Source: Stenotrophomonas sp. SAU14A_NAIMI4_5
GTDB lineage: Bacteria > Pseudomonadota > Gammaproteobacteria > Xanthomonadales > Xanthomonadaceae
Assembly: GCF_003086795.1 (NCBI RefSeq)
Contig: NZ_CP026003.1
Coordinates: 4,283,531 to 4,347,530 of the forward strand
Length of the DNA: 64,000 nucleotides
Direction: 5' to 3'
Both the position numbers and the translations under genes were made by a program. Within the stretch, counting starts at the first letter, position 1. Each line of letters begins with the position of its first letter. The notes under the pieces were generated by a model, which ran no database searches, was not told where the DNA came from, and was given only the letters and a program-made list of their open reading frames with translations. This document shows positions 1 through 64,000 of the stretch, piece by piece.

Positions 1-18
1 CCAGCCGCACACGACTAG

Positions 19-1332
19 ATGATGCACATGAACGCACCCCAGACCCACACAATCGCCTTGCGTGTCGCACCCGCATGGATCGGCGCCTTCGTGATAGCGA
101 AGGTCCTTTACCTGCTTCTGGTCCAGAATGAGAACAGCCCTACACCGATCGATGAGCTGATGTGCCTGCTGCTCGTCCCCACGATTGCATTGGGCTTGAG
201 CAGGCGCTGGCGTGCACATGCACCGCTGCTGGTTCCGTTCGGAATTTTTTCGATCATCGGCATTGTCTCCGCCCTGCTTTCTCCCTATGGCGGCGTTCCG
301 CAGCCGATGGCCAGCCTGTACGACGCTGCGCTGGAATCCAAGCTACTGATCGTATTCCTCGCGTTCCATATCATTTCCCTGCGATCGACTGCGCATCGGA
401 AGGACCTGTCGCAGATCTGCTGGATTTTCCTGGCATTGGGCCTGGCAAACGCCCCCTTCGTGATCGTCGACCTGTTCTCCAACGGCGTTGGCATACATGG
501 CCAGGCGCTCGTGCCCCGCGTGGGCCTCTTCCAGCCCAACGGCATCTTCTATTCGCATACCGAAAGCGTCTGGGTAATGCTGATTGCGAGTGGCTGCGCT
601 TACTACCTCTTCCTCGAGAGGAAGTCGATCTTCCGCCTGCTCGCACTGGCCTTCATCACGTCATTGGTGGTACTGCACTTCTCCGCCAAGGAGACCATCG
701 CACTGTTCTGTGCGGCAATGTTCATCGTCAATGCCGGCCGCGGATCGGCCATGCGGCTGATGTGGGGCGCGGGCCTGCTCGGCCTGATTGTTGCAGTCTG
801 GAATTTCACGCCTGTTGGTGCAGCCGTATCCGGCCAGCTCTCCTACTACCTCGGCCAAGGTAGTGAGGAAATGGCTCGCACCGCGCTGACGACGACTTCC
901 GTAAAGATTGCGAATGACAGCTTTCCACTTGGCAGTGGCGCCGGTACTTTTGCCAGCGCACCTTCCTACAAGCTGGGCTACAGCGATGTCTATCGCGTGT
1001 ACGGCCTGGACCGGGTCTATGGCATTTCCCAGGAAACAGGAAACTTCATTACCGACGTCTTCTGGCCAAAGATTCTCGGACAGTCAGGCTACATCGGCTT
1101 GATAGCGTACCTGATATTCATTTTCCGCCTTGGCATTCCTGCATTGCGCCGCTACTCCAGCACCCGCTCCCACAGCTCCGCGCTGGCAAGCATGGCCTGG
1201 ATTGCGGCCGTGATCATTTCACTTGCATCGGTCCCGTTCAACAACGAGTTCTTCCTCATAGCCCTGGCGGTGTTCCTCGCTTTCGCTAGAACCGATACAC
1301 CCGAATCGATCAACAAGGAGCCGCCCCAATGA
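19..1332 (+). CDS. O-antigen/exopolysaccharide polymerase- or ligase-like membrane protein
   Basis: A 437-residue, very hydrophobic protein with about ten membrane segments and a larger periplasmic loop near residues 285-345. This architecture is shared by Wzy-type polymerases and O-antigen ligases, which work on undecaprenyl-linked glycans at the periplasmic face of the inner membrane. The ATG at 19 is followed by in-frame ATGs at 22 and 28, and no clear ribosome site is visible, so the exact start is open and the operon probably begins outside the window. The gene overlaps the following acyltransferase by 4 bp and is followed by two glycosyltransferases, which supports a role in polysaccharide assembly. 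Polymerase and ligase cannot be told apart from sequence alone. Confidence 0.7.
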   Translation: MMHMNAPQTHTIALRVAPAWIGAFVIAKVLYLLLVQNENSPTPIDELMCLLLVPTIALGLSRRWRAHAPLLVPFGIFSIIGIVSALLSPYGGVPQPMASLYDAALESKLLIVFLAFHIISLRSTAHRKDLSQICWIFLALGLANAPFVIVDLFSNGVGIHGQALVPRVGLFQPNGIFYSHTESVWVMLIASGCAYYLFLERKSIFRLLALAFITSLVVLHFSAKETIALFCAAMFIVNAGRGSAMRLMWGAGLLGLIVAVWNFTPVGAAVSGQLSYYLGQGSEEMARTALTTTSVKIANDSFPLGSGAGTFASAPSYKLGYSDVYRVYGLDRVYGISQETGNFITDVFWPKILGQSGYIGLIAYLIFIFRLGIPALRRYSSTRSHSSALASMAWIAAVIISLASVPFNNEFFLIALAVFLAFARTDTPESINKEPPQ

Positions 1333-2405
1333 AGGGAAGTGAACGACAGGATGGCCTCCAGGCGCTGAGACTGGTCGCTGCGCTTCTGGTAGTCATCACT
1401 CATGCAAGTTTCTACACGCACGAACGCCTGAGTAGTGAAATGCCGGTGTGGAGCCCTGGCGCCATCGGCGTGGACATCTTCTTCGTCATCAGTGGCTTCG
1501 TCATGATGCTTACTGCAGATGGCTTCATGAATCGCCCCGATGGCTGGAAGGTGTTCGCGGCACGCCGGGTTCTCCGAATCGTGCCGATGTACTGGCTGGC
1601 GACATCAATAAAGCTCATTTCGCTGCTGGTTGTACCGAGCGTCGTGCTGCACGCGGAACTGGAGCCGTCCAAGGTAGTGCTCTCGTATCTACTTCTGCCC
1701 AGCACAAACGTCGATGGACGCTTCGAACCACTGCTGGGTGTCGGCTGGACGCTCATCTTTGAAATGTTTTTCTACGCCGTGTTTACGCTCGCTCTGGTGT
1801 TGCGCACCAACGTGATCGCGTTCGTCGGATCAGTGCTGGGTGTCTGCATTCTGATCTCCGCATTCCGGGAACCGAGCTGGAACGCGGCAACCATGTACTT
1901 CAACCCCATCGTTGGCTTCTTTTTCGTGGGCATGGTCTTCGCGTTGATCAAGGACAAGATCGATGCCCGGGTGCTGTTGGCGGCAAGTGTGGTCGGATTG
2001 GCCGCCCTGGCCCTGGGCAACATGTTCTTCGGGGTTGAGATCGCCGCGAAGGCGCGTTCAGTCGGTGGCTTCCTCACTGCCAGTTTGATCGTACTGCTGT
2101 GCATCGGCGCCGAACCCCTGCTGAAGGGTCGGGTGCCGAAATGGATCCTGTTCCTCGGTGAGGCATCCTACGCACTCTATCTTTTCCACCCATTGATTTC
2201 GCCGGCGGTCCCGGAAGTCCTCAAGCGACTCGGCGTCGACGCCCCGGCCTTGTCGGTGATACTGAGTGTGGCCGCTGCACTAGTGGGCGCTTCGATCATC
2301 CACGTGGCCATCGAGAAACCTGTCACGCGATGGCTGAGACCCTTCGTTCCCTATGCGGATGGAAATCGCAACAGAGCGGCAGGGATTGGCCTTTCAAAGC
2401 ATTGA
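1329..2405 (+). CDS. Acyltransferase 3 family membrane protein (polysaccharide O-acylation)
   Basis: A 358-residue multi-spanning protein that opens with a QALRLVAALLVVITHA segment. This is the typical first helix of acyltransferase-3 enzymes, with the conserved R and H. IGVDIFFVISGFVM follows at about residues 47-60, another hallmark of the family. Members transfer acetyl or other acyl groups from the cytoplasm to sugars of exported glycans, as GumF/GumG do for xanthan. It starts with an ATGA overlap on the upstream polymerase-like gene, so the two are probably translationally coupled. The acceptor sugar cannot be predicted. Confidence 0.85.
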   Translation: MKGSERQDGLQALRLVAALLVVITHASFYTHERLSSEMPVWSPGAIGVDIFFVISGFVMMLTADGFMNRPDGWKVFAARRVLRIVPMYWLATSIKLISLLVVPSVVLHAELEPSKVVLSYLLLPSTNVDGRFEPLLGVGWTLIFEMFFYAVFTLALVLRTNVIAFVGSVLGVCILISAFREPSWNAATMYFNPIVGFFFVGMVFALIKDKIDARVLLAASVVGLAALALGNMFFGVEIAAKARSVGGFLTASLIVLLCIGAEPLLKGRVPKWILFLGEASYALYLFHPLISPAVPEVLKRLGVDAPALSVILSVAAALVGASIIHVAIEKPVTRWLRPFVPYADGNRNRAAGIGLSKH

Positions 2406-2415
2406 GTACAATGGA

Positions 2416-3456
2416 ATGAGCATCAGAACACTGCATGTTACAAATGCGTATCCGTGCAAGGGGACGCCGGAGTACGGAGTCTTCGTCAAGGAGCAAATCG
2501 AATCACTGCCAGAGACAGTGCAGAGTTCGGTTGTGTTCATCAATGGACGGGAAGAAGGAAAGAAGGCTTATTTTTCCGCCATATCTGCGATCCGCGGCAG
2601 GATGGGAGAATGTGATGTGGTGCATTGCCATCACGCCTATTCCCTGTTCGTCGCAGCGCTGGCTGGAGTTCCTGGCAGGAAGCCAATCGTCCTCTCCTTC
2701 CTCAACGACTGGACGTATGAAGTGAAGGGCCTGCGGGTGGAGTGGATCAAGCAGCTGGCGTGCAAGCTTGCGGTTTCACTGTCGTCGCGGGTCATATTCA
2801 AGAGCCCGGTCCCGGCCGAATTGAAAGGCAACAGCAAGGTCCTGAACCTTCCGAACGGCGTTGACTCGGAGTTCTTTCAGATCATGGACAGAGCATCCGC
2901 AAAAGCAGAGCTTGGCCTGTCTGCCGATGTCCATTACCTGCTGTTCGTGAGTTCGAAGAACAAGTTCCGGGAGCAGAAGCGCTACGATATTTTCAGCAGT
3001 GTTGTTGAGAAGGTCAGACTCGACAATCCGGGCATGAAGATCGAGGAGCTGGTCATGGTCGGACAGGAGAGGCGGAAGGTGCCCCTGATGTTTGCGGCCG
3101 CCTCGGTGCATGTACTCACCTCTGACTACGAGGGCTCTCCGAACTCGGTGAAGGAATCACTGTGCTGTGGGACGCCTGTGGTAGCTCGCGATGTGGGCAA
3201 TGTCAGGGACATGCTTGCCGATGTCCCCGGCTCCGCCGTGGTGGCGGACAGCGATCCCGTGCAGATCGCAAACGCGGTAGCGTCCGTGCTGTCGCAACGT
3301 GTGCCAGCGGAGCGAATCCGCGAAGCGTTCCTGGCAACTGGAATAACCCGGACACGGATCGCGCAGCGACTGACCGGGATATATGCCGAACTGGCCGGAA
3401 AAAGCCATGAGCTGCAGCCTCCTGGGGATGCAACCATGACGGGAGAAGCGCCATGA
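2416..3456 (+). CDS. Glycosyltransferase family 4-like
   Basis: I place the start at the ATG at 2416 (MSIRTLHVTNAYP), because an earlier in-frame ATG lies inside the acyltransferase gene. The 346-residue product has a GT-B layout. The N-terminal half opens with a nucleotide-sugar enzyme-like strand, and the C-terminal half contains the GT4 donor-site region DYEGSPNSVKESLCCGTPVVARDVG (quoted in part: EGSPNSVKESLCCG) at about residues 236-255, with the expected E-x7-E spacing. It should add one sugar to the lipid-linked repeat unit in the cytoplasm. It overlaps the next glycosyltransferase by 4 bp. Donor and acceptor sugars are unknown. Confidence 0.85.
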   Translation: MSIRTLHVTNAYPCKGTPEYGVFVKEQIESLPETVQSSVVFINGREEGKKAYFSAISAIRGRMGECDVVHCHHAYSLFVAALAGVPGRKPIVLSFLNDWTYEVKGLRVEWIKQLACKLAVSLSSRVIFKSPVPAELKGNSKVLNLPNGVDSEFFQIMDRASAKAELGLSADVHYLLFVSSKNKFREQKRYDIFSSVVEKVRLDNPGMKIEELVMVGQERRKVPLMFAAASVHVLTSDYEGSPNSVKESLCCGTPVVARDVGNVRDMLADVPGSAVVADSDPVQIANAVASVLSQRVPAERIREAFLATGITRTRIAQRLTGIYAELAGKSHELQPPGDATMTGEAP

Positions 3457-4550
3457 GCCGGACGCTTCGGATTCTCGGCATTCGAGGTTTGCCCGCTGCC
3501 CACGGTGGCTTCGAGACGTTTGCAGAGTATTTGTCACTTTACCTGGTCGAGCGCGGCTGGAGGGTTGTCGTCTACTGCCAGGAAGACGAAGGCAGCGAAA
3601 TCTGGGAGGACACGTGGAATGGCATCGAGCGCGTGCACATTCCCGTCTCCAGGCCAGGTCCTGCTGGGACGATCGTGTTTGACTGGAAGTCCATTGCCCA
3701 TGCGGCGCAGCATCGCGACGCGTGCCTGACACTTGGTTATAACACCGCGGTATTCTGCGCGCGGCTCCGGGCCAGCGGCATTTGCAATGTCATCAATATG
3801 GATGGCATTGAGTGGTCACGCGCCAAGTGGGGAGCCATCGCAAAAGTCTGGTTCTGGCTCAACGACTGGGCCGGGTGCTGGCTTGGCAACCATCTGGTTG
3901 CCGACCATCCCGAGATCAAGCGGCATCTTTCCAGCCGCACCCGCGAGGCGAAGATCACCACGATCGCTTACGGCGCCGAAAGAGTCGTCGATGCGCCCGC
4001 CGCGCCGGTCATTGCGCTGGGACTGCAGCCGCACCGCTACTTGACCTTGATCGCCCGCGCCGAGCCCGAGAACTCCGTTCTGGAAGTGGTCCGTGCATTC
4101 TCGCGCAGGCCTAGGGGACTGAAACTGCTGGTACTGGGTAACTATTCCACTGAGCATCCGTACCAGAAGTCCGTTCTGGATGCCGCCAGCGACGAGGTGC
4201 TCTTCGCAGGCGCTATTTATGACAAGGAGATCGTGCAGGCACTTCGTTTCCACTGCGCTGCCTATGTACATGGTCACCAGGTGGGAGGAACCAATCCTTC
4301 GCTGGTCGAAGCTTTGGGCGCGGGAAATGCCGTCATTGCCCACGACAACCGTTTCAATCGCTGGGTCGCTGGTGAAGGTGCACGCTATTTCGGTACGGAA
4401 GATGCCTTTGCCGAGGTGCTGGATGCGATCAGCAAATCTCCTGAGCTGCTGGAGCAGATGAAGCAGTCCAGCCTCCAGCGATTCCAGAACGGCCTGACTT
4501 GGCCCAGCATCCTGGCCCAGTACGAGCAGCTGCTGGAGAAGTTCGCCTGA
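3453..4550 (+). CDS. Glycosyltransferase with DUF1972-type N-terminus
   Basis: A 365-residue protein starting with ILGIRGLPAAHGGFETF. This is the signature of the DUF1972 N-terminal domain found on rhamnosyl- and other GT4-like transferases of polysaccharide clusters. The C-terminal half carries YVHGHQVGGTNPSLVEALG at about residues 272-290, which is the nucleotide-sugar binding loop. It is the last gene of the cluster seen here: about 75 bp after its stop the sequence changes to a tRNA gene. The ATGA start overlaps the upstream glycosyltransferase, which indicates one transcript for all four genes. The sugar specificity cannot be told. Confidence 0.85.
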   Translation: MSRTLRILGIRGLPAAHGGFETFAEYLSLYLVERGWRVVVYCQEDEGSEIWEDTWNGIERVHIPVSRPGPAGTIVFDWKSIAHAAQHRDACLTLGYNTAVFCARLRASGICNVINMDGIEWSRAKWGAIAKVWFWLNDWAGCWLGNHLVADHPEIKRHLSSRTREAKITTIAYGAERVVDAPAAPVIALGLQPHRYLTLIARAEPENSVLEVVRAFSRRPRGLKLLVLGNYSTEHPYQKSVLDAASDEVLFAGAIYDKEIVQALRFHCAAYVHGHQVGGTNPSLVEALGAGNAVIAHDNRFNRWVAGEGARYFGTEDAFAEVLDAISKSPELLEQMKQSSLQRFQNGLTWPSILAQYEQLLEKFA

Positions 4551-4624
4551 GTAACCTGCGGACGATGCAATTCAGATAGGGATCGCGCATCGTTGAGAAA
4601 TTTCCGCTACACTGTCCGGCCTGC

Positions 4625-4701
4625 GCGCCCGTAGCTCAGCCGGATAGAGTAGTGGCTTCCGAAGCCATTGGTCGGGGGTTCGAATCCCTCCGGGCGCGCC
4701 A
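4625..4701 (+). tRNA. tRNA-Arg (anticodon CCG)
   Basis: A complete 77-nt cloverleaf. The 7-bp acceptor stem is GCGCCCG with CGGGCGC. There is a D-arm GCTC/GAGT, an anticodon stem GTGGC/GCCAT enclosing loop TTCCGAA (anticodon CCG, reading CGG), a T-arm with TTCGAAT, discriminator G and an encoded CCA end. A TACACT -10-like hexamer lies at 4608-4613, but I see no good -35 at the usual distance. No integrase gene or duplicated 3' end lies nearby, so there is no sign that this tRNA is occupied by an island. Confidence 0.97.
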
Positions 4702-4807
4702 TCTTTCCCTGCTCCTGTCTGCCCTTGCAGACCTTGCCTCACAGCAGGATGTTCCCCCAAGCAACACCACGGCTCCCGGAGCTCGGCGGCTCGGCCGCTC
4801 GCGCCCG

Positions 4808-5503
4808 TCACTCAAACCCATGCAGCGCCCGCACCCCGGCATCCTTCTCCACCAGATGCATGGTGAACAACTGCGTCGCATCCCGCGACCAGCTCCCCTC
4901 CAGCCAGCGCCACGTCGCCGCGTCCACCCGCGGCAGCTTCCGTTCCAGGTAGTAGACCCGGCTGCCATCACCCGAGAAGCACCCGTCCAGCAGCTGCCAG
5001 CGCGCGCGATCCACCCCGGGCAGCGGCTTCCCGTCGCAGTAGACGTTGCTGTCATCAACGGCGTACAGCGGGTCCTCTGCCACCCCCTGCAGCAGGTCGC
5101 CACGCAGGCAGTGCTTCATCCGCCGGCCGCAGTACCAGCCGCCCTGGTCATCGGCCCCGTAGCCGCCACCGAGATCGCGGAACGTTGTGCAGTCCGCCCC
5201 GGCCAGCGACTTCAGCGAGGTCTCGTACTCGAAGTAGACGGCATGGTCGTCCAGCCAGTATTCGCCACACTGGCGAAAGCTGTCGCGGTCGATGGAGGTC
5301 TGCCGGGTCCACGCGTGGTAGACCGCGTGCGCATCGCGCCCGATGAAGAAGTGCGCCGGAATGAACTCGAAGCTCGCTGCATCGGCCTTGCGCAGCAGCC
5401 GGCCCTGGTGGAACACCCGGCCCTCGTGGATGCGCCAGAATTCGATGCGGAACGGACCGAGGAAACGCTGGTCCGGCTGGTCGCTGATCTTCTGCCATGC
5501 CAT
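4808..5503 (-). CDS. DKNYY-repeat family protein
   Basis: A 231-residue protein read from the ATG at 5503 (MAWQKISDQPDQ). It consists of repeated short blocks of the form D-x-SF-x(n)-Y-x-D-x-VY (for example near residues 50-100 and 150-190), the pattern of the DKNYY family, proteins of unknown role found in many proteobacteria. No signal peptide is visible with this start. Longer in-frame starts exist up to 5569 but run into the flanking palindrome. It lies downstream of the GalNAc enzymes on the same strand but is separated from them by a SMAG palindrome, so I do not assume it belongs to that operon. Confidence 0.7.
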   Translation of the reverse strand: MAWQKISDQPDQRFLGPFRIEFWRIHEGRVFHQGRLLRKADAASFEFIPAHFFIGRDAHAVYHAWTRQTSIDRDSFRQCGEYWLDDHAVYFEYETSLKSLAGADCTTFRDLGGGYGADDQGGWYCGRRMKHCLRGDLLQGVAEDPLYAVDDSNVYCDGKPLPGVDRARWQLLDGCFSGDGSRVYYLERKLPRVDAATWRWLEGSWSRDATQLFTMHLVEKDAGVRALHGFE

Positions 5504-5559
5504 GGGCTGGGGCTCCGCCGGTGTTGGGAGCATCAGTGTAGTGCGCGCGGAGACAGCAA

Positions 5560-5582
5560 CGCCGGGCATGGCCCGGCGCTAC
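5560..5582. repeat. SMAG/REP palindrome (CCGGGCATGGCCCGG type)
   Basis: A 23-bp imperfect palindrome ending in CTAC, the reverse complement of the GTAG that opens SMAG elements. It sits between the converging-side ends of the DKNYY gene and the GH109-like gene. Confidence 0.85.
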
Positions 5583-5601
5583 CGTCAGATCAGGGGGCGG
5601 A

Positions 5602-6957
5602 TCAGTACTTGCCGTCGAATGCGAAGATCGGCTTGCGCTGCTTCCACGCGCCGGCGGTGAAATCCGGGAATTCCAGCGTCTGGAAGCTGTTGGCAATCGA
5701 CTGCTCGGACAGCGGCGTGATCGCGCTCCAGGTCACCGCATCGTAGATGTCGATCGGCATCGGCGCCTTGGCCTTCAGCGCTTCCACGAAGGCGTGGATG
5801 ACGAACCAGTCCATGCCACCGTGGCCGGCGCTGGCGGCGGTGTCGGCGTTCTGCTTCCACAGCGGGTGTTCGTACTGGTCCTGGTAGGTCTTGAACTCTT
5901 CCCACTGGTGCGGCGGGCTGCGGCCTTCGATGTGGATCGAATGGTTCACGTCCATCCACAGGCCCTTGGTGCCCTGCACGCGGAAGCCCAGCGAATACGG
6001 ACGCGGCAGCGAGGTGTCGTGCTGCAGGATGATGGTCTCGCCGTTCTCGCAGGCCAGGGTGGTGGTGACGATGTCGCCCAGCTTGAACTTCACCTTGGTG
6101 CTGGGGTGGGTGGTGCCGCCACTCTTGGCCACCGTGTACTCGTGCAGGCCACGCGCCTTGCTGGCAAATGCATTGATGTGGGTGAAGCGGTTGCCGCGGT
6201 TGATGCCGGTGTACATCGCGCACGGGCCGATGCCGTGGCTGGGGTACAGCTCGCCATTGCGCTGCACCGAATGCTCGGTGCGCCAGCGCGCTTCGCTCCA
6301 GCCCTTGGGGCCGAACTCCACGCCGCTGTCATAAGGCTGATTGGGATCGCCGGAATTGAACTTCACCTCGCGCAGATCGTGCTGGTAGCCCGCCTGCAGG
6401 TGCACCAGCTCGCCGAACAGGCCCTGCCGCACCATCTGCAGCGCGGCCATCACGTCGCGGCGGTAGCAGACGTTTTCCAGCAACATGTACGGCGTGCGCG
6501 TTTCCAGCTGGGTCTTCAGCACGTCCCAGTGGTCCTGCAGGGTGATGCCGGCCACTACTTCGCAGCCCACGGCCACGCCGGCCTGCATCGCGGCAATCGC
6601 CATCGGCGCGTGGTACTGCCACGGCGTGGCGATGATCACGCCATCGATGCCCTTCTGTTCCAGCAGGCGCTTCCACGCGTTGATGTCGCGGTCCTGGCCA
6701 TAGGCCTTCGGCGCGGGCTTGCCGGCCTTGGTCACCATTTCCACGCCACGGCCGAGCATGATCGGCTCGATGTCGCACAGCGCGACCACCTCCACGTCGT
6801 CCCGGCGCACCAGCTCCTTCAGCAGCACCAGGCCACGCATGCCGGTACCGATCATGGCCAGGCGCACCTTGCGCCCAGCGGCCCAGGCGGGCGTCTGCGG
6901 CAACAGGCTGCTGGTGGCGACGGCGGCACTGGCCGCGATGAACTCCCTACGCTTCAT
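5602..6957 (-). CDS. GH109-like NAD-dependent glycosidase (predicted alpha-N-acetylgalactosaminidase), Tat-exported
   Basis: A 451-residue Gfo/Idh/MocA-fold protein. It begins with a twin-arginine signal (MKRREFIAASAAVA, cleavage expected after about residue 27), followed by a dinucleotide-binding strand (MIGTGMRGLVL). Long stretches match the layout of GH109 alpha-N-acetylgalactosaminidases, which hydrolyse through an NAD redox cycle: CYRRDVMAALQMVRQG, a central YPSHGIGP with the presumed catalytic His, and GHGGMDWFV near the end. It is the third gene of a leftward unit after GH31 and a TonB receptor, next to GalNAc catabolic genes, which fits release of GalNAc in the periplasm. The ATG at 6957 is preceded by GGAGAG. 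An alternative is a non-hydrolytic sugar oxidoreductase. Confidence 0.8.
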   Translation of the reverse strand: MKRREFIAASAAVATSSLLPQTPAWAAGRKVRLAMIGTGMRGLVLLKELVRRDDVEVVALCDIEPIMLGRGVEMVTKAGKPAPKAYGQDRDINAWKRLLEQKGIDGVIIATPWQYHAPMAIAAMQAGVAVGCEVVAGITLQDHWDVLKTQLETRTPYMLLENVCYRRDVMAALQMVRQGLFGELVHLQAGYQHDLREVKFNSGDPNQPYDSGVEFGPKGWSEARWRTEHSVQRNGELYPSHGIGPCAMYTGINRGNRFTHINAFASKARGLHEYTVAKSGGTTHPSTKVKFKLGDIVTTTLACENGETIILQHDTSLPRPYSLGFRVQGTKGLWMDVNHSIHIEGRSPPHQWEEFKTYQDQYEHPLWKQNADTAASAGHGGMDWFVIHAFVEALKAKAPMPIDIYDAVTWSAITPLSEQSIANSFQTLEFPDFTAGAWKQRKPIFAFDGKY

Positions 6958-7022
6958 GGCAAACACTCTCCTCTTGAAGGTGCGCCGGCCACGACCGGCG
7001 CACCAGGGTCACACGAACGGAA

Positions 7023-9998
7023 TCACTTGAACCGGTAGCCGACGGTCACACTGTAGCCGCGGCCGAAGATGGTGGCGTAATCGCTGGAATCGCCCAGGAA
7101 GCTGTTCGGATCGTAGAACGGCAGGCGATCGAACAGGTTCTTGACGGTGAAGCTGAGGTTCCAGGCATCATCCGGGCGCCAGGTGACGCTCAGGTTGGCG
7201 GTCCACCACGACGGTGCGCCATCGCACTTGCTGGCTTCCAGGGCCAGGAAACCGGCGGTGCAGGTCTCCTTGTTGTTGTCCACTTCGTCCACGCGGTCGC
7301 GCGCCCACTTGGTGCCGCCCACGTAGTTGACGAACATGCTGGTGGTCACCTGCTTGTAGGTCCAGTCGGCGTTGAGCGTGGCGCGCAGGCGCGGGTTGTT
7401 GTAGTAGCCCACCACGTCGCCGTAGTACCAGCCGCTTTCGTCATCCATGTAGTAGCGGTTGCGGTTGGCGATGGTGGCGGCCAGGCCGACGTTCAGCCCG
7501 CCCCATTCACCCAGCGAGAAGCGGCTGCGTGCATCGATGTCGAAGCCGTCGACCAGGGTCTTGCCGCGGTTCTTGTACTGGCCCACCACGCTGGCCACGT
7601 TGCCCACGCTGTAGCCGGGCAGCACGGCCGGGCAGCTCACGCCGCTGGCCGGGTCGGCGCACATCGCCGCCAGCTGGGCCAGGTTGGCGCGGTCGGCATC
7701 GGTGATCGGCGAGCGCGAGGAGGAGATGATGTCGGTATCGCGGCTGAAGTCCGGCGCGACGATCTCGTTGTTGCGGTAGATGAACCAGTAATCCGCCGAC
7801 ACCGACAGCCAGCTCGCCGGCTCGTAGACAAAGCCCAGGGTCGCGATCTTGGCCTTCTCCGGCTTCAGGTCCTGGTTGGGCTGGGTCATGCGCGCGACGG
7901 TGCGGCTGCAGTCGACGTTGGCCAGGCTCTTGCCCAGGTCCACGTCACCGGCACGCTGCGACTGCCGCAGCAGGTCGGCGATGGCGTTGGTCTCGGCGCA
8001 GCGCACCTCATCGCGGTAGCCGCCCAGCTGGGCGAACACACCACCACTGCCCGACTCGGCCAGGCTGGGCGCGCGGAAGCCGGTGGAATAGGTACCGCGC
8101 AGCATCAGCTGCTTGAAGGCCTGGTACTTGAAGCCGATCTTCGGTGCGACGTTGGCGCTGAAGTTCGGGTACTTGTCCACGCGCAGCGCCGCGTCCAGTT
8201 CCAGCTTGTCGGTGATCGGCGCAACGGTTTCGGAGAACAGCGCATAGGTGTTGCGTGCGCCGTCGAACCACGAGCCACCCTGCTGGGTGATCAGGCCGGC
8301 GGCAGCATCCGGGTTGCCCGGGGTGTAGAAGGTTTCGCGGCTGGCGTTGAAGCCGAAGGCCGCGCGCATCTCACCGGCAGGCAGCTGGAACAGCGGGCCT
8401 TCGATCTTGCCGTCCAGGGTGTGCAGGCGCGTCCAGGACTGGATGTCGAAGGTCGGGAAAGCCTCGCGGATCAGCGCTGCGTTGGCCTCGCTGATCTCGC
8501 CGAACTTGTACGCCGGGTGGTCGGAGATGATGACCCGGCCGGTGCCCGGATCCACCGAGTACGGACCGAAGGCCTTCTCGAAGCCCTTCAGGTTGACGTT
8601 GATGGTCTGGTAGGTGGTGGAGTGCGTACCGGCGGTAGCGAACGCGGTTTCCCAGTTCCAGTCGCCGACGTTGCCACGCGCGCCGGTCAGCACGCGGTAG
8701 CTCTGGTCGGTGTTGCGCTGGCCGAAGTAGTTGGCGCCGGCATCCTGCAGCAGGTACTGCAGGCCGACCACGCCGCCCATCATCGCCTTCAGTTCTGGGC
8801 TGGCGTGGTTGTACTCGTTGTTCGGGCCCAGGTACGGGTACAGGAACTGGTTGACCGAGGTGCCGGTATCACGCGAGAACCAGCTGGTCGGGTTGCCGGT
8901 GGTGGTGCTGTAGGTGCGCGGCGTGCCGCCATTGGCGCGCAGGTCGATGTCGGTGTAGGTGGCCTCGGCGAAGATCTCGGTGTTGTCGCCCACCAGGAAG
9001 GTGCCGTTGAGGTAGGCGGTATTGCGCTCGGATTTGGCGCCGGCATCGATCTCGTTGTTCATCCACGTTTCCCAGACGCAGCTGGGGCCGGCGGCCTGGC
9101 CCTGCAGCACGTTCTGGCAGCCCGGCGCGGCTTCCTGCACGCGGCGGCCGGTGACCGGATCGAAGGCGAAGTAGGTGCCCGGGTTGAACTGGCCCGGCTT
9201 GCTGCCCACGCCCAGGCGCAGGTTGGTTAGGTAGTTGGGGTTGTTGACGTAGTACTGGCTGGGGCGCTTGTCGTAGAAATCGCTGAGCGGAATCGCGTCG
9301 CGGCGGTACATGTTCACCGCGCCATAGACGTTGAAGCGGTTCTCGGTCAGGTCGCCGAAGCCGGCGGTGATGCTGGCCTGGCGCTCGCCGTAGGAGTCAA
9401 TGCGCGAAGAGGTGTCGTTGGTGAAGTTGATCTCCGCGCCCTGGAAGTTGCGCTTGGTGATCACGTTGATGACGCCGGCCACCGCATCGGTGCCGTACAC
9501 CGCCGAGGCGCCGTCGGTCAGCACTTCCATGCGTTCGATGGCCGCGGCCGGGATCGCATCGATGTTGACGAACTGGGTCTGGAAGCCTGCCGGTGCGCCG
9601 TAGTACGACAGGCGGCGGCCGTTCAACAGCACCAGCGTGCCCTGCGCGCCCAGCCCACGCAGGTTGGCCTGCGAGGCGCCGTCCGAGCCGGTGAACAGCG
9701 AACGCGAATCCTGCTGCGCGGGTCGCGCGGCCGGCAGGTTGTCCAGCACCTGCAGCAGCGTGCGCGCACCCATGTTCTGGATGTCCTGCTTGCTGATCAC
9801 CTGCACCGGCGATGCGGTTTCAACGTCGGTGCGGCGGATGTTGGAGCCGGTGACTTCGATGCGGGCCAGATCGGTGGCGTTGTCCTTGCTGTCCTGGGCG
9901 GCAGCAGGCAGGGCGATCGACAGCAGTACGCCGGCGATGGCCAGCGACAGCGGGGCGAAGGAACGACAGGGCGGACGGGGGTGGCGTGCGGGCAACAT
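7023..9998 (-). CDS. TonB-dependent outer-membrane receptor (predicted GalNAc-glycan uptake)
   Basis: A 991-residue protein started at the ATG at 9998, which has GGAGAG nine bases upstream. It has a signal peptide ending at AAAQD, then a plug domain (RIEVTGSNIRRTDVETASP as TonB-box/plug entry, VLLNGRRLSYYG, ERMEVLTDGASAVYGTDAVAGVINVITK), then a large beta-barrel ending in GYSVTVGYRFK. The plug entry is typical of carbohydrate receptors of xanthomonads. It sits between GH31 and GH109-like genes on the same strand, so it probably imports oligosaccharides or GalNAc generated at the cell surface. The 131-bp gap to the GH31 gene contains no visible terminator. It corresponds in role to the receptor named AgaO/OmpAga in described proteobacterial GalNAc loci, which is inferred from position. 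Confidence 0.88.
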   Translation of the reverse strand: MLPARHPRPPCRSFAPLSLAIAGVLLSIALPAAAQDSKDNATDLARIEVTGSNIRRTDVETASPVQVISKQDIQNMGARTLLQVLDNLPAARPAQQDSRSLFTGSDGASQANLRGLGAQGTLVLLNGRRLSYYGAPAGFQTQFVNIDAIPAAAIERMEVLTDGASAVYGTDAVAGVINVITKRNFQGAEINFTNDTSSRIDSYGERQASITAGFGDLTENRFNVYGAVNMYRRDAIPLSDFYDKRPSQYYVNNPNYLTNLRLGVGSKPGQFNPGTYFAFDPVTGRRVQEAAPGCQNVLQGQAAGPSCVWETWMNNEIDAGAKSERNTAYLNGTFLVGDNTEIFAEATYTDIDLRANGGTPRTYSTTTGNPTSWFSRDTGTSVNQFLYPYLGPNNEYNHASPELKAMMGGVVGLQYLLQDAGANYFGQRNTDQSYRVLTGARGNVGDWNWETAFATAGTHSTTYQTINVNLKGFEKAFGPYSVDPGTGRVIISDHPAYKFGEISEANAALIREAFPTFDIQSWTRLHTLDGKIEGPLFQLPAGEMRAAFGFNASRETFYTPGNPDAAAGLITQQGGSWFDGARNTYALFSETVAPITDKLELDAALRVDKYPNFSANVAPKIGFKYQAFKQLMLRGTYSTGFRAPSLAESGSGGVFAQLGGYRDEVRCAETNAIADLLRQSQRAGDVDLGKSLANVDCSRTVARMTQPNQDLKPEKAKIATLGFVYEPASWLSVSADYWFIYRNNEIVAPDFSRDTDIISSSRSPITDADRANLAQLAAMCADPASGVSCPAVLPGYSVGNVASVVGQYKNRGKTLVDGFDIDARSRFSLGEWGGLNVGLAATIANRNRYYMDDESGWYYGDVVGYYNNPRLRATLNADWTYKQVTTSMFVNYVGGTKWARDRVDEVDNNKETCTAGFLALEASKCDGAPSWWTANLSVTWRPDDAWNLSFTVKNLFDRLPFYDPNSFLGDSSDYATIFGRGYSVTVGYRFK

Positions 9999-10129
9999 CG
10001 GGGTTCTCTCCTGGCAGGGGTGCGCAGCGGGTGGGCGGCGCGAAAGCGATTGGCGGGCAAAACGCTCCCGGGCCACGGCTCTGGAGCCATGGTCGGAATG
10101 GGCGGGGGAGGAGCGGTGTTACGTGGGGG

Positions 10130-13100
10130 TCATGGGGCGACGATGCTGGCGGAGTCGCCCTCCTGGCCGATCAGCACGGCGTTGGCCCAGTTGGCGCAGA
10201 CCTGGGCGGGTTGGCTGCCCTGCGCACCCAGCGTGCGCAGGCTCAGGGTGGAAAGACCACGGATGTCCAGCTCCGGCTTAACCACGCCGGGTGCCTTCAC
10301 CAGGCCGCTGTCGTACAGCAGGCGGCCATCGCCCCAGACCTGGAACTGCAGGCCCCCGGCGGTGCGGCAGGCATCGTCGATGCCGAGATCGGCGCGCAGC
10401 AGGTTCCAGCCGCCCTGCAGGCGCAGGTCGATGCGGCTGTTGCCACCGACGCCCAGGCCACGGCGGAACTGCAGGCCGTTCATGCGCAGGCCGGCGTCGC
10501 CACGGAAGGACTGGTCGGCGCGGACCTGGCTGGCCAGCGCGGCCGGCACCGGCAGCTCGGAGAGATACTGCTGCCGGGCTGGTCGCTCCGGTTCCTGGTG
10601 TTCGAGGATGTGGAAGGTGGACAGCGCGATCGGGCCGACATCGCGCGGCTGCAGTGCATCGAATGCGCGGGCGCTGCCCTGTGCGGCGGTGACCATCGGA
10701 TCGGTGCTGCTGGCGCCGTCGCCCTCGGGGTTCTGCACGCTCAGCACGCGGAAGCGCAGCAGGCGGCCGGCATGCGCGGGGAAGTCGATGCGCTGCACGC
10801 CTTCCTTCAACTGCAGGCGGCCACGCGCGATGGGTTCGCCCCACTCGCCATTGCTGTCGCCCAGGTAGACCTCGTAGTCGCGCACCTGGCCGTGCTTCCA
10901 GTTCTTGTCGTTGCGCGGCGCGATCTCGATGCCGTCGATCATCTTCCGCTCGCCGAAGCCGACCACCCACTCATGCGCACCGGTACGCACGGCCTGGTTG
11001 CGCACGCTGCGGAACCAGGTGTTGGGGTCATCGTCGAAGGCATTTTCCAGCGCGTGGCCCGGTTCTTCGGCCGGGCGGTTGACCACCAGCAGGCTGTCGG
11101 CCGGCAGTTCGCGGCCCAGCACCGGTGCGGCCGGGAAGACATCGTCGGCGGCGGAAGCGGCGACTGCGAAGTCCAGCTGCAGCTGCAGCGGCTGGCGGAT
11201 GTCCTGCGTGGCCGTGCGTACGTGCAGCGTGCCGCGGCGATCCTTGGCATCGAAGTACCAGCCTTCGCTGGCGTTGTTGAAGGCGGCCGCATCGGCCAGC
11301 GCCGGCAGCGCCCGGCCAGCGGCCTGCACCGCGCGCGGCGCGTGCCGGCTGAGCACGCGCAGGCCGTAGCGTCGCTGTGCCAGCTGGCCGTTGTAGCTGC
11401 CCTGCACCGCGTCGATCTGCACCTGCACCGGGCCACTGCCCTGCGCCGGCGCCTGCACGCGCACCACCTGCGTGCTCGATTCACCCTTCTGGTAGCGGCG
11501 CGTGTTGCCGTCGTCTTCGTACAACGTGTACTGCGCATCGCCCTGCGGGTACAGGTCGAACGTCACTTCATCGAGTGGCTTTTCACCATCGAACAGCATC
11601 GTCGGGTACATCGGCAGAATGGCACCGGCGCGCACGAACACCGGCAGCGTAGCCAGATCCACCTGGCGGTCGAGCTGGCGGCCCTCGGCGCCGGCCTGCA
11701 CGCGGCGGCCATCCCAGTAATCGACCCAGCCACCGGCGGGCAGATGGATGTCGCGGCGCCAGCCACGGCTGGCTGCCTGGCTGCGGTACACCGGCGCCAC
11801 CAGCAGGTCGCGGCCGAGCAGGAACTGGTACTTGTAGCTTTCATCATGCGCATGCGGATCGCGCGGGTTGTCCCACATCAGGCCACGCACCGGCGGCGCG
11901 CCGGTCTGCGCGGCCTCGTGCACCAGCCCGTACATGTACGGGGTCAGGCGCATCTTCAACTTCAGGTAATCGCGGTTGATGCTGCGGTAGGGCTCGTCGA
12001 ACCACCACGGATGCTTGCGTGCGTTCGACGACCAGCCGCTCATGCCCATCAGCACCGGAGTGAACGCCTTCCACTGCAGGTCGCGGGTGAAGGTTTCAGC
12101 GCTGCCGCCGAAGATCGCATCGACGTCGCCGCTGGCGTAGGCCATGCCGGACAGGCCCGAACCCACCAGGGTCGGCACGTGCCAGCGGATGTAGTCCCAG
12201 CTGCTGCTCTGGTCGCCGGTCCACGCCACGGCGTAGCGCTGGATGCCGGCCCAGCCCATCACCGTCCACAGGAACGGGCGCGAGTCGGAATTGTCGAGGA
12301 TGCCGTTGAAGGCCTGGCGGTTGGCATCCATCGCGAACTGGTAGCCCTTGCCGGTCCAGGCCACGTCCAGCTTCTGCACGCGGGTGCCGGCCTTGCCCAC
12401 TTCCCAGGCGATCTTGTCGACGCCGTTCTCGGTCCACAGGCCGGTGCGGAAGCCATGTTTCGCCAGCCCCTGCACAGTCTCCGGCAGCTTCTGGTAGCCG
12501 CAGCCGTAGCCATCGTTGGGCAGGATCCAGCCACCGGGCATGTCATGTTCGCGGTACTGCTTGGCCACGCTGTCGATCACATCCGGCGTGGTGCCGGTCG
12601 GGCCGTCGCTCCAGCCTTCGGGCACGGTGCCGGGCTTTTTGCTGTTGTCGGCGTCGTTGTAGCAGTCGGCATCGCCGTAGGAGAGCGCCCAGCGCGCGAC
12701 CATGTTCGGGCGGCCGGTGAGCTGGGTGTAGCGTTCGATCAGCTTCGGCAGGTCGGCGCCGACGAAGTAGTAGGCATCGAAGCGGTCTTCGCGGTGCAGC
12801 AGGGTGGCCTGGTCGGCCTGGCGCAGGTCGTAGCTGCCATCGCTCCAGGTGTTGCGCAGCATGCCCCAGCCACGGCTGCTGAGCAGCATCGGCGCCGGGC
12901 TCGGGCGATCACCTTCTTCCCATCCGCCGGAGTAGGACACTTCCAGTTCGCGACCCTTGAACTGGAAACGGCCGTTCTGCTGGCCACCACCGAAATAGCC
13001 TTCGTCGGCCTGCGATGAAAGCACCTGCACGCTCTGCGTGGCGTCCAGGTCCAGCGGCTGCAGTTCCTGCCACAGCGCGGTCGGCTGGCCGTTGTCGAGG

Positions 13101-13489
13101 CGTTCCAGGCGCAGGCGCAGCGGTTGCCGCTGCACGTGCAGCACCAGTGCGTCGGTGCGCACGCGGATCTCCTGTGCGTCTTCTTCCAGCTGCGCCTGCA
13201 CGTTCGCCTTGGGCTGCGGCAGCATGATCGGCGCGGCCTTGTCGCCAGCCCCGGTCAACGTGCCCTTGCGGCCGGCCTGCACGCGGATGATGTCCGCGGC
13301 CGGCAGTTCGATGCGGATGCGCGCGCCGCTGTCGGTCTGCAGATCCCAGCCGTGCACGCCGTCACGGCTGTCACTGGCGCTGACCGAACGCAGGTTGCCG
13401 ACCGGCTCGGCCTGGGCCGATGTCGCTGCCAGCATCAATGCCGGCAGCAGGGCCAGCAACAGCGGCGAGCGACGAATGCGGTTCTCCAC
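10130..13489 (-). CDS. Glycoside hydrolase family 31 with F5/8-type and NPCBM carbohydrate-binding domains
   Basis: A 1119-residue secreted enzyme. The GTG at 13489 is chosen because GGGAG precedes it by 5 nt (TTG at 13501 is an alternative). After a signal peptide (cleavage near AQAEP) come a GH31 N-terminal sandwich and barrel. The probable nucleophile is Asp in KLDVAW at about residue 375, and the acid/base is Asp in WTGDQ at about residue 426. An F5/8 type C domain follows at about 808-915, and an NPCBM/CBM51-like domain at about 975-1115. The same GH31-plus-CBM layout is known from bacterial alpha-N-acetylgalactosaminidases of family GH31, and the surrounding aga genes support that activity. 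Other alpha-glycosidase specificities are possible. It leads the leftward unit. Confidence 0.85.
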   Translation of the reverse strand: MENRIRRSPLLLALLPALMLAATSAQAEPVGNLRSVSASDSRDGVHGWDLQTDSGARIRIELPAADIIRVQAGRKGTLTGAGDKAAPIMLPQPKANVQAQLEEDAQEIRVRTDALVLHVQRQPLRLRLERLDNGQPTALWQELQPLDLDATQSVQVLSSQADEGYFGGGQQNGRFQFKGRELEVSYSGGWEEGDRPSPAPMLLSSRGWGMLRNTWSDGSYDLRQADQATLLHREDRFDAYYFVGADLPKLIERYTQLTGRPNMVARWALSYGDADCYNDADNSKKPGTVPEGWSDGPTGTTPDVIDSVAKQYREHDMPGGWILPNDGYGCGYQKLPETVQGLAKHGFRTGLWTENGVDKIAWEVGKAGTRVQKLDVAWTGKGYQFAMDANRQAFNGILDNSDSRPFLWTVMGWAGIQRYAVAWTGDQSSSWDYIRWHVPTLVGSGLSGMAYASGDVDAIFGGSAETFTRDLQWKAFTPVLMGMSGWSSNARKHPWWFDEPYRSINRDYLKLKMRLTPYMYGLVHEAAQTGAPPVRGLMWDNPRDPHAHDESYKYQFLLGRDLLVAPVYRSQAASRGWRRDIHLPAGGWVDYWDGRRVQAGAEGRQLDRQVDLATLPVFVRAGAILPMYPTMLFDGEKPLDEVTFDLYPQGDAQYTLYEDDGNTRRYQKGESSTQVVRVQAPAQGSGPVQVQIDAVQGSYNGQLAQRRYGLRVLSRHAPRAVQAAGRALPALADAAAFNNASEGWYFDAKDRRGTLHVRTATQDIRQPLQLQLDFAVAASAADDVFPAAPVLGRELPADSLLVVNRPAEEPGHALENAFDDDPNTWFRSVRNQAVRTGAHEWVVGFGERKMIDGIEIAPRNDKNWKHGQVRDYEVYLGDSNGEWGEPIARGRLQLKEGVQRIDFPAHAGRLLRFRVLSVQNPEGDGASSTDPMVTAAQGSARAFDALQPRDVGPIALSTFHILEHQEPERPARQQYLSELPVPAALASQVRADQSFRGDAGLRMNGLQFRRGLGVGGNSRIDLRLQGGWNLLRADLGIDDACRTAGGLQFQVWGDGRLLYDSGLVKAPGVVKPELDIRGLSTLSLRTLGAQGSQPAQVCANWANAVLIGQEGDSASIVAP

Positions 13490-13516
13490 ACGAACTCCCA
13501 ACCCGTTTACCGGGCG

Positions 13517-13567
13517 TTTCGAAAGCAGTTGCGGCCGACTCTAGGGCAGTGATTCGAAAGATGTCAA
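13517..13567 (-). promoter_or_regulatory. Leftward promoter with TTTCGAA boxes in front of the GH31 gene
   Basis: Read on the minus strand, a perfect -35 TTGACA (13562-13567) is followed after 18 bp by TAGAGT (13538-13543), a reasonable -10. A CTTTCGAA box lies inside the spacer (13553-13560), and a second palindrome TTTCGAAA lies at 13517-13524, between the -10 and the start codon. TTTCG repeats are typical half-sites of DeoR-family sugar repressors, and a DeoR gene is part of the locus, so repression by that protein is inferred. Confidence 0.6.
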
Positions 13568-13632
13568 TAAACTGAAAGGAAAAAGGAAGATATATTTGAT
13601 AGAAACGAAAGTTGTTGCGCCGCAATACTTTG

Positions 13633-13646
13633 TGTAAGCGCTTGCA
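13633..13646. promoter_or_regulatory. LacI-type operator-like palindrome
   Basis: TGTAAGCGCTTGCA is a near-perfect palindrome centred on AAGCGCTT, the core seen in LacI/GalR-family operators. It overlaps a TTGCAA -35-like hexamer (13642-13647) in the divergent control region. No LacI-family gene is present in the window, so any regulator would act in trans. Confidence 0.45.
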
Positions 13647-13748
13647 ACCCCCTGTTAAGCATTGTGCGATACGGCATCCGGCCGATTCTTGCGTTTCGCG
13701 ATCGACGCCATCACGGGTAAGTCAGGTCAGCCTATTTCTTTCTTTTTG

Positions 13749-13787
13749 CTTTCGATGTTTGACATTTCGAAAGAAAACGCTGATGGT
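13749..13787 (+). promoter_or_regulatory. Rightward promoter/operator of the aga catabolic genes
   Basis: TTGACA at 13759-13764 is directly followed by TTTCGAAAG (13765-13773) and preceded by CTTTCGA (13749-13755). The TTGACAT-TTCGAAA arrangement repeats the one on the opposite strand in front of the GH31 gene. The matching -10 region (about 13781-13788) is poor, as expected for an activated or weak promoter. The layout favours the agaS start at 13813, not the earlier ATG at 13783. Confidence 0.5.
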
Positions 13788-13812
13788 GCGCTGGCCCAAC
13801 TGGAACCTCCGA

Positions 13813-14967
13813 ATGGACGTCACCCTGCTTTCCGATGTGTCCGCCTGGCAGCGCCGCGGCGGAGCCGATACCGCTACCGAAATCGCCCAGCAGCCGGCGC
13901 TGTGGGAAGCCCTTGCGCAGGACCTGTCGCGTGCCCGCGACCGCCTGCAGGCCTTCCTCGGCGACAGCCTCAACGATCCCAACCAGCGCGTGCTGTTCAC
14001 TGGCGCCGGCAGCTCCGGCTTCATCGCCGAGATGGTGGCCGATGCGATCAACGCGCAGTGGCCGGCCGAGGTGCGCGTGGTGCATACCACCAGCCTGCTG
14101 ACCCACCCGGTGCTGTACCTGCAGCGCGACCGCCCCACCCTGCTGGTGTCGTTCGGCCGCAGCGGTTCCAGCCCGGAAAGCGTGGCCGCGGTCGACCGCG
14201 TGCGCAGTGACGTGGCCGATGCCCGCTTCCTCGACATCACCTGCAACGCCGATGGCGAACTGGCCCGCCGCGGCGCCGGCCGCAGCGATACCTGCACCCT
14301 GCTGATGCCTTCGGCCAGCTGCGATCGTGCATTCGCCATGACCAGCAGCCTGACCTGCATGCTGCTGGCCGCGCTGACCGTGTTCGACCGCTCGCCGTGG
14401 GAGGCACGCGTCGCGCGCCTGAAGCAGATCGCCACGCTCGGCCGCGAAGGCCTGGCGCAGTGGGATGCACCGGTGGCGTCACTCGCGCAGCGTCCGTTCA
14501 ACCGAGTGATCTACCTGGCCAGCGGTCCGCTGGAAGCGCTGGCCCGCGAGTGCGCGCTGAAGGTGCTGGAGCTGACCGCCGGCCGCGTGCTGGCATTGGC
14601 CAACACCCCGCTCGGCTTCCGCCACGGCCCCAAGTCCACGCTGGACGGCGACACGCTGGTGGTGGTGCTGCGCAGCGTGCAGCCGCTGGCACGCCGCTAC
14701 GAACAGGACCTGCTGGAAGAACTGCGCCGCGACGGCGTGGCCGGGCAGGTGCTTGCGATCGGTCCGCATGCGGATATCGGCGCGGACGACGAGTACACGC
14801 TCACCGTGCCGGCACTGGACGACCCATGGCTGGCGCCGGTGTGGCTGGGCTTTGCCCAGCTGTTCGCGCTGCAGCGCTCGGCCGCGCTGGGCCTGACCCC
14901 GGACAATCCGTTCCCGGACGGCACCGTCAACCGCGTCGTCCAGGGCGTCACCATCCACCATGGCTGA
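13813..14967 (+). CDS. agaS: SIS-domain sugar-phosphate isomerase/deaminase AgaS
   Basis: A 384-residue protein with two SIS domains. The N-terminal part WQRRGGADTATEIAQQPALW matches the AgaS family, followed by a phosphosugar-binding loop FTGAGSSGF and the SFGRSGSSPES motif. In the described proteobacterial pathway AgaS converts galactosamine-6-phosphate to tagatose-6-phosphate with release of ammonia. I start at 13813 because the alternative ATG at 13783 overlaps the predicted -10. It is the first gene of the rightward unit and overlaps the ROK kinase gene by 8 bp. NagB-II-type glucosamine-6-phosphate deaminases are relatives, but the neighbours (AgaZ, deacetylase) favour the galactosamine series. 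Confidence 0.85.
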   Translation: MDVTLLSDVSAWQRRGGADTATEIAQQPALWEALAQDLSRARDRLQAFLGDSLNDPNQRVLFTGAGSSGFIAEMVADAINAQWPAEVRVVHTTSLLTHPVLYLQRDRPTLLVSFGRSGSSPESVAAVDRVRSDVADARFLDITCNADGELARRGAGRSDTCTLLMPSASCDRAFAMTSSLTCMLLAALTVFDRSPWEARVARLKQIATLGREGLAQWDAPVASLAQRPFNRVIYLASGPLEALARECALKVLELTAGRVLALANTPLGFRHGPKSTLDGDTLVVVLRSVQPLARRYEQDLLEELRRDGVAGQVLAIGPHADIGADDEYTLTVPALDDPWLAPVWLGFAQLFALQRSAALGLTPDNPFPDGTVNRVVQGVTIHHG

Positions 14968-15898
14968 GCTGATCGCCCACGCCTGCTACGGCATCGACAT
15001 CGGCGGCACCAAGATCGAGCTGGTGGCGTGCGATGCGGCGATGCATGTTACCTGGCGCCGCCGCGTGGCCACGCCGCAGGGCGACTACGCCGGCTTCCTG
15101 CAGGCTGTGGTCGCGCTGGTAGCCGAGGCCGATGCCGCGCTGGGGCGCAGTGACGCCGCCATCGGCATCGCCCTGCCCGGCGTGCGCGACCGCCGCAGCG
15201 GCCGCCAGCTCAGCGCGAACGTGCCGGCGTTGACCGGCCAGTGCGTGGCGCAGGACCTGCAGGCACGGCTGGCGCGTCCGCTGCACTTCGGCAACGACCT
15301 GCAGTGCTTCGCGTTGTCCGAGGCGCACGGTGGTGCCGCCGACGGCTACCCCAGCATGTTCGGCGCCATCCTCGGCACCGGTGCCGGTGGTGGCTTCTGC
15401 CTGCAGGGCCGCCTGCTGACCGGCTTCAACGGCCTGGCCGGCGAGTGGGGCCACTGGAGCGTGCCCGGCCACCTGCTGCAGCGCCACGGCCTGCCGCTGC
15501 TGGACTGCGGCTGCGGGCTGCAGGGCTGCGTGGAGCGCTACGTGTCGGGCAGCGGCGTGGCGATGATCGAGCGCCATCTCGGCGGCAACGCGCGCGATGC
15601 CAGCGCAGTGATCACCCTGGCCGAGGCCGGCGATGTGCGTGCCCGCCAGGCGCTGGACATCCACCGCGACCTGCTCGGCCACAGCCTGGCCGCACTGGTG
15701 CTGGCGCTGGACCCGCACGTCATCGTGCTCGGTGGCGGCCTTTCGCAGTACGCGCCGCTGTACCAGCTGCTGCCCGCCGCCGTTGCCGCACATCTGTTCA
15801 ACGGCGCGCAGGTGCCGCCCATCGTGCCGCCGCGCTTCGGCGATGCCGGCGGTGCACGCGGTGCCGCCCTGCTCGCCTGCCAACCCTCGTTTTCCTGA
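14960..15898 (+). CDS. agaK: ROK-family N-acetylgalactosamine kinase
   Basis: A 312-residue ROK kinase. The ATP-binding phosphate loop GIDIGGTKIEL is at residues 10-20, the catalytic FGNDLQCFALSEAHGGAA region with Asp at about residue 112, a GTGAGGGFC loop, and the zinc-binding cysteine cluster DCGCGLQGCVERYVSG at about residues 177-192. It should phosphorylate imported GalNAc at O-6 in the cytoplasm. This is needed because the locus has a major-facilitator porter and not a phosphotransferase system. The start lies 8 bp inside agaS. A GlcNAc kinase would look the same, and the assignment to GalNAc rests on the gene neighbours. Confidence 0.8.
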   Translation: MAELIAHACYGIDIGGTKIELVACDAAMHVTWRRRVATPQGDYAGFLQAVVALVAEADAALGRSDAAIGIALPGVRDRRSGRQLSANVPALTGQCVAQDLQARLARPLHFGNDLQCFALSEAHGGAADGYPSMFGAILGTGAGGGFCLQGRLLTGFNGLAGEWGHWSVPGHLLQRHGLPLLDCGCGLQGCVERYVSGSGVAMIERHLGGNARDASAVITLAEAGDVRARQALDIHRDLLGHSLAALVLALDPHVIVLGGGLSQYAPLYQLLPAAVAAHLFNGAQVPPIVPPRFGDAGGARGAALLACQPSFS

Positions 15899-15915
15899 TC
15901 GACCGGAGCCTGACC

Positions 15916-17250
15916 ATGTCCCCGCTGCAGACACTGCTTGCTTCCCACCGCGCCGGTGCCAACGTCGGCCTGTACAGCGTCTGCTGCAGCAACGAACAGG
16001 TGCTGCGCGCAGCCATGCACGTGGCGCTGGCGCACGGCACCGTGCTGTTGATCGAGGCGACCTCCAACCAGGTCGACCAGTTCGGTGGCTACACCGGCAT
16101 GACGCCGCCGCAGTACCGCGACTACGTCGGCGCGCTGGCCGATGAAGAGGGGTTCCCGCGCGAACGTCTGATCCTCGGTGGCGACCACCTGGGCCCGAAT
16201 GCCTGGCAGAAGCGCCCGGCCGCCGAAGCGATGACCCACGCGCGCGTGCTGATCGAGGCCTACGTGGCCGCCGGCTTCCACAAGATCCACCTGGACTGCA
16301 GCATGTCCTGCGCCGATGACCCGGTGCCGCTGCCCGATGCCATCGTCGCCGCGCGTTCGTCCGAACTGGCCGAGATCGCCGAGCGCACCGCTGCCGAACA
16401 CGGCCTGCCGCCGCCGGTCTACGTCATCGGCACCGAAGTGCCGGTGCCCGGTGGCGAGGCCTCGCTAGCCGGTGGCCTGCAGGTGACCACGCCGGCCGCT
16501 GCCGCGCAGACCCTGGCCATCCACCAGCAGGCCTTCGACACGCCGCAGCTGCGCGATGCCTGGCAGCGCGTGATCGCGATGGTGGTGCAGCCGGGCGTGG
16601 ACTTCGACCACAGCAGCGTGCACGAGTACGACCCGGCGGCCGCCAGTGCGCTCGCGGATTTCCTCGAACAGCAGCCGCGCATCGTGTTCGAAGCGCATTC
16701 CACCGATTACCAGCGCGAGAGCGGCCTGCACGCACTGGTGCGCGACCACTTCGCCATTCTCAAGGTCGGCCCGGCGGCGACCTTCGCCTACCGCGAAGCG
16801 CTGTTCGCGCTGGCCGCCATCGAGGCCGAACTGCTGCCGGACGCGCAGTGCTCGCGCCTGCCGCAGGTGCTGGACGAAGTGATGCAGGCGCAGCCGAAGT
16901 ACTGGCAGCCGTATTACCAGGGCGACGAGGCCGAGCTGCGCCTGCTGCGCCGCTTCTCCTTCAGTGACCGCTGCCGCTACTACTGGGGCGAGCCGGCATT
17001 GCTGCAGGCGGTGCAGACCTTGTTCGCCAACCTGGAACGGCAGGCGCCGCCGCTGGTGCTGCTCAGCCAGCATCTGCCCGAGCAGTACCGCGCCGTGCGC
17101 GAAGGCGCCCTGGCCAATACCCCCAGCGCGCTGGTGCAGCACCGCATCGGCCAGTGCCTGGGCGAATACGCCCGCGCCTGCAGCGCCAACCAGGCCGGCA
17201 GCCGCAAGCAGAACGCAAGTTCGGCTGCCTCCGTTCTTGCGAACGGCTAA
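15916..17250 (+). CDS. agaZ: AgaZ/GatZ-family tagatose-6-phosphate pathway protein
   Basis: A 444-residue protein read from the ATG at 15916 (MSPLQTLLASHRAG). It has the features of the GatZ/KbaZ/AgaZ family: SVCCSNEQVLRAAM, ILGGDHLGPNAWQ, IHLDCSMSCADDP and IGTEVPVPGGE, in a TIM-barrel order. Family members are described either as the non-catalytic partner of tagatose-1,6-bisphosphate aldolase or as a tagatose-6-phosphate kinase. Because no aldolase subunit is encoded here and a kinase step would otherwise be missing, the kinase role is plausible but inferred. It lies 17 bp after the ROK kinase and 28 bp before the regulator. Confidence 0.85.
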   Translation: MSPLQTLLASHRAGANVGLYSVCCSNEQVLRAAMHVALAHGTVLLIEATSNQVDQFGGYTGMTPPQYRDYVGALADEEGFPRERLILGGDHLGPNAWQKRPAAEAMTHARVLIEAYVAAGFHKIHLDCSMSCADDPVPLPDAIVAARSSELAEIAERTAAEHGLPPPVYVIGTEVPVPGGEASLAGGLQVTTPAAAAQTLAIHQQAFDTPQLRDAWQRVIAMVVQPGVDFDHSSVHEYDPAAASALADFLEQQPRIVFEAHSTDYQRESGLHALVRDHFAILKVGPAATFAYREALFALAAIEAELLPDAQCSRLPQVLDEVMQAQPKYWQPYYQGDEAELRLLRRFSFSDRCRYYWGEPALLQAVQTLFANLERQAPPLVLLSQHLPEQYRAVREGALANTPSALVQHRIGQCLGEYARACSANQAGSRKQNASSAASVLANG

Positions 17251-17278
17251 TCTCTACCTTTCTTGACGAAACCGAGAG

Positions 17279-18061
17279 ATGGCCATGCGCAACACCCGCT
17301 CCCGCCGGCAACAGATCCTGCAGCTGCTGATCGAGCACGGCTCGGTGCAGGTGGCCGATCTGGTCGAGCGCTTCGGCGTGTCGGCGGTGACCATCCGTGC
17401 CGATCTCACCCATTTCGAGTCGCAGGGCCTGGCCACCCGTACCCACGGCGGCGCCACCCTGGTGCGCACGCCGCCGCAGGAACAGGACATCCACGAAAAG
17501 GATGCGCTGAACCTGCCGCTGAAGGAGTCCATCGGCACCGCTGCGGCGCGGCTGGTGCAGGCCGGCGACAACATCATCATCGACTCCGGCTCGACCACGA
17601 TGACCCTGGCCCGCCACCTGCGCGGCCACCGCGACGTGACGGTGATGACCAACGGCCTGAACATCGCCTGGGAACTGGCCAACGCGCCGGGCATCACCGT
17701 GCTGCTGACCGGCGGCCTGCTGCGCCAGCAGTCGCTCTCGCTGCAAGGCAGCCAGGCCGAAGCCAGCCTCAATTCCTACAGCTTCGACACCCTGTTCCTG
17801 GGCGTGGACGGCCTCGACCTGCAGTTCGGCCTGACCACCCACGATGAAGCCGAAGCCCGCCTCAACCACCGCATGGTCGAGCGCGCGCGCCGCATCGTGG
17901 TGCTCACCGACGCCTCCAAGTTCGGCCGCGTCAGCCTGCACCGCATCGCGCTGCTGGACCAGATCCACGCCATCATCACCGACGCCGGCATCGACGATGC
18001 CACCCGCGAGGGGCTGCAGCGGCTGGGCATCGAAGTGATCATCGCCGAGACACCGCCATGA
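17279..18061 (+). CDS. agaR: DeoR-family repressor of the GalNAc locus
   Basis: A 260-residue protein. The N-terminal helix-turn-helix (RRQQILQLLIEHGSVQVADL to TIRADLTHFESQGL, residues about 9-55) carries the DeoR signature. The C-terminal sugar-phosphate sensor domain contains DSGSTTMTLARHL and TNGLNIAWELAN. DeoR repressors release DNA when they bind a phosphorylated sugar intermediate of the pathway they control. TTTCG boxes in both divergent promoters (13517-13560 and 13749-13773) are the likely targets. A further CTTTC...GAAAC pair at 17258-17272, just before this gene, may serve autoregulation. It overlaps the deacetylase gene by 4 bp. Confidence 0.88.
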   Translation: MAMRNTRSRRQQILQLLIEHGSVQVADLVERFGVSAVTIRADLTHFESQGLATRTHGGATLVRTPPQEQDIHEKDALNLPLKESIGTAAARLVQAGDNIIIDSGSTTMTLARHLRGHRDVTVMTNGLNIAWELANAPGITVLLTGGLLRQQSLSLQGSQAEASLNSYSFDTLFLGVDGLDLQFGLTTHDEAEARLNHRMVERARRIVVLTDASKFGRVSLHRIALLDQIHAIITDAGIDDATREGLQRLGIEVIIAETPP

Positions 18062-19170
18062 CCGACATCAGCCGCCTGCACGGCCGCATCCTCACCCCGC
18101 TGGGCTGGCGCCGTGGCCATGTCCAGTTCGATTCGCACATCCGCCAGCTGCAGGTCGATGACCACAGTGGCGCCGATGACCTGCAGCTGCCGGTGATCCT
18201 GCCCGGCTTCATCGACCTGCACGTGCACGGCGCGGCCGGCGTGGACCTGATGCAGGGCGGCGACGTGGCCCGCACCATCGCCCGCACCCACCTGCGCTTC
18301 GGCACCACCACCCTGCTGGCGACCACCATGACCGCCGGCCTGGACGAGATCGAGCATGCCCTGCAGGGCGTGGCCGCGACGATGGCATCCCCCGATGCCG
18401 AGGCGGCCAGCATTGCCGGCGTGCACCTGGAAGGCCCCTTCATCAGCCCGCAGCGGCTGGGCGCACAGCCCAACCGCACGATCGAAGCGACGCTGGCGCT
18501 GGTGCAGCAGCTGCATGCGCTGGCACCGATCCGGGTGATGACCCTGGCGCCGGAAATCGGCGAGCACACCGCACTGATTCCCGCGCTGTCAGCGATGGGC
18601 ATCCGCGTGCAGCTGGGCCACAGTGCCGGCACCTACGAAGAAGGCGTGGCCGCGCTGCAGGCCGGTGCGTCCGGCTTCACCCATCTGTTCAACGGCATGA
18701 CCGGCGTCGACCACTACCGCCCCGGCATTGCCGCCGCCGCGCTGGCGCATGCGCAGTACGCCGAGATCATTCCCGACCTGCAGCACATCCACCCCGGCGT
18801 GATCCGGCTGGCCGCGCGCGCGATCCCGCGCCTGTACGCGGTGACCGACGCCACGGCCGCCACTGGCATGCCCGATGGGGAATACGCGCTGGGCGAACAG
18901 CGCGTGCACAAGTGCGGCGGCTGCGTGCGCCTGGCCACCGGTTCGCTGGCCGGCAGTGCGCTGACCATGGATCAGGCACTGCGCAATCTGGTGCAGGTGG
19001 GCCTGGACCTGGCCGATGCCTCGCAGCGTGTCTCTACCTTCCCTGCCGCCTACCTGGGCCTGGACGATCGCGGCCGCATCGCGCCCGACGCCCGTGCCGA
19101 TCTGGTGGTGCTGGACGCCGGACTGCGACTGCAGCAGGTGGTCGTCGGCGGGCGGGTAATCGATTTGTAG
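18058..19170 (+). CDS. agaA: N-acetylgalactosamine-6-phosphate deacetylase (NagA/AgaA family)
   Basis: A 370-residue amidohydrolase. It has the metal-binding IDLHVHGAAG at about residues 54-63, HLEGPFIS with the metal-binding Glu at about 122, the histidines of QLGHSAGTYEEG and HLFNGM at about 182-207, and the catalytic Asp in AVTDATAATG at about 261. It removes acetate from GalNAc-6-phosphate to give the substrate of AgaS. The ATGA start overlaps agaR. Its TAG stop codon is part of the GTAG of a perfect palindromic SMAG element. A role on GlcNAc-6-phosphate cannot be excluded from sequence, but the neighbours point to GalNAc. Confidence 0.85.
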   Translation: MTDISRLHGRILTPLGWRRGHVQFDSHIRQLQVDDHSGADDLQLPVILPGFIDLHVHGAAGVDLMQGGDVARTIARTHLRFGTTTLLATTMTAGLDEIEHALQGVAATMASPDAEAASIAGVHLEGPFISPQRLGAQPNRTIEATLALVQQLHALAPIRVMTLAPEIGEHTALIPALSAMGIRVQLGHSAGTYEEGVAALQAGASGFTHLFNGMTGVDHYRPGIAAAALAHAQYAEIIPDLQHIHPGVIRLAARAIPRLYAVTDATAATGMPDGEYALGEQRVHKCGGCVRLATGSLAGSALTMDQALRNLVQVGLDLADASQRVSTFPAAYLGLDDRGRIAPDARADLVVLDAGLRLQQVVVGGRVIDL

Positions 19171-19193
19171 AGTCGAGCCATGCTCGACTCTAC
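19167..19193. repeat. SMAG palindrome (GTAGAGTCGAGC type), supplies the agaA stop
   Basis: A perfect inverted repeat: GTAGAGTCGAGC, CAT, GCTCGACTCTAC. Its opening GTAG contains the TAG stop of agaA. Without a following T-run it does not look like an ordinary intrinsic terminator. Confidence 0.9.
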
Positions 19194-19235
19194 AGAAAGC
19201 AATCCGCACCGAAACGCCGCACAGGAAACCTGTCG

Positions 19236-21014
19236 ATGACTGCACGCACCGCCCCGCGCTGGCCCGTACGCTACCTGCTGTTCATCGGCGGCCTTGGCGG
19301 CCTGCTGTACGGCATCGACATCGGCATCATCGCCGGTGCCCTGCCCTACCTCGAAGCGACTGCCAGCCACGCCTGGCAGCTCAGCAGCCAGCAGCTCGGT
19401 TTCGTCGTCGCCGCGGTGCTGCTGGGCAGCGTGCTGTCCTCGCTGTTCGCCGGTATGGTGGCCGATCTGATCGGCCGCCGCGGCGCGATGCTGCTGGCCG
19501 GCCTGCTGTTCACCGCGTCCATCCCGATCATGGCGCTGGCCTCGGGCTACACGCCGCTGCTGCTCGGCCGCCTGCTGCAGGGCGTCAGTGGCGGGCTGAT
19601 CGGCGTGGTGGTGCCGCTGTACCTGGCCGAAGTGCTCAGCCCCGAGCGGCGCGGGCGTGGCGCCGCCATGTTCCAGCTGCTGCTGACCATCGGCCTGGTG
19701 CTGGCCGCACTCATCGGCCTGTACCAGGCGCACGCCGTGGACGCCGCCGCCGAGGCCGTGCGCTCGCTGCCGCGGGCGCAGCAGGCACAGGAGCTGTTCG
19801 TGCTGAAGGACCACGCCTGGCGCACCATCTTCTGGAGCTGCCTGGCACCGGGCCTGCTGTTCTGCGCCGGTATTTTCTGGCTGTCCGAATCACCGCGCTG
19901 GCTGGTCCGCCGGGGTCGCGTGGAGGATGCACGCCGCAGCCTGCAGCGCGTGCTGCCCGATGCTGACGTGGAGGCCACGCTGGCGCAGATCCAGGCACCG
20001 GAATCGAGCAGCAGCGACGGGCGCCGCGATCCGCTGCTTAGTCGCCGCTACGTGGTGCCGTTCCTGCTGGCCTGCGTGGTGCTGGCCTGCACCCAGGCCA
20101 CCGGCATCAACTCGGTGCTGGCCTACGCGGTCAACATCCTCAACCAGGCCGGCCTGTCCGGCTCGGTGGCCAACGGCGCCGACGTGGCGATCAAGCTGCT
20201 CAACGCGGTGATGACCGTGGTCGCCTTGCTGCTGGTCGACCGCAAGGGCCGCAAGTTCCTGCTGATGCTGGGCAGCGGCGGCATCTGCGTGGCCCTGCTG
20301 GCCGCTGCCACGCTGTTCTTCCAGGCCGAGCGCGGCCGCGCCGACGTGCAGCCGCAGCTGCAGGCCGCGGTGAGTGGTGATGGCCTGCAGCTGGTGCTGG
20401 ACGACGCGCAGTGGCAGCGCCTGGCGGGGAGCACCGACAGCGAGGGCCGGCCGCTGCAGCTGACCGTGTCCTATGCCTATGGTGATTTCACCAACGTGCG
20501 CGCCCTGCGCAGCGACAACCTGGGCGACCGCGAACTGCGCATCGAACGCGCCGGCACCGTGCAGCCGGACAGCGTCATCGGCGCCTTCTTCCGCCACCTG
20601 CACCTGAACCCCTTCGCCGACCCGGCCAGCGCCGCACAGGCACCGCTGCGCATCGAACAGGCGCGCATCGGCCCGGTACCGCCGCCCGCCCATGGCTGGG
20701 CGGTGGCCGCGTGCATCCTGGTGTTCGTGGCGTTCTTCGCGGTCGGCCCCGGTGTCTGCGTGTGGCTGGCGCTGTCGGAGCTGATGCCCAACCGCATCCG
20801 CTCCAACGGCATGAGCATCGCGCTGCTGATCAACCAGTTCGTGTCCACCACCATCGCCGCGCTGTTCCTGCCCACCGTCGGCCACTACGGCTATGCCAGC
20901 ATGTTCCTGTTCTGGGCTGGCTGCACGTTCGTGTTCTTCCTGGTGGCCGCGCTGTGGCTGCCGGAAACCAAGGGCAAGTCGCTGGAGGAGATCGAGGCGC
21001 GGTTCGCCCGGTAG
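19236..21014 (+). CDS. agaP: Sugar porter (major facilitator superfamily), predicted GalNAc permease
   Basis: A 592-residue permease started at the ATG at 19236, behind AGGAAA. Sugar-porter hallmarks are LLYGIDIGIIAGALPYL in helix 1, ADLIGRRGAMLLAG, LYLAEVLSPERRGRGA, LSESPRWLVRRGR at the end of the first half, DRKGRKFLLMLGSGG, and PETKGKSLEEIE at the C-terminus. The protein is longer than usual sugar porters (about 450-480). A hydrophilic stretch of about 125 residues (about residues 365-490) separates two helices of the C-terminal half and would face the periplasm. By position it should carry GalNAc across the inner membrane. Its TAG stop lies in a SMAG element. Confidence 0.8.
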   Translation: MTARTAPRWPVRYLLFIGGLGGLLYGIDIGIIAGALPYLEATASHAWQLSSQQLGFVVAAVLLGSVLSSLFAGMVADLIGRRGAMLLAGLLFTASIPIMALASGYTPLLLGRLLQGVSGGLIGVVVPLYLAEVLSPERRGRGAAMFQLLLTIGLVLAALIGLYQAHAVDAAAEAVRSLPRAQQAQELFVLKDHAWRTIFWSCLAPGLLFCAGIFWLSESPRWLVRRGRVEDARRSLQRVLPDADVEATLAQIQAPESSSSDGRRDPLLSRRYVVPFLLACVVLACTQATGINSVLAYAVNILNQAGLSGSVANGADVAIKLLNAVMTVVALLLVDRKGRKFLLMLGSGGICVALLAAATLFFQAERGRADVQPQLQAAVSGDGLQLVLDDAQWQRLAGSTDSEGRPLQLTVSYAYGDFTNVRALRSDNLGDRELRIERAGTVQPDSVIGAFFRHLHLNPFADPASAAQAPLRIEQARIGPVPPPAHGWAVAACILVFVAFFAVGPGVCVWLALSELMPNRIRSNGMSIALLINQFVSTTIAALFLPTVGHYGYASMFLFWAGCTFVFFLVAALWLPETKGKSLEEIEARFAR

Positions 21015-21033
21015 CGGTCGACCTTGGTCGGCC
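21011..21033. repeat. SMAG-like palindrome at the end of the sugar porter gene
   Basis: GTAGCGGTCGACCTTGGTCG with a mirrored right arm. The TAG of its GTAG is the stop codon of the porter gene. Confidence 0.7.
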
Positions 21034-21054
21034 TCCGTGCACATCGCGAGGGCA

Positions 21055-21525
21055 TCAACGGCCGGTGATGTGCTTCTCCAGCGCCTGCGCTTCGGCCACG
21101 CTGGACAGCCCACTGAGCATCATCGATTCGCCGAACGGTCCCTGTACCGTCGCCACCATCAGCACGCGGCCGTCCACGCTGATCGCCGCACGCTGGCCCA
21201 CCAGCGCCTCCGTGCCATCGTGTATGCGCTGGCGCGCTTCCGGCCGGTAGCGGATCTGCAGGCCGGGCTGATTGGCCTGGTCCAGCACATAGCGCACATC
21301 GGAGATATCACCACTGCTGGCAATTGGCGGTTCGCGCAGGGCAAGGGTCTCACCCTGCCACTGCGCGGGCGTGCCCTTGCCGGTTGCATCAACCGCGCTC
21401 AGGCGTACGTCTACGCCCGGACGCGGTGCATGCGCCGCGCCCGTCATTGCCTCAGGCGTTGCCGCCGGCATGCATCCGGTCAGGGCCAGCGCCGCGCCCA
21501 GCAACAGTGCGCGCGCGCCCCTCAC
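21055..21525 (-). CDS. Lipoprotein with SecD P1-head-like domain
   Basis: A 156-residue protein read from the GTG at 21525. The first residues form a lipoprotein signal (RALLLGAALALTGC, lipobox LTGC). The rest resembles the P1 head subdomain of SecD, with PPIASSGDISDVRYV, PGLQIRYRPEARQRIHDGTEALVGQRAAI and a VDGRVLMVATVQGPF strand. Free-standing, lipid-anchored versions of this domain have no established role that I can name. The start overlaps the stop of the HdeD-like gene (GTGA), so the two are translationally coupled. Confidence 0.7.
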   Translation of the reverse strand: MRGARALLLGAALALTGCMPAATPEAMTGAAHAPRPGVDVRLSAVDATGKGTPAQWQGETLALREPPIASSGDISDVRYVLDQANQPGLQIRYRPEARQRIHDGTEALVGQRAAISVDGRVLMVATVQGPFGESMMLSGLSSVAEAQALEKHITGR

Positions 21526-22082
21526 TTCAGCTTCCTCAGTTTCAGTGCCACCACGATCTGCAGCAGGCCATACAACAGGCTGCCGATGCCGATCCACAAC
21601 GTGGTGACAGCCACCCCGGCCAGCGGGTTGGCCGCAAACAGCAGGCCCAGCACGATGGCCAGCACGCCGCTGAGGATCAGCACCCATTCGCCCTGGATGT
21701 GCCTGCGCACGCGGACGGCGAACACGATGCGGTAGATGCCCGCCACCAGCAGCCAGGCGGCCAGCAGCAGCACCAGCACGCTGGCGGTGGCCAACGGGTT
21801 GATCACCGCCAGCGTGCCGAAGCCCAGCGACGCCACCGCGTACAGCAGCAGCCAGCCGCGCGGCGCGCCACTGCCACCGCTGATCAGCGCGAGCAGGCTG
21901 ATGACCCCTTCAACGATGGCCATCAGGCCCAATGCCCAGGCCAGCGCGGTGGCTGCGGCCATCGGCCAGCCGATCGCGGTGATGCCGAAGCCCAGCGCGA
22001 CCACGCCATACAACAGCAGGATCCACCAGCTGCGGCCGATGGCCGACAACAACGGCGACGGTGAGGATTCGGGAGACAGCAT
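21522..22082 (-). CDS. HdeD/DUF308-family membrane protein
   Basis: A 186-residue protein with six closely spaced membrane helices in three similar pairs, each starting with a W-x-L-LYGVVALGFG- or GEWVLILSGVLAIVLG-like segment. This is the HdeD/DUF308 pattern, and HdeD of E. coli is linked to acid resistance. The ATG at 22082 has GGAG at a 5-nt distance; a GTG at 22088 is an alternative. It forms a two-gene unit with the SecD-head-like lipoprotein. The function here is unknown. Confidence 0.8.
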   Translation of the reverse strand: MLSPESSPSPLLSAIGRSWWILLLYGVVALGFGITAIGWPMAAATALAWALGLMAIVEGVISLLALISGGSGAPRGWLLLYAVASLGFGTLAVINPLATASVLVLLLAAWLLVAGIYRIVFAVRVRRHIQGEWVLILSGVLAIVLGLLFAANPLAGVAVTTLWIGIGSLLYGLLQIVVALKLRKLK

Positions 22083-22142
22083 GACCACTCCTTCGATCAG
22101 GTTCCGTGCCCCATCCTAGCGCCCGCCTCGTTGATGACACCA

Positions 22143-22164
22143 TCACGGCACCCGCGCGCAGACC
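22143..22164. repeat. Copy of the last 22 bp of the comF-like gene
   Basis: Positions 22143-22164 are identical to 22301-22322, the final codons and stop of the neighbouring comF-like gene. The two copies flank the inverted SMAG pair. Confidence 0.85.
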
Positions 22165-22207
22165 TGTCGGCCTCCGCTGCGTGGCGTCGATTGGTTGAAT
22201 CGACGGG

Positions 22208-22275
22208 GTAGAGTCGACCGTTGGTCGACTGTCTTTCGATCCGGATAGTGCTAGTCGACTAACAGTCGACTCTAC
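22208..22275. repeat. Inverted pair of SMAG elements (GTAGAGTCGAC type)
   Basis: A GTAG-led palindrome (22208-22230) and its reverse-oriented partner ending CTCTAC (22253-22275), separated by 22 bp. The whole unit could fold into one large hairpin between the HdeD-like gene and comF. Confidence 0.85.
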
Positions 22276-22300
22276 CGATGTGCATCACAGGCACGGGCAC

Positions 22301-23014
22301 TCACGGCACCCGCGCGCAGACCCATACGCGCACCTCCGCCGCCCCCACCAGCCGCAGCGTCTCCGCCACTTCCAGCACCGTGCTGCCGGTGGTCATCACA
22401 TCGTCCACCACGGTCAGGTGCGGTGGCACCGCACCCCGCACATCGAAGGCGTCGAACAGGTTCTCGCGACGCTGCTCGGCGCTGCGCTCCGACTGCGGTG
22501 CTGTATGCCGGCGCCGGTACAGGCCGCGCCACACCGGCTGCCGCAGCAGCCGGCACAGCTCCCCGGCCTGGTCATAGCCGCGTTGGCGCAGCCGACGCGG
22601 ATGCAACGGCACCGGCACCAGTAGCGGGCAGGCCCACGGTGGCGGCCTGCGCTGCATCAGCTGGGCAAGCAGGCGACCCGCCGCGAGGTCCCGATGGAAT
22701 TTGTAGCGCACCAGCAGCTGGTCCACCGGCGGCAGGTACAGCAGGCTGGCATGGGTGGCAGCCTGTGGCGGCGGTTCCTCGCGGCAGGTGCCGCAGACCG
22801 GCAGCGCGCTGTCCGGCAACGGCAGTGCGCAGCGCAGGCAGGCGCGGCCAGACCAGGGCATCTCGGCCAGGCAGGCGGCGCACAGATCCAGGCCATCGTG
22901 GCCGGGATCGTCGCAGACCAGGCAGCGCAGCGGCAGCAGCAGGCGCAGTGCGGAATGCAGATGGTCTGCGAGAGCGTGGGGAAGGCGCATGCCGCAGGGT
23001 TGCCGTACCAGCAT
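22301..23014 (-). CDS. comF: ComF/GntX-family phosphoribosyltransferase-like protein
   Basis: A 237-residue protein. An N-terminal zinc-finger region has paired cysteines (CLVC, CAAC, CLRC, CGTC at about residues 31-79), then a phosphoribosyltransferase fold with the PRPP-binding loop LTVVDDVMTTGSTVLE at about residues 202-217. ComF proteins take part in DNA uptake/competence, and GntX is the enterobacterial relative. An in-frame ATG at 22990 is an alternative start. The last 22 bp including the stop are duplicated about 140 bp downstream. Confidence 0.88.
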   Translation of the reverse strand: MLVRQPCGMRLPHALADHLHSALRLLLPLRCLVCDDPGHDGLDLCAACLAEMPWSGRACLRCALPLPDSALPVCGTCREEPPPQAATHASLLYLPPVDQLLVRYKFHRDLAAGRLLAQLMQRRPPPWACPLLVPVPLHPRRLRQRGYDQAGELCRLLRQPVWRGLYRRRHTAPQSERSAEQRRENLFDAFDVRGAVPPHLTVVDDVMTTGSTVLEVAETLRLVGAAEVRVWVCARVP

Positions 23015-23074
23015 GCGGAAACCATCGGTGAAGCCCCCACGCCTGCGTCAGCCAAAGGCCGGTCAAGCGCTCCG

Positions 23075-23986
23075 CTACGTTTCGCCCGCCAGCGACGGCG
23101 GCAGCACCTGCCCCAGCCAATCAATGAACACCCGCAGCCGCGGCGTCACATGCCGGTTGTTCGGGTACACCACGTGGAACGGGTACGGCGCCGGTCGCCA
23201 TGGCTGCAGCACTTCCACCAGCGCCTTGCTGCGCAACGCATCGCCTGCCGCGTAGCTGAAGGTCTGCACCAGGCCCATGCCTGCAACGGCGGCGGCCAGA
23301 TGGGCGTTGCTTTCGTTGATGCCGATGCGGTGCTCGGCCTTGATCTCGAACGCACCGTCCTCGCCACGGAAGCGGAACGGTACCGCGCGTCCATTGGACG
23401 GCAGCAGGTAGCTGACCAGCCGATGGCCGTTACGCAGCTCCTCCGGGTACGCAGGAATGCCGTGTGCCTTCAGGTAACGCGGGCTGGCGCAGGTGATCAG
23501 GTGCGCGTCGCCCAGGTGACGGGCCACCAGCGTGGAATCATCCAGCGCGCCGCCGCGGATCACGCAGTCCACGTTCTCGCTGATCAGGTTCACCGAGCGG
23601 TCGGACACGCCCAGTTCGATGCGGATGTCCGGGTAGCGCGCCATGAAATCGGGCAGCACCGGAATGAGCACGTCGCGTGCGGTGGAGCCACCGATGTCCA
23701 CGCGCAGCAGCCCGCGCGGTGCACCGCGTGCGGCGCTGAACGAGGCATCGACATCCTCGAGGTCGCGCAGCAGGCGCCCGGCCTTCTCGTAATACGCCTG
23801 GCCTTCGGCGGTGACCGCCACGCGCCGCGTGGTCCGCTGCAGCAGGCGCACGCCGAGGTGGGTTTCCAGTTCGCGTACCAGCTTGCTCAGCGAGGTGGTG
23901 GGTATGTCCAGCGAATCAGCGGCGCGGGTGAAGCTGCCGGCCTCGACGACGCGGGCAAAGGCACGGATGGCAGTGAGCTGGTTCAT
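23075..23986 (-). CDS. LysR-family transcriptional regulator
   Basis: A 303-residue protein started at MNQLTAIRAF (23986). The helix-turn-helix covers residues about 3-60 (AFARVVEAGSFTRAADSL, TTSLSKLVRELETHLGVRLLQRTTR). The substrate-binding domain follows, with the subgroup features GLLRVDIGGS and PDFMARYPDIRIELGVSDR of CrgA/YafC-like LysR proteins. It is divergent from a short-chain dehydrogenase 126 bp away, the usual arrangement for a LysR regulator and its target. The effector is unknown. Confidence 0.9.
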   Translation of the reverse strand: MNQLTAIRAFARVVEAGSFTRAADSLDIPTTSLSKLVRELETHLGVRLLQRTTRRVAVTAEGQAYYEKAGRLLRDLEDVDASFSAARGAPRGLLRVDIGGSTARDVLIPVLPDFMARYPDIRIELGVSDRSVNLISENVDCVIRGGALDDSTLVARHLGDAHLITCASPRYLKAHGIPAYPEELRNGHRLVSYLLPSNGRAVPFRFRGEDGAFEIKAEHRIGINESNAHLAAAVAGMGLVQTFSYAAGDALRSKALVEVLQPWRPAPYPFHVVYPNNRHVTPRLRVFIDWLGQVLPPSLAGET

Positions 23987-24112
23987 GCCGCCGATTATGC
24001 ACACACATGCACAGTCATTGTCATTGCGCAGGATTTATCGCAGCCGCGCCGCCGCCCATCATTCTCCCACCCGCTGCCACCCCTCCCCCGGCAGCCCTTA
24101 CAGGAGAACACC

Positions 24113-24862
24113 ATGAGCACTGATTTCAACGGCAAGATCGCCCTCGTCACCGGCGGCACCACCGGCATCGGCCTGGCCACCGCCCAGCACCTGGCCAGCC
24201 TCGGCGCCAAGGTCTTCATCACCGGCCGCCGCCAGCCGGAACTGGATGCTGCCGTCGCTGCCATCGGCGCGCAGGCCACCGGCATCCGCGCCGATGCCGC
24301 GCAGCCCAGCGACCTCGATGCGGTCTACGCCCAGATCGCCCGCCAGGCCGGCCGCCTGGACATCCTGTTCGCCAACGCCGGTGGCGGCGACATGCTGCCG
24401 CTGGGTGCCATCACCGAAGAGCACTTCGACCGCATCTTCGCCACCAACGTGCGCGGCGTGCTGTTCACCGTGCAGAAGGCGCTGCCGTTGCTGGTCGATG
24501 GCGCTTCGGTAATCCTCACTGGCTCGACGGTCTCGATCCAGGGCACGGCCAACTTCAGCGTGTACAGCGCCAGCAAGGCTGCCGTGCGCAACTTCGCCCG
24601 CTCGTGGGCGCTGGACCTGGAGGAGCGCCGCATCCGGGTGAACGTGGTCAGCCCCGGCCCGATCCGCACCCCCGGCCTGGGCGACCTGGTGCCCGACGAA
24701 GCACGCCAGGGTCTGTTCGATCACCTCGCCGCACAGGTACCGCTGGCCCGCCTCGGCGAACCGCAGGAAGTGGCCAACGCCGTGGCTTTCCTGGCCTCGG
24801 ATGCGTCCAGCTTCGTCAACGGCATCGAGTTCTTCGTCGATGGCGGCATGGCCCAGGTGTAA
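24113..24862 (+). CDS. Short-chain dehydrogenase/reductase
   Basis: A 249-residue classical SDR. The nucleotide-binding motif TGGTTGIG is at residues 14-21, NAG in LFANAGGGD at about 86, the catalytic Ser in ILTGSTVSI at about 138, and YSASK at about 151-155 is intact. NGRR-like GRRQPEL after strand 2 suggests NADP(H). The start has CAGGAGAAC upstream. It is divergently paired with the LysR gene, which probably controls it. The substrate is not predictable. Confidence 0.88.
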   Translation: MSTDFNGKIALVTGGTTGIGLATAQHLASLGAKVFITGRRQPELDAAVAAIGAQATGIRADAAQPSDLDAVYAQIARQAGRLDILFANAGGGDMLPLGAITEEHFDRIFATNVRGVLFTVQKALPLLVDGASVILTGSTVSIQGTANFSVYSASKAAVRNFARSWALDLEERRIRVNVVSPGPIRTPGLGDLVPDEARQGLFDHLAAQVPLARLGEPQEVANAVAFLASDASSFVNGIEFFVDGGMAQV

Positions 24863-24892
24863 TGCCGGCCAGCCACTGCGATCGGGTTTGAA

Positions 24893-25225
24893 TCAGCGCT
24901 GCCGGCCCAGGCCGGCATGCGCTTGCTGATACAGGATGTGCGTCAGCTCGTACTGGTTGCAGGCTCGCTCCGGCAGCGCACCGTCTTCTCCGGGGACACT
25001 CACTTCGAATCCCTCTTCCACATCCTCGTAGTAGAGCCACCCGTCAGCGAGATGGGCGACCACCCAGACCGGTTCGACCCCACCCAGGCGATGCAGCGGC
25101 ACCGTATGGAACAGCACGCGTAGTGTGGCGAAGGCAGCCTGCTGGTCGGGCGTGCAGTCGCCGAGCTGCTTCGCGACCAGCGCTTCCATCTCCGCCCGCG
25201 TAAGCGGCCGCCACGGACCCGTCAT
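24893..25225 (-). CDS. Conserved hypothetical protein
   Basis: A 110-residue acidic, soluble protein from the ATG at 25225 (MTGPWRPLTRAEMEALV). It has no signal peptide and no motif I recognise; the central part VEPVWVVAHLADGWLYYEDVEEGFEV looks like a compact beta-rich fold (quoted here over two motifs: WVVAHLADGWLYY and EDVEEGFEV). It starts 4 bp after the stop of the upstream secreted hypothetical gene, so the two are likely co-transcribed. Good ORF length, codon usage and spacing support a real gene. Confidence 0.65.
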   Translation of the reverse strand: MTGPWRPLTRAEMEALVAKQLGDCTPDQQAAFATLRVLFHTVPLHRLGGVEPVWVVAHLADGWLYYEDVEEGFEVSVPGEDGALPERACNQYELTHILYQQAHAGLGRQR

Positions 25226-25229
25226 GCCG

Positions 25230-25664
25230 TCAGTCCTTGCCCGAAGACGACTGTTGTGCCATCGCCTTCGCACGCATGCGCAGGCGCTCGTTGCTGGCCT
25301 TGAAGGTTTCCACCAGCGCATCGCAGGCCGCCTTGGAGGCACCGCAGCGCACCTGCATAGCCACACTGACGTCGCCATCGTGCGAGACCAGCTCGCGGCG
25401 CACGATCGACGGATGCCAGCCATTAGCGGGCGTGGTGACCGACCAGAACACCTGCTCCTGGAAGTCCTGCAGCACCACCCAGTCGTTCTCCTCGCGCTCG
25501 CGTACGTGCGGCAGCGCGCGCAGGGCCTTCAATGCTTCATCGGGTGTTGCATAGGGAATGGAAGCACCACGTGCCTCCTGCGCACCCGCCTGCTGCATGC
25601 ACGCCAGCAGGCCGGCGGTCACGGCCGCCAGCAGCCACCGGTGAACGGGATATCGTTCCTGCAC
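25230..25664 (-). CDS. Secreted hypothetical protein
   Basis: A 144-residue protein with an N-terminal signal peptide (RWLLAAVTAGLLACMQQAGAQ). The mature part is soluble, with two cysteines (MQVRCGASKAACDALVE) that could form a disulfide. I do not recognise a family. It lies 15 bp after the CbrC-like gene and 4 bp before the next hypothetical gene on the same strand, so all three may form one small unit. Confidence 0.65.
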   Translation of the reverse strand: MQERYPVHRWLLAAVTAGLLACMQQAGAQEARGASIPYATPDEALKALRALPHVREREENDWVVLQDFQEQVFWSVTTPANGWHPSIVRRELVSHDGDVSVAMQVRCGASKAACDALVETFKASNERLRMRAKAMAQQSSSGKD

Positions 25665-25679
25665 GTGATTCCGCTCCTG

Positions 25680-26225
25680 TCAGTCGCAGTCCTGGTAGCC
25701 ACCCACTTCGCCACAGTGCCTGCAACGGAACAGGTAGGCCGTCGGTGATCCGTCCTTGTCCAACGCAGCCAGGAAATGCTGCCACTGCGGCCCGTCGTCC
25801 AGCCCGGTGCTGTCCTGGATCGCCGCCACGGCGGCTTCACCGTGTGCTTCCAGTTCGGCGCGACCGGCGCGGCCGATGAACTGCGCCGCATCCCCGCAGT
25901 GGGTCCACCACTGTTCCTGCTGCCAGCCGTTGAAGCCGGGCGTGCGCTGCGCGATCACGTCGATGATCTCCTCATCGACTTCATCCCACTCGCCGCCACC
26001 ACCGACGCCTTCCTCATCACTGAAGATGACGCCCAGTCGCTCGTGCGCGGAGCCATCGGCGATGCACCACGGGCAGATTTCGTGCCCGTACTCTTCTTCG
26101 GCATAGACCGGCCCGGTGTAGACGTAGCCACGCGACTGCCCGCAGCACACGCACGGCGTGTCGGCAGCCACCACGCTGCCGGTGGCGATCGGATCGGGGT
26201 GGTAGGTGAAGCGCGGCAGATCCAT
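25680..26225 (-). CDS. CbrC-family (UPF0167) protein
   Basis: A 181-residue protein beginning LPRFTYHPDPIATGSV, with zinc-ligand-like pairs CVCC, CPWC and CRHC, and the conserved ENGxP-like core TPGFNGWQQEQWWTHCGD. This is the layout of the CbrC/UPF0167 family. CbrC in E. coli is part of the CreBC regulon and linked to colicin E2 tolerance. The biochemical function is unknown. It is transcribed away from the biotin genes, and the shared upstream region holds the BirA operator. Confidence 0.8.
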   Translation of the reverse strand: MDLPRFTYHPDPIATGSVVAADTPCVCCGQSRGYVYTGPVYAEEEYGHEICPWCIADGSAHERLGVIFSDEEGVGGGGEWDEVDEEIIDVIAQRTPGFNGWQQEQWWTHCGDAAQFIGRAGRAELEAHGEAAVAAIQDSTGLDDGPQWQHFLAALDKDGSPTAYLFRCRHCGEVGGYQDCD

Positions 26226-26278
26226 GGCAGTTCCTTTGCTGGGCGGCCCAGTGTAGCGGTGCGGTCAGGGCCGATAAC

Positions 26279-26312
26279 CTGTAAACCTAAATAGAAAAAT
26301 TGAAGTTGACAG
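26279..26312 (+). promoter_or_regulatory. BirA (biotin repressor) operator upstream of bioB
   Basis: Left half CTGTAAACC (26279-26287), a 16-bp AT-rich spacer, right half AGTTGACAG (26304-26312), which is the inverse of the left half with two mismatches. The spacing and halves follow the E. coli bio operator (TTGTAAACC, 16 bp, GGTTTACAA). The right half also forms a perfect -35 TTGACA (26306-26311), with CACACT as a weak -10 17 bp later (26329-26334), so bound BirA would block polymerase. Confidence 0.75.
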
Positions 26313-26369
26313 CCTCTGTCAACCCACCCACACTGCCGCCCTCGCTCCACGCCCTTCCAAGGTCCCGCC

Positions 26370-27413
26370 ATGGCTCCCGCCATCCGCCACGACTGGCAGC
26401 ACGATGAACTGCAGGCGCTGTTCGACCTGCCCCTGCCCGAACTGCTGTTCCGCGCCGCCAGCGTGCTTCGCGCGCACTTCGATCCGGCCCAGGTGCAGGT
26501 GTCCACGCTGCTGTCGGTGAAGACCGGTGGCTGCCCGGAAGACTGCGCGTATTGCCCGCAGGCGCAGCGCTACAGCACCGGCGTGAGCGCGCAGAAACTG
26601 ATGGATACCGATGCCGTGCTGGCCAAGGCACGCCAGGCCAGGGCCGCCGGTGCGTCGCGCTTCTGCATGGGCGCAGCGTGGCGCTCGCCGAAGGACCGCG
26701 ACATTCCGAAGGTGGCTGCGATGATCGCCGGCGTGAAGGCGCTCGGCCTGGAAACCTGCGCCACCCTCGGCATGCTCAGTGGTGACCAGGCGCGCGCGTT
26801 GAAGGATGCCGGCCTGGACTACTACAACCACAATCTCGATACCGCGCCGGACTGCTACGATTCGATCATCCACACGCGCCAGTACCAGGACCGCCTGGAC
26901 ACGCTGGGCCACGTGCGCGATGCTGGACTGAAGACCTGCTGCGGTGGCATCGTCGGCATGGGTGAGACGCGTGCGCAGCGCATCGGCCTGCTGCTGGCGC
27001 TGGCCACGCTGCCGGCCCATCCCGATTCGGTGCCGATCAACAAGCTGGTGCAGGTGGCCGGTACGCCGCTGCATGGCAGCGCGGAACTGGACCCGTTCGA
27101 GTTCGTGCGGATGATCGCGGTGGCACGCATCGCGATGCCGCATTCGATGGTGCGGCTGTCGGCCGGTCGCGAAGCCATGAGCGATGAGTTGCAGGCGCTG
27201 TGCTTCCTGGCCGGTGCCAACTCGATTTTCTACGGCGAGAAGCTGCTGACCACCGGCAACCCGGAAAGCGAGCGCGACCTGGCCCTGTTCGCGCGCCTGG
27301 GCCTGCAGCCGATGCCCGTGCAGGTGGACGCCGATGGCCACGACCACGGCGGTACCGTGAACGCCGATATCAGCGCCGATGGCCCCGACTGTGGCTGCGC
27401 CCACGCCGCGTGA
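26370..27413 (+). CDS. bioB: Biotin synthase
   Basis: A 347-residue radical-SAM enzyme that inserts sulfur into dethiobiotin. The 4Fe-4S-binding cluster CPEDCAYC is at about residues 55-62, followed by [16 protein letters not shown], the GIVGMGET motif and VNTLVP-like [14 protein letters not shown]. The conserved Arg in MVRLSAGRE and the 2Fe-2S cysteine ligands (CATLG, CCGG) are present. The start is the ATG at 26370. It is the first gene behind the BirA operator. bioA and bioD are not in the window. Confidence 0.97.
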
Positions 27414-27492
27414 CATGCCGCGTGATCGGGGCGTCGAGCAGGCGTGGCGGCAACGCGCTACCCTAGCCGCCCCGTCGTCGCCTGAAGCCAGC

Positions 27493-28716
27493 ATGGCCCG
27501 CCCCGACCTGACCGCCCGCCTCCAAGCCCAGCGCGCGTTGCGCGATGCACAAGGCCGTCGCCGCCCGCGGCGCACGGTCACCCGTCGTGATGGCGTGCGC
27601 CTGGAAATTGACGGGCGCTGGTTGACCGGGTTCTGCAGCAATGACTACCTGGGCCTGGCCCAGCAGTTCAGCGTGGTCAACGCGCTGCAGGATGCGGCCG
27701 CACGCGATGGCACAGGCGCCGGTGCCTCGCACCTGGTCTGCGGCCACCACGCGCTGCACGACGCGCTGGAACGCGAAGTGGCCGACTGGCTCGGCTATCC
27801 GCGCGCCCTGCTGTTCGGCAGTGGCTTCGCCGCCAACCTGGCGGTGCAGCAGGCGCTGCTGAGCGAAGAGAACGACGTCTGCGTGCAGGACAAGCTCAAC
27901 CACGCCAGCCTGCTCGATGCCACGCGGCTGGCCGGTGCGCGCCTGCGCCGCTACCCGCACCTGGATCCGGAAGGCGCCATGCGCCAGCTCAAGCACGCGC
28001 CCGAAGGTGCGGCGATGCTGGCCACCGATGGTGTCTTCAGCATGGACGGCGATGTTGCACCGCTGCGTGCGCTGTCGCTGGTCGCGCGCCTGCAGCAGGC
28101 CCTGTTCTACGTGGACGACGCGCATGGCGTAGGCGTGCTCGGCGATGGCCGTGGTGCCGTCGCCACCGCCGGCCTGGGCGTGGACGACGTGCCGCTGCAG
28201 CTGGTCACCCTGGGCAAGGCGCTGGGCAGTGCCGGCGCGCTGGTGCTGGGCCGCGAAGATCTGGTCGAGCACCTTTCCGAAACCGCACGCCCCTACATCT
28301 ACACCACCGCCCTGCCGCCGGCCCTGGCCGCCTCGGCCCTGGAAGCGGTGCGCCTGGCCCGCCGCGACCATTGGCGCCGGGCCAAGCTGGCCGACCTGAT
28401 CGCCCTGTTCCGCGGTGAAGCGCGCCGCCATGGCCTGGACCTGATGGCCTCGGAAACCCCGATCCAGCCGCTGCTGTGTGGCGATGACCACACCGCCGTG
28501 GCGATGTCGCAGGCGCTGGAGCAGGCCGGCTGGCTGGTCGGCGCGATCCGTCCGCCGACGGTGCCCGAAGGCAAGGCGCGGCTGCGCGTCACCCTGTCGG
28601 CACTGCATACGCCGGAACAGGTGCGCGAGCTGGTCGAAGCCATCGCCCAGGCGCGCGGCCGCGTCGCTGCCGGGCCGAGCGAAGCGCTGCCGCCTGCCTT
28701 GCCCGCGCTGGCCTGA
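27493..28716 (+). CDS. bioF: 8-amino-7-oxononanoate synthase
   Basis: A 407-residue PLP enzyme of the alpha-oxoamine synthase family that condenses pimeloyl-ACP with alanine. It has [10 protein letters not shown] at the start of the core, [32 protein letters not shown] with the cofactor-binding Asp and His, and [12 protein letters not shown] with the PLP Lys. The ATG at 27493 gives the normal length; longer in-frame starts would overlap the bioB end region. Gap to bioB 79 bp, to bioH 19 bp. Confidence 0.96.
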
Positions 28717-28735
28717 CCCGCACGCGTCGTACCCC

Positions 28736-29515
28736 ATGCATATCGACGTCACCGGCCACGGGCCGGACCTGGTTCTGATCCACGGCTGGGCCCTGCAGGG
28801 CGGCGTGTTCGCGCCGCTGGTGCAGCGCCTGGCCGACCGTTTCACCCTGCACCTGGTCGACCTGCCTGGCCATGGCCACAGCCGCGACGACGCCACGCCG
28901 CTGCGCCTGCCGCACGTGGTCAACGCCATTGCCGCGGCCACGCCGCCGGCGGTGTGGTGCGGCTGGTCGCTGGGCGGGCTGTTCGCCCTGCATGCGGCGG
29001 CCACCCTGCCGAAGGTGCGCGGGCTGGCGATGATCGCCGCCACGCCGCGTTTCGTGCGCGGCGAGGATTGGCCGCACGCGGTGGAACCAGTGGTGTTCGA
29101 GCAGTTCGGGCGTGACCTGGCCACGGACTTCGGCGGCACCCTGGAGCGCTTCCTGGCGTTGGACGTGATGGGTTCGGCACATGCCCGCGAGGAGCTGCGC
29201 ACCCTGCGCCAGCGCCTGGTCGAGCGCGGTGCCCCCAGCGAGCGCGCCCTGCTGGAAGGCCTGCGCCTGCTGGAAGGTACCGACCTGCGTGGCGCCCTGC
29301 CCACGCTGGGCAGGCCCAGCCTGTGGATCGCCGGCCAGCGCGACCGTCTGGTATCGCCGGCCGCGATGCAGGCCGCCGCCGCGCTGGCCCCGGGCGCGCA
29401 GGCGCTGACCGTCGCCCACGGCGGCCATGCGCCCTTCCTCGGCCACGCCGACGAGGTGGCCGCTGCCCTGCAACACTTTGTTGCCGGCCTGTCACCGGCC
29501 GATGGCGGACAATGA
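28736..29515 (+). CDS. bioH: Pimeloyl-ACP methyl ester carboxylesterase
   Basis: A 259-residue alpha/beta hydrolase. It has LIHGWALQGGVF (oxyanion region), the nucleophile elbow CGWSLGGLFAL with Ser at about residue 77, the acid Asp in AGQRDRLVSP, and the His in HGGHAPFLGH at about 235. BioH cuts the methyl ester made by BioC so that the pimeloyl chain can leave fatty-acid elongation. Located 19 bp after bioF, as expected in xanthomonad biotin operons. Confidence 0.92.
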   Translation: MHIDVTGHGPDLVLIHGWALQGGVFAPLVQRLADRFTLHLVDLPGHGHSRDDATPLRLPHVVNAIAAATPPAVWCGWSLGGLFALHAAATLPKVRGLAMIAATPRFVRGEDWPHAVEPVVFEQFGRDLATDFGGTLERFLALDVMGSAHAREELRTLRQRLVERGAPSERALLEGLRLLEGTDLRGALPTLGRPSLWIAGQRDRLVSPAAMQAAAALAPGAQALTVAHGGHAPFLGHADEVAAALQHFVAGLSPADGGQ

Positions 29516-29544
29516 GCACTTTCCGCATTCGGCAGGGTTGACGC

Positions 29545-30324
29545 ATGGATCTCGGTATTTCCGGCCGCTGGGCACTGGTCTGCGGCGCAAGCAAGGGCCT
29601 CGGCCTGGGCTGCGCGCGCGCCCTCGTGGCCGAAGGCGTGAACGTGGTGATCGTGGCCCGTGGCGAAACTGCCCTGCAGGCTGCCGCTGAAGAACTGCGC
29701 GCCCTGCCCGGTGCCGCCGAGGTGCGCACCGTCGCCGCCGACGTCACCACCGAGGCCGGGCGCACGCAGGCGCTGGCCGCCTGCCCGCAGGTCGACATCC
29801 TGGTGACCAACGCCGGTGGCCCGCCGCCGGGCGACTTCCGCACGTTCGAGCGCGACGACTGGATCGCCGCGCTGGATGCCAACATGCTGGCCCCGATCGC
29901 GCTGATCCGCGCCACGGTGGACGCGATGATCGCGCGCGGCTTCGGCCGCATCGTCAACATCACCTCGTCCTCGGTGAAGGCACCGATCGACACGCTGGCA
30001 CTGTCCAACGGCGCGCGCAGCGGTCTCACCGGCTTCGTCGCCGGGCTGGCACGGCGCACGGTCGGCCACAACGTCACGATCAACAACCTGCTGCCCGGCC
30101 AGTTCGACACCGACCGCCTGCGCGCCAACTTCGCCCACGCTGCGGGCCAGGACGGCGACGTGCAGGCGGTGGCCGACCGCCGCCGCCAGCAGATCCCCGC
30201 CGGCCGCTTCGGCACGCCGGACGAATTCGGCGCCGCCTGCGCCTTCCTGTGCAGTGCACAGGCCGGTTACCTCACCGGGCAGAACCTGCTGATCGACGGC
30301 GGCGCCTACCCCGGTACGTTCTAA
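29545..30324 (+). CDS. SDR-family protein with altered active site, in the biotin operon
   Basis: A 259-residue protein with a clear SDR fold: GASKGLGLGCARALV at residues 14-28, NAGGPPPGD at about 90, and a C-terminal GQNLLIDGGAYPGTF. The catalytic YxxxK is replaced: at the matching place it reads LSNGARSGLTG (Ser and Arg in place of Tyr and Lys), while the preceding SSS is kept. A set of 3-oxoacyl-ACP-reductase-like SDRs shares this LSN-x-x-R variant. It lies between bioH and bioC (29 and 12 bp gaps), so a link to pimeloyl chain formation is possible but not established. Confidence 0.8.
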   Translation: MDLGISGRWALVCGASKGLGLGCARALVAEGVNVVIVARGETALQAAAEELRALPGAAEVRTVAADVTTEAGRTQALAACPQVDILVTNAGGPPPGDFRTFERDDWIAALDANMLAPIALIRATVDAMIARGFGRIVNITSSSVKAPIDTLALSNGARSGLTGFVAGLARRTVGHNVTINNLLPGQFDTDRLRANFAHAAGQDGDVQAVADRRRQQIPAGRFGTPDEFGAACAFLCSAQAGYLTGQNLLIDGGAYPGTF

Positions 30325-30336
30325 GAGACTTCCGCA

Positions 30337-31221
30337 ATGCCGTCCCACTTCGATGCCCGCCACGTCCGCCGCGCGTTCGCCCGCGCCGCCAACAGCTATG
30401 ACGCCGCCGCTGCCCTGCAGCGCGAGGTGCAGTCGCGGCTGATCGAATCGCTGGACTACCTGGAAGCGCGCAAGCCCGAGGTGGTGCTGGACATCGGTGC
30501 GGGCACCGGCCACGCCAGCGCGCTGATGAAGAAGCGCTGGCCGAAGGCGCAGGTGATCGCGATGGACGTGGCCCTGCCGATGCTGGACCAGGCCAAGCGC
30601 CAGGCCGGCTGGTGGAAGCCGTTCCAGCGCCTGTGCGGTGATGCCGCCGCGCTGCCGCTGCCTGACAACAGCGTCGATGTGATCTTCAGCAACCTGTGCC
30701 TGCAGTGGCTGGACGACCTGCCAGCGGTGTTCGCCGGTTTCCGTCGCGTGCTCAAGCCCGGTGGCCTGCTGCTGTGCTCCACCTTCGGCCCTGAAACGCT
30801 TGTCGAGCTCAACGAAGCGTTCGCCGCCGCCGATGACCGCCCGCATGTCAGCCGCTTCGCGCAGATCGCCCAGTTCGGCGATGCGTTGATGATGGCCGGC
30901 TTCCGCGATCCGGTGCTGGACCGCGACCTGTTCACCCTGACCTACGACGACCTGCCCGCGCTGATGCGCGAGCTGCGCGCGATGGGTGCGACCAATGCAC
31001 GGGTAGACCGCCGTCACACGCTGACCGGCCGCGGTCGTTTTGCCGCCGCTGCTGCAGCGTACGAACCGATGCGCCGTGCCGACGGCAAGCTGCCCAGCAG
31101 CTGGGAAGTGATCTACGCCCACGCCTGGGCGCCGGACCCGGGCGCCCCAATCCGCGAAGGCGGGCATGACATCGCCTCGGTGCCGGTGTCGGCCATCCCG
31201 ATCCGCCGCAAGCAGCCCTGA
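30337..31221 (+). CDS. bioC: Malonyl-ACP O-methyltransferase
   Basis: A 294-residue SAM-dependent methyltransferase. It begins with HVRRAFARAANSYDAAAALQ, the BioC N-terminal signature. The SAM-binding motif I VVLDIGAGTGHAS is at about residues 48-60, SNLCLQWLDDL at about 111-121, and LLLCSTFGPETL typical of BioC. It masks the malonyl carboxylate as a methyl ester so that it can be elongated by fatty-acid synthase; BioH later removes the methyl group. Last gene of the biotin unit. Confidence 0.93.
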   Translation: MPSHFDARHVRRAFARAANSYDAAAALQREVQSRLIESLDYLEARKPEVVLDIGAGTGHASALMKKRWPKAQVIAMDVALPMLDQAKRQAGWWKPFQRLCGDAAALPLPDNSVDVIFSNLCLQWLDDLPAVFAGFRRVLKPGGLLLCSTFGPETLVELNEAFAAADDRPHVSRFAQIAQFGDALMMAGFRDPVLDRDLFTLTYDDLPALMRELRAMGATNARVDRRHTLTGRGRFAAAAAAYEPMRRADGKLPSSWEVIYAHAWAPDPGAPIREGGHDIASVPVSAIPIRRKQP

Positions 31222-31229
31222 TCGAAAGC

Positions 31230-31314
31230 CGCCGGGCATGGCCCGGCGCTACCAGACGCGCGATAGGGGCCGCGCCGGACGCACGATATGGGTAGCGCCG
31301 GGCCATGCCCGGCG
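31230..31314. repeat. Pair of SMAG elements in opposite orientation
   Basis: A reverse-oriented copy (31230-31252) directly after bioC and a forward copy starting GTAGCGCCGGGCC (31292-31314), with 39 bp between. They separate the convergent bioC and ydcF-like genes. Confidence 0.88.
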
Positions 31315-31332
31315 AGCGCAGCGGCTTGGCGA

Positions 31333-31965
31333 TCAGGTATTCGCCGGCGAACTCAGCGGCGGACGCACCAGGTCGCGGTGGAAGAAATAGATTTCCTGCA
31401 CCAGGAAACGCCAGCTGGTGTGGAAGCTGCGGAAGCGCGTGCTTGGCGTGGACGAGGCCAGCGCCTCGATGCCCAGCGCCTGGCTCAGGCGCAGCGCGCG
31501 CGCCATGTGCAGCGGGTCGCTGACGATGATGACCGTGTGCAGCTTGCGCTGCTCCATCAGTCGCTTGGCTTCCACCAGGTTCTGTACGGTGTTGCGTGAG
31601 GCGGTCTCGATCAGGATCGCGTCATCCGGCACGCCGTGCTTCAGCGCATAGCGCCGTGCCACCTGCGATTCGGAAAAACGCGCGCCCGCACCACCGTAGC
31701 CACCGGTGAAGATCAGCAGCGGCGCGTAGCCGGCCTGGTACAGATCCAGGCCATGGCGGATGCGTTCTTCGAACACCGGCGACGGCTTGGCATCGTAGGC
31801 CGCCGCGCCCAGCACGATGATCGCGTCGGCCTTGGCGGCCTGGTCGCGCTCACCCACCCAGACGATCCAGGCGGTCACGCCCAGCAGCCACACCAGCACC
31901 AGCACGAACAGGCGCCACAGCCAACCCAGCAGGCCGGTGCGGGGTCGATGACGGCCGCGGCTCAC
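31333..31965 (-). CDS. YdcF/DUF218-family membrane protein
   Basis: A 210-residue protein from the GTG at 31965, preceded by GGGAGGTG. One N-terminal membrane helix (LWRLFVLVLVWLLGVTAW) is followed by the DUF218 core: ADAIIVLGAAAYD, IRHGLDLYQAGYAPLLIFTGG, ESQVARRYALKHGVPDDAI, ETASRNTVQNLVEAK and IIVSDPLHMARAL. Members (YdcF, SanA, ElyC) act in envelope biogenesis or vancomycin resistance, with an undefined reaction. The start overlaps the stop of the dehydratase gene (GTGA). Confidence 0.85.
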   Translation of the reverse strand: MSRGRHRPRTGLLGWLWRLFVLVLVWLLGVTAWIVWVGERDQAAKADAIIVLGAAAYDAKPSPVFEERIRHGLDLYQAGYAPLLIFTGGYGGAGARFSESQVARRYALKHGVPDDAILIETASRNTVQNLVEAKRLMEQRKLHTVIIVSDPLHMARALRLSQALGIEALASSTPSTRFRSFHTSWRFLVQEIYFFHRDLVRPPLSSPANT

Positions 31966-32924
31966 GCCACCTCCCAGCGCAGCGCTGGCAGATCGACGTT
32001 GCCGCCGGACAGCACCAGGCCCACGCGCTGGCCGGCAAACCGCGCCGGCTGGGCCAGCACCGCCGCCAGCACGATGGCCGAGGACGGTTCCACCACCTGC
32101 TTCAGCACCTCCCACAGCAGGCGCATCGCCGCACGGGTGGCGTCATCGTCCACCACGATCACCTCGGCGCCCGCCGCCTGCAGCAGCTGGAAATTCGGCG
32201 CGCCGACCAGCGTGCGCAGGCCATCGCAGAAGGTGTCCGGGGTGAAGGCGGTCACGCGCTCGCCGGCAGCCAGCGAGCGCGCGGTGTCGTCGGCACCGGC
32301 CGGTTCGGCCAGCACCAGGCGGGTCTGCGGGCTGGCGTGCTGCAGGGCCAGCGCAGTGCCGCTGGCCAGGCCACCACCGCCCACCGGCACCACCAGTACA
32401 TCGAACGGGCCATCGCTGTGCAGCAGTTCCAGCGCCGCCGTGCCCTGCCCGGCCATCACCGCCGGGTCGGCATAGGGATGCACCAGGGTCGCGCCGGTAT
32501 CGGCCTGCACCTGCGCGCAGGTGGCCTCGCGGTCGGCGATGGTGGGCGGGCAACGCCAGAGGGTGGCGCCATGGCGTGCGATGTTGGCCAGCTTGGCGGC
32601 CACCGCCCCTTCGGGCACCACCACATGACAGGGTATGCCGCGGGTGCGGGCGGCCAGGGCCAGCGCCGCACCGTGGTTGCCCGAGGAATGGGTGACCACA
32701 CCGGCCGCGGCGTGCCCGGCGTCCAGCGACCACACCGCATTGCAGGCACCACGGAACTTGAACGCCCCGCCGCGCTGCAGATGCTCGGCCTTGAAGGCCA
32801 GCTGCGCCCCGGCCAGCGCATCCAGCGCGTGCGAGCGCAGGACCGGCGTGACATGGGCATGCGGCGCGATCCGCGCGGCGGCGGCCAGGACATCTTCGGC
32901 GCGGGGCAACAGTGAATCGCTCAT
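31962..32924 (-). CDS. PLP-dependent serine/threonine dehydratase (or serine racemase-like)
   Basis: A 320-residue fold-type II PLP enzyme. The PLP Lys is in AFKFRGACNA at about residue 55, the substrate loop SSGNHGAALALAA at about 78-90, the phosphate-binding glycine loop VPVGGGGLASG at about 176-186, and SGGN at about 310. It lacks the C-terminal regulatory ACT domain of biosynthetic IlvA, so it is a short catabolic-type dehydratase or a racemase. It is translationally coupled to the ydcF-like gene. The substrate (L-Ser, L-Thr or a hydroxy-aspartate) is not settled by sequence. Confidence 0.85.
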   Translation of the reverse strand: MSDSLLPRAEDVLAAAARIAPHAHVTPVLRSHALDALAGAQLAFKAEHLQRGGAFKFRGACNAVWSLDAGHAAAGVVTHSSGNHGAALALAARTRGIPCHVVVPEGAVAAKLANIARHGATLWRCPPTIADREATCAQVQADTGATLVHPYADPAVMAGQGTAALELLHSDGPFDVLVVPVGGGGLASGTALALQHASPQTRLVLAEPAGADDTARSLAAGERVTAFTPDTFCDGLRTLVGAPNFQLLQAAGAEVIVVDDDATRAAMRLLWEVLKQVVEPSSAIVLAAVLAQPARFAGQRVGLVLSGGNVDLPALRWEVA

Positions 32925-33082
32925 GACGCAAGATTAACGTATGCCCCGACGCTGGTGGCCACGCACCCGGCCATGCCAGCATGCAGGCCTTCATCGCCAT
33001 TCATCCTGGGCCGGCACAATTAAGGGGCGATTCAATGCCCACGCCTGAAGCTGGCCCTACACCCGTCCTTGGGGGGACCCAC

Positions 33083-33598
33083 ATGAAAACGCGCCTGTTG
33101 CTTGCCGGTGGCCTGTTGCTGGCCCTCACCGGCTGTTCCACCTACGACTATGTCGGCGGTGGCAGCGGTGGCAGTTACTACCACGGTGCCCCGTCGACGG
33201 AGTACCGCTATCCGTATGGCTACCCGTCCACCTATGGCTACCCCTACTACGGTGGGTATGGCGGCTATGGCGGTGGCTACGGCTATTACGGCAACCCGTA
33301 TTACTCGCGCCCGGTCTACCGGCCGCCGCACAACCACCGCCCGCCGCCGCCGCCGCGTCCGGGCAACGGGGGTGAGAACCGTCCGCCGCCGCCGCCGCGC
33401 CAGAACAACGGTGGGTCGCCGTGGCGGAACATGGACTCGATGCGTCGCCCGCCGCAGGCCGGCCGCCCGTCGGGTCCGCCGCAGGCACGTCCGTCTGCGC
33501 CCCAGGCTCGTCCGTCCGCGCCGCCGCAGGCACGTCCGGCACCGGCACCGCGTTCGCCGAAGTCGAACGGTTCTCCGTGGCGAAACCTGGAACGATGA
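33083..33598 (+). CDS. Gly/Tyr- and Pro-rich outer-membrane lipoprotein, hypothetical
   Basis: A 171-residue protein from the ATG at 33083. It has a lipoprotein signal with lipobox LTGC, then a low-complexity Tyr/Gly/Pro segment (about residues 25-80), then PPPPPRPG and QARPSAP repeats. A short motif SPWRN occurs twice: once near residue 110 followed by MDSM, and once at the very end as SPWRNLER. The low-complexity body suggests an extended or periplasm-spanning structure. I know no function. Confidence 0.7.
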   Translation: MKTRLLLAGGLLLALTGCSTYDYVGGGSGGSYYHGAPSTEYRYPYGYPSTYGYPYYGGYGGYGGGYGYYGNPYYSRPVYRPPHNHRPPPPPRPGNGGENRPPPPPRQNNGGSPWRNMDSMRRPPQAGRPSGPPQARPSAPQARPSAPPQARPAPAPRSPKSNGSPWRNLER

Positions 33599-33711
33599 AC
33601 CGTTGCCTGCGGCGAAACATGAAACGTGCGACGCAGCGCACAGTTGGGCTCTGAACCATCTTGCATTTCACGCGGTTCAGGCCGCACTCTACGCGGGTGG
33701 TGACGGCCCGC

Positions 33712-33861
33712 GTCACAAAGTGACAAAAACGTTAAGGGCCCGTCCCAAACAGCTCTACGTCGATATCCGACAGGAACATCTGGATCCCCCCTGTTCCGGC
33801 CCTGTCGGATGTCGGCACCTCTGAAAGCAGACGGCCCCGCGATGCGGGGCCGTTTGTTTTT
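33712..33861 (+). ncRNA. Candidate stand-alone small RNA ending in a strong terminator
   Basis: The 636-bp gap between the lipoprotein gene and mnmG contains no convincing ORF, but it holds ordered structure. There is a GTCAC-AAA-GTGAC palindrome (33712-33724), a long hairpin in which ATCCGACAGG (33765-33774) pairs perfectly with CCTGTCGGAT (33801-33810), and then an intrinsic terminator at 33831-33861. A terminated, structured transcript with no ORF is the usual profile of a trans-acting sRNA. The 5' end is not determined, since I see no convincing promoter. An alternative is a long 3' UTR of the lipoprotein mRNA. Confidence 0.45.
33831..33861 (+). terminator. Intrinsic (rho-independent) terminator
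   Basis: Ten-bp perfect stem ACGGCCCCGC / GCGGGGCCGT with loop GAT, followed by TTGTTTTT. This is the clearest intrinsic terminator in the window. It ends whatever transcript crosses 33600-33830. Confidence 0.9.
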
Positions 33862-33872
33862 GGCTTGTCTGG

Positions 33873-33944
33873 ATCCACGCCATGCGTGGATAGGGCCCCT
33901 CCCGGCAAATCCCCCGCCCTGGTAGATCCACGCCATGCGTGGAT
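33873..33944. repeat. Two SMAG elements (ATCCACGCCATGCGTGGAT type)
   Basis: Core palindromes at 33873-33891 (without the GTAG head) and 33922-33944 (with GTAG), in the same orientation, between the terminator and mnmG. The remaining bases up to 34234 hold the mnmG leader; I see no further feature there. Confidence 0.85.
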
Positions 33945-34234
33945 GGGACCTCTCCCGGCAGGCCACCCAAAAAAACAGGGCCGGACAGTCCCCCGACTGC
34001 CGGCCCCCCGCTTCCCCACCGTGCGCCTGTACCGGCCCCTGTTCCAATTCCGGTCAACGGCGCCTACGGCGCCAGCCACGATGGGTGCTATTGGGTTATC
34101 TGCAAAAATCCTGCCAACTTTAGGGCGGATTTCATCCCGGCCCCGATCCGGGCCCGTCGCCCCCCTCCGAATGGCGCTAAAATCGCCACCCCGGCGCCGC
34201 CCCGGCCGCGCCCGTCCCTTGTTGACCTGCCCCC

Positions 34235-36124
34235 ATGACCCAGTCCTTCCATCGTTACGACGTCATCGTCATCGGCGGTGGCCACGCCGGCACCGAGGCC
34301 GCGCTGGCCGCGGCCCGTACCGGCGTGCGCACCCTGCTGCTGACCCACAACATCGAAACCGTGGGCGCGATGAGCTGCAACCCGGCCATCGGCGGCATCG
34401 GCAAGGGCCACCTGGTCAAGGAAATCGATGCCCTCGGCGGTGCGATGGCGCATGCCGCCGACCGCGCCGGCATCCAGTGGCGCACGCTCAACGCCTCCAA
34501 GGGCCCGGCCGTGCGCGCGACCCGCTGCCAGGCCGACCGCAACCTGTACCGCATGGCGATCCGTGCCATCGTCGAAGGCCAGGCCAACCTGACCGTGTTC
34601 CAGGCCGCCGTCGATGACCTGGTCATCGAAGGCGACGCCGTGCGCGGGGTCATCACCCAGACCGGCCTGCGCTTCGACGCCGAGGCCGTGGTGCTGACCG
34701 CCGGCACCTTCCTCGCCGGCAAGATCCACGTCGGCCCGACCCAGTACGCCGCCGGCCGCATGGGCGACCCGCCGGCGACCACGCTGGCCGCGCGCCTGCG
34801 CGAGCGTCCGTTCCAGGTGGACCGCCTGAAGACCGGCACGCCGCCGCGCATCGATGGCCGCTCGCTGGATTACAGCGTGATGGACGAGCAGCCCGGCGAC
34901 ACGCCGCGCCCGGTGATGTCCTTCCTCGGCTCGGTGGACGAGCATCCGCAGCAGGTCAGCTGCTGGATCACCCACACCACCGAACAGACCCACCAGATCA
35001 TCCGCGACGCCCTGCACCGTTCGCCGCTGTACAGCGGGCAGATCGAGGGCATCGGCCCGCGCTACTGCCCGTCCATCGAGGACAAGGTGGTGCGCTTCGC
35101 CGAGAAGGCCAGCCACCAGATCTTCGTCGAGCCTGAGGGCCTGGGCATCGTCGAGATCTACCCCAACGGCATCTCCACCTCGCTGCCGTTCGACGTGCAG
35201 CTGGAGATGGTGCGCAGCATCCGCGGCTTCCAGAACGCGCACATCACCCGCCCCGGCTACGCCATCGAATACGACTTCTTCGATCCGCGCGGGCTGAAGG
35301 CTTCGCTGGAAACCAAGCTGGTCAACGGCCTGTTCTTCGCCGGCCAGATCAACGGCACCACCGGTTATGAAGAAGCCGCCGCACAGGGCCTGCTGGCCGG
35401 CCTCAACGCCGCGCGCCAGGTGCGCGGGCTGGACGGCTGGTGCCCGCGCCGCGACGAAGCGTACCTGGGCGTGCTGGTGGATGACCTGATCACCCACGGC
35501 ACCAACGAGCCGTACCGCATGTTCACCAGCCGCGCCGAATACCGCCTGCAGCTGCGCGAGGACAACGCCGACCAGCGCCTGACTCCGGCCGGCCGCGAAA
35601 TGGGCCTGGTCGATGACCGCCGCTGGAGCGCCTTCGAGACCAAGCAGGCCGCAGTGGCCGCCGAGCGCGCGCGCTTGGGTGCGCTGTGGGCGACCCCGGC
35701 CAATGCGCTGGGCCGCGAGGTACAGGAAACGCTGGGCGTGGCGGTCAGCCGCGAAACCAACGTGCTGGACCTGATCAAGCGCCCGGAACTGGACTACGCG
35801 CAGCTGATGCAGGTGCCGTCGCTGGGCCCGGCCGTGGCCGATGGCAAGGTGGCCGAGCAGGTCGAGATCGGCGTGAAGTACGCCGGCTACCTGGACCGCC
35901 AGCGCGACGAGATCGAACGCCAGCAGCGCCACGAAGCGACGCCGATCGCCGAAGGCTTCGACTACGCCGGCGTGCGTGGGTTGTCGGCCGAAGTGCTGCA
36001 GAAGCTGGAACGCGTGCGCCCGCAGACCATCGGCCAGGCACAGCGCATTCCCGGCATGACCCCGGCCGCGATCTCGCTGCTGCTGGTGCACCTGGAACGC
36101 GCCCGCCGCGGCCGCGTGGCGTAA
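34235..36124 (+). CDS. mnmG: tRNA uridine-34 carboxymethylaminomethyl-modification enzyme MnmG (GidA)
   Basis: A 629-residue FAD protein. The N-terminal dinucleotide fold is [19 protein letters not shown] at residues 10-28, followed by [21 protein letters not shown] and [13 protein letters not shown], then the C-terminal GidA-associated domain ending LEMVR...[18 protein letters not shown] (final part [18 protein letters not shown]). With MnmE it adds the aminomethyl-type group to wobble uridine in tRNAs. The ATG at 34235 gives the usual length. It is followed by an inverted SMAG pair. Confidence 0.97.
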
Positions 36125-36136
36125 CGCGCATCATCG

Positions 36137-36204
36137 GTAGCGCCGGGCCATGCCCGGCGAGCGTAGCGGCACGCGAACAGCCGCCGGGCATGGCCCGGCG
36201 CTAC
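36137..36204. repeat. Inverted pair of SMAG elements
   Basis: GTAGCGCCGGGCC copy at 36137-36159 and a reverse copy at 36182-36204, separated by 22 bp, placed right after mnmG. Together they can fold into one long hairpin. Confidence 0.88.
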
Positions 36205-36255
36205 CGATACCTCTGCCGCGTATCATCGTCGTGTTTGCCCCACCTGGAGACAGCG

Positions 36256-36786
36256 ATGAACCCCCTGCGCCCCTTCCGCGACAAGATGCCCGTCCTCGGC
36301 CAGCGCGTATACGTCGACCCGGCCTGCACCCTCATCGGTGACGTGGAGCTGGCCGACGATGTCTCCATCTGGCCGGGCACGGTCATCCGCGGCGACGTCA
36401 ACCATGTCCGCATCGGCGCGCGCACCAACGTGCAGGACGGCACCATCATCCACGTCAGCCACCACAGCCCGTACAACAAGGCCGGCTACCCGACCCTGAT
36501 CGGCGAAGGCGTGACCGTCGGCCACGGCTGCATCATCCACGCCTGCACCATCGGCGATTACAGCCTGATCGGCATGGGTGCCTGCATCCTCGACGGCGCG
36601 CGCGTCGAGCGCCATGCCTTCGTCGGCGCCGGCGCCGTGGTCGGCCCGGGCAAGGTGGTCGGCGAGGGCGAGTTGTGGGTGGGCAACCCGGCGCGTCCGG
36701 CACGCACGCTCAGCGACAAGGAGATCGAGTCGCTGCACTATTCGGCCGACCACTACGTGCGGCTGAAGGACGAATACCTGGGCTGA
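36256..36786 (+). CDS. Gamma-carbonic-anhydrase-like left-handed beta-helix protein
   Basis: A 176-residue hexapeptide-repeat protein of the YrdA/PaaY group. The repeats run through residues about 15-150, with conserved metal-ligand-type histidines in NVQDGTIIHVSHHSP (about residues 57-71) and VTVGHGCIIHACTIG (about 83-97), and the RGDVNHVRIG motif. These proteins bind zinc as trimers; carbonic anhydrase activity has been shown for only some. The ATG at 36256 is preceded by GGAGAC. A carnitine or acetyl-transferase-like role is a less likely alternative. Confidence 0.88.
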   Translation: MNPLRPFRDKMPVLGQRVYVDPACTLIGDVELADDVSIWPGTVIRGDVNHVRIGARTNVQDGTIIHVSHHSPYNKAGYPTLIGEGVTVGHGCIIHACTIGDYSLIGMGACILDGARVERHAFVGAGAVVGPGKVVGEGELWVGNPARPARTLSDKEIESLHYSADHYVRLKDEYLG

Positions 36787-36909
36787 GCCGCTTCGTCGGC
36801 CACTGGGCTCTGCTAAAGTCGGGGCCCGACCAGGAACCGTCGAGACCCCCATGCCTGTGGCAGCACGCCGGAGAGGACTCCAGCGCCCACATCCGCGGCC
36901 ATCGCACTG

Positions 36910-37599
36910 ATGACCGCGCCCATGCTCGATACCTACCGCGAGGTGGTAACGCCGGAAGGCGTGCCGCTGCAGTTGCCCACCGCCGGGCCGATGCCGCGTG
37001 CGCTGGCCTGGCTGGTCGACCTGGGCATCCGCTTCGGCGCGCTGGTGCTGCTGTCCATTCCGCTGGCCCTGCTCGATGAGTTTGGCCGCGGCATCTACAT
37101 GGCCGCGATGTTCCTGCTGATGTGGGCCTACCCCATCGTCTGCGAGGCGCTGTGGGGCCGCACCCTGGGCAAGCGTGCACTCGGCCTGCGCGTGCTGTCG
37201 CGCGATGGCGCACCGGTGGGCTGGATGGCCTCGATCACCCGCAACCTGCTGCGTACCGTGGACATGCTGCCGTTCGGTTATGCCCTGGGCCTGCTCAGCA
37301 GCCTGTTCGATCCGTACGGGCGCCGCCTCGGCGACCTGGTGGCCGGCACCGTGGTGGTGCACGAGCCGATGCATTACCTGTCGCCACCGGCCACCATCGA
37401 CAGCGTGCTGGTGCCGTCGCAGCCGCTGCGCCCGCAGGAACAGGCCGCCGTCCTCGCCTTTGCCGAACGCGCGCCGCGCCTGTCGCCGGGCCGCCAGCAG
37501 GAACTGGCAGGTATCGCCGAGCCGCTGACCGGTGCATCCGGCCAGGTGGGCGTGCTGCGCCTGTATGCGATGGCCAACTGGCTGCTGGGCCGCCGATGA
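36910..37599 (+). CDS. RDD-family membrane protein
   Basis: A 229-residue protein with three to four membrane helices carrying the RDD pattern: Arg in PRALAWLVDLGIRFGAL with Asp seven residues on, and SLFDPYGRRLGDLVAGTVVV near residue 148. The C-terminal 70 residues are soluble. RDD proteins are thought to be transport-related or to help other membrane proteins. It opens a six-gene unit in which each gene overlaps the next. The 123-bp region after the carbonic-anhydrase-like gene probably contains the promoter, but I cannot pick a clear one. Confidence 0.85.
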   Translation: MTAPMLDTYREVVTPEGVPLQLPTAGPMPRALAWLVDLGIRFGALVLLSIPLALLDEFGRGIYMAAMFLLMWAYPIVCEALWGRTLGKRALGLRVLSRDGAPVGWMASITRNLLRTVDMLPFGYALGLLSSLFDPYGRRLGDLVAGTVVVHEPMHYLSPPATIDSVLVPSQPLRPQEQAAVLAFAERAPRLSPGRQQELAGIAEPLTGASGQVGVLRLYAMANWLLGRR

Positions 37600-38588
37600 A
37601 GCAGGAACAGTTCGTCGCCCGCCACCAGCACGAATGGCAGCAGCTGGAGCTCTGGCTGCAGCAGCGTGCGGGCGCTTCGCGTCGCAGGCGGCGCAGGCCC
37701 GAAGCCGCTGATCCGGGTGACGTCGCCTTCGCCCAGCGCTACCGCCGCCTGTGCCAGCAGCTGGCGCTGGCCCGCGAACGCGGCTACAGCCCGCAGCTGG
37801 TGCAGCGCCTGCAGCAGCTGATGCAGCAGGGCCACAGTGTGCTGTACCGCACGCCGCCGGTGCGCTGGCGGCGGGCGCTGGAATTCCTGGTGGCCGACTT
37901 CCCGATGCTGGTGCGCAGCCAGGCGCGCAGCATGTGGGTGGCACTGGCGATGTTCGCGGTGCCGGCGCTGGCCTGCTTCGCCGTGGTGCAGCTGTACCCG
38001 GACAGCGTGCATCTGCTGATGGACAACAGCCAGATCGCCGAGATGGAACGCATGTACGACCCGGCCGCGGACCGGCTGGGGCGTGACAGCGGCACCGACT
38101 GGATGATGTTCGGCTACTACATCATGAACAACATCAGCATCGCCCTGCGCACCTTCGCCAGCGGCCTGCTGGCCGGGCTGGGCACGCTGCTGGTGCTGCT
38201 GTTCAACGGCGTCATCATGGGCGCGGTGGCGGGCCACCTGCAGCAGATCGGCCATGGCGATCCGTTCTGGCGTTTCGTCGTCGGCCATGCCGCCTTCGAA
38301 CTGACCGGCATCGTGATCGCCGGCGGTGCCGGCCTGCAGCTGGGCATGAAACTGCTGGCGCCCGGCCGCCGCCGCCGCATCGACGCGCTGGTGGAAGGCG
38401 GCCGCATCGGCGCCCGCCTGTGCCTGGGCGTGGCCTTCATGCTGCTGCTGGCGGCCTTCGTGGAAGCGTTCTGGTCGTCGATCGCGCAGATCCCGGCCTG
38501 GGCCAAGTACAGCGTGGCCGGTGTGTTGTGGGTCGGCGTGCTGCTGTGGCTGTGGCGCGGCGGTCGCGGGGGTGAACGTGCGGATTGA
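37596..38588 (+). CDS. SpoIIM-family (stage II sporulation protein M-like) membrane protein
   Basis: A 330-residue protein from the ATG at 37596 (ATGA overlap with the RDD gene). The N-terminal 100 residues are charged and helical with RRRRRR at about residues 28-33. About five membrane helices follow, including MWVALAMFAVPALACFAVV and ASGLLAGLGTLLVLLFNGVIMG, which resemble the SpoIIM/DUF95 family. In non-sporulating bacteria these proteins occur in MoxR/DUF58 clusters, with an unknown role in the membrane. Confidence 0.85.
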   Translation: MKQEQFVARHQHEWQQLELWLQQRAGASRRRRRRPEAADPGDVAFAQRYRRLCQQLALARERGYSPQLVQRLQQLMQQGHSVLYRTPPVRWRRALEFLVADFPMLVRSQARSMWVALAMFAVPALACFAVVQLYPDSVHLLMDNSQIAEMERMYDPAADRLGRDSGTDWMMFGYYIMNNISIALRTFASGLLAGLGTLLVLLFNGVIMGAVAGHLQQIGHGDPFWRFVVGHAAFELTGIVIAGGAGLQLGMKLLAPGRRRRIDALVEGGRIGARLCLGVAFMLLLAAFVEAFWSSIAQIPAWAKYSVAGVLWVGVLLWLWRGGRGGERAD

Positions 38589-40221
38589 CCACCTCGACGT
38601 GGCCCTGCGTGCGCGCAGCGGCTGGGAAGCGATGGAACTGGGCACCGCCCTCGCCCGCCGCCATGCGCGCGCGGTGTGGGGCAGCTGGCTGCTGGCCAGT
38701 GCGCCGTTGTTCGTGCTGTTCAATGCGCTGGCCTGGTGGCTGGACGGCTTCGCCTGGGCATCGCTGGCGATGTGGTGGTGCAAGCCGCTGTTCGAACGCG
38801 CGCCGCTGTACGTGCTCTCACGCGGCATCTTCGGCGAGACGGTCGGCGCGCGTGCGGCACTGGCCGCGCAACGGCACTGGGGCGGCACCGGTTTCTGGGG
38901 CTACCTCGGCTGGCGCCGTTTCAGCCTGCTGCGCAGCCTGTGCCTGCCGGTCAACCTGCTGGAAGGCAACGCGCCCGCACAGCGCGGCCCACGCCGGCGC
39001 GCGGTGGCCGCCGGCGCCGCTGGGCCGGCAATCCTGCTGGCGCTGATCTGCCTCGGCTTCGAGCTGGTGCTGGTGCTGGGCGCGATCGCAGCGGTCTTCA
39101 TGTTCATTCCGCTGGAACTGCTGCCCGACTCGTGGCGCGCGGCCTGGGCGATGATCAGCGTCGAGACCCCGCCGTGGGCGGACCTGCTGCTGAACCTGCT
39201 GAGCTGGCTGGCCGCCGCCCTGATCGGCCCGTTCTATGTCGGTGCGGGCTTCGGCCTGTACCTCAACCGGCGCACGCAGATGGAAGCGTGGGACGTGGAG
39301 ATCGCCCTGCGCCGCCTGCGCGAACGGCTGCTGCCGGCGGCATCGACGCTGGCCCTGCTGCTGTGCCTGGCGCTGCCGCTGGCCCCCGCCCACGCGCAGG
39401 ACGCCGATGCGGACACTGCCCACCAGGTCGCCGACGAAGCCCGGGCGGCCGGACAGACCGACGCGGATGAAGACGAAGGCGAGGATGACGGCGAAGAAGC
39501 CAACGCCGCCAATGATCCGGCCAATGCCGCCGCCGGCATCTTCGGCGAGCAGCCGGTGGACACGGCCGGTTTCCGCCAGGCGGTGAACCGTGCCTACGAG
39601 GATCCGCTGCAGCGGCCGGTCCGCCAGGTCACCGAGTGGAAGCCGATCGACGACGCCACGGCGGAGAAGAAGGCCGAGAAGAAAGACACCAGGGACGACA
39701 AGGCCGGCCAGAAGCATGGCGAACGCAACCGCGGCCTGAAGCTGCTGGCACGGGTGGCCGAGTGGGGCCTGTGGGCGCTGCTCGGCGCCGTGGTGCTGGT
39801 GCTGCTGCTGACCGCGCGCCTGTGGTGGCCGTGGCTGCGTGGCGCCGGCCGGCGCACGCCGAAGGACGCACCGCGCGTGCAGGAAGAGGCCGTGGAACTG
39901 CCGGTGGTGCTGCCGCCGGACGTGGCCACCCAGGCCGGCCTGCTGTGGGACCAGGGACGCCCGCGCCAGGCCTTGGCCCTGCTTTACCGCGCCAGCGTGC
40001 GCACCCTGGTCGAGCGCACCGGCAACGCGTTGCCGCCCGGCGCCACCGAAGCGCAGTGCCTGCGTGCTTCGCGGCGCATGCCTCAGCAGGCGGACCGCGA
40101 TCTGTTCGCGCGCATCGTGCGCATGTGGCAGTACGCCGCGTACGGCGGCCGCCTGCCCACGCGCGATGAGTTCGATGGCCTGGCCGCGACCCTGCGCCAG
40201 CAGTTCGGGTGGAAGGCATGA
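38578..40221 (+). CDS. DUF4129-type multi-domain membrane protein
   Basis: A 547-residue protein. I start at the GTG at 38578 (MRIDHLDVALRARSGWEAMELG), behind GGGGGTGA and overlapping the SpoIIM-like gene by 11 bp. Several helices fill residues 30-220. An acidic periplasmic-type stretch (DADTAHQVADEARAAGQTDAD and following) covers about 275-340, a last helix lies near residue 405, and the C-terminal 120 residues (LLWDQGRPRQALALLYRASV to FDGLAATLRQQFGW) match the DUF4129 domain. Function unknown; always found with MoxR/DUF58 genes. Confidence 0.8.
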   Translation: MRIDHLDVALRARSGWEAMELGTALARRHARAVWGSWLLASAPLFVLFNALAWWLDGFAWASLAMWWCKPLFERAPLYVLSRGIFGETVGARAALAAQRHWGGTGFWGYLGWRRFSLLRSLCLPVNLLEGNAPAQRGPRRRAVAAGAAGPAILLALICLGFELVLVLGAIAAVFMFIPLELLPDSWRAAWAMISVETPPWADLLLNLLSWLAAALIGPFYVGAGFGLYLNRRTQMEAWDVEIALRRLRERLLPAASTLALLLCLALPLAPAHAQDADADTAHQVADEARAAGQTDADEDEGEDDGEEANAANDPANAAAGIFGEQPVDTAGFRQAVNRAYEDPLQRPVRQVTEWKPIDDATAEKKAEKKDTRDDKAGQKHGERNRGLKLLARVAEWGLWALLGAVVLVLLLTARLWWPWLRGAGRRTPKDAPRVQEEAVELPVVLPPDVATQAGLLWDQGRPRQALALLYRASVRTLVERTGNALPPGATEAQCLRASRRMPQQADRDLFARIVRMWQYAAYGGRLPTRDEFDGLAATLRQQFGWKA

Positions 40222-41404
40222 GCCCGCGCGCGTTCTGGGCCCTGCTGCTCGGCCTGCTGGTGCTGCTGGGCGTGCCGTTGACCATCCTGTTCCTGCGCAC
40301 GCACGAGAAGGTCACCGAGACCGTGGTGCTGCCGCCGCGTGGCGAAGCCAGCTACAACCCGCTGTACGTGCTGGGGCAGGCGCTGCGCGCGGACGGCATT
40401 GAAGTGCAGTCGCGCGAACGCCTGCAGCTGGCGAAGATGCCCCTGGCCGACACCGATACCGTGGTCCTGCTGCAGGACACCCGCGAGATGCCGCCGGGCA
40501 CCGCGCAGGCACTGCTGGACTGGGTTGCCCGTGGCGGCCACCTGCTGCTGCGCACGCAGCCGCCGGGCGAGGACAAGACCAGCACCACGCAGGGTCCGCT
40601 GCTGGACCGCATCGGCGTGGAAAGCCTGTTCCATGGCAAGGACTGCCAGCCGTTCCATGTAGTGGATGATCCCAACCACGTCGAGTTCTGCAACGGCCGC
40701 CGCTTCAGCCTCGGCTTCCGGGCCAGTGCCGATGCCGAGCGCCGCTGGGGCAACGAGGAAGGGCTGGCCTTCGCCCGCCTGCGCCACGGCAAGGGCCGCA
40801 TCGATGTGCTGGCCGACATGGATTTCATGCGCGGCAATGGCGCCGCTCCGCTGCCGCGCAAGGGCGCGACGGCCAAAAACACACCGCAGCGCGGTGGCCT
40901 GCACGATCTCTCCCACCGCGACCTGACCCGCCACCTGCTGGACCCCAACTACGGGCGCGGCACGGTGTGGCTGGTATACGGCAGCCGCCCGCCGACGCTG
41001 CTGGCGCGCATCGTGCTGCAGGGCTGGCCGGTGTGGATTCCGCTGCTGCTGGGCATCCTGGGCTGGCTGTGGACGCGCGCGCAGCGGCTGGGCAGCGTGC
41101 TGCCTTCGCCGGTGGTCGAGCGCCGCTCGCTGCTGGAACACGTGCGTGCCAGTGGCGAGCTGCTGCTGCGCTTCGGCCAGGGCGCGCAGCTGTACAACGC
41201 AGTGCAGGCGCTGTTCCTGCATCGCCTGCGCCTGCGCGCCCCGGTGGCGGCCGCGCTGGATGGCGCTGCCCGCGACCAGGCCATCGCCGAGGTGCTGCAG
41301 TGGCCCGCCAGCCGCGTGGCCACCGCCCTCACCGCTCCTTCGCCGCACGATTCCTCCGCCCTGCGCGAGCGCATCCGCTTGCTGCTCCAGATGAGATCCC
41401 TGCT

Positions 41405-41408
<4 letters not shown>
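40218..41408 (+). CDS. DUF4350-domain membrane protein
   Basis: A 396-residue protein with an N-terminal helix (FWALLLGLLVLLGVPLTILF). A periplasmic DUF4350-type region follows (YNPLYVLGQALRADGIEVQ, DTVVLLQDT, LLDWVARGGHLLLR), resembling a glutamine-amidotransferase-like fold without obvious catalytic residues. A second helix lies at about residues 270-290, and then a cytoplasmic tail. ATGA overlaps tie it to the genes on both sides. It probably belongs to the same membrane complex as the SpoIIM- and DUF58-type proteins. Confidence 0.8.
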
Positions 41409-42387
<979 letters not shown>

Positions 42388-42391
<4 letters not shown>

Positions 42392-43686
42392 GGCCTGCGC
42401 CGCTGCTGCTGGTCCTGCTGGCTGCCTGGGCCGCGCTGGGCGGCGTGGTGCTGGCCGGCCTGCTGCCGCACTGGAGCTGGGCCGTGGCCGGTGCGCTGGT
42501 GGCTGCGCTGGCACTGGCCGATCTGTGGCGGCAGTGGCGACGTGCATCGCCGCAGGTACAGCGCCAGGTGCCCGAGGCGCTGGCACTGGGCGTGCGCCGC
42601 GAGATCGGCCTGCGCCTGTTCGCCGAGCAGCCGATGCAGGTGCAGGTGTTCGATCGCGTGCCCGGCGGCTGGCCGCTGGAAGGATTGCCGCAGCGCCTGC
42701 AGCTGCGCGCCGGCCACGCCAGCATCCTGCACTACCAGGTGCAGCCGCAGCAGCGCGGGCGCTTCCAGTTCGACGGCGTGGACGTACGCATCCGCTCGCC
42801 GTGGCGGCTGTGGTGGCAGCAGCGCACGCTGCCGCCGGTGCTGGACGTGCGGGTCTATCCCAACTTCGTGCCGCTCACCCGCTTCGCGTTGTTCAGTGCC
42901 GACCAGGCCTCGCGCCTGGTGGGCGCACACGTGAAGCGCCGCCGTGGTGAAGGCACCGATTTCCACCAGATGCGCGAGTACCGCGTCGGTGACAGCCTGC
43001 GCCAGCTGGACTGGAAGGCCACCGCCCGCGCGCGCAAGCTGATCTCACGCGAATACCAGGACGAGAAGAACCAGCAGCTGCTGCTGATGCTCGACAGCGG
43101 CCGGCGCATGCTGGCCAGCGAAGGCGGCCTCTCGCACTTCGACCATGCCTTGAACGCATCGCTGGTGGTGGCTTACCTGGCGTTGCGCCAGGGCGATGCC
43201 GCCGGCCTGTTCGCGGTGGGTGGCGAACGCCGCTGGGTGGCGCCGCAGCGCGGCATGGGCACGGTGGAACACCTGCTGCGCGCCAGTTACGACCTGCAGC
43301 CGCAGGCCGTGGCCACCGACTATCTGGCCGCCGCCACCGAAGTCTCGCTGCGGCAGCGCCGGCGTGCGCTGGTGATGCTGGTCAGCAACGTGCGCGACGA
43401 AGACATCGAAGACCTGCTGGCCGCCGTGCGCCTGCTGCAGCGCCGCCATCTGGTGTGCGTGGCCAGCCTGCGCGAACGCGAACTGGATACCGCGCTGGAG
43501 GGCGAGGTGCACACGCTGGAAGACGCCGCCCAGGCAGGTGCCGCCGCGCTGTACCTGCAGCAGCGCGCGAAGGCGCATGAAGCGCTGCGCAGCGAGAAGG
43601 TGATGGTGCTGGACGTGACCGCCGACGCCCTGCCTGCCGCGCTGGTGGAACGGTATCTGGCCGTGAAGCGCGAAGGGCTGCTGTAA
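42388..43686 (+). CDS. DUF58/vWA-like protein, partner of MoxR
   Basis: A 432-residue protein with two N-terminal helices (residues about 1-45). The DUF58 signature is GTDFHQMREYRVGDSLRQLD and WKATARARKLISREY at about residues 190-225, followed by LLMLDSGRRM, a degenerate MIDAS-type start of a von Willebrand A domain. DUF58 proteins are the usual partners of MoxR ATPases. The last 133 bp (from 43554, encoding the final 43 residues QQRAKAHEAL...KREGLL) are copied twice downstream (43856-43988 and 44158-44290). Confidence 0.92.
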
Positions 43687-44424
43687 CGGGTAGCGCCGGG
43701 CCATGCCCGGCGGATGGGGAACCACCGCTGCGCTCGCCGGGCATGGCCCGGCGCTACCGGCACACCGCCCTGGTTCGCGAACGCTCTGGTAGGTGCCAAC
43801 CTTGGTTGGCACGAAACCCAAGGCAAACAGCTGCCGGCCAGCGGCCGGCACTACCCCTGCAGCAGCGCGCGAAAGCGCACGAAGCACTGCGCAGCGAGAA
43901 AGTGATGGTGCTGGACGTGACCGCCGACGCCCTGCCTGCCGCGCTGGTGGAACGGTATCTGGCCGTGAAGCGCGAAGGGCTGCTGTAACCGGTAGCGCCG
44001 GGCCATGCCCGGCGGATGGGGAACCACCGCTGCGCTCGCCGGGCATGGCCCGGCGCTACCGTCGAACCGCTCTGGTCCGCGACTGCTCTGATAGGTGCCA
44101 ACCTTGGTTGGCACGAAACCCAAGGCAAACAGCTGCCGGCCAGCGGCCGGCACTTCCCCTGCAGCAGCGCGCGAAAGCGTATGAAGCGCTGCGCAGCGAG
44201 AAGGTGATGGTGCTGGACGTGACCGCCGACGCCCTGCCTGCCGCGCTGGTGGAACGGTATCTGGCCGTGAAGCGCGAAGGGCTGCTGTAACGGGTAGCGC
44301 CGGGCCATGCCCGGCGGATGGGGAACCACCGCTGCGCTCGCCGGGCATGGCCCGGCGCTACCAGCACACCGCCCTGGTTCGCGAACGCTCTGGTAGGTGC
44401 CAACCTTGGTTGGCACAAAACCCA
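43554..44424. repeat. Three tandem copies of the DUF58 gene tail in a 302-bp repeat with SMAG elements
   Basis: A 133-bp block ending in the stop codon occurs at 43554-43686 (the real gene end), 43856-43988 and 44158-44290, with an exact 302-bp period. Each is followed by the same module: a SMAG pair (for example 43690-43712 and 43735-43757), a GTAGGTGCCAACC palindrome (43789-43812) and a TGCCGGCC palindrome (43832-43854). The third module is cut off at about 44424. The extra tails have no start codon or ribosome site of their own. Copy 2 differs from copy 1 in the variable stretch only at third codon positions; copy 3 has one His-to-Tyr change. Confidence 0.95.
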
Positions 44425-44433
44425 CGCCGCCGG

Positions 44434-45090
44434 TTACGCGGCCGCCAGCAATCGCCGCTGCAACCGTTCCACCGCACGCTGCAGCAGCACCCGGTTGCGG
44501 GCCAGCTTCATCCACTGCGGCAGGCGCGAGAACATCGAGGCGTTGTGCACGCCACCGTGCTCGCGCAGTGCCGACGTCGCGTAGTCATGCAGCACCTGCA
44601 GGTGCTCGGCGTTGTAGGCCCACAGCAGGCCCGCACGGGTGGGCTCCACCAACCGCAGCGGCAGGCCGAAATGCGGATCTGCCGGCTCGGCATCGCGCAA
44701 CGGGCAGACGCTGACCTTCACCTCGCTGGTGCGCCCGCACTGCACGCACTTGGCCGGCAGCACCTCGGGCACGGCCGTGGAGGCCGACGGTCGATGCTGG
44801 TGCACGCACACCCACTGGTGACCGCAGTAACCGCACGGGCGGCGGCCATCAATGCGCACCGCGCCCACCCAGGCGCCGCTGTCCAGCGCCACGCTGCAGC
44901 CGGTGCAACGGAAGCGCGCCGTCCAGCGGTGAGGCTGCCAGCTGGCGACCACCCAGCCCGGCGTGTCACAGCGATGGCAGCGCACCGCCACGCGCCCGGC
45001 GAAGGCGTGCAGCGTGCGGCCATCATCGAAGTGCCGCCCCGGCACCGGCGTCGTCCGCCCGCGCCGGCCCAAGGGCCGCCGCACCGCCAT
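44434..45090 (-). CDS. Zinc-ribbon hypothetical protein
   Basis: A 218-residue protein with three cysteine pairs spaced like zinc ribbons (CHRC/CTGC at about residues 38-65, CGYC at about 86, CVQCGRTSEVKVSVCPL at about 115-131) and a helical C-terminus rich in Arg (LARNRVLLQRAVERLQRRL). No signal peptide. It begins one base from the stop of the YgiC-like gene, so it is co-expressed with the YgiB/YgiC-type pair. Its role is unknown; it could bind nucleic acid or act in metal-dependent regulation. Confidence 0.75.
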   Translation of the reverse strand: MAVRRPLGRRGRTTPVPGRHFDDGRTLHAFAGRVAVRCHRCDTPGWVVASWQPHRWTARFRCTGCSVALDSGAWVGAVRIDGRRPCGYCGHQWVCVHQHRPSASTAVPEVLPAKCVQCGRTSEVKVSVCPLRDAEPADPHFGLPLRLVEPTRAGLLWAYNAEHLQVLHDYATSALREHGGVHNASMFSRLPQWMKLARNRVLLQRAVERLQRRLLAAA

Positions 45091-46268
45091 CAGACGTAGA
45101 TCCGCGTCGGCGCCTCGTCCACGATCGCATGCGGCACGAAGCGCGCACTGTCGCGGGTGATCGCGCTGTCGTCCTCGCGGATGCCGATGCCGCAGGCATG
45201 GTCACCGATCACCCAGCTGCCGACCAGCGGGTAACCGCCTTCGAAGCGGGTGAGCGGGTGCGCACGCTGGATGATCGCCGGGCCTTCGTACGGGCCGTCG
45301 CTGCGCTGGGTGCTGCCATCGGCCAGGTGCATCTCGATGTTGGCACCTTCGCGCGAGAACAGCGGCTTGCGCACCCAACCCGAGGCCAGCGCGCTGCCAT
45401 CATCGAAGTGCGCTTCCAGCAGGTTCGGGTGGCTGACGTTGCGCTGCCACAGCAGCGGCAGGATGCCCTTGTTGCTCAGCACCGCCTTCCACGCCGGCTC
45501 CAGCAGCTGGATGCCCGAACCGGGCAGCGCGCGGCCGAATTCCTCGGCCATCAGGTCTTCCAGCGGGTACAGCTTGAACAGCGTGCCGATCACCGTGTCG
45601 TCCAGCGCGGTGAAGCGACCGTCCTCGGACAGGCCGATATCCTCGATGGCGATGGCCTCGCCCTGCAGGCCCGCCTGGGCCGCGCAGTCACGCAGGTAGT
45701 CGACCGTGCCACGGTCCTCGTCCGAACTGCCTACCGCGCTGAAATACAGCGGCGGCGGCAGGCGCGCGGCGAGCTCGCCGAAGCGCTCGACCAGGGCCTC
45801 GTGCATGCCGTTGAACTGGTCGGCGTGCTGCGGCAGGCGGCCGGCGTTGCGCTGGTCCTCCAGCCACTGCCACTGGAAGAAGCTGGCCTCGAACAGCGAG
45901 GTCGGCGTGTCGTAGTTCAGTTCGTACAGCTTGGCCGGACCGGTGCCGTCGTAGGCCAGGTCCAGGCGCCCGTACAGGTGCGGCTGGCGCTGGCGCCAGC
46001 TCTCGGCGATCCAGTCGCGGTAATGCGCGGGGATCGCCAGCTGGTCCATCAGGCGCTCGCTGGCGATGACATCGCCAACCAGGTCCAGCGCCATCTGGTG
46101 CAGCTCGGCGCTGGGGTCTTCGATGTCGACTTCGATCTGGCGCAGGGTGAACGCGTAGTACGCGCTTTCATCCCAGTACGGCTGGCCGTCGATGGTGTGG
46201 AAGCGGAAACCGGCTTCCTCCGCGCGCGCCCGCCAGTGGGCGCGCTCGGCAATGCGAATTCGCTGCAT
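45090..46268 (-). CDS. Glutathionylspermidine synthase-like ATP-grasp protein (YgiC/YjfC type)
   Basis: A 392-residue protein started at MQRIRIAERAHWRARAEEAG (46268). It contains the family blocks WDESAYYAFTLRQIEVDIED, LAYDGTGPAKLYELNYDTPTS, LYPLEDLMAEEFG, and ILPLLWQRNVSHPNLLEAHF with KPLFSREGANI, which form the ATP-grasp C-terminal synthetase fold. It lacks the amidase half of E. coli Gss, like YgiC. Members ligate an amine and a carboxylate at the cost of ATP; the natural substrate is not known. It lies 7 bp after the YgiB-like gene. Confidence 0.88.
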   Translation of the reverse strand: MQRIRIAERAHWRARAEEAGFRFHTIDGQPYWDESAYYAFTLRQIEVDIEDPSAELHQMALDLVGDVIASERLMDQLAIPAHYRDWIAESWRQRQPHLYGRLDLAYDGTGPAKLYELNYDTPTSLFEASFFQWQWLEDQRNAGRLPQHADQFNGMHEALVERFGELAARLPPPLYFSAVGSSDEDRGTVDYLRDCAAQAGLQGEAIAIEDIGLSEDGRFTALDDTVIGTLFKLYPLEDLMAEEFGRALPGSGIQLLEPAWKAVLSNKGILPLLWQRNVSHPNLLEAHFDDGSALASGWVRKPLFSREGANIEMHLADGSTQRSDGPYEGPAIIQRAHPLTRFEGGYPLVGSWVIGDHACGIGIREDDSAITRDSARFVPHAIVDEAPTRIYV

Positions 46269-46275
46269 GGGTCGA

Positions 46276-46845
46276 TCAGCCGCCGAAGCTGCCGCCGCTG
46301 CGGCGGGCGCTGGTGCTGCCGAAGCCGCTGCGGCTGGCGGTGACGGCACGGTTCGGCTCGCTGCTGACCGGGGCCAGGCCGGCCTTGCCGGCGCCGATGC
46401 CGCTGGCGGTGTTCATGCCACCGGTGCCGCCCGGGGCCGGGCGCGCCCAGCCAGCGTTCTTGTCCTGGTAGGCCGGGGCCGAAGCCGGCGCCTGCGGGGC
46501 CAAGCCGCCGCGGTTGCTCAGCATCTGCGACATGAAGAAGCCCATCATCATCGGGCCGATGAACGAGGTGCCGGCCGAGGTGTGCTGCTGCACGCACTGC
46601 TCGGGCTTGTAGTCCTGTTCGCAGGCTTCCTTGCTGGCGTACTTCGGCGCCGCATCGGCGGCCTTCTGCTGCGCCTCGGCAAAGGCGTTGCGGCACGAGG
46701 ACGGATCGCCCGTCGCCTCGGTGCAGGCCTGCACGGAGGTGTACAGGCCTTCCTGCACCTGCACCTGCTCTTCCTTCTGGCAGGCGGTGAACAGCAGGGG
46801 TGCAGCGCTCATCAGCAGCAGCGCGGTGGTGCGGGAACGCTTCAT
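46276..46845 (-). CDS. YgiB/DUF1190-family lipoprotein
   Basis: A 189-residue lipoprotein (lipobox FTAC at about residue 22). A conserved middle has paired cysteines, DPSSCRNAFAEAQQKA and YASKEACEQDYKPEQCVQ, followed by a Gly/Ala/Ser-rich tail with RSGFGSTSARRSGGSFGG. Together with the downstream ATP-grasp gene it repeats the ygiB-ygiC arrangement of enterobacteria. Its role at the envelope is not defined. Confidence 0.82.
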   Translation of the reverse strand: MKRSRTTALLLMSAAPLLFTACQKEEQVQVQEGLYTSVQACTEATGDPSSCRNAFAEAQQKAADAAPKYASKEACEQDYKPEQCVQQHTSAGTSFIGPMMMGFFMSQMLSNRGGLAPQAPASAPAYQDKNAGWARPAPGGTGGMNTASGIGAGKAGLAPVSSEPNRAVTASRSGFGSTSARRSGGSFGG

Positions 46846-46962
46846 GGCGTCATGCCTCGGAATCGGATCAATTCCCCCAATGATGCCAAATCCGCACCAA
46901 CAACCGGAATCGGCAAAGTGGGAAAGATGAACGGAATTTCATTTTCGTGGGGCACCGCCCTG

Positions 46963-47014
46963 GTAGGTGCCAACCTTGGTTGGCACACCCCTGCGGCGCC
47001 CGGCCATGCCCGGC
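46963..47014. repeat. SMAG elements upstream of ilvD
   Basis: A GTAGGTGCCAACC palindrome (46963-46986) and a CGCCCGGCCATGCCCGGCG core (about 46996-47014). The 358-bp gap between the ygiB-like gene and ilvD also contains an inverted CCCCCTTGTT...AAGGGGG hairpin near 47041-47062. I see no leader peptide or attenuator. Confidence 0.8.
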
Positions 47015-47203
47015 GGGGGCAGCCAAGCCTCCGGCGAGGAGCCCCCTTGTTGTTCAAGGGGGCGCGCCGAAGGCGCGGGGATAAGGAGAAATGCGTGGAC
47101 CACCAAGCCGCTGCAGGCGGCGAAGGTGGTTGCAGCAGCAACCGAAAAAATTGTCCATGATCGGGCGACCCCCACGTTGTACGGCCCGCCCGTTCCGCCA
47201 GCC

Positions 47204-49042
47204 ATGCCTGAATACCGCTCCCGCACCTCCACCGCCGGCCGCAACATGGCCGGCGCCCGCGCCCTGTGGCGCGCCACCGGCATGAAGGATGGCGACTTCC
47301 ACAAGCCGATCATCGCCATCGCCAACTCCTTCACCCAGTTCGTGCCCGGCCACGTGCACCTGAAGGACCTCGGCCAACTGGTCGCGCGCGAGATCGAGAA
47401 GGTCGGCGGCGTCGCCAAGGAATTCAACACGATCGCTGTCGACGACGGCATCGCCATGGGCCACGACGGCATGCTGTACTCGCTGCCCAGCCGCGAGATC
47501 ATCGCCGACTCGGTCGAGTACATGGTCAACGCGCACTGCGCCGACGCGCTGGTGTGCATTTCCAACTGCGACAAGATCACCCCCGGCATGCTGATGGCCG
47601 CACTGCGCCTCAACATCCCGGTGGTGTTCGTCTCCGGCGGCCCGATGGAGGCCGGCAAGACCAAGCTGTCCGAGCACAAGCTGGACCTGGTCGATGCGAT
47701 GGTCATCGCCGCCGACGAAAGCGCCAGCGACGAGAAGGTCGCCGAATTCGAGCGCAGCGCCTGCCCCACCTGCGGTTCCTGCTCGGGCATGTTCACCGCC
47801 AACTCGATGAACTGCCTGACCGAAGCGCTGGGCCTGTCGCTGCCCGGCAACGGCTCGACCCTGGCCACCCACGCCGACCGCGAGCAGCTGTTCCTGCGCG
47901 CCGGCCGCCTGATCGTCGAACTGTGCCATCGCTGGTACGGCGGCGAAGAAGAAAGTGCGCTGCCGCGTGGCATCGCCACCCAGGCCGCGTTCGCCAACGC
48001 GATGACCCTGGACATCGCCATGGGCGGTTCCACCAACACCATCCTGCACCTGCTGGCCGCCGCGCAGGAAGCCGAAGTGGACTTCGACCTGACCCACATC
48101 GATGCGCTGTCGCGGCGCGTTCCGCAGCTGTGCAAGGTGGCGCCGAACACGCCCAAGTACCACATGGAAGACGTGCACCGCGCGGGCGGCGTGTACGGCA
48201 TCCTCGGCGAACTGGCGCGTGGCGGCCTGCTGGATACCCGCGTGCCGACCGTGCACAGCCGCACCCTGGCCGATGCCATCGAGCGCTGGGACGTTGCGGT
48301 CAGCGACGAATCCAGCGTGCACGACTTCTTCCGTGCCGGCCCGGCCGGCATTCCCACCCAGGTGGCTTTCAGCCAGGCCACGCGCTGGCCCACACTGGAC
48401 GTGGACCGCGCCGAAGGCTGCATCCGCAGCGTCGAGCACGCTTATTCGGCCGAAGGCGGCCTGGCCGTGCTGCGCGGCAACCTGGCCGTCGATGGCTGCG
48501 TGGTGAAGACCGCCGGCGTGGACGAATCCATCCACGTATTCGAAGGGAGCGCGCGCGTGTTCGAGAGCCAGGACGCGGCCGTGGCCGGCATCCTCGCCGA
48601 CAAAGTGCAGCCCGGCGACGTGGTCGTCATCCGCTACGAAGGCCCGAAGGGTGGCCCGGGCATGCAGGAAATGCTCTACCCCACCAGCTACCTGAAGTCG
48701 AAGGGGCTGGGCAAGCAGTGCGCGCTGCTGACCGACGGCCGTTTCTCCGGCGGCACCTCGGGCCTGTCGATCGGCCACGTCTCGCCGGAAGCCGCCAGCG
48801 GCGGCACCATCGGCCTGGTGGAAGACGGTGACCGCATCCGCATCGACATCCCCGCCCGCCGCATCGACCTGCTGCTGGACGACGCCACCCTCGCCCAGCG
48901 CCGCGCCGACGCCGATGCGCGCGGCTGGAAGCCGCGTGAAGCCCGCCCGCGCAAGGTCACCAGCGCACTGAAGGCCTACGCCCTGCTGGCGACCAGCGCC
49001 GACAAGGGCGCCGTCCGCAACACCGCTCTGCTCGGCGATTGA
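47204..49042 (+). CDS. ilvD: Dihydroxy-acid dehydratase
   Basis: A 612-residue enzyme of branched-chain amino acid (and CoA) biosynthesis. The start [20 protein letters not shown] at 47204 gives the standard length. Iron-sulfur cysteine motifs are present in [12 protein letters not shown] (about residue 122) and [19 protein letters not shown] (about 189-207). [19 protein letters not shown] near the C-terminus contains the family signature. It is a monocistronic-looking gene here, with a GGGGTC palindrome 8 bp after the stop. Confidence 0.97.
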
Positions 49043-49050
49043 ATTGCCGT

Positions 49051-49087
49051 GGGGTCGGATCCCTTTCGCAGAAAGGGCTCCGACCCC
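49051..49087. repeat. GGGGTC...GACCCC palindrome (second repeat family)
   Basis: A 37-bp inverted repeat starting GGGGTCGGATCCCTTTC and ending GACCCC, directly after ilvD. The same family appears at 49496-49532, 49546-49582, 54083-54121 and 57453-57492, in both orientations. It is unrelated in sequence to the GTAG elements. Confidence 0.85.
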
Positions 49088-49097
49088 GGCACAGCAG

Positions 49098-49388
49098 TCA
49101 GATCACGAACGGCTCGCCATCCAGGCGGCACGCCCCTGCTGAAATGTGGATCGCACCGCCGGACTGCAGCTCAAACATCACGCGGATGACACCTTCGGCG
49201 CGATCTTCGCTGGCCGTCACGTCGTTGACCGATGCACTCGGTCCCCAGGGTTCGCTCCTGTCCAGCATCACGTGCTCCACCGCATCGAACTGCAGGCGGC
49301 GCTCGGTTTGAGTTGAATCGCGCAGGACGAGTTCAAACGTCGCGGCGATCCAGTCACTGTGGGTCGCGATGATGGTCCAGTCGTGCAT
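49098..49388 (-). CDS. Hypothetical protein
   Basis: A 96-residue soluble protein (MHDWTIIATHSDWIAATFEL). It alternates hydrophobic and polar residues in a way that suggests a small beta-sheet fold (ATFELVLRDSTQTERRLQF, VIRVMFELQSGGAIHIS). No signal peptide and no family I recognise. It stands alone between repeat elements on both sides. Similar small genes can be immunity or regulatory proteins, but nothing here supports a specific role. Confidence 0.6.
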   Translation of the reverse strand: MHDWTIIATHSDWIAATFELVLRDSTQTERRLQFDAVEHVMLDRSEPWGPSASVNDVTASEDRAEGVIRVMFELQSGGAIHISAGACRLDGEPFVI

Positions 49389-49440
49389 GTGGCTTCCCTC
49401 CGCGCGTGCAGTCGCGCCATGGTAGTCCTATCTTCGAGGT

Positions 49441-49582
49441 TGCCGGCCAGCGGCCGGCACTACCCGTGCTGGTTGGTTACGGTGCCATGCGTGCTGGGGT
49501 CAGAGCCCTTCCTGCGGAAGGGATCCGACCCCGGGGTCGCGGCATGGGGTCGGATCCCTTCCGCAGGAAGGGCTCTGACCCC
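49441..49582. repeat. SMAG element plus an inverted pair of GGGGTC palindromes
   Basis: TGCCGGCC-type SMAG at 49441-49463, then GGGGTCAGAGCCC...GACCCC at 49496-49532 and its reverse-oriented partner at 49546-49582, 13 bp apart. The dinG gene ends 12 bp further on. Confidence 0.85.
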
Positions 49583-49593
49583 ACCGGCGCGGC

Positions 49594-51696
49594 TCAGCCG
49601 ATCACGCGCTTGAACGGCGGCAGCGCGTCGATGATGCGCTTGCCGTAGCGGCGGGTCAGCAGCCGCGAATCGAGGATGACCACGCGGCCGGTGTCGGTGG
49701 ACGTGCGGATCAGTCGGCCGGCGAACTGGGTGAGCGTGCGCAGCGCGTGCGGGATGGCGATCAGGTTGAAGGCGTTCATGCCGCGCGCTTCCACCCATTC
49801 GCTCAGCGTGGCGGTCTGCGGGTCGGTCGGCACCGCGAACGGCACCTGGGTGATGACCACCGTGGTGCAGGCTTCGCCGGGCAGGTCCAGACCTTCGCCG
49901 AAGGAATTCAGGCCGAACAGCACCGAGCCTTCGCCGGCGGCAACGCGGCGCAGGTGTTCGTCGATCAGCCGGGTCTTGGACATGTCGCCCTGCACCAGCA
50001 CCTGCTTGCGGCGCGCGGTGGACATCAGGCCGGCCACCTTCTCCATCTTCCAGCGCGAGGTGAACAGCACCATCGAGCCCTTGGCCCAGTCCAGTTCCTG
50101 GTCGAGGTAGCGCGCCACTTCGCGCGGATGGCCTTCGCGGTCATCGGGCGTGACCGGGAACTTCGGAATGATCAATTCGGCTTGGTTGGGCAGGTCGAAC
50201 GGCGATGCCAGCGAGACCATTTCCGCTTCCGGCGGGATGCCGTTATCGATGGCCAGCGACTGGAAATCACCGCCGCCGGTCAGCGTGGCCGAGGTCATCA
50301 CCACCGAATCCACCTCATCCCATAGCAGCTTGCGCAGCACGTGCGCAGCCGACACCGGCGAGCCGTGCAGCACCAGGTCGCCCTCGCGGGTGGCGGTGAC
50401 CCAGCGCGCGGTGGGCGGCGCGCCGTCCTTGTCCTCGCGGCGCCAGGCCTGCCACAGGTTGTACTGCTGCTCGATCATTTCCAGCGCCATGCCGAGGTTG
50501 CGCTGCAGGCGCTCGCGCGCGGCATCGTCCGGCTTGCCCTTGGCCACCTGTGCCGTGGCGGCGTGGGCCCAGTTGTAGAGGCTGCGGGTATCGTCGGCCA
50601 GCGCTTCGATCGGCTCGCGCCAGGCCTCGGGCAGGCGCCCGTTGGCGGCGCGCCACATCGGGTCTTCGTCGGCCGGGGCCGGCATCCACACCGCTTCCAC
50701 GTGATCGCGGAAGGCGCGCAGCTGCTTGGCCACGTTGCTGGCCACGTCGATGGCCTCGTTCGGCAGCAGGTTGCCCAGGCGGTCCTTGTCGACCGCGCGG
50801 TAGGCACCGGCAATCAGGATCTGCAGGCGGCCGGTGCGCTTGGCCATCTCGTCCAGGGCCAGGCTGGCCGCGCCCTGGTCGATGGCCACGTTGCCGATGT
50901 GGTGGCCTTCGTCCAGCACCAGCAGCATGTCCGACGGCGCGGCGATCATCGGCTGGCCGTTGTCGCTGTCACCAATGGACAGCGCCGACAGCAGCAGCGC
51001 GTGGTTGGTCACCACGATCTGCGCATCGCGCACGGTGTTGCGTGAGCGCAGCACCGCGCACTGCGCCGAGTACGCGCAGCGGCGCCCAGCACAGGCCGAG
51101 GCGGGCGTGGTGATGCGGCTGCGCAGGCCGGGGCTGATGGTTTCCGGCGCGTTGTCGATGTCACCGTCCCACGTGCCGCTGGTGAATGCATCGGACAGGC
51201 GCTTGGCGATATCCATCTCGATGGGCGCCAGCGGCCGGTCGTACAGCGGCGCTTCGTCCTCGAACATGCCGCCCTGCGCGCCCTCGCCCTGCGCTTCAGC
51301 GGCATTGCGCGTGCACAGGTAGCGGGTGCGGCCCTTGGCCAGGGCCACGGTCGCTTCCAGGCCGGTGGCCTTGAGGAAATTGGGAATATCGCGCTCGACC
51401 AGCTGCGACTGCAGGGCCACGGTGCCGGTGCTGATGACCAGCTTCTTCTTGCTGGCCAGGGCGATCGGCACGCCCGCGGTGAGGTAGCCCAGACTCTTGC
51501 CGACGCCGGTCGGTGCCTCGACCACGCCGACGCCGCCACTGGTGGACAGCGCACGCGACACCACGCCGATCATCTGGCTCTGCGAGCGGCGGGTGGAGAA
51601 GCCGGGGGTGTTGGCCTGCAGCGTCGTGTACGCCTTGCGGATCGCGTCCTTCAAGGCGTCATCGAGCTTGCGCGGGGCGGCGACGGTTTCGGTCAC
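49594..51696 (-). CDS. dinG: ATP-dependent DNA helicase DinG
   Basis: A 700-residue XPD-like helicase. Walker A is in VVEAPTGVGKSLGYLTAG at about residues 58-75. Iron-sulfur cluster cysteines are CTRN, and CAGRRCAYSAQC at about 202-213. The DEAH-type box is VLDEGHHIG at about 260, with helicase motifs VVMTSATLTGGGDF and FGLNSFGEGLDLPGEACTTV in the second motor domain. DinG unwinds 5'-overhang DNA and R-loops and helps forks pass transcription. It is longer than CasDinG-type variants and there are no cas genes nearby, so it is the housekeeping form. Confidence 0.95.
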   Translation of the reverse strand: MTETVAAPRKLDDALKDAIRKAYTTLQANTPGFSTRRSQSQMIGVVSRALSTSGGVGVVEAPTGVGKSLGYLTAGVPIALASKKKLVISTGTVALQSQLVERDIPNFLKATGLEATVALAKGRTRYLCTRNAAEAQGEGAQGGMFEDEAPLYDRPLAPIEMDIAKRLSDAFTSGTWDGDIDNAPETISPGLRSRITTPASACAGRRCAYSAQCAVLRSRNTVRDAQIVVTNHALLLSALSIGDSDNGQPMIAAPSDMLLVLDEGHHIGNVAIDQGAASLALDEMAKRTGRLQILIAGAYRAVDKDRLGNLLPNEAIDVASNVAKQLRAFRDHVEAVWMPAPADEDPMWRAANGRLPEAWREPIEALADDTRSLYNWAHAATAQVAKGKPDDAARERLQRNLGMALEMIEQQYNLWQAWRREDKDGAPPTARWVTATREGDLVLHGSPVSAAHVLRKLLWDEVDSVVMTSATLTGGGDFQSLAIDNGIPPEAEMVSLASPFDLPNQAELIIPKFPVTPDDREGHPREVARYLDQELDWAKGSMVLFTSRWKMEKVAGLMSTARRKQVLVQGDMSKTRLIDEHLRRVAAGEGSVLFGLNSFGEGLDLPGEACTTVVITQVPFAVPTDPQTATLSEWVEARGMNAFNLIAIPHALRTLTQFAGRLIRTSTDTGRVVILDSRLLTRRYGKRIIDALPPFKRVIG

Positions 51697-51860
51697 GCCG
51701 GGAACTACCGTGGCTGGATCAGGCCGGCCATTGTCGCATGGCCGGCCACCGGGACCGAGGCGCGGGCGCTGAACAGGGTCAGCGGCGTCGGGGGTTGGCG
51801 GTCATGGACTGCATGGCCGCAAAGGGCCGGGGCAGATGCGGCGTTGCCAGCCCATCTACG

Positions 51861-51928
51861 GTAGCCCCGGGCCATGCCCGGCGGCTCTGTCAGGACCGCT
51901 GCGCCCGCCGGGCATGGCCCGGCGCTAC
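51861..51928. repeat. Inverted pair of SMAG elements; one supplies a stop codon
   Basis: GTAGCCCCGGGCC copy at 51861-51883 and a reverse copy at 51906-51928. Read on the minus strand, the GTAG of the second contains the TAG stop of the small membrane-protein gene that follows. Confidence 0.88.
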
Positions 51929-52290
51929 CGGCCTGCCGCAGGCGGCAGCGGCGGCCGCTGGCGCAGCACGCGCACCAGCGCCCAGATCACCAGCACGATG
52001 CCGAAGGCGCTCAGCAGCGACAGCACGAACTGCACGCCGCCCAGCACCGCGCTCATCGCCGAGATGGCGGTGAAATCGCCGCTGCTGACCATCCACAGCG
52101 GCACCACGTTGGCAACCACGCCACCGAGGTTCGCCACCAGCAGCAGCACCAGGCCCGCCAGCGCACCGCTGCGGGCCGCGTCGCGCGGCGCGCCTACCAC
52201 CCAGACCAGGCCGACGCACAGCGCGATCAGCACCGGCAGGCGCACGCCGATCATGCTCAGCACGCTCAGCAGCAGCGAGGAGCTGTCCAT
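51925..52290 (-). CDS. Small four-helix membrane protein, hypothetical
   Basis: A 121-residue protein with about four membrane helices (LLLSVLSMIGVRLPVLIALC, SGALAGLVLLLVANLGGVV, ISAMSAVLGGVQFVLSLLSA, GIVLVIWALVRVL) and almost no soluble part. It starts 3 bp after the aroE stop on the same strand, so it is translated from the aroE message. Family unknown. The stop codon is contributed by a SMAG element. Confidence 0.7.
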   Translation of the reverse strand: MDSSSLLLSVLSMIGVRLPVLIALCVGLVWVVGAPRDAARSGALAGLVLLLVANLGGVVANVVPLWMVSSGDFTAISAMSAVLGGVQFVLSLLSAFGIVLVIWALVRVLRQRPPLPPAAGR

Positions 52291-52293
52291 GGC

Positions 52294-53139
52294 TCAGTCC
52301 TGGCCGGCAAACGCGCCGGCACCGGCACGCAGCTGCTGGTAGACCTCGTCGGTCTGCGGGCGCACGCCGTGCCACTGCAGGAAGCTCTCGGCAGCCTGCT
52401 CGACCAGCATGCCCAGGCCATCGACGGTATTGCGGCAGTTCGCCGCGCGCGCCCAGGCCAGGAAGGCGATGGCCGCCTCGCCATAGTTCAGGTCCACCGC
52501 GGTGGTCATCGAATTGACCAGCGACAGCGGCAGCTTGAACTCCACGTCGCGGTCGCGGCCGGCCGACGTGGCGTTGAGGATCAGTTCGAAATCGCCCAGG
52601 TCGCGCAGGTCTTCCCAGTAGCGGCTGAGCGCGCGGCCCGGCTCGCCCATGGCGTCGATCAGTTCGTCGGCGCGTTCCGGCGTGCGGTTGACCACCACCA
52701 GCTCGGTGATGCCGGCATCGAGCAGCGCCGGGGCGACGCTGCGTGCCGAACCACCGGCGCCGATCAGCAGCACACGGCGGCCGCGCAGGTCCAGGCCGTG
52801 GCGGTCGGTCAGGTCACGCACCAGGCCGATGCCATCGGTGGTGTCGCCGTGCCAACGGTCGCCCTTGCGCAGCAGGGTGTTGACCGAGCCGGCGCGACGC
52901 GCGCGTGCGGTCAGCGTGGTGCACGCCGAGAACGCGGCTTCCTTGTGCGGCGAGGTGACGTTGGCGCCGACACCGCCTTCGGCGGCGAAGGCGTCCAGCC
53001 CGGCCAGGAAGGCGTCCGGGGCCAGGTCGATCGCGCGGTAGTCGATGCTGATGCCTTCCTGGCGACCGAACGTCGCGTGGATCAGCGGCGACTTCGAGTG
53101 GGCAACGGGGTGTCCGAAGACGGCGTAACGATCGGTCAT
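52294..53139 (-). CDS. aroE: Shikimate dehydrogenase
   Basis: A 281-residue NADP-dependent enzyme of the shikimate pathway. Substrate-site motifs are [14 protein letters not shown] at residues 7-20, and [11 protein letters not shown] with the catalytic Lys at about 68. The nucleotide fold contains [16 protein letters not shown] at about 128 and the NADP-type [10 protein letters not shown] loop. ILNATSAG and [13 protein letters not shown] complete the C-terminal part. The ATG at 53139 is chosen over one at 53169, because the longer start would extend into the divergent gene's leader. Confidence 0.94.
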
Positions 53140-53187
53140 GGAATCCTCAAGCTGGCTAGACTGGTGCACTTTCGTGCAAGGACCCGG

Positions 53188-54051
53188 ATGATGCGCATCA
53201 CCCCGACCCTGCTGGTGCTTGCCGCCAGTCTACTCTCTGCCCCCGTGGCGATGGCGTTGAACGAGTACGGCATCGAGGGCATGGGCGTGGTCTCCACCCG
53301 CGCCGACGAGGGCCGGGCGACGATCAGTGCCGACGGCCAGCGCATCGTCTTCGCCCGCCGCGGCGAGGCAGGCTGGGGGCTGTGGCAGGCACGGGTGGTG
53401 GACGGCCGCTGGCAGCAGGCCCAGGCCCTGCCGGTGGACGTGGCCGGCGAGGTACTGGACCCTTATTTCAGCCGCGATGGCCACTGGCTGCTGTTCGCCG
53501 CCGGCCGCGCGGGGAAATGGGCGCTGTACCGCGCAGCGGTGGCCGCCGATGGCAGCGTGGGGCGCGCGCAGCCGCTGGCCGGCAAGGATGGCAGCCGCGC
53601 CGAGCGTGGCGCGGCCCTCAGCGCCGATGGCCGCCGGCTGCTGTTCGCGCGCGACCAGGGCCGTGGCGCGGGCTGGGATCTGTTCGTGGCGCCGCTGGAT
53701 GCGCAGGGCGTGCGCGGCGCCTCCGTGGCGTTGGTCGCCCTCAACACGGCCGCTGACGAGACCGACGGCGACTGGCTGGGCAATGACGGCGCGGTGGTGT
53801 TCAGCCGTGGCAACAGCGAGGCCGCGCAGGTGATCACCAGCGCCTGCGCCTGGACCGGTGCCGCGCTGCAGCCGCTGGGCCTGTCGTTCAACCAGACCGG
53901 CGGCTGGACCGGCGCGCCGGTGGTCGACAACGCGAAGCCGGGCGAGATGATGATGGCCAGCAGTGCGGCCAGGGCACCGCGTGCCGGTGGCGTGGATGTG
54001 TACCGGCTGGCGGTGCCGAAGGTGGCGGCCGTGGCCGGGTGCGTGCGGTAG
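53188..54051 (+). CDS. Secreted TolB-like beta-propeller (PD40 repeat) protein
   Basis: A 287-residue protein with a signal peptide ([19 protein letters not shown], cleavage near AMALN). Repeated blades each carry an SxDGxxIxF-type motif: [39 protein letters not shown] and [13 protein letters not shown]. These PD40 repeats resemble TolB and periplasmic propellers that bind proteins or sugars. AAGGA lies 5 nt before the ATG at 53188. It is divergent from aroE with only 48 bp between start codons. Its stop TAG lies in a SMAG element. Confidence 0.75.
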
Positions 54052-54121
54052 ATCCACGCCGTGCGTGGATGGCACCCGTGATGGGGTCAGAGCCCTTTCC
54101 TGCGGAAAGGGATCCGACCCC
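54048..54121. repeat. SMAG element followed by a GGGGTC palindrome
   Basis: GTAGATCCACGCCGTGCGT element at 54048-54070, whose TAG ends the propeller gene, and a 39-bp GGGGTC...GACCCC palindrome at 54083-54121. Confidence 0.88.
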
Positions 54122-54133
54122 GGGCATTGACGC

Positions 54134-54403
54134 TCAGCGCGCCAACACCTGGGCGCGCTGCTTTTCGTAATCGATCTCGCTCAGCTGGCCGTTGTCCTTG
54201 CGGCGGTTCAGCGCGGCCAGTTCGGCCTGCACGCTTTCCGGCAGGGCCTGCTCACGGGCCACGTGGGCGGCGGCGGACAGCTGCTCCGGCGGGCGCCGGC
54301 TGGCACGCCAAGCCGCCACGAACACGCCGACGATGATGGCGCCGAACACCAGCGTGCCGGTGCCCCAGATCAGCCATTGCATCCATCCCATTTCCGGTCC
54401 CAT
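54134..54403 (-). CDS. Small membrane protein with SHOCT-like C-terminus
   Basis: An 89-residue protein with one N-terminal membrane helix (WLIWGTGTLVFGAIIVGVFVA) and a helical C-terminus, ELAALNRRKDNGQLSEIDYE followed by KQRAQVL. This resembles the SHOCT short-C-terminal domain (L-x-x-G-x-L-x-x-x-E-Y/F). ATG at 54403, or an internal ATG at 54388. It lies downstream of hemB on the same strand (33-bp gap). Function unknown. Confidence 0.75.
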   Translation of the reverse strand: MGPEMGWMQWLIWGTGTLVFGAIIVGVFVAAWRASRRPPEQLSAAAHVAREQALPESVQAELAALNRRKDNGQLSEIDYEKQRAQVLAR

Positions 54404-54436
54404 CGCGTGTTCCTCCGTCCGTCGTGAGCGCTATTG

Positions 54437-56363
<1,927 letters not shown>

Positions 56364-56515
56364 GGGGTCAGCCGCGCCGGGCGCGGTTTCACAGGCACGC
56401 GGGGGGCTCGCGCAGCCCGGCATTGTACTCCCCTGCCCGGCGCCGGGCCGTGGGGCTGCGACGCCCGGTCGCACCCATGGGCGCGACTCGGAGCAGGTCG
56501 CTCTGAGCAGGCCGC

Positions 56516-56764
56516 TCAGATCACCCCGCCGCCCAGGCTCAGACGGACGATGCCGACCAGCACCACGATGCCGTTCAGGACCAGCCCGGTCTTGGCGCGG
56601 CCGCGCTTGCTGGGGTGGGTGAAGAGGATGCCCAGCGCGGCGATGACCGCGCCCACCGCCGCGAACGGGATCAGGAACCAGTTGCCCCAGCCCAGCAGCG
56701 GGATCAGGGCCAGGATCATCCACAGCAGCGCCACGATGCCCCACAACAGACTGATCACACCCAT
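56516..56764 (-). CDS. Small membrane protein (DUF4190-like), hypothetical
   Basis: An 82-residue protein with two to three membrane helices (LLWGIVALLWMILALIPLLG, FAAVGAVIAALGILFTHPSK, TGLVLNGIVVLVGIVRLSLG). The HPSKRGRAKTGLVLNGI loop is the kind seen in short DUF4190-like proteins. It stands alone upstream of the bestrophin gene, separated by about 150 bp of GC-rich sequence in which I see nothing else. Confidence 0.65.
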   Translation of the reverse strand: MGVISLLWGIVALLWMILALIPLLGWGNWFLIPFAAVGAVIAALGILFTHPSKRGRAKTGLVLNGIVVLVGIVRLSLGGGVI

Positions 56765-56947
56765 GCCCAGCTCCCCTCAGATCGGTTCCTTCCCCAACAT
56801 TAGCCTGTCCCGTGGCTGTCGCCTACCGCCGTTGGCGACACGCTCACCCGCCCCGTGCCAGCATGCGGCCATGCGCCGGGCGAAGGTGTTGGCGCCGATT
56901 CAGAGTCCCCGGCCGATGATCCGAACTGTCCTACAGGGGTAAACGCC

Positions 56948-57406
56948 ATGAACATCCGTTGGCTCGCTTTGACCGCCATGCTGCTGGCCGCTGCCGGTTG
57001 CGCCAGCACCTCCAAGGTGATGCTGGGCCGCGCGCGTGCGCCGATCGACCCGGCGCAGGTGCAGATCTATTCCACCCCGCCGGCCGGTTCGCTGGAAATC
57101 GCCCAGCTGGAATCGTCCTCGGCGGTGGGGTTTGGTACCCAGGGCCAGACCGATGCGGCCGTGGCGCGACTCAAGCGCGAAGCCGCAGCGCTGGGCGCCA
57201 ACGGCGTGATCCTGATGGGCGTGGGCAGCAGCGGCTCCCCGGTGGGCATGTCGGTGGGCGCCGGCAGCTACGGCTCGCACGTGGGCGGCGGCGTCGGCAT
57301 CGGTATTCCGACCACGCAGAAGCGCGCGGCCGGTGTCGCGATCTGGGTGCCGAACCCGGAGGCCCCGGCACGGTTGCCGACGCAGACGATTACCCCGCAG
57401 CGCTGA
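56948..57406 (+). CDS. Lipoprotein with YbjQ-like core, hypothetical
   Basis: A 152-residue lipoprotein from the ATG at 56948 (AGGGG upstream; lipobox AAGC). The core PAQVQIYSTPPAGSLEIAQL to RLKREAAALGANGVILMGVG resembles YbjQ/DUF74-like proteins, with the LGAN-x-VI motif. A glycine-rich segment follows (SVGAGSYGSHVGGGVGIGIP). Probably an outer-membrane or periplasmic protein of unknown role. A repeat cluster begins 3 bp after its stop. Confidence 0.7.
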   Translation: MNIRWLALTAMLLAAAGCASTSKVMLGRARAPIDPAQVQIYSTPPAGSLEIAQLESSSAVGFGTQGQTDAAVARLKREAAALGANGVILMGVGSSGSPVGMSVGAGSYGSHVGGGVGIGIPTTQKRAAGVAIWVPNPEAPARLPTQTITPQR

Positions 57407-57409
57407 TCA

Positions 57410-57563
57410 GTAGATCCACGCCATGCGTGGATGGGCCTTTCCGGTAATCCCCGGGGTCAGAGCCCTTTCCCTGCGGAAAGGGATCCGACCCCTGCATCGG
57501 TAGCGCCGGGCCATGCCCGGCGGCTTTTTCCCGCTGCGCTCGCCGGGCATGGCCCGGCGCTAC
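57410..57563. repeat. Cluster of three SMAG elements and one GGGGTC palindrome
   Basis: SMAG at 57410-57432, GGGGTC...GACCCC palindrome at 57453-57492, then an inverted SMAG pair at 57500-57522 and 57541-57563. The last element, read on the minus strand, supplies the TAG stop of the DUF885 gene. Confidence 0.9.
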
Positions 57564-59356
57564 CGGTACTTCGGCACGAACTGCTGCTGCACCGCTTCGG
57601 CCAGCTGGTCCGGCGGCAGCAGGCCCTGGTCGAGCAGGAAGTTGTTGAACGCCATGCGGTCGAACTTCGCGCCCAGCGCCAGCTCAGTCTGCATGCGCAG
57701 TTCCAGGATGCGGGTGTAACCGTAGAAGTAGCTGCCCGCCTGGCCCGGCATGCGCACGGTGTAGCGGTCCAGTTCCTGGGTGGCCATCGCCTTGGACAGG
57801 CCGACCTGCTCCATCAGCACGCGCTCGCCGTTGGCGCGATCGGTCAGGCCCAGGTTGAGCATCGGGTCGAGCATGGCGCGGGCCGCGCGCAGCAGGCGGA
57901 ACTGCAGCGCGATCATCTGCCCGTCCAGCGGCTCGTACGGCACCATCTCGGCCTCGGCGTACAGCGCCCAGCCTTCCACGTTCACCGAATTGAACGCGAA
58001 CATCGTGCGCGCCAGCGACACGCCACGCTCGACCATCGCGGTGAACTGCAGCTCGTGGCCGGGGCGGCCTTCATGCGCGCTCAGCGTCCACGCCGCCGCA
58101 CCGAAGTTGAAATCGTCGTACTGCGCGCCCGGGCCCGCGGCCGGATTGCCCAGCGGCAGCACGAAGGTGCCCTGCTGCCCGGTGTTGTTGACCAGCGGCG
58201 CCGGCAGGAAGTGCGGGGCCGGGCTGGCCGCGCTTTCCGCCGCCGAACCCAGGCGCATCTGCATGGCCCGCTTGGGCACGTCGACGATGCCGTGTTCGCG
58301 GATCAGCGGATCGATCGCGTTGATCACCTTGCGGTAGTGACCTTCCAGCTGGTCGTCGGCGATCTTGTCGGCCTTCAGCGCGCGGATCACCGCCACCGGG
58401 TCGCTCGGGTCGGCGACCTTCAGGCCCTTCTCCTTCGCCACCAGCGGTGCCAGCTGCTGCATCGCCGAGCGGGTTTCCATGAATTCCAGCTGGGCGCGCT
58501 GCATCAGCAGCTTCGGGTCGATGTCGATGCCGACCTGCTTGAGCTGGAACGCATACAGCGGGGCCGGCAGGCGTGCGTCGGTGCGCGCCTTCGGCAGCAC
58601 TTCCTTGCGGGTCCAGGCGGCGTAGTCCTTCATCTGCCCGGCGAGGGCCGTCATCGCCACATCGGCGCCGGCAATCTGGTACTTCTTCAGCAGCGACTCG
58701 ATGCCGGTGATGTAGGTCTCGACGTTGTCCAGCGACTGCTGCACTTCGATCTTCGTCGGCTGCAGCAGCGTGTTGTCCTTCAGGCGTTCTTCGTAGCGCT
58801 GGCGGGCCAGCGTGGTGAATGCCGTGCCGCCCGGCTGCAGGCCGGCATACGCCTTGAGGCGGTCGAGCGCCTTGGCCCGGCGCTCGGCCGGCACCTGGTC
58901 GGACAGCAGCAGGTTGAGGCCGCTGAACACCGTCTGCGGCGCATCGCTCCACGGCAGCAGGTACTTCTCGTTGAGCGTGCTGCCTTCGATGTTCTGGTCA
59001 GCGGCGTGGATCATGATAGCCAGGTCCTGGCGGACGTTGGCATCCTTCTCGGTGGCCAGCTTCGCCTTCAACTCGTCGCGGGCCTTGGCCATGGCCGCGC
59101 GGTAGCGCTTGCCGTTGTCGGGGCCGAGGTCGGCCACCTTGTCGTCGTAGCCGGGCACGCCGAAGAAGCCGGTCTCTTCCGGCTGGAACGGCCCCTGCGC
59201 ATCCAGCAGGATCTGCGCCAGCGCATTGCTGCGGGCGACCCAGGCCGGGCTGGCCGGCGTGGCGGCCTTGGCAGCCGGCGCGGCCAAGGCCGGCGGGGCG
59301 GACAGCAGCGGGGCGGCGGTCAGGGCCAGGGCAACGGCGAGCGCGATCGGCTTCAT
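57560..59356 (-). CDS. Secreted DUF885-family hydrolase (metallopeptidase-like)
   Basis: A 598-residue protein from MKPIALAVALALTAAPLL (59356) with a signal peptide. The DUF885 fold is largely helical. The metal-site region reads TLSAHEGRPGHELQF at about residues 396-410, where family members as I remember them have HExxPGHH, so the last His is Glu here. Downstream blocks NVEGWALYAE and GQAGSYFYGYTRILELR are typical. The reaction and substrate are not known; peptidase activity is inferred from the HExxPGH motif. Confidence 0.85.
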   Translation of the reverse strand: MKPIALAVALALTAAPLLSAPPALAAPAAKAATPASPAWVARSNALAQILLDAQGPFQPEETGFFGVPGYDDKVADLGPDNGKRYRAAMAKARDELKAKLATEKDANVRQDLAIMIHAADQNIEGSTLNEKYLLPWSDAPQTVFSGLNLLLSDQVPAERRAKALDRLKAYAGLQPGGTAFTTLARQRYEERLKDNTLLQPTKIEVQQSLDNVETYITGIESLLKKYQIAGADVAMTALAGQMKDYAAWTRKEVLPKARTDARLPAPLYAFQLKQVGIDIDPKLLMQRAQLEFMETRSAMQQLAPLVAKEKGLKVADPSDPVAVIRALKADKIADDQLEGHYRKVINAIDPLIREHGIVDVPKRAMQMRLGSAAESAASPAPHFLPAPLVNNTGQQGTFVLPLGNPAAGPGAQYDDFNFGAAAWTLSAHEGRPGHELQFTAMVERGVSLARTMFAFNSVNVEGWALYAEAEMVPYEPLDGQMIALQFRLLRAARAMLDPMLNLGLTDRANGERVLMEQVGLSKAMATQELDRYTVRMPGQAGSYFYGYTRILELRMQTELALGAKFDRMAFNNFLLDQGLLPPDQLAEAVQQQFVPKYR

Positions 59357-59452
59357 GGGATCACTCCGGGAAAGGGGTGATCGCAACTTACGCGCTCAGG
59401 GCGATGGCGACAATCGGCTGGAGGTCATGGGCCGGGACGGGCAACCGCTCTG

Positions 59453-59509
59453 GTAGATGCCCACCTTGGTGGGCGGTTTTCGAGGGGGCTAACCAAGGTT
59501 GGCCTCTAC
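59453..59509. repeat. Inverted SMAG-like elements (CCAACCTTGG/CCCACCTTGG types)
   Basis: GTAGATGCCCACCTTGGTGG at 59453-59475 and a reverse copy ending CTCTAC at about 59485-59509. On the minus strand, its GTAG contains the stop of the following gene. Confidence 0.8.
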
Positions 59510-59892
59510 CTGCTCGGCCTGCGCGCGTAGCTGTAGTTGGGATCCCGCACGGCACGCACGATCGGGCTTCGTGCGTGCCTGACTGCGCCGAGGAACCAAT
59601 CCAGCACATACAGCACCAGCCAGATCATTCCCGCCCAGACCCATTCACCCGTGGCAATCGCCCAGATCAAGGGCAACGCCGCCAGCATCAGCAGGATGTG
59701 CGTGCACACCAGATAGAGCGAGTGGATGCCCAACGGTGGGTCAGACCGCAGGACGACGCCACACCCGGTGCACGGCGTCTGCGCCTGGCGCTTGTCTGCC
59801 GAACGCAGGGGAAAGCGCTGGCCGGACGCACCACAGAGCGGGCAGGTGAAGGTCAGAAAGCGCGCCACGGAAACTCCAATACGAACGAACAA
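59506..59892 (-). CDS. Membrane protein with N-terminal zinc ribbon, hypothetical
   Basis: A 128-residue protein: two cysteine pairs (FTCPLCGAS, TPCTGCGVV at about residues 16-48), two membrane helices (LYLVCTHILLMLAALPLIWA, GMIWLVLYVLDWFLGAV) and a basic C-terminus. The start at 59892 is 8 bp after the stop of the next gene. No family recognised. The TAG stop lies in a SMAG element. Confidence 0.65.
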   Translation of the reverse strand: MFVRIGVSVARFLTFTCPLCGASGQRFPLRSADKRQAQTPCTGCGVVLRSDPPLGIHSLYLVCTHILLMLAALPLIWAIATGEWVWAGMIWLVLYVLDWFLGAVRHARSPIVRAVRDPNYSYARRPSR

Positions 59893-59900
59893 GTGCCCAA

Positions 59901-60395
59901 CTAACGGTTGATCACCATCTGCAGTCCATCACGCAGGACGATCAGCAATGCATCGAGATCCCGCCTTGAGATGGAAGCTGACTCCAGCCCGATTGCTCCG
60001 GCAACTCCACATTGCGAGAAGAACACGTCATACGTATCAATCAACTCGGAGTGAAACATCCCCATCGGAGAGGTCTCAACAACTCTGAAGAGATCCGTCA
60101 TGAAATTCCAGAAATTGATGACCGTCTCAGGCTCAACCCCGACACCCGAGCAAGCTGAAGACATCAACGAATCAACATCAAATACTGACTCGCCTTCCCA
60201 GTCCAGAGCACCTCCAGCAGTCACGACCGCCAGATCAAGCGCATCCCGGCTGGAGGCATGAACTGCGACCCCATTGACTGCCATCAGATGATCACGGTCG
60301 TCCGAGACCCATGCAAACCAGACGACGCTCTCGCCACTGGCGATGCCGATCGGATAAACGTTCACGCGTGCCCCGACATGAAGTGCACCCATCAA
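59901..60395 (-). CDS. Hypothetical protein, possible orphan immunity protein
   Basis: A 164-residue acidic soluble protein (MMGALHVGARVNVYPIG; ATG at 60395 or 60392). It contains GESVVWFAWVSDDRDHLMAV and a C-terminal SISRRDLDALLIVLRDGLQM segment. Base composition is clearly less GC-rich than the genes to the left. Size, acidity and position at the edge of an Rhs toxin array fit an immunity protein, but I do not recognise a named family. Confidence 0.55.
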   Translation of the reverse strand: MMGALHVGARVNVYPIGIASGESVVWFAWVSDDRDHLMAVNGVAVHASSRDALDLAVVTAGGALDWEGESVFDVDSLMSSACSGVGVEPETVINFWNFMTDLFRVVETSPMGMFHSELIDTYDVFFSQCGVAGAIGLESASISRRDLDALLIVLRDGLQMVINR

Positions 60396-60434
60396 TGTTC
60401 AAGACCTTTTCTGCAAATTGCCCGTGCAGCCCAC

Positions 60435-60893
60435 TCAGAATTTTACGCTGCTGTAGACAAGACCTAGATCCTCATCGTGAATGACCCAGCGATCAGCACC
60501 ACCCTCCGGACACAGGCGGAACTCGCCGGTGTAGCCCGACGCGCGCGACCACGCACTGCGGGCAAATTGAGGGAACCGGCGCATGGTTTGCGCCTCCGAC
60601 ATCTCGGGCTTGCCTGCAAGCCTACAGTCTTTGGGAAAAGTAAAAACTCCGTTTGCCGGATGGAAGACCAACCATGACTCGTTGGTGTCCATGTCGTGTG
60701 TCTCGCGTATATCAACTGCATCTTCAGGCAACCACGCAGGTATCCACTTCGACTCACCGAGTGCGTTCTTGGAAATGGCTTGATCGCGGTTCGCGTACTC
60801 TGTGCTTGCAACCTCCATGCAACCAGAAGTTGTAATTGCCAACATAACAGTCAGGAGAAGCTTGGAATTGTTCATCGACAGCATGCTAGTCAT
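60435..60893 (-). CDS. Lipoprotein in the Rhs-linked region, hypothetical
   Basis: A 152-residue lipoprotein. From the ATG at 60893 (MTSMLSMNNSKLLLTVMLAI) the lipobox is TSGC; ATGs at 60884 and 60875 would also give a valid signal. GGAG lies 13 nt before 60893. The mature part has WIPAWLPEDAVDIRETHDMD and two further cysteines (KDCRLAG, RLCPEGG), possibly a disulfide. Lower GC than the housekeeping genes. It could neutralise a periplasm-acting toxin, but this is a guess from location. Confidence 0.6.
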   Translation of the reverse strand: MTSMLSMNNSKLLLTVMLAITTSGCMEVASTEYANRDQAISKNALGESKWIPAWLPEDAVDIRETHDMDTNESWLVFHPANGVFTFPKDCRLAGKPEMSEAQTMRRFPQFARSAWSRASGYTGEFRLCPEGGADRWVIHDEDLGLVYSSVKF

Positions 60894-61012
60894 CAGTAAG
60901 GGAAATCTCCACCGGGGCGATAGCTCCCGCACATCTGTGAGCAACTCCCTGCAGGCCCGCATGCACCTCAGATGTCACCCTGCGAATACCGCCCCGCCGC
61001 TGGTTAACCGGC

Positions 61013-61128
61013 ATGACGCAGCACCAATTCGAACGCTACACAATCCCCATCGGGATCACTAGCCGACGCCAGATCGCCAAACACTTCGCTCTTGTTGCTC
61101 CACTCCCAGATCGCGACAGCCTGCGGGC
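61013..61128 (-). pseudogene. Rhs core remnant
   Basis: Read on the minus strand, this stretch encodes AVAIWEWSNKSEVFGDLA followed by SDPDGDCVAFELVLR. It closely matches the Rhs core at about 62045-62160 (DVAIWEWSNKSEVFGDQA, DPDGDGVAFELALR). It has no start, lacks the flanking core and toxin parts, and is a leftover of an earlier Rhs tip. The rest of the 350-bp gap between 60963 and 61312 shows no gene. Confidence 0.8.
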
Positions 61129-61312
61129 GGAATCCGTTTCGATCAGCGCACATCCTACGCTGTCACATACCCGCACCAAACCGCTCAGCCTGTCACAGAA
61201 AAAGATGGCCAGCACCGTAGCTCGACTCAGTGATCGAGCCCATCACGCTAGACGAGTAGCTCTACGATAGGCAACTTACAGACGCACCTGTGAGCGAAAA
61301 TTCCCGACTAAT

Positions 61313-61543
61313 TCACAGCCTGAAAACAATCAAATCACAATTCGTAAGCTCCTCATTTCTCTTCTCCCAATCGGAAAGATGACGATGTTCCCACAGATCG
61401 TCACTTTCCATTTCCTGAGCGCACTCGATCAGGAACGAGGCTAAGTTACGTGCCTCAGCGGCCCCGATCTGGAAAACGACCTCCTCTAACAGCGCCGGGT
61501 TGTCAGATAACAACTTTTTTCCGTACACCTTCATTGATCTCAC
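61313..61543 (-). CDS. Small acidic protein, probable immunity protein of the Rhs tip upstream
   Basis: A 76-residue protein (MRSMKVYGKKLLSDNPALLE; internal ATG at 61534). It is rich in Glu/Asp (IECAQEMESDDLWEHRHLSD). It lies 34 bp downstream of the point where the Rhs tip would end if read in the restored frame (61578), the normal toxin-immunity spacing. Small acidic proteins of this look occur as immunity genes in polymorphic toxin loci. A specific Imm family cannot be named with certainty. Confidence 0.6.
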   Translation of the reverse strand: MRSMKVYGKKLLSDNPALLEEVVFQIGAAEARNLASFLIECAQEMESDDLWEHRHLSDWEKRNEELTNCDLIVFRL

Positions 61544-61577
61544 GCCCCTTCAGTGATTTCCACTACGACTTCTCCAC

Positions 61578-62656
61578 CTAGCGCCTTAAAATATCGCATT
61601 TCACTGGATCGCCGCGCTCGCAACCCTCGCGCGCGATCTCCTTTGCCACGCCGATAGCCCCAGCACACGCAGAGAGAGAGAAGCCCTTTCCACGGAGGAA
61701 CTGCTTCACTCTATCGGAAAGCCCCCCGGATCAGTACCATGACTTCCACTTCCATCTTGGTTCACGATGACTTCTTTGCAGCCCTTTGCGCAAACGTGTG
61801 CATGTCGTTGTTGTCCGTCCACGTGCGGATTGTCTACGCGAACTGTAGTAGGACGGCCGCCAACTATTTTCTCGGTTTTCCCCGAGTTTGCCAGCCCATG
61901 GATGTCCACCCCTAGCAAGGGGTCTCCATCGACGTAAGCAAACGTATTCAGCCCACCTTTTAGCCCAATCGGATCACTCTGCGAGTACCTACCCACCACC
62001 GGGTCATACTCCCGCTGGTAGTTGTAGAACAACCCACTCGCATCCGTCGCCTGCTGCCCCGGGAAACGCAACGCCAGCTCGAACGCCACACCATCCCCAT
62101 CGGGATCATTGCCCGGCGCCTGATCGCCAAACACCTCGCTCTTGTTGCTCCACTCCCAGATTGCAACATCCCGCACCGGGTCGATCACCACGCGCGGCGA
62201 GCCCAGGTGATCCGGCTGGATGTAAGCCACCTCCGGCACGCCAGCACCAGCCGCATTGATCAGCGCCACCGGGTAGTCGTCCAGCCAGATCGCCTGCTGC
62301 TGGGCTTGCCCCGTCGCCGAGTAGTTGCCCATCCACCGCCCGGCTTCGTCGTAGACCGTGATCTGGGCATTTCCGCCTTCGGGCGCTCGCAGTACGCGCT
62401 CGCCGCGATGGTTGTAGCCGTAGCGCTCGGCCACCACGCCCCCCAGCTTGACCGCGTTCATGCGATTGGCGTCGTTGTAGGTGAAGGCCTTGCCACCAAT
62501 GCTGGTCGTGTTGCCTGCAGCATCGTGGCCACGCGCTTCGCCGCCCACCGCCACCAGATGATGGCTGTCAGCCTGGTAACTGTACGTCGAGGTACCCGCC
62601 GCGGTGGTCAGCGAGGTGCGATTTCCGGTGGCGTCATAGCCAGAGACCTCGACCAA
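61578..62656 (-). pseudogene. Orphan Rhs C-terminal tip (core plus toxin domain) with apparent frameshift
   Basis: The open frame from 62656 encodes a piece of Rhs core ([69 protein letters not shown], then DPLLGVDIHGL) and a variable toxin segment with RHAHVCAKGCKEVIVNQDG. It stops at 61706. A run of six G on the coding strand (61722-61727) lies just before the stop. One additional G would continue in a coherent frame, LSDRVKQFLRGKGFSLSACA to CDILRR, ending at 61578. Upstream, a TGA two codons before the frame start shows that the rest of the Rhs protein is missing. Not expressed as a complete toxin in the present form. Confidence 0.8.
61962..62000. repeat. 39-bp Rhs core repeat shared with 63962-64000
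   Basis: Both copies encode the core end [13 protein letters not shown] and are identical over 39 bp, which end at the window edge in the second copy, so the match may be longer. The copies lie exactly 2000 bp apart in direct orientation and could recombine, deleting the present tip and its Sel1 partner and fusing the main Rhs to the orphan tip. Confidence 0.9.
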
Positions 62657-62927
62657 TCACCGCACACTGAGCCATATCCGCAGCACGTCACTTCGCTTGA
62701 CGGTTCGCAACACAGCGATAGAACTTGTCGCTACGAACCGCGTACCTCGCTGCATGTCAACAGCGACTTCGCATTAACGACTGCATCGACCGGGGTGTTC
62801 ACTGACAACTCCCGCTCCTCCAGCACCCTATTCAACTGGTTCGGTAGATCGATTTTCCAGCCCCCTGCCTCATCCGCCTCTGCACCTTACAAAGCGATTT
62901 GCAAGCCTGCCGACAGCAATGAGCGCG
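62657..62927 (-). other. Spacer between Rhs modules, with a possible gene fragment
   Basis: No complete gene. On the minus strand an open stretch of about 165 bp (about 62731-62896) reads GGWKIDLPNQLNRVLEERE then NTPVDAVVNAKSL. It looks like the C-terminal end of some protein but is closed by stops on both sides. It may be the scar of a lost immunity or toxin gene. Confidence 0.35.
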
Positions 62928-63401
62928 CTAAACATCCCGATAGTTCTCTAAGAATTCGGCAGCAGTATTATCTCCACCTTCAGCCGAGGATCTTATCCAC
63001 GAAATCGCCTCATCATGATTGCGCTGCAGGCCAACGCCATGAAGAAGCGCAAGCCCATACTCGTACATCGCTGGTGGAAATCCAGCCTTCGCCGCCAGCT
63101 CAAAATAGCGTGCAGCCTCCACGGAATCTACATCCACGAAATCTCCAAACTGAAGATAGCAGCCGAGCCTGTACTGCGCTGGAGCGTATCCCATTGCGGC
63201 CGACAGCTCGACTTCAGACAGACTTCGCTTTTCAAATTCGCCAATACTCTCTCGAGGACGACTAAAGGTTGAAGAAAGAAAAATAGCTTCCGCGGATCCA
63301 ACCTTCACTGCATCGCGTATCAGCGAAAAAGCGGCAACCAGATCCCCAGCATCGAATAGAATTGAAAATCTATCTGAAAGTTGTGTTGGCAAATTATCCA
63401 T
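62928..63401 (-). CDS. Sel1-repeat protein, probable immunity partner of the Rhs toxin
   Basis: A 157-residue protein with Sel1-like/TPR-type helical repeats: [40 protein letters not shown] and [20 protein letters not shown]. These cover about residues 65-145 in the 36-residue periodicity. No signal peptide. Its ATG lies 8 bp inside the end of the Rhs gene (ATGGATAA overlap), so it is translated together with the toxin. In polymorphic toxin systems the gene directly after the toxin encodes the immunity protein, and Sel1 proteins have been found in that place. Confidence 0.75.
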
Positions 63402-64000
63402 GAGGAATTATCGCGTCACCAGTGGGGCTTGTACACCTACACTGGATATGATGTGTGGACTTGGCCCCAAGCTTATCTTTGGCGTCTTTTTCAGCCATTC
63501 TTTTTGCGTCCTGCAATCGACTACTAAAACCGTAACCGAGTGCAAATTCCTTATCGTCGATTGAGCAATTGTCCGCGCTACGCCCATCTCTACTAGCCCG
63601 GCAAATACAGGAGTACCCTCCCCTCTTTCGATCTGGCCACGGGACTGACCTGCCACCTGCAGACGGAGATGCGAGGGCTTTGCTGAGCAATGCGGTTGCG
63701 ACAGCCTGGTTCACATCACTGGGATTGATCCAGTTTTCCAAGGAAGACAACTGCCTTACTGCTACAAACGAATCTCGGAAAGCTGAGACAGTTGATTCTC
63801 CATGCCCGCCGAAATCATAGCTCTGAGGATCGCTGAGGTTGGGGCCATCTGTACCACCCGGGTAAGAGCGTAAGGGAGCTAACGCCCTCTGAAGTCCAAG
63901 CGGATCTGCATACACAGCGGGGTTTCCACCGGCATAAGAGTATGTCGACATCCCTCCCTCCAGCCCAATCGGATCACTCTGCGAGTACCTACCCACCACC
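63394..64000 (-). CDS. Rhs protein, C-terminal end with toxin domain (partial, continues beyond the window)
   Basis: Only the last 201 residues are inside the window. They start in the conserved core end [20 protein letters not shown] and [11 protein letters not shown], after which the variable toxin tip begins (about 155 residues). The tip has no motif I recognise. Its last third is cysteine-rich ([31 protein letters not shown]) with [20 protein letters not shown] between. The gene is coupled to the Sel1-repeat gene by an 8-bp overlap. The 39 bp at 63962-64000 are identical to 61962-62000 in the orphan tip, the likely site of tip exchange. Confidence 0.85.

Follow-up and report, generated by a model that had tools for sequence, protein, structure and literature searches.

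A 302-bp tandem array of DUF58 gene ends and SMAG palindromes in a Stenotrophomonas genome, and its probable origin in duplication between short direct repeats

Array architecture at the DUF58 locus

The 64,000-nucleotide stretch of Stenotrophomonas sp. SAU14A_NAIMI4_5 that we analysed (the window) contains a DUF58 gene, a tandem array that begins inside the 3′ end of that gene and a convergent gene downstream (Table 1). TRF resolved the array as 2.9 copies of a 302-bp unit with 94% matches and a score of 1623, against 126 for the next best repeat in the rest of the window, and a repeat search returned three copies at spacings of 302 and 302. Both confirm the initial annotation in that the final 133 bp of the gene, including its TAA stop, recur head-to-tail at exact 302-bp intervals in all three copies.

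Each unit runs from the gene tail through a SMAG dimer to a second GTAG-type palindrome; a further SMAG follows in units 1 and 2 but not in unit 3. The inverted 24-bp REP arms of the dimer, 22 nt apart and 100% complementary, are present three times in the array. The palindromes are GTAG-tagged and fit GTAGTGCCGGCCGCTGGCCGGCA or its relatives, the fourth palindrome of unit 1 as the reverse complement and the dimer of the same unit beginning with GGTAGCGCCGGGC. The match of copy 3 ends at about 44424, without the last SMAG, so that the earlier description of the same four palindromes in every copy holds for copies 1 and 2 and not for copy 3.

Table 1 Features of the DUF58 locus (window positions) and of the other gene-tail arrays discussed (handles and positions as given)
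Feature	Position	Strand	Basis
DUF58 gene, 432 aa; working copy and source of tail 1	42388..43686	+	ORF; PF01882 DUF58, E 1.2e-29
Tandem array, whole	43554-44424		TRF, 64-kb window
Array unit 1; gene tail 43554-43686	43554..43855	+	TRF and repeat search
CCTGCAGCA, homology at left border of the unit, intragenic; recurs at 43856 and 44158	43554..43562	+	Comparison with single-copy loci of G066 and G067
SMAG dimer of unit 1; 24-bp arms 43689-43712 and 43735-43758, 100% complementary	43689..43758	.	Repeat search
Third palindrome of unit 1, GTGCCAACCTTGGTTGGCAC, behind GGTAG	43793..43812	.	Sequence and repeat search
Fourth palindrome of unit 1; holds the SMAG consensus of PMC2613905 as reverse complement	43832..43855	.	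Sequence
Array unit 2; gene tail 43856-43988 (four silent changes); SMAG dimer 43991-44060	43856..44157	+	
Divergent spacer of unit 2	about 44062-44091		
Array unit 3, right-truncated; gene tail 44158-44290 (one silent change, H>Y); SMAG dimer 44293-44362	44158..44424	+	
Convergent gene downstream of the array, 218 aa, without Pfam match	44434..45090	-	ORF, Pfam
Different tail array at the DUF58 locus; in G042 three extra tails at spacings of 147, 172 and 172, first tail copy shortened	L032:4296-4900 (S. maltophilia IAM 12423) and L008 (G042)		
pgi array, this genome; three tails with SMAG dimers, 159-bp spacing; last codons R, S, G	L274:1050-3100 (G000:C1:1801050-1803100)		
HutD array in G066; tail nine times, 172-bp spacing, palindromes between	L345:2040-3500		
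183-aa gene; repeated tail only about 21 bases	G000:599766-600317		
SseB-like gene; tail (~30 bp) repeated 313 bp downstream	L246:15941-16800 (G000:C1:1255941-1256800)		

Differences between the copies

Alignment of the copies bore out the report that tails 1 and 2 differ at four codons (AAG/AAA, CAT/CAC, GCG/GCA and AAG/AAA), all at third positions and all silently. The CAT>TAT change ascribed to copy 3 is likewise present and alters the residue (H>Y), and the list given for that copy was incomplete, the first AAG>AAA being common to copies 2 and 3. All tail differences are confined to the first 49 of the 133 bases. A further ten differences between copies 1 and 2 lie beyond the tail, giving 14 sites in total, and eight of these ten are packed into a 30-base stretch (offsets 206-235) that separates the SMAG dimer from the following palindrome. 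The differences of copy 2 are clustered (permutation p about 0.0006), which makes scattered point mutation unlikely as their source; no match to the divergent spacer within 3 mismatches was found in the other 90 genus genomes.

The non-random differences had been taken as a sign that copy 2 was once a working gene end. All four of its tail changes are indeed silent (p 0.012-0.022), and with the change of copy 3 added the count is four of five (p 0.04-0.08); both ranges assume an expected silent share of 33, 36 or 38.5%, the computed shares being 30 to 39% by locus and transition weight. We regard this pattern as weak evidence that copy 2 formerly worked.

Comparison with DUF58 loci across the genus

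One reading of the array, that of the initial annotation, is that the working 3′ end has been repeatedly replaced by incoming alleles through recombination and that the leftover tails record earlier ones. We compared the copies with working DUF58 tails from 89 of 91 genus genomes (G077 and G079 were left out), with one genome per species. The array junction, with 3 mismatches allowed, is present in one of the 91 genomes, this one, and in none of the other 90. For tail arrays at the locus, the downstream sequence compared was 18 nt in G034 and 117 nt in G076, too short to support the absence of arrays in those two. The proposed count of tail copies, made over species, thus gave a single bearer of this array, together with a different array at the same locus in G042.

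The expectation that copy 2 or copy 3 would match the working end of another genome failed among these species, each represented by one genome rather than by several strains: the four-site haplotype of copy 2 and the T that gives copy 3 its TAT are each found in 0/89 working tails. Taken one by one, the copy 2 states are each shared by between 3 and 39 of 88 other working genes, and the whole haplotype of copy 2 could sit in an unsampled strain. G013, the sister species and the closest by DUF58 protein, equals copy 1 at all four variable sites and G066 at three, and the working end therefore looks ancestral and copy 2 derived, which is the opposite of what older tails left behind would predict.

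Over the full 133 bases, the closest working tail to copies 2 and 3 is that of their own gene, with 4 and 2 differences and 7 and 6 for the next best. The first 49 bases point the other way for both: copy 2 has 2 differences each to G042 and G084 versus 4 to its own gene, and copy 3 has 1 to G024 versus 2. TAA ends all three tails and is absent from the six relatives tabulated; no tail site is private to this genome singly, TAA being a combination. Two of the leftover DUF58 tails in G042 have GCC and CGC, the codons of the working end in G043, at places that read GCG and CGT in the G042 gene itself; the same two also carry E>K and P>S, which are in no working gene.

Gene-tail arrays at other loci

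We searched a sample of 2.0 of the 4.57 Mb of the same genome and found 37 merged tandem arrays (period at least 40, at least 75% matches), 28 of them with a unit containing a perfect stem of at least 7 bp. A duplicated tail lies within 1.2 kb downstream for 5 of 1,456 predicted genes. The tails of pgi, a HutD gene and a gene of 183 aa are duplicated, each with a GTAG-tagged hairpin flagged at most 80 bp away; the gene for a Laminin_G_3 protein at 73321 has palindromes between its tails, but none flagged within 80 bp; and at an SseB-like gene, where no hairpin was flagged, a small ORF lies between the tail copies, an arrangement that resembles insertion of a segment at the end of the gene.

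In the 2.0-Mb sample, tail duplication showed no significant association with the presence of a flagged hairpin at most 80 bp away (3/340 genes with one and 2/1116 without; Fisher p 0.087). Head (5′-end) duplications, counted as a control, affect 6/1456 genes versus 5/1456 for tails, which at face value would mean that gene tails are not special; the control is unreliable either way because each start was set at the earliest start codon available, which may carry the gene into repeats.

For the pgi, HutD and Laminin_G_3 loci we compared the best 30 genomes by score each, and for DUF58 the 89 described above. Among the loci compared, tail arrays occur in other genomes at DUF58 in G042 (three extra tails), at pgi in G067 (one) and at HutD in G066 (eight). 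The third pgi tail of this genome departs from its own gene at 3 of 60 bases, and one of these differences alters the last residue (R>G). Against the working pgi end of G088, by contrast, it matches at every base (60/60). The same tail is consensus-like, with eight further genomes within 1 mismatch, and may be an unchanged ancestral state, retention of which suffices to explain the identity. In the second pgi tail, an I>V change is shared with 7 of 29 other working genes and the last residue, S, with none. The extra pgi tail of G067 has a spacing of 115 and a junction homology of 5 bases, read by eye.

In the HutD array of G066, two tail types alternate, apparently as a four-unit higher-order repeat; one is the working sequence and the other a variant that is largely silent, having at most four silent changes together with L>V, and V is also the residue in the working genes of G083 and G084. 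The arrays of G042 and G067 probably arose separately from those of this genome, since their spacings differ at the same loci, and the HutD arrays of this genome and G066 have a common left junction and are probably related.

When seven arrays at four loci are taken together, silent changes make up 16 of the 27 distinct codon changes (p 0.005-0.023), in a set of loci all chosen for having arrays and with the SseB-like and 183-aa genes left out. This test is weak, as the changes are unpolarised: because they were not placed on branches, part of the silent excess is expected from mutation of the working gene after duplication. Among the 11 non-silent changes, 5 give a residue found in a working gene and 6 a residue absent from all working genes compared, the codons of relatives having been placed by distance from the stop, which shifts the register wherever gene ends are of unequal length (several HutD genes). 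The pooled pattern fits a mixture in which some tails would keep or carry working alleles and tails would also decay.

Origin of the array

The array most probably arose by tandem duplication between two CCTGCAGCA sites and was later expanded and partly patched by exchange. Its junctions read SMAG-CCTGCAGCA-GCGCGCG and the gene itself has CCTGCAGCA-GCGCGCG, and in the single-copy loci of G066 and G067 the same SMAG flank is followed by CCTGCAGCA-ACCGCC. Under a simple composition model, junction homology of at least 9 bases has a chance probability of about 7e-5. Duplication from one of these 9-base direct repeats to the other accounts for the left and right borders of the unit alike, and the block therefore consists of the gene tail and the SMAG cluster (302 bp). 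The initial annotation had instead proposed replacement of the 3′ end through the flanking SMAG elements; the breakpoint that we found is the 9-base site and not a SMAG.

In this lineage, the duplication would have run from the CCTGCAGCA that opens the last 133 bases of the DUF58 gene to the CCTGCAGCA just past the last downstream SMAG. A third copy would have come from unequal exchange between the now-long repeats, and copy number could keep changing. The copy joined to the gene body is the one that works, and the other tails would be passengers that drift, are patched by exchange with each other or with the gene, or retain states that the gene has lost. We infer the order of these events, slippage or RecA-type exchange as their route, and any part that SMAG hairpins had in the breaks.

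Short-homology tandem duplication is a general mechanism that yields a unit bounded by a short direct repeat; the DUF58 unit is likewise so bounded, and we identified no difference. The substrate for such a duplication is not rare, because 18 of 89 genomes, including this one, have a site of the type ACTACC..TGCAGCA or TGCAACA no more than 600 nt from the stop. Tail duplications with other units, at DUF58 in G042 and at pgi in G067, also count in its favour, as do the presence of the junction in this genome alone among the 91, the closeness of copies 2 and 3 to their own gene over 133 bases and the TAA common to all three tails. Several observations count against it: the exact ancestor is unsampled, the SMAG dimer of this genome corresponds to a monomer in G066 and G067, and G013 has other repeats at the locus, though CCTGCAGCA is present there too; to these we add the lack of any singly private tail site, the nearness of copies 2 and 3 to other species across their first 49 bases and the spacer of copy 2, without a source within 3 mismatches in the other 90 genomes. 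As regards slippage, four SMAG loci were reported to be unchanged in three strains subcultured for 5 days (PMC2613905).

Alternative explanations

Successive replacement of the working end by incoming alleles is an unlikely account of the DUF58 array. By comparison of whole haplotypes it is not supported at this locus, where copy 1 looks ancestral and neither leftover tail recurs among the 89 working ends; mutation of the working gene after duplication would likewise be expected to yield a silent excess; and 6 of the 11 non-silent changes give residues that no compared working gene uses. What keeps it alive as a minority reading is the comparison over the first 49 bases together with the arrays at pgi and HutD, which partly uphold the idea of leftover tails as past alleles; the silent changes of copy 2, the codons that G042 tails share with G043 and the pooled count are also in its favour. 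Natural competence, which bears on the entry of foreign alleles, is described as unknown in S. maltophilia (PMC3686654).

That a REP transposase (RAYT) copied the SMAG dimer and the adjoining gene tail as a mobile unit is very improbable: GTAG REPs have been hypothesised to be RAYT-mobilised (PMC3733652), and the genome has six Y1_Tnp (PF01797) matches over the cut-off, but the left border of the unit is a 9-base direct repeat inside a coding gene and not a SMAG border, and among the matches listed there is no further tail-bearing match in the genome, the junction being confined to the array, so that neither borders at REP ends nor dispersed copies were seen. The six Y1_Tnp places, on G000:C1, are possible REP-associated transposases, with RAYT and IS200/IS605 types unsorted. 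Repeats of 302 bp can be mis-assembled, and an artefact of this kind had been raised as grounds for rejecting the array, yet it is very unlikely because the genome is one contig of 4,570,883 bp and copies 1 and 2 differ at 14 sites.

Relation to known arrays and implications

In 2008, SMAG tandem arrays that include flanking DNA were described in S. maltophilia, with strain-variable copy number, and used for MLVA typing; in the available text of that paper (PMC2613905), monomeric or dimeric SMAGs lie in tandem and unit length depends on the locus. The DUF58 array resembles these in the head-to-tail reiteration of SMAGs with flanking DNA, here with a 302-bp period in 2.9 copies, whereas the units given there are 50 and 103 bp with flanks of 26 and 31 bp, compared with 302 bp and 133 coding bases here. 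Coding tails are unmentioned in that text, although the earlier loci may have had them. Ordered tandem REPIN clusters including their flanks were reported in 2011 from Pseudomonas fluorescens SBW25 (PMC3116915), and the DUF58 array similarly holds a hairpin-capable inverted REP pair in tandem with flanks; those clusters belong to another genus, and gene tails are unmentioned in the portion of that account available. Among the matches listed, no paper on gene tails inside SMAG arrays was found by title or abstract opening. The DUF58 array is an ordinary SMAG-type tandem repeat, its 133-base reach into the gene being a difference of extent.

What may give such arrays wider interest is that they take in the ends of genes at several loci (DUF58, pgi, HutD and others), so that in REP-rich intergenic regions a shift in copy number can be coupled to an altered protein C terminus. 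The pgi array hints that leftover ends can keep gene versions lost from the working copy. The pgi and HutD arrays are what suggests a broader, still doubtful reading, in which gene-tail SMAG arrays would recur in this clade, leftover tails would store past or foreign C-terminal alleles and unequal exchange could swap the working end. Leftover tails may matter as snapshots of alleles, and the pgi tail, equal to the working allele of another species over 60 bases, makes that idea testable with strain collections.

Elsewhere in the window, a 50-bp unit (TGGGGTCAGAGCCCTTCC...) stands in two copies at 49495-49593, and its motif recurs in the genome sample. The minus strand at 33972-34087 matches the Xanthomonadaceae sRNA asX1 (RF02235, 94.8 bits).
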